Shown here: in pieces, positions 1-6,869 of the stretch
Layout: every line of letters starts with the position of its first letter
Position numbering within the stretch: position 1 is the stretch's first letter
DNA from: Clostridium sp. UBA6758
Lineage (GTDB): Bacteria; Bacillota; Clostridia; Clostridiales; Clostridiaceae
Assembly: GCA_002453475.1 (NCBI GenBank)
Contig: DKGY01000101.1
Location: forward strand, 19,708-26,576
Direction: 5' to 3'
DNA: 6,869 nt
Notes under the pieces: generated by a model
What the model was told of the DNA's origin: nothing
Seen by the model: the letters and a program-made list of their open reading frames with translations, nothing else
The model's database searches: none
Made by a program: the position numbers and the translations under genes

Positions 1-395
1 CTAACGTGGATTGGAGCTTGATACCAGAAATGTTAAAGCTGGGAGGTATGGGGTATTTTGATGAAGAAACCCATAAGAAAGCTTTTGAAAACAGCTATAG
101 TACTATATTTGTATATGATAACGATAAACTTATTGGTTTTGGAAGAGCCTTATCAGATGGAGTTTATCAAGGAGTAATTTATGATGTAGCTGTATTGCCA
201 CAGTATCAAGGTAAAGGTATAGGAAAGTTAATTGTAAGTACTATACTAGAATCAATTTCAGGATGTAATGTGATATTATATGCTGCAAAGGGCAAAGAAG
301 GATTCTATAGTAGTCTTAATTTTAGAAAGATGAAAACTGGTATGGCTTTATTTAACAATGCTGAAAATATGAAAGAAAAGGGATTTATTGAATAG
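1..395 (+). CDS. GNAT-family N-acetyltransferase, 5' end missing
   Basis: This is the C-terminal part of a GNAT acetyltransferase, a family that moves the acetyl group of acetyl-CoA to an amine; the acceptor cannot be told from the sequence. Counting from the GTG at 6, the acetyl-CoA pyrophosphate-binding loop QYQGKGIG is at residues 66-73, preceded by the strand VIYDVAVLP. The family's late motif FYSSLNF is at about 100-106. The frame has no stop back to base 1 (an AAC codon precedes the GTG), and no ribosome-binding site is visible. I therefore read the GTG as an internal valine and the gene as running off the left edge, probably with only a few to about twenty residues lost. The visible 129 residues are a little short for a complete single-domain GNAT, which fits. 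No clear terminator follows the stop codon. Confidence 0.88.
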   Translation, partial: NVDWSLIPEMLKLGGMGYFDEETHKKAFENSYSTIFVYDNDKLIGFGRALSDGVYQGVIYDVAVLPQYQGKGIGKLIVSTILESISGCNVILYAAKGKEGFYSSLNFRKMKTGMALFNNAENMKEKGFIE

Positions 396-466
396 AAAAC
401 TTTAACAAGAAATATTTAAATAACCCTTTAATAATTTATAGATGAATATTATAATATTTAGAGAGG

Positions 467-527
467 CTAAATTATATGACTATTATAATAATTTAGATAT
501 TTTGAAAATTAATTATTTTATATCTAA
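467..527. repeat. Two overlapping AT-rich inverted repeats between the GNAT and peptidase genes
   Basis: The spacer 396-577 holds two perfect dyads. One is CTAAATTAT (467-475) with ATAATTTAG (488-496), 9 bp with a 12-base loop. The other is TTAGATAT (493-500) with ATATCTAA (520-527), 8 bp with a 19-base loop. They overlap at 493-496, so only one can form at a time, and the second straddles the predicted promoter spacer. They could be operator sites, a weak terminator for the GNAT gene, or chance symmetry in DNA that is mostly A and T. There is no convincing U-tract. Confidence 0.3.
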
Positions 528-530
528 GAT
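502..530 (+). promoter_or_regulatory. Predicted sigma-A promoter of the M42 peptidase gene
   Basis: A -35 TTGAAA (502-507) and a -10 TAAGAT (525-530) are separated by 17 bases. The start of transcription would be near 537, giving a leader of about 40 bases. The ribosome-binding site AGGAGG (565-570) lies 7 bases before the ATG at 578. Confidence 0.5.
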
Positions 531-577
531 TAAGGAATAATAGAAATATAAAATTTATATTATCAGGAGGGCGAGAA

Positions 578-1612
578 ATGATAACAGTAAACAAAGAAAA
601 GGTTTTAAATACAGCAAAAGAAATATTGCTTATTGATAGCCCAAGTGGATTTTGTTATGACGTTATGGACAAAATCCAATCAATGACAGAAGAACTAGAT
701 TATACTTTTGAAAAGACTGTTAAAGGCTGTGGAGTTATAACTGTTCCTGGAAAGAGTAATGACAAAGTAATAGGGTTATCTGCACATGTAGATACATTAG
801 GAGCTATGGTAAGATCTATTTCTAGTGAAGGTACTTTAAAGTTTACTTTAATTGGAGGACCAATAGTTCCTACTTTAGATGCTGAATATTGTAAGGTTAG
901 AACTAGAGATGGAAAAATATATAATGGAACATTCTTAAGTACAAGTCCAGCAGCTCATGTATTTGAAGATGCTAAATCTAAACCACGTGATGCTAAGAAT
1001 ATGGAAGTAAGACTTGATGAAGTTGTAAAATCTAAAGAGGATGTAGAAAAATTAGGCATATGCCCTGGAGATTTTATATTTATAGATCCTAAAACTACTA
1101 TAACAGAAAGTGGATTTTTGAAATCTAGATTTATAGATGATAAAGGTAGTGTTGCATGTTTAATGAATCTTCTTCACATATTAAGTAGTGAAAAAATAGT
1201 TCCTACCTATACTACCAAAGTATTTATATCTGTTTATGAAGAAGTTGGACATGGTTCAGCTTATATACCATCAGATATAACAGAAATGATAGCTGTAGAT
1301 ATGGGATGTATTGGAGAAGACTTATCTTGTACAGAATATGATGTTTCTATCTGTGCTAAGGATTCTAATGGACCATATGATTTTAATATGACTACAGACT
1401 TAGTAAACCTTGCTAAGAGTAACGAAATTAAATATGCTGTAGATATCTATCCAATGTATGGCTCAGATGTTGGAGCAGCACTTAGTGGTGGAAATAATAT
1501 TAAAGGTGCTCTAATAGGACCTGGAGTTCACGCTTCTCACGGAATGGAAAGAACTCACTACACAGCTTTAGAAGGAACAATAAAATTATTATATGCATAC
1601 TTAACAAGATAG
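578..1612 (+). CDS. M42-family metallopeptidase (aminopeptidase)
   Basis: This 344-residue protein is a cytoplasmic di-metal aminopeptidase of family M42 (the TET/YsdC/FrvX group), whose members form large oligomers and trim peptides from the N-terminus. The family's key positions are present: the metal ligand in SAHVDT (H70, with D72), the bridging aspartate in FIDDKG (D187), the catalytic and ligand glutamates in YEEVGHG (E221, E222), and the ligand aspartate in VDMG (D241). The last ligand is a histidine in HASHGMERTH, H321 or H327. The segment between about 73 and 180 matches the beta-rich inserted domain. The length is normal. The C-terminal HGMERTH pattern differs from the HSPVE pattern of classical members and recalls the M42 subgroup tied to the NAGGN osmoprotectant genes. 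None of those partner genes is nearby, so substrate and role stay open. The start is well supported by AGGAGG 7 bases upstream. The gene looks monocistronic, with its own promoter and terminator. Confidence 0.92.
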   Translation: MITVNKEKVLNTAKEILLIDSPSGFCYDVMDKIQSMTEELDYTFEKTVKGCGVITVPGKSNDKVIGLSAHVDTLGAMVRSISSEGTLKFTLIGGPIVPTLDAEYCKVRTRDGKIYNGTFLSTSPAAHVFEDAKSKPRDAKNMEVRLDEVVKSKEDVEKLGICPGDFIFIDPKTTITESGFLKSRFIDDKGSVACLMNLLHILSSEKIVPTYTTKVFISVYEEVGHGSAYIPSDITEMIAVDMGCIGEDLSCTEYDVSICAKDSNGPYDFNMTTDLVNLAKSNEIKYAVDIYPMYGSDVGAALSGGNNIKGALIGPGVHASHGMERTHYTALEGTIKLLYAYLTR

Positions 1613-1617
1613 TTATC

Positions 1618-1662
1618 AAGGCTCAACCTATCACTATAGATGATAGGTTGAGCCTTATTTTT
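1618..1662 (+). terminator. Strong rho-independent terminator of the M42 gene
   Basis: A perfect 16-bp stem pairs AAGGCTCAACCTATCA (1618-1633) with its complement (1641-1656) around a 7-base loop. A T-rich tail (TTATTTTT, 1655-1662) follows. It starts 6 bases after the stop codon of the peptidase gene. Confidence 0.95.
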
Positions 1663-1731
1663 AGAAGAAATTTTCACCATGAATAAAGCTAATAAAAATT
1701 TTGTAATAGTATAGAAGAAGTAGTGATTTTA

Positions 1732-1760
1732 TTTACAAATAATTCTATATTACGTATAAT
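1732..1760 (+). promoter_or_regulatory. Predicted sigma-A promoter of the EreA-like gene
   Basis: TTTACA (1732-1737) and a perfect TATAAT (1755-1760) are spaced by 17 bases. This is one base away from consensus at -35 and none at -10. Transcription would start near 1767, about 40 bases before the TTG start codon. The rest of the spacer 1663-1731 shows nothing else I can support. Confidence 0.68.
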
Positions 1761-1807
1761 TTAAATATGCACTAGATATAAATTTCATAGTGAAAAGAGG
1801 GGTATCA

Positions 1808-3190
1808 TTGAATTTAAAAATGAAAAAAGAGACTATTATTATACTAACCTTTGTGATAGGATTTATATTTTTATTAGGGGGAATGTATATATCATTGCCA
1901 GCTAATGAGAAAAGTTATATAAGAAAAAATTCTACTACTATAGACTTCACTAATTATGAGGATTATTCAGCATTAGAAATTTTTAATGATAGTATAAAAG
2001 ATAAAAAGATAATTATGACTAATGAAGAAAGAGGTATAAATGAAAATGCACAAATTCAATATAAGTTTATAACTTATTTAATGGATGAATGGAAGCTAAA
2101 ATATTTTTTAATTGATGCAGGATATTCAGAAGCTGCTATTATAAATGAATACTTGCAGACTGGAGATGAAAATTTATTAGAATCCTATAATAATAGTTCT
2201 ATGGGATATGGTTTTATTGGAGATTCAACGGTGTACATGCTTAAAAGATTATATTTAAAAAATAGTCAGCTTCCCGATAATAAAAAATTGAATATTATGG
2301 GAATAGGAATAAATGAGTCCTTTCAATCTGTTGACTTATATTTCAAAAGGATAATTAGTAGAAATTCAGATTTAACAGATAAACAAATAGAAAATATAAA
2401 TAAGTTTTTAGAAAACTTAAAAAGTAAAGAGATTCTAACCAATATAAGCAATGAAAAGGAGCTAGATGAGAGAAATAAAATAATTATAGGATATGTAGAA
2501 AACTTCTATAGTGAAATTAATACCAATGAAGATGCATATAAAGAAGCATTGGGTGAGGACTTTAATAATATAAAAATTGTTATAAATAATATAAAAAATA
2601 CGCAAGAAATTATGAAAACATATTATCAAGATGATTCAAATATGAAAAATGGGAATCAAAAATATTCTCAATATTTATATGATAATTTAAATAATTTCTA
2701 TAAAAGTATGAATATGAAAAGATGCTATATACATGTACACCAGATATATAACTATCAGCATGAAATTTTAGATGTAGATTTTTTAGGGTCAAAAATTGCA
2801 AAGGATAAGAAATTTAAGGATAAAGTTTTAGGAATCAATGTAATATACCAAAAAGGTAAACTTGATTTTAATAATACACAAATACAAATAAATGTAGCAA
2901 GAGAAGATTTCAATACTCTTATTCGGGAGTCTGAGTTAGATAAAGAGGATATGGTAATAAATTTAGATAATTCACGAAGCCCATATAGAAGAAAGTTTAC
3001 TCCTATATACTTTCCTTTTCCAGATGATGTCCTATATCCACAGGAAAATGTAAATGGAGAAGAAATCGGAGGAATTATAGGAAAAAACCAAGGAGTAACT
3101 ATTGATTATTTTCAAGGAGTAATTATTATAAAGAATCCTTCTATAGACGAATCTTATTTTAATAGAATATATGAGAATAGTAATCCGTAA
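1808..3190 (+). CDS. Membrane-anchored EreA-like (erythromycin esterase-like) protein, degenerate active site
   Basis: The function is not known. From the TTG at 1808 the protein has 460 residues. A short basic N-terminus precedes one hydrophobic segment (about 9-30), so it is probably an N-terminally anchored protein with its body outside the membrane. The body resembles the erythromycin esterase-like family. IIMTNEERG (68-76) followed by an amphipathic helix and YFLIDAGYSEA matches the family's GExxHG-helix-E-x-GYSDA region. LNIMGIGINE matches its G-I-D segment, and CYIHVHQIYNYQHE (H309, H311, H318) matches its later histidine region. The early catalytic histidine appears to be R75 and the G-I-D aspartate appears to be a glycine, so hydrolase activity is doubtful. 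I prefer the TTG start because GAGGGG (1797-1802) sits 5 bases before it. The in-frame GTG at 1790 has no SD site, and the ATG at 1820 is too far from one. The fold call rests on remembered family patterns only. Confidence 0.55.
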   Translation: MNLKMKKETIIILTFVIGFIFLLGGMYISLPANEKSYIRKNSTTIDFTNYEDYSALEIFNDSIKDKKIIMTNEERGINENAQIQYKFITYLMDEWKLKYFLIDAGYSEAAIINEYLQTGDENLLESYNNSSMGYGFIGDSTVYMLKRLYLKNSQLPDNKKLNIMGIGINESFQSVDLYFKRIISRNSDLTDKQIENINKFLENLKSKEILTNISNEKELDERNKIIIGYVENFYSEINTNEDAYKEALGEDFNNIKIVINNIKNTQEIMKTYYQDDSNMKNGNQKYSQYLYDNLNNFYKSMNMKRCYIHVHQIYNYQHEILDVDFLGSKIAKDKKFKDKVLGINVIYQKGKLDFNNTQIQINVAREDFNTLIRESELDKEDMVINLDNSRSPYRRKFTPIYFPFPDDVLYPQENVNGEEIGGIIGKNQGVTIDYFQGVIIIKNPSIDESYFNRIYENSNP

Positions 3191-3227
3191 ATGTCTCATT
3201 AAAATCATTGTAATAAAAATAAATGAC

Positions 3228-3278
3228 TTGAATTTATTGTAGCAAAGTATTATTCTAAAAGTGGGATAATAAATTCAA
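3228..3278. repeat. 11-bp perfect inverted repeat downstream of the EreA-like gene
   Basis: TTGAATTTATT (3228-3238) is the exact reverse complement of AATAAATTCAA (3268-3278). The stem can extend inward by two more pairs (3239·3267 as G·U, and 3240-3266). The loop is then 25 bases. A short run ATTTT follows, so this may be a weak terminator of the upstream gene. The left arm also supplies TTGAAT (3228-3233), which with TATTCT (3251-3256) at 17-base spacing could be a promoter. It could alternatively be an operator. Confidence 0.35.
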
Positions 3279-3283
3279 ATTTT

Positions 3284-3299
3284 CATAAAACACTTTATG
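3284..3299. promoter_or_regulatory. Short dyad upstream of the hydE promoter, possible operator
   Basis: CATAAA (3284-3289) and TTTATG (3294-3299) form a perfect 6-4-6 dyad that ends 7 bases before the predicted -35 box. The position suits a transcription-factor site, but I recognise no regulator consensus (no Rex-type TTGTTAA...TTAACAA site is seen). Chance symmetry is possible. Confidence 0.25.
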
Positions 3300-3306
3300 T
3301 AAAGGT

Positions 3307-3335
3307 TTAAAATAATCTAACAGAAAAGATATAAT
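3307..3335 (+). promoter_or_regulatory. Predicted promoter of the hydE-hydF operon
   Basis: A perfect -10 TATAAT (3330-3335) is preceded at 17 bases by TTAAAA (3307-3312), a 4-of-6 match to the -35 consensus. Transcription would start near 3342, just before the foldable leader that begins at 3345. This leaves a 5' leader of about 178 bases. A weaker alternative promoter is TTGAAT/TATTCT at 3228-3256. Confidence 0.5.
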
Positions 3336-3342
3336 AATCTAA
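3311..3342. repeat. 22-base-period direct repeat overlapping the hydE promoter
   Basis: AATAATCTAA occurs at 3311-3320 and again at 3333-3342, with a repeat period of 22 bases, about two helical turns. The first copy overlaps the end of the -35 box and the second overlaps the -10 box and the start site. Same-face spacing over a promoter is typical of paired binding of a regulator, but the motif is AT-rich and could be chance. Confidence 0.35.
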
Positions 3343-3344
3343 TC

Positions 3345-3437
3345 TGAAAGAAAACTATAAAACCAGAACCATAGGTATTGGCATATATTATGGGTCTAGC
3401 TTTCTTTCAATATTAAGATGGCTAGACTTTTATTTTA
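3345..3437 (+). promoter_or_regulatory. Candidate transcription attenuator / riboswitch-like leader of hydE-hydF
   Basis: Two mutually exclusive folds are visible. Fold A has an outer stem TGAAAGAAA (3345-3353) with TTTCTTTCA (3401-3409), 9 perfect pairs, enclosing AGAACCATA (3365-3373) with TATGGGTCT (3389-3397), 8 of 9 pairs, and a 15-base loop. Fold B is the terminator at 3392-3436. Its 5' arm overlaps both the inner stem and the 3' strand of the outer stem, so A would act as antiterminator. The folded element begins about 3 bases after the predicted transcription start, so any sensor must be small (about 65 bases) or bind from outside. I see no T-box sequence, S-box, preQ1, glycine or other familiar riboswitch signature. 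The signal that would choose between folds is unknown. Confidence 0.5.
3392..3436 (+). terminator. Intrinsic terminator inside the hydE leader
   Basis: GTCTAGC (3394-3400) pairs perfectly with GCTAGAC (3421-3427), and two G·U pairs extend it outward to 3392 and 3429. Further inner pairs (3401·3420 as G·U, then 3403-3406 with 3415-3418) close the loop to 8 bases, giving 14 pairs in 15 positions. The run TTTTATTTT (3428-3436) follows at once. It lies about 200 bases after the stop of the previous gene and 84 bases before hydE, so it is better read as an attenuator of hydE than as the end of the upstream gene. Confidence 0.68.
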
Positions 3438-3498
3438 GGTTAAGGATATTATAGAGTTAGATTGAATTTATAAATATAAAAATGAACTTACCTAAAAT
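3432..3498 (+). promoter_or_regulatory. Long-range stem in the hydE leader just before the ribosome-binding site
   Basis: ATTTTAGGT (3432-3440) pairs perfectly with ACCTAAAAT (3490-3498). After one bulged T (3441), AAG (3442-3444) pairs with CTT (3487-3489). That makes 12 pairs around a 42-base AT-rich loop. The 5' strand uses part of the attenuator's T-tract, and the 3' strand ends 8 bases before the AAAGGGG SD (3507-3513), so the SD itself stays free. It may shape readthrough RNA or shorten the effective leader. It was found by eye only. Confidence 0.33.
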
Positions 3499-3519
3499 TA
3501 TATTGTAAAGGGGAAAATT

Positions 3520-4569
3520 ATGATAAGAGATTTAATAGATAAGTTGGCGTTAACTAATGATTTATCTTCAGAGGAGTTATTGTATATATTAGATAATTTG
3601 GATGAAGAAAGTAAAAAATATTTAATAGAAAAAGCTCATGAAACTAGGATGAAGGTATATGGAGATAAAGTATATATACGAGGTCTCATTGAATTCACTA
3701 ATTACTGTAGCATGAATTGTGTTTATTGTGGAATTAGAGCAGAAAATAAAAATGCTGATAGATATAGACTTACTCTAGAAGAAATTTTAGAATGTACAGA
3801 TTTAGGAAATGAACTTGGATATAAAACCTTTGTATTGCAAGGTGGAGAGGATCCATATTATACAGATGAAAAATTAGTAGAAATAATTAAAGCTATAAAA
3901 AAGAGACACCCTAAAAGTGCTATAACAATTTCTCTAGGAGAGAGAAGTTATGAATCCTATAAGAAGCTCTATGATGCAGGTGCAGATAGATATTTATTAA
4001 GGCACGAAACCGCTACGAAAGAGCTATATGATAGATTTCACCCAGGAGCTACCTTTGAAAATAGAAGACAGTGTCTATATAATTTAAAGGAAATAGGATA
4101 TCAAATAGGAGCAGGATTTATGGTAGGATTACCGGGACAAGAAAACAAGGATTTAGTCAATGACTTAAGATTCATAAAAGAGTTAAATCCTCATATGTGT
4201 GGGCTAGGACCATTTATACCTCATAAAGACACAGTATTAAATGATTATAAAGCAGGTACACTAGAAAAAACTATAACTATGTTAGCTTTAGTTAGACTTT
4301 TAGTACCTAATATTTTATTACCAGCTACCACAGCTTTAGGTAGTATTAATCCTTTAGGAAGAGAGCTTGGAATTAAAGCAGGGGCAAATGTTGTTATGCC
4401 TAATCTTTCACCAAGACGCGTAAGAGAAAAATATTCTCTCTATGATGGAAAGATATGTACTGGAGACGAGGCAGCAGAATGTAGACATTGCATAGAGAAT
4501 AGAATAAGAAATGCAGGATTCCAGCTAGATATTACTAGAGGAGATAATATAGATTGGACACGTAAGTAA
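3520..4569 (+). CDS. hydE: [FeFe]-hydrogenase H-cluster maturase HydE (radical SAM)
   Basis: HydE is a cytoplasmic radical-SAM enzyme that processes the Fe(CO)2(CN)-cysteine product of HydG on the way to the diiron subcluster of [FeFe]-hydrogenase. The 349-residue protein is full length. The radical-SAM cluster motif CxxxCxxC is at C63, C67 and C70 (NYCSMNCVYCGI), and the SAM-binding LQGGED is at 106-111. GFMVGLPGQ (199-207) is a conserved barrel strand. The C-terminal cysteines C313, C321 and C324 match the second [2Fe-2S] site reported in Thermotoga maritima HydE, which many HydE proteins lack. The related radical-SAM enzymes ThiH, BioB and PylB are less likely because hydF follows directly. 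The ATG has AAAGGGG 6 bases upstream. The gene sits behind an attenuator-like leader and is the first gene of a two-gene operon. Confidence 0.95.
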   Translation: MIRDLIDKLALTNDLSSEELLYILDNLDEESKKYLIEKAHETRMKVYGDKVYIRGLIEFTNYCSMNCVYCGIRAENKNADRYRLTLEEILECTDLGNELGYKTFVLQGGEDPYYTDEKLVEIIKAIKKRHPKSAITISLGERSYESYKKLYDAGADRYLLRHETATKELYDRFHPGATFENRRQCLYNLKEIGYQIGAGFMVGLPGQENKDLVNDLRFIKELNPHMCGLGPFIPHKDTVLNDYKAGTLEKTITMLALVRLLVPNILLPATTALGSINPLGRELGIKAGANVVMPNLSPRRVREKYSLYDGKICTGDEAAECRHCIENRIRNAGFQLDITRGDNIDWTRK

Positions 4570-4590
4570 TTGATTATAAGGAGAGATAGA

Positions 4591-5781
4591 ATGAATACTA
4601 CACCTAACTCTAATAGAACTCATATAGCCATTTATGGTAAGACTAATGTAGGGAAATCATCTTTATTAAATAAAATTCTTGGGCAAGAAGTATCTATAGT
4701 CTCAGAGGTAAGGGGAACTACTACAGATCCAGTATCAAAGGCAATGGAATTAATTCCTATAGGACCGGTTTTGTTTATTGATACGGCAGGGCTTTGGGAT
4801 GATACTGAACTTGGAGCTTTAAGAGGTGAGAGAACTCTTGAAATAATGAAAAGAACAGATTTAGCTCTATATGTTATGGATTCAGATGATATAGATATGA
4901 AAGCTTATGAAGAAGTGAAACTAAACTTTAAAAAATATAATGTACCTAATATTCTTGTCATTAGTAAGATAGACACTTTGAGTGAAAATGAAATAATAGA
5001 TTTAAAAAATAAATTCTCGGAATGGGTATTTGTATCTTCTATAACTGGTGAAGGAATTGAAACTTTAAAGGGAAAAATTATAGCTATGGTACAAGAGAAT
5101 CAAGAAGAGCTTCCAATAATAGGAGATTTACTGCCTTATAATAGTAAGGTTGTTCTTGTGGTACCAATAGATTCAGAAGCACCCAAAGGAAGATTAATAT
5201 TACCTCAGGTTCAATGCATAAGAGATTGTTTAGATTATGGAATAAAAAGTTATATAGTAAGAGATACAGAACTTGAGTCTGCTCTAGGGGATATTAAAGA
5301 TATAGATTTAGTAATAACAGATTCTCAAGCTTTTAAAAAGGTAGATAAAATAGTTCCACCCCATATTAAGTTAACTAGTTTTTCTATGCTATTTGCAAGA
5401 CATAAAGGAGATTTATCTGTATTTGTAGAGGGAGCTAATAAAATCAAAGAGCTTAACAAAAATTCACGAATACTTATATCAGAAAGCTGCTCTCATAATG
5501 TTTCACATGAGGATATAGGAAGAGCTAAGATTCCAAAACTTTTAAATAAACATTTAGGATATGAACTCACCTATGAATATAGAGTTGGACATGATTTTCC
5601 AGAGGATATAGAAAAATATGATTTAATAATTCATTGTGGAGCATGTATGATAAATAGAAAAACTGTTATTAACAGAATAGATCAGTGTAAAGATAAGGGA
5701 GTCGCTATAACTAACTATGGAGTCATACTTGCATATTTAACAGGGATTTTAGATAGAACTTTATCTATTTATAAATTGTAA
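4591..5781 (+). CDS. hydF: [FeFe]-hydrogenase H-cluster maturation GTPase HydF
   Basis: HydF is the GTPase scaffold that receives the diiron precursor made with HydE and HydG and delivers it to the hydrogenase. Counted from the ATG at 4591 the protein has 396 residues. The GTPase motifs are in order: P-loop GKTNVGKS (16-23), DTAG (64-67), SKID (125-128, in place of NKxD) and VSSIT (148-152). A middle dimerisation region follows. The C-terminal cluster-binding domain carries ESCSHN (C300, H302) and HCGAC (H348, C349, C352), the three cysteines that hold the [4Fe-4S] cluster. The frame is open back to a TTG at 4570, but AAGGAG (4578-4583) is 7 bases before the ATG and would fall inside the longer form, so ATG is the start. 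The gene begins 21 bases after the hydE stop, which implies one transcript. Only 23 bases separate its stop from the next promoter, and no clear terminator is present. Confidence 0.96.
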
Positions 5782-5804
5782 ATAATTCCATATTAAATAT
5801 AAAT

Positions 5805-5833
5805 TTGACAATACAGGCAGTAAGGTTTAAAAT
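5805..5833 (+). promoter_or_regulatory. Predicted sigma-A promoter of the SulP transporter gene
   Basis: A perfect -35 TTGACA (5805-5810) is followed at 17 bases by TAAAAT (5828-5833), one base from consensus. Transcription would start near 5840 and leave a leader of about 184 bases before the ATG at 6024. Confidence 0.7.
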
Positions 5834-5836
5834 GTG

Positions 5837-5984
5837 TATGGGTGCAAAAATATGTTTTGCACTCATAAATAATAGCATAAGCATTAGGCTTCAGAGGATA
5901 GCAATATTCCACTGAGGCTATGTTCGTTGCCCAAATATTCTACTTTAGTACTTAGTAGTGGAAATAAGTATTAAAATAGAATAT
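5837..5984 (+). promoter_or_regulatory. Structured 5' leader of the SulP gene: three tandem hairpins
   Basis: Hairpin 1 pairs 5837-5849 with 5855-5867 (13 pairs, one G·U, 5-base loop) and lies at the predicted transcript start. Hairpin 2 spans 5880-5924: AGCAT with ATGTT, a TA bulge, GGCTTCAG (5887-5894) with CTGAGGCT (5912-5919), then GGA-TA against TA-TCC closing a GCAA tetraloop (5901-5904). Hairpin 3 pairs 5935-5954 with 5965-5984, 19 of 20 positions with one G·U and one mismatch, around a 10-base loop. None is followed by a T-tract, so these do not look like terminators, although hairpin 1 or readthrough might stand in for the missing hydF terminator. The arrangement suggests a cis-acting RNA element. 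I cannot match it to a known riboswitch family. Confidence 0.48.
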
Positions 5985-6023
5985 CGTTGAGTGACTAAAG
6001 CTAAAGTAAAGGATGGAGAAAAG

Positions 6024-6869
6024 ATGTCACCAAAAATTTTTAATCTTATTAAAGAGAAAAAAATTACTAAGGAACAAGTAATGAAGGATGTTATGGCTGG
6101 AATTATAGTAGCTATAATAGCATTACCACTTTCCATTGCACTAGGTATATCTTCTGGAGTATCTCCGGAAAAAGGTCTCATCACTGCTATAGTTGCTGGA
6201 TTTATAATTTCTTTTTTAGGTGGAAGTAGAGTACAAATAGGAGGTCCCACCGGAGCTTTTGTAGTTATAGTTTATACTATAGTACAAATGTATGGTATTA
6301 ATGGTCTTATAATAGCAACCCTTATGGCTGGAATTATGCTTGTTATAATGGGAGTATTAAAATTAGGAGATCTTATAAAGTATGTCCCACATACTATAAC
6401 TGTAGGTTTTACTAGTGGGATAGCTATAACTTTATTATCTACACAAGTTAAAGATTTTTTAGGACTTAATATTGAAAATGTACCAGCAGAGTTTATACCT
6501 AAGTGGCAAAGCTATTTTTCTAATATGGGTACTTTAAATATTGCTGCACTTTTAGTTGGAATTGGATGTATATTAATAATGGTGTTTTGGCCAAAGGTAA
6601 ATAAAACTATACCAGGTTCCGTTATAGCACTTATTGTATCTACTCTAGCAGTTCAGTTATTTAATTTACCGGTAGAAACAATAGGTAGTAGATATGCACA
6701 AATATCATCTAGTATACCAGTACCTTCAATTCCAATGTTTGAAATAGAAACAATAAAAATTTTATTTAAGCCAGCTATGACTATTGCCATATTAGCAGCT
6801 ATAGAATCCTTATTATCAGCAGTTGTAGCAGATGGAATGATAGATGATAGTCATGATTCCAATATGGAG
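6024..6869 (+). CDS. SulP-family inorganic anion transporter, 3' end missing
   Basis: The first 282 residues of a SulP (SLC26-type) membrane transporter are present, and the frame is still open at the right edge. The family carries sulfate, bicarbonate or other anions, often with H+ or Na+; the substrate cannot be told here. An N-terminal amphipathic stretch leads into AGIIVAIIALPLSIALGI (25-42). The family signature QIGGPTGAF is at 71-79, and later hydrophobic segments lie at about 94-112, 123-142, 171-190 and 197-213. AAIESLLSAVVAD (258-270) followed by SHDSN is the conserved late-membrane motif. The usual remaining helices and the cytoplasmic STAS domain would lie beyond the window, as complete members have roughly 550 residues. 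The ATG has GGAG (6015-6018) 5 bases upstream. The gene follows a strong promoter and a long structured leader, so it is probably regulated separately from hydEF. Confidence 0.93.
   Translation, partial: MSPKIFNLIKEKKITKEQVMKDVMAGIIVAIIALPLSIALGISSGVSPEKGLITAIVAGFIISFLGGSRVQIGGPTGAFVVIVYTIVQMYGINGLIIATLMAGIMLVIMGVLKLGDLIKYVPHTITVGFTSGIAITLLSTQVKDFLGLNIENVPAEFIPKWQSYFSNMGTLNIAALLVGIGCILIMVFWPKVNKTIPGSVIALIVSTLAVQLFNLPVETIGSRYAQISSSIPVPSIPMFEIETIKILFKPAMTIAILAAIESLLSAVVADGMIDDSHDSNME

Follow-up and report, generated by a model that had tools for sequence, protein, structure and literature searches.

A conserved hairpin with the layout of a candidate OFF switch in the leader of hydE-hydF and related operons of Clostridia

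The window, by which we mean the whole 6,869-nucleotide stretch of Clostridium sp. UBA6758 DNA that was analyzed, carries the [FeFe]-hydrogenase maturation genes hydE and hydF behind a leader whose features are listed in Table 1. The top HydE relatives found for the window come from Clostridium sp. UBA1056 (96%) and C. sulfidigenes (94%), and in two close relatives of the window organism TM1266-hydG is located on a separate contig. Immediately 5' of the leader lies an open reading frame of 466 amino acids (1790-3190) with no NCBIfam match, and an M42-type peptidase gene is directly followed by a strong terminator-like site (1618-1656), whose stem has 16 bp. The gene 3' of hydF, an open reading frame from about 6024, appears transporter-like by eye.

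Table 1. Features of the hydE-hydF leader and the genes behind it (positions in the window)
Feature	Position	Strand	Details
Predicted promoter	3228..3256	+	TTGAAT (3228-3233), 17-nt spacer, TATTCT (3251-3256)
Conserved core element	3312..3355	+	Covariance models R1-R3; R1 55.0 bits, E 2e-9 (the window itself is an R1 training sequence)
Sensor hairpin	3316..3351	+	MFE -7.2 kcal/mol, z -3.1, 3/200 shuffles as good; covariation in relatives
TATAAT, -10 box of the original prediction	3330..3335	+	Mostly within the sensor hairpin loop
Antiterminator 5' arm (UGAAAGAAA)	3345..3353	+	9/9 pairs with 3401-3409; overlaps 3' strand of sensor hairpin
Intrinsic terminator	3393..3436	+	Stem 3393-3401/3420-3428 and 3403-3406/3415-3418; U-rich tail 3429-3436
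Antiterminator 3' arm (UUUCUUUCA)	3401..3409	+	Overlaps terminator stem and loop
hydE, controlled gene	3520..4569	+	TIGR03956 530 bits, cut-off 254.6
hydF, second gene of presumed operon	4591..5781	+	TIGR03918 532 bits, cut-off 325.6

The most constant block of related hydE leaders corresponds to the core element of Table 1 and lies 5' of the attenuator that was originally predicted at 3345-3437. That attenuator is real, but it represents only the lower half of the system, the conserved block being largely outside its coordinates. Likewise, the inner stem assigned to it (about 3365-3396) is common only to the closest relatives and was rejected as a conserved feature because its length and sequence differ elsewhere; the segment between core and terminator measures from 14 to 268 nt in the family leaders, and its sequence is also variable. 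The sensor hairpin within the core consists of three helices, 3316-3318/3349-3351 (3 bp), 3321-3324/3343-3346 (4 bp), and 3327-3330/3337-3340 (4 bp), separated by AA/AA internal loops at 3319-3320/3347-3348 and 3325-3326/3341-3342. Its consensus, 5'-CU-RA-[stem]-RA-RG-loop-CY-RA-[stem]-RA-AG-3', has a near two-fold symmetry, with one strand reading CURA-stem-RA-RG and the other CYRA-stem-RA-AG. Over 67 alignment rows (68 minus one likely false row), columns C6, U7, C32, A45, and G46 are invariant and A9, A15, G17, A35, and A43 almost so, and the stem between the loops is variable. Some 40-50 nt 5' of the core, part of the Clostridium leaders (L024, L026, L028, and L034) carry AAGAGAG followed, after 1-3 bases, by ATCTTTT.

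Covariance model R1 was built from 17 sequences (alignment A2), and R2 and R3 were derived from subsequent matches. Alignments A3 (39 matches, 38 distinct) and A7 (68 matches, 65 distinct) were fitted to the covariance model and are biased towards it, whereas A2 is unfitted; A7 moreover holds one genome twice (L155 and L178) and a likely false row (L034, 1399-1434, plus strand), which was counted in A7 and used for R3. Standard pairs occupy 99.1% of the pair cells in A3 and 96.9% in A7, and cells changed on both sides number 36 in A3 and 86 in A7, versus 7.4 and 23.5 in shuffled alignments, with a covariation score in A7 of 0.409 versus 0.183. Although the fitted alignments lean to the model, controls in which the structure was slid along A7 (32 double-change cells at most) and the unfitted A2 (6 versus 1.5 shuffled) agree in direction. 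The signal is weaker by two measures that are less affected by kinship: in A7, the six pairs changed on both sides were reached by 48 of 500 shuffles and the 15 pair types by 1 of 500. For the same two measures, the numbers of shuffles were 11 and 125 of 500 in A3 and 21 and 500 of 500 in A2. The outermost pair of the hairpin is broken in 12 of the 65 rows of A7, and the middle stem occurs as CAGA/UCUG, UAGA/UCUA, CGGG/CCCG, CAGG/CCUG, and CAAA/UUUG. Judged from these alignments of related leaders, the stems of the sensor hairpin covary, and we conclude that the conserved hairpin is an RNA structure.

Of the 194 family genomes searched, 15 contain a plain DNA pattern of the element and none contains the reversed pattern. 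Across the class, R1 matched 28 of 391 genomes at E 0.1; position and gene context led us to judge 22 of them real (in one, G522, the element is close to the contig end) and six false (L061, L062, L064, L065, L068, and L069, inside coding frames or without hyd context), and a second match in the otherwise accepted G010 (L071) was discarded on the same grounds. In the phylum, R2 matched 17 of 388 genomes at E 0.01, with 15 judged real, two of which were already known, and two called false (L163 and L165; coding frame or no hyd context). Half of the 20 related HydE loci have the element by R1, and the other 10, including L016 with no upstream sequence, do not. A minus-strand match in L007 is likely false.

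The downstream genes, mostly named by eye from translations except where family models are cited, revolve around hydrogenase maturation: directly 3' of the element we find TM1266 with hydE or hydF behind it, hydE, hydF alone (L029), or hydG. The element also precedes NitT/TauT-type ABC transporter genes (SsuA/NMT1 type; L032 and L059) and, in L102 and L103, TM1266 with hydrogenase-like genes and an ECF-type transporter component (Pfam score barely above the cut-off) behind it. In L101 (904-8331, minus strand), it stands 5' of an operon for a NifH-like protein and two nitrogenase component 1-like (NifDK/E-like) proteins, which also encodes an iron- or heme-type ABC transporter with its binding protein and a HydE homologue. 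The regulon defined by the element hence spans hydE, hydF, hydG, TM1266, two kinds of transporters, and a nitrogenase-like operon. Paired elements in series occur in G921 (L153) and G234 (L299): in the former, one at 1501-1540 is before TM1266 and one at 1957-1997 before hydG, and in the latter, one at 149-196 is before a terminator and one at 344-381 near the hydG start. In L144, a cobalamin riboswitch (1553-1732, 122 bits) lies about 1.1 kb 3' of the element.

The intrinsic terminator predicted at 3392-3436 is borne out by the fold of 3393-3428, followed by UUUAUUUU, at -17.1 kcal/mol (z -5.4, with none of 200 shuffles as good), and all but one of 200 shuffles of region 3342-3445 fold less well than the region itself. 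This terminator is absent from the sites listed by a simple terminator scan, probably because of the mismatch in its stem. The 9-bp outer stem also stands, with all nine pairs formed between the two antiterminator arms. As the 5' arm of the terminator uses bases of this first stem, the antiterminator and terminator folds are mutually exclusive, in agreement with the two exclusive folds originally proposed. In the family, our script found terminators 3' of 35 of the 47 elements and missed one that is visible by eye (L070); 10 of the 12 elements with no terminator found are close 5' of hydG, and the hairpins of those hydG leaders, as judged by eye, adjoin or cover the ribosome-binding site. In 31 leaders (those bearing terminators minus four near-identical ones), pairing between the 3' core strand and the 5' arm of the leader's own terminator averages -13.1 kcal/mol, versus -8.8 kcal/mol for crossed leaders, and the sum for own terminators was reached by none of 5000 permutations, a result to which differences in base composition between clades may add. 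When each leader's own arm was shuffled, the pairing fell in the best 5% for 22 of the 31 leaders, the window among them (4/300), and not for the other nine. The antiterminator tracks its own terminator in these leaders, which strengthens the original proposal that hydE-hydF are preceded by a riboswitch or a protein-controlled attenuator. The leader combines a terminator with an alternative helix that has bases in common with it, as expected of an attenuator, and a conserved, covarying sensor 5' of functionally related genes, as expected of a riboswitch.

Calculated energies suggest how such a switch might operate. For RNAs ending at 3409-3420, the enforced antiterminator is favored over the enforced hairpin by 1.2-2.3 kcal/mol, and at 3409 the unconstrained optimum is another 1.2 kcal/mol better than the enforced antiterminator; from 3425 onward, the hairpin plus terminator beats the antiterminator by at least 6 kcal/mol. 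On these figures, a modest stabilization of the hairpin could decide the outcome. Without effector, the antiterminator would win in the short time before completion of the terminator. A sensor hairpin stabilized by its effector would instead persist and block the antiterminator, so that the terminator would form, transcription would end near 3436, and hydE-hydF would be off. In the hydG leaders that lack a terminator, binding of the effector at the hairpin would block translation via the Shine-Dalgarno sequence. Since the same hairpin would either cause termination or mask the ribosome site, both arrangements would yield the OFF state. Based on these sequence comparisons and calculations, we consider that the hairpin probably acts as an OFF switch in front of hydE-hydF, whatever its effector.

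The position of the transcript start bears on this proposal. The perfect TATAAT that was originally taken as the -10 box is indeed present, but the start deduced from it does not hold: the site is kept in neither of the two closest relatives, one having TATAGT (5/6) and the other nothing similar. Since a start at about 3342 would remove most of the conserved RNA, it is very likely wrong, and we reject the promoter at 3306-3335, whose TATAAT falls mostly in the hairpin loop. The promoter predicted at 3228-3256 seems likelier from sequence conservation, with 8 of 12 consensus matches, below the threshold of the promoter scan. Both of its hexamers are conserved in the two closest relatives, and TTGACA-N17-TATGAT occupies the matching place in the leaders L003 and L020. 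Transcription would then start near 3263, and the transcript would include the entire hairpin.

Judging by its neighbors, the element is connected with H-cluster assembly at large, and the TM1266-family protein emerges as a candidate effector. For the signals suggested with the original prediction (redox state, iron, or SAM), the analysis gives neither support nor contradiction. The TM1266 gene was detected in 34 of 35 and in 12 of 13 element-bearing genomes (two samples), compared with 240 of the 391 class genomes (235 above the cut-off) and, among 20 genomes with no element, nine (one of these below the cut-off). The element-bearing genomes with no TM1266 detected are G381, in which the neighbor of TM1266 in two relatives is absent as well, and G825 and G208, where the stretches fetched around the elements contain no TM1266. 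Conversely, most TM1266-positive genomes of the class have no R1 match. Since TM1266 and the element both track [FeFe]-hydrogenase genes, the association is partly explained by this common link; among HydG-positive genomes, the R1 association is weak and falls short of significance, with matches in 17 of 189 with TM1266 versus 1 of 49 without (p 0.13, kinship ignored). With R2, nothing convincing was obtained in 40 of these 49 HydG-positive, TM1266-negative genomes, five matches (L061 and L137-L140) being called false as in coding frames or without hyd context. R2 gave eight well-placed elements in 7 of 40 TM1266-positive genomes, which had been hand-picked among those with no R1 match, in most cases because of a low TM1266 score (33 of the 40 have HydG).

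The leaders of hydG were compared separately, for which we used 34 of the 49 TM1266-negative and 34 of the 189 TM1266-positive genomes, among the matches listed. R3 at E up to 1 found the element before hydG in 11 TM1266-positive genomes, three of them in the R3 training set, versus one TM1266-negative genome (p 0.003, kinship ignored), each match being on the coding strand. G381, whose hydG element was already known, had initially been left out, and its addition brings the TM1266-negative genomes to 2 of 35 (p 0.006, kinship ignored). With the filters off, the counts are 15/34 versus 3/34, two of the three TM1266-negative matches scoring 11 bits and one of these being on the wrong strand. A stricter descriptor gave 6/34 versus 1/34 (p 0.11) or, with G381, two TM1266-negative genomes (p 0.15), kinship again being ignored.

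Elements also occur in front of TM1266 itself. The same descriptor, which has fixed loop motifs and requires pairing, was devised after some of the regions 5' of TM1266 had been seen; of 66 such regions, it hit 14 exactly and 20 when one mismatch was allowed, with no hit on the reverse strand and a mean of 0 in 100 shuffles (0.02 with one mismatch). In 40 of these regions taken in listed order (G502, where the contig begins, was skipped), the descriptor found 6 exact hits and 10 with one mismatch. R3 found 8 in the same 40, all in the gene direction and none among the 19 minus-strand loci, and, with the filters off, 12, including two of the 19 minus-strand loci, plus one extra match on the wrong strand. 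A second type of TM1266 gene, which the relatives of the window carry, sometimes has a divergent element 5', with middle stems that read CAC/GUG, UUGC/GCAA, and CCGC/GCGG.

TM1266 belongs to a family (TIGR03959, PF21699) that NCBI names putative regulator of iron-only hydrogenase system, and its structure has been solved (2nzc). In the searched passages of PMC8457756 and PMC7039931, no target or mechanism of TM1266 was seen. Our working hypothesis is that a dimer of the TM1266-family protein would read the two near-symmetric loops and, in the presence of its signal, repress the H-cluster assembly genes, often together with its own gene. This identification of the effector is the least certain step of our proposal, one that we put at slightly under an even chance. 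We suggest, with somewhat more reserve, that a new and widespread class of regulatory RNA, the near-symmetric twin-loop hairpin, controls H-cluster assembly in Clostridia and is read by TM1266; ended transcription or blocked ribosomes would then shut off hydE, hydF, hydG, and the TM1266 gene.

It is quite conceivable, if not our preference, that the hairpin is instead the aptamer of a riboswitch for a small molecule or a metal, with the loops as the binding site and TM1266 merely as a regulated gene, the switch itself being identical. The NitT/TauT-type transporter genes that follow the element with no TM1266 adjacent, the three element-bearing genomes with no TM1266 detected, and the two cases of serial copies favor such a riboswitch, and the nitrogenase-like operon of L101, with its iron- or heme-type transporter and HydE homologue, would fit its regulon. 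However, a hairpin of some 36 nt whose stems vary freely and whose loops are two of the 2x2 type would be simple for an aptamer, the near two-fold symmetry suits a protein dimer, and TM1266 almost always accompanies the element.

Reading by another protein in autogenous control, be it HydF, HydE, or some general RNA-binding protein, seems improbable to us. With TM1266, hydE, hydF, and hydG are the commonest neighbors of the element (mostly named by eye), as such control would have it, but the element is also found before genes of none of these (L032 and L059), and Pfam and NCBIfam reveal no dedicated RNA-binding domain in HydE and HydF of the window.

We regard as very unlikely that the conserved block is a DNA operator, in which a transcription factor would recognize near-repeats placed around a promoter at 3306-3335. 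The block does contain two near-copies of CURA...RAAAG, as well as TATAAT in the window and TATAGT in one relative, and in C. thermocellum Rex sites were predicted at hydG and at a TM1266-type gene, according to PMC8457756, which we count in favor of an operator. Nevertheless, the paired bases covary, the other close relative has no such -10 box, the loop and the middle stem differ in length between members, the 3' strand is matched to the terminator of the respective leader, and the element of hydG leaders ends close before the start codon. Finally, chance pairing in a spacer with a plain terminator between operons, a caveat raised with the original prediction because the outer stem, like the leader, is A/T-rich, is hardly credible, being contradicted by the genome pattern counts, the matching of antiterminators, the covariation, and the descriptor tests alike.

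Returning to the OFF switch with TM1266 as its candidate reader, the sensor and the regulon appear to be new, and the mechanism would resemble those of known attenuators, that of PyrR in particular. In the attenuators of pyr operons, binding of PyrR to an upstream hairpin blocks the antiterminator so that the terminator forms, and the PyrR regulator is often encoded by the first gene of its own operon. The order of exclusive folds and the often leading position of the candidate regulator in its operon are alike in our system, but the hairpin, the genes, and the candidate protein differ, and binding of TM1266 is only proposed. The RAT hairpins of the BglG/LicT/SacY antiterminators are also short and overlap the switch, and their two internal loops suit binding by a protein dimer. 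In those systems, protein binding prevents termination (ON), whereas the hairpin described here would favor it, and the sequences are unrelated. Riboswitches that terminate transcription or block the ribosome-binding site likewise use one sensor for both outputs and may occur in serial copies, yet our sensor is smaller and simpler than most aptamers and has no Rfam match at its core. The TM1266 family is already named as a putative hydrogenase regulator, and the element ties it to RNA, an RNA target being our proposal.

We rejected an identity with Rfam families, as Rfam 15 at permissive thresholds has no family overlapping the cores of the 14 members scanned (the window, five loci, and eight loci), in line with the original view that no such attenuator had been described. 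The Moco/Wco riboswitch, in particular, has no Rfam match at the element in these 14 members; it was considered since Wco RNAs are reported before hydrogenase genes (PMC9481103). Term searches of the motif-discovery papers PMC11109978, PMC8632094, PMC2864571, and PMC6429828 gave no matches, and the literature searched, which does not include a 224-motif survey, has no description of it. As far as these searches show, RNA-level control of the H-cluster assembly pathway has not been described. The element provides a testable switch and a specific proposal for the role of TM1266. Until now this protein has carried no annotation beyond that of a putative hydrogenase regulator, and it would, if our proposal is true, be an RNA-binding protein. 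The switch, if true, would also offer a handle on clostridial hydrogen output and a new RNA-protein or RNA-ligand pair.

Outside the leader, the region separating hydF from the following gene (5830-6015) has no Rfam match and is far more stable than its shuffled versions (-57 kcal/mol, z -5.9, 0/200 as good); it may represent either an inverted-repeat element or a second structured leader.
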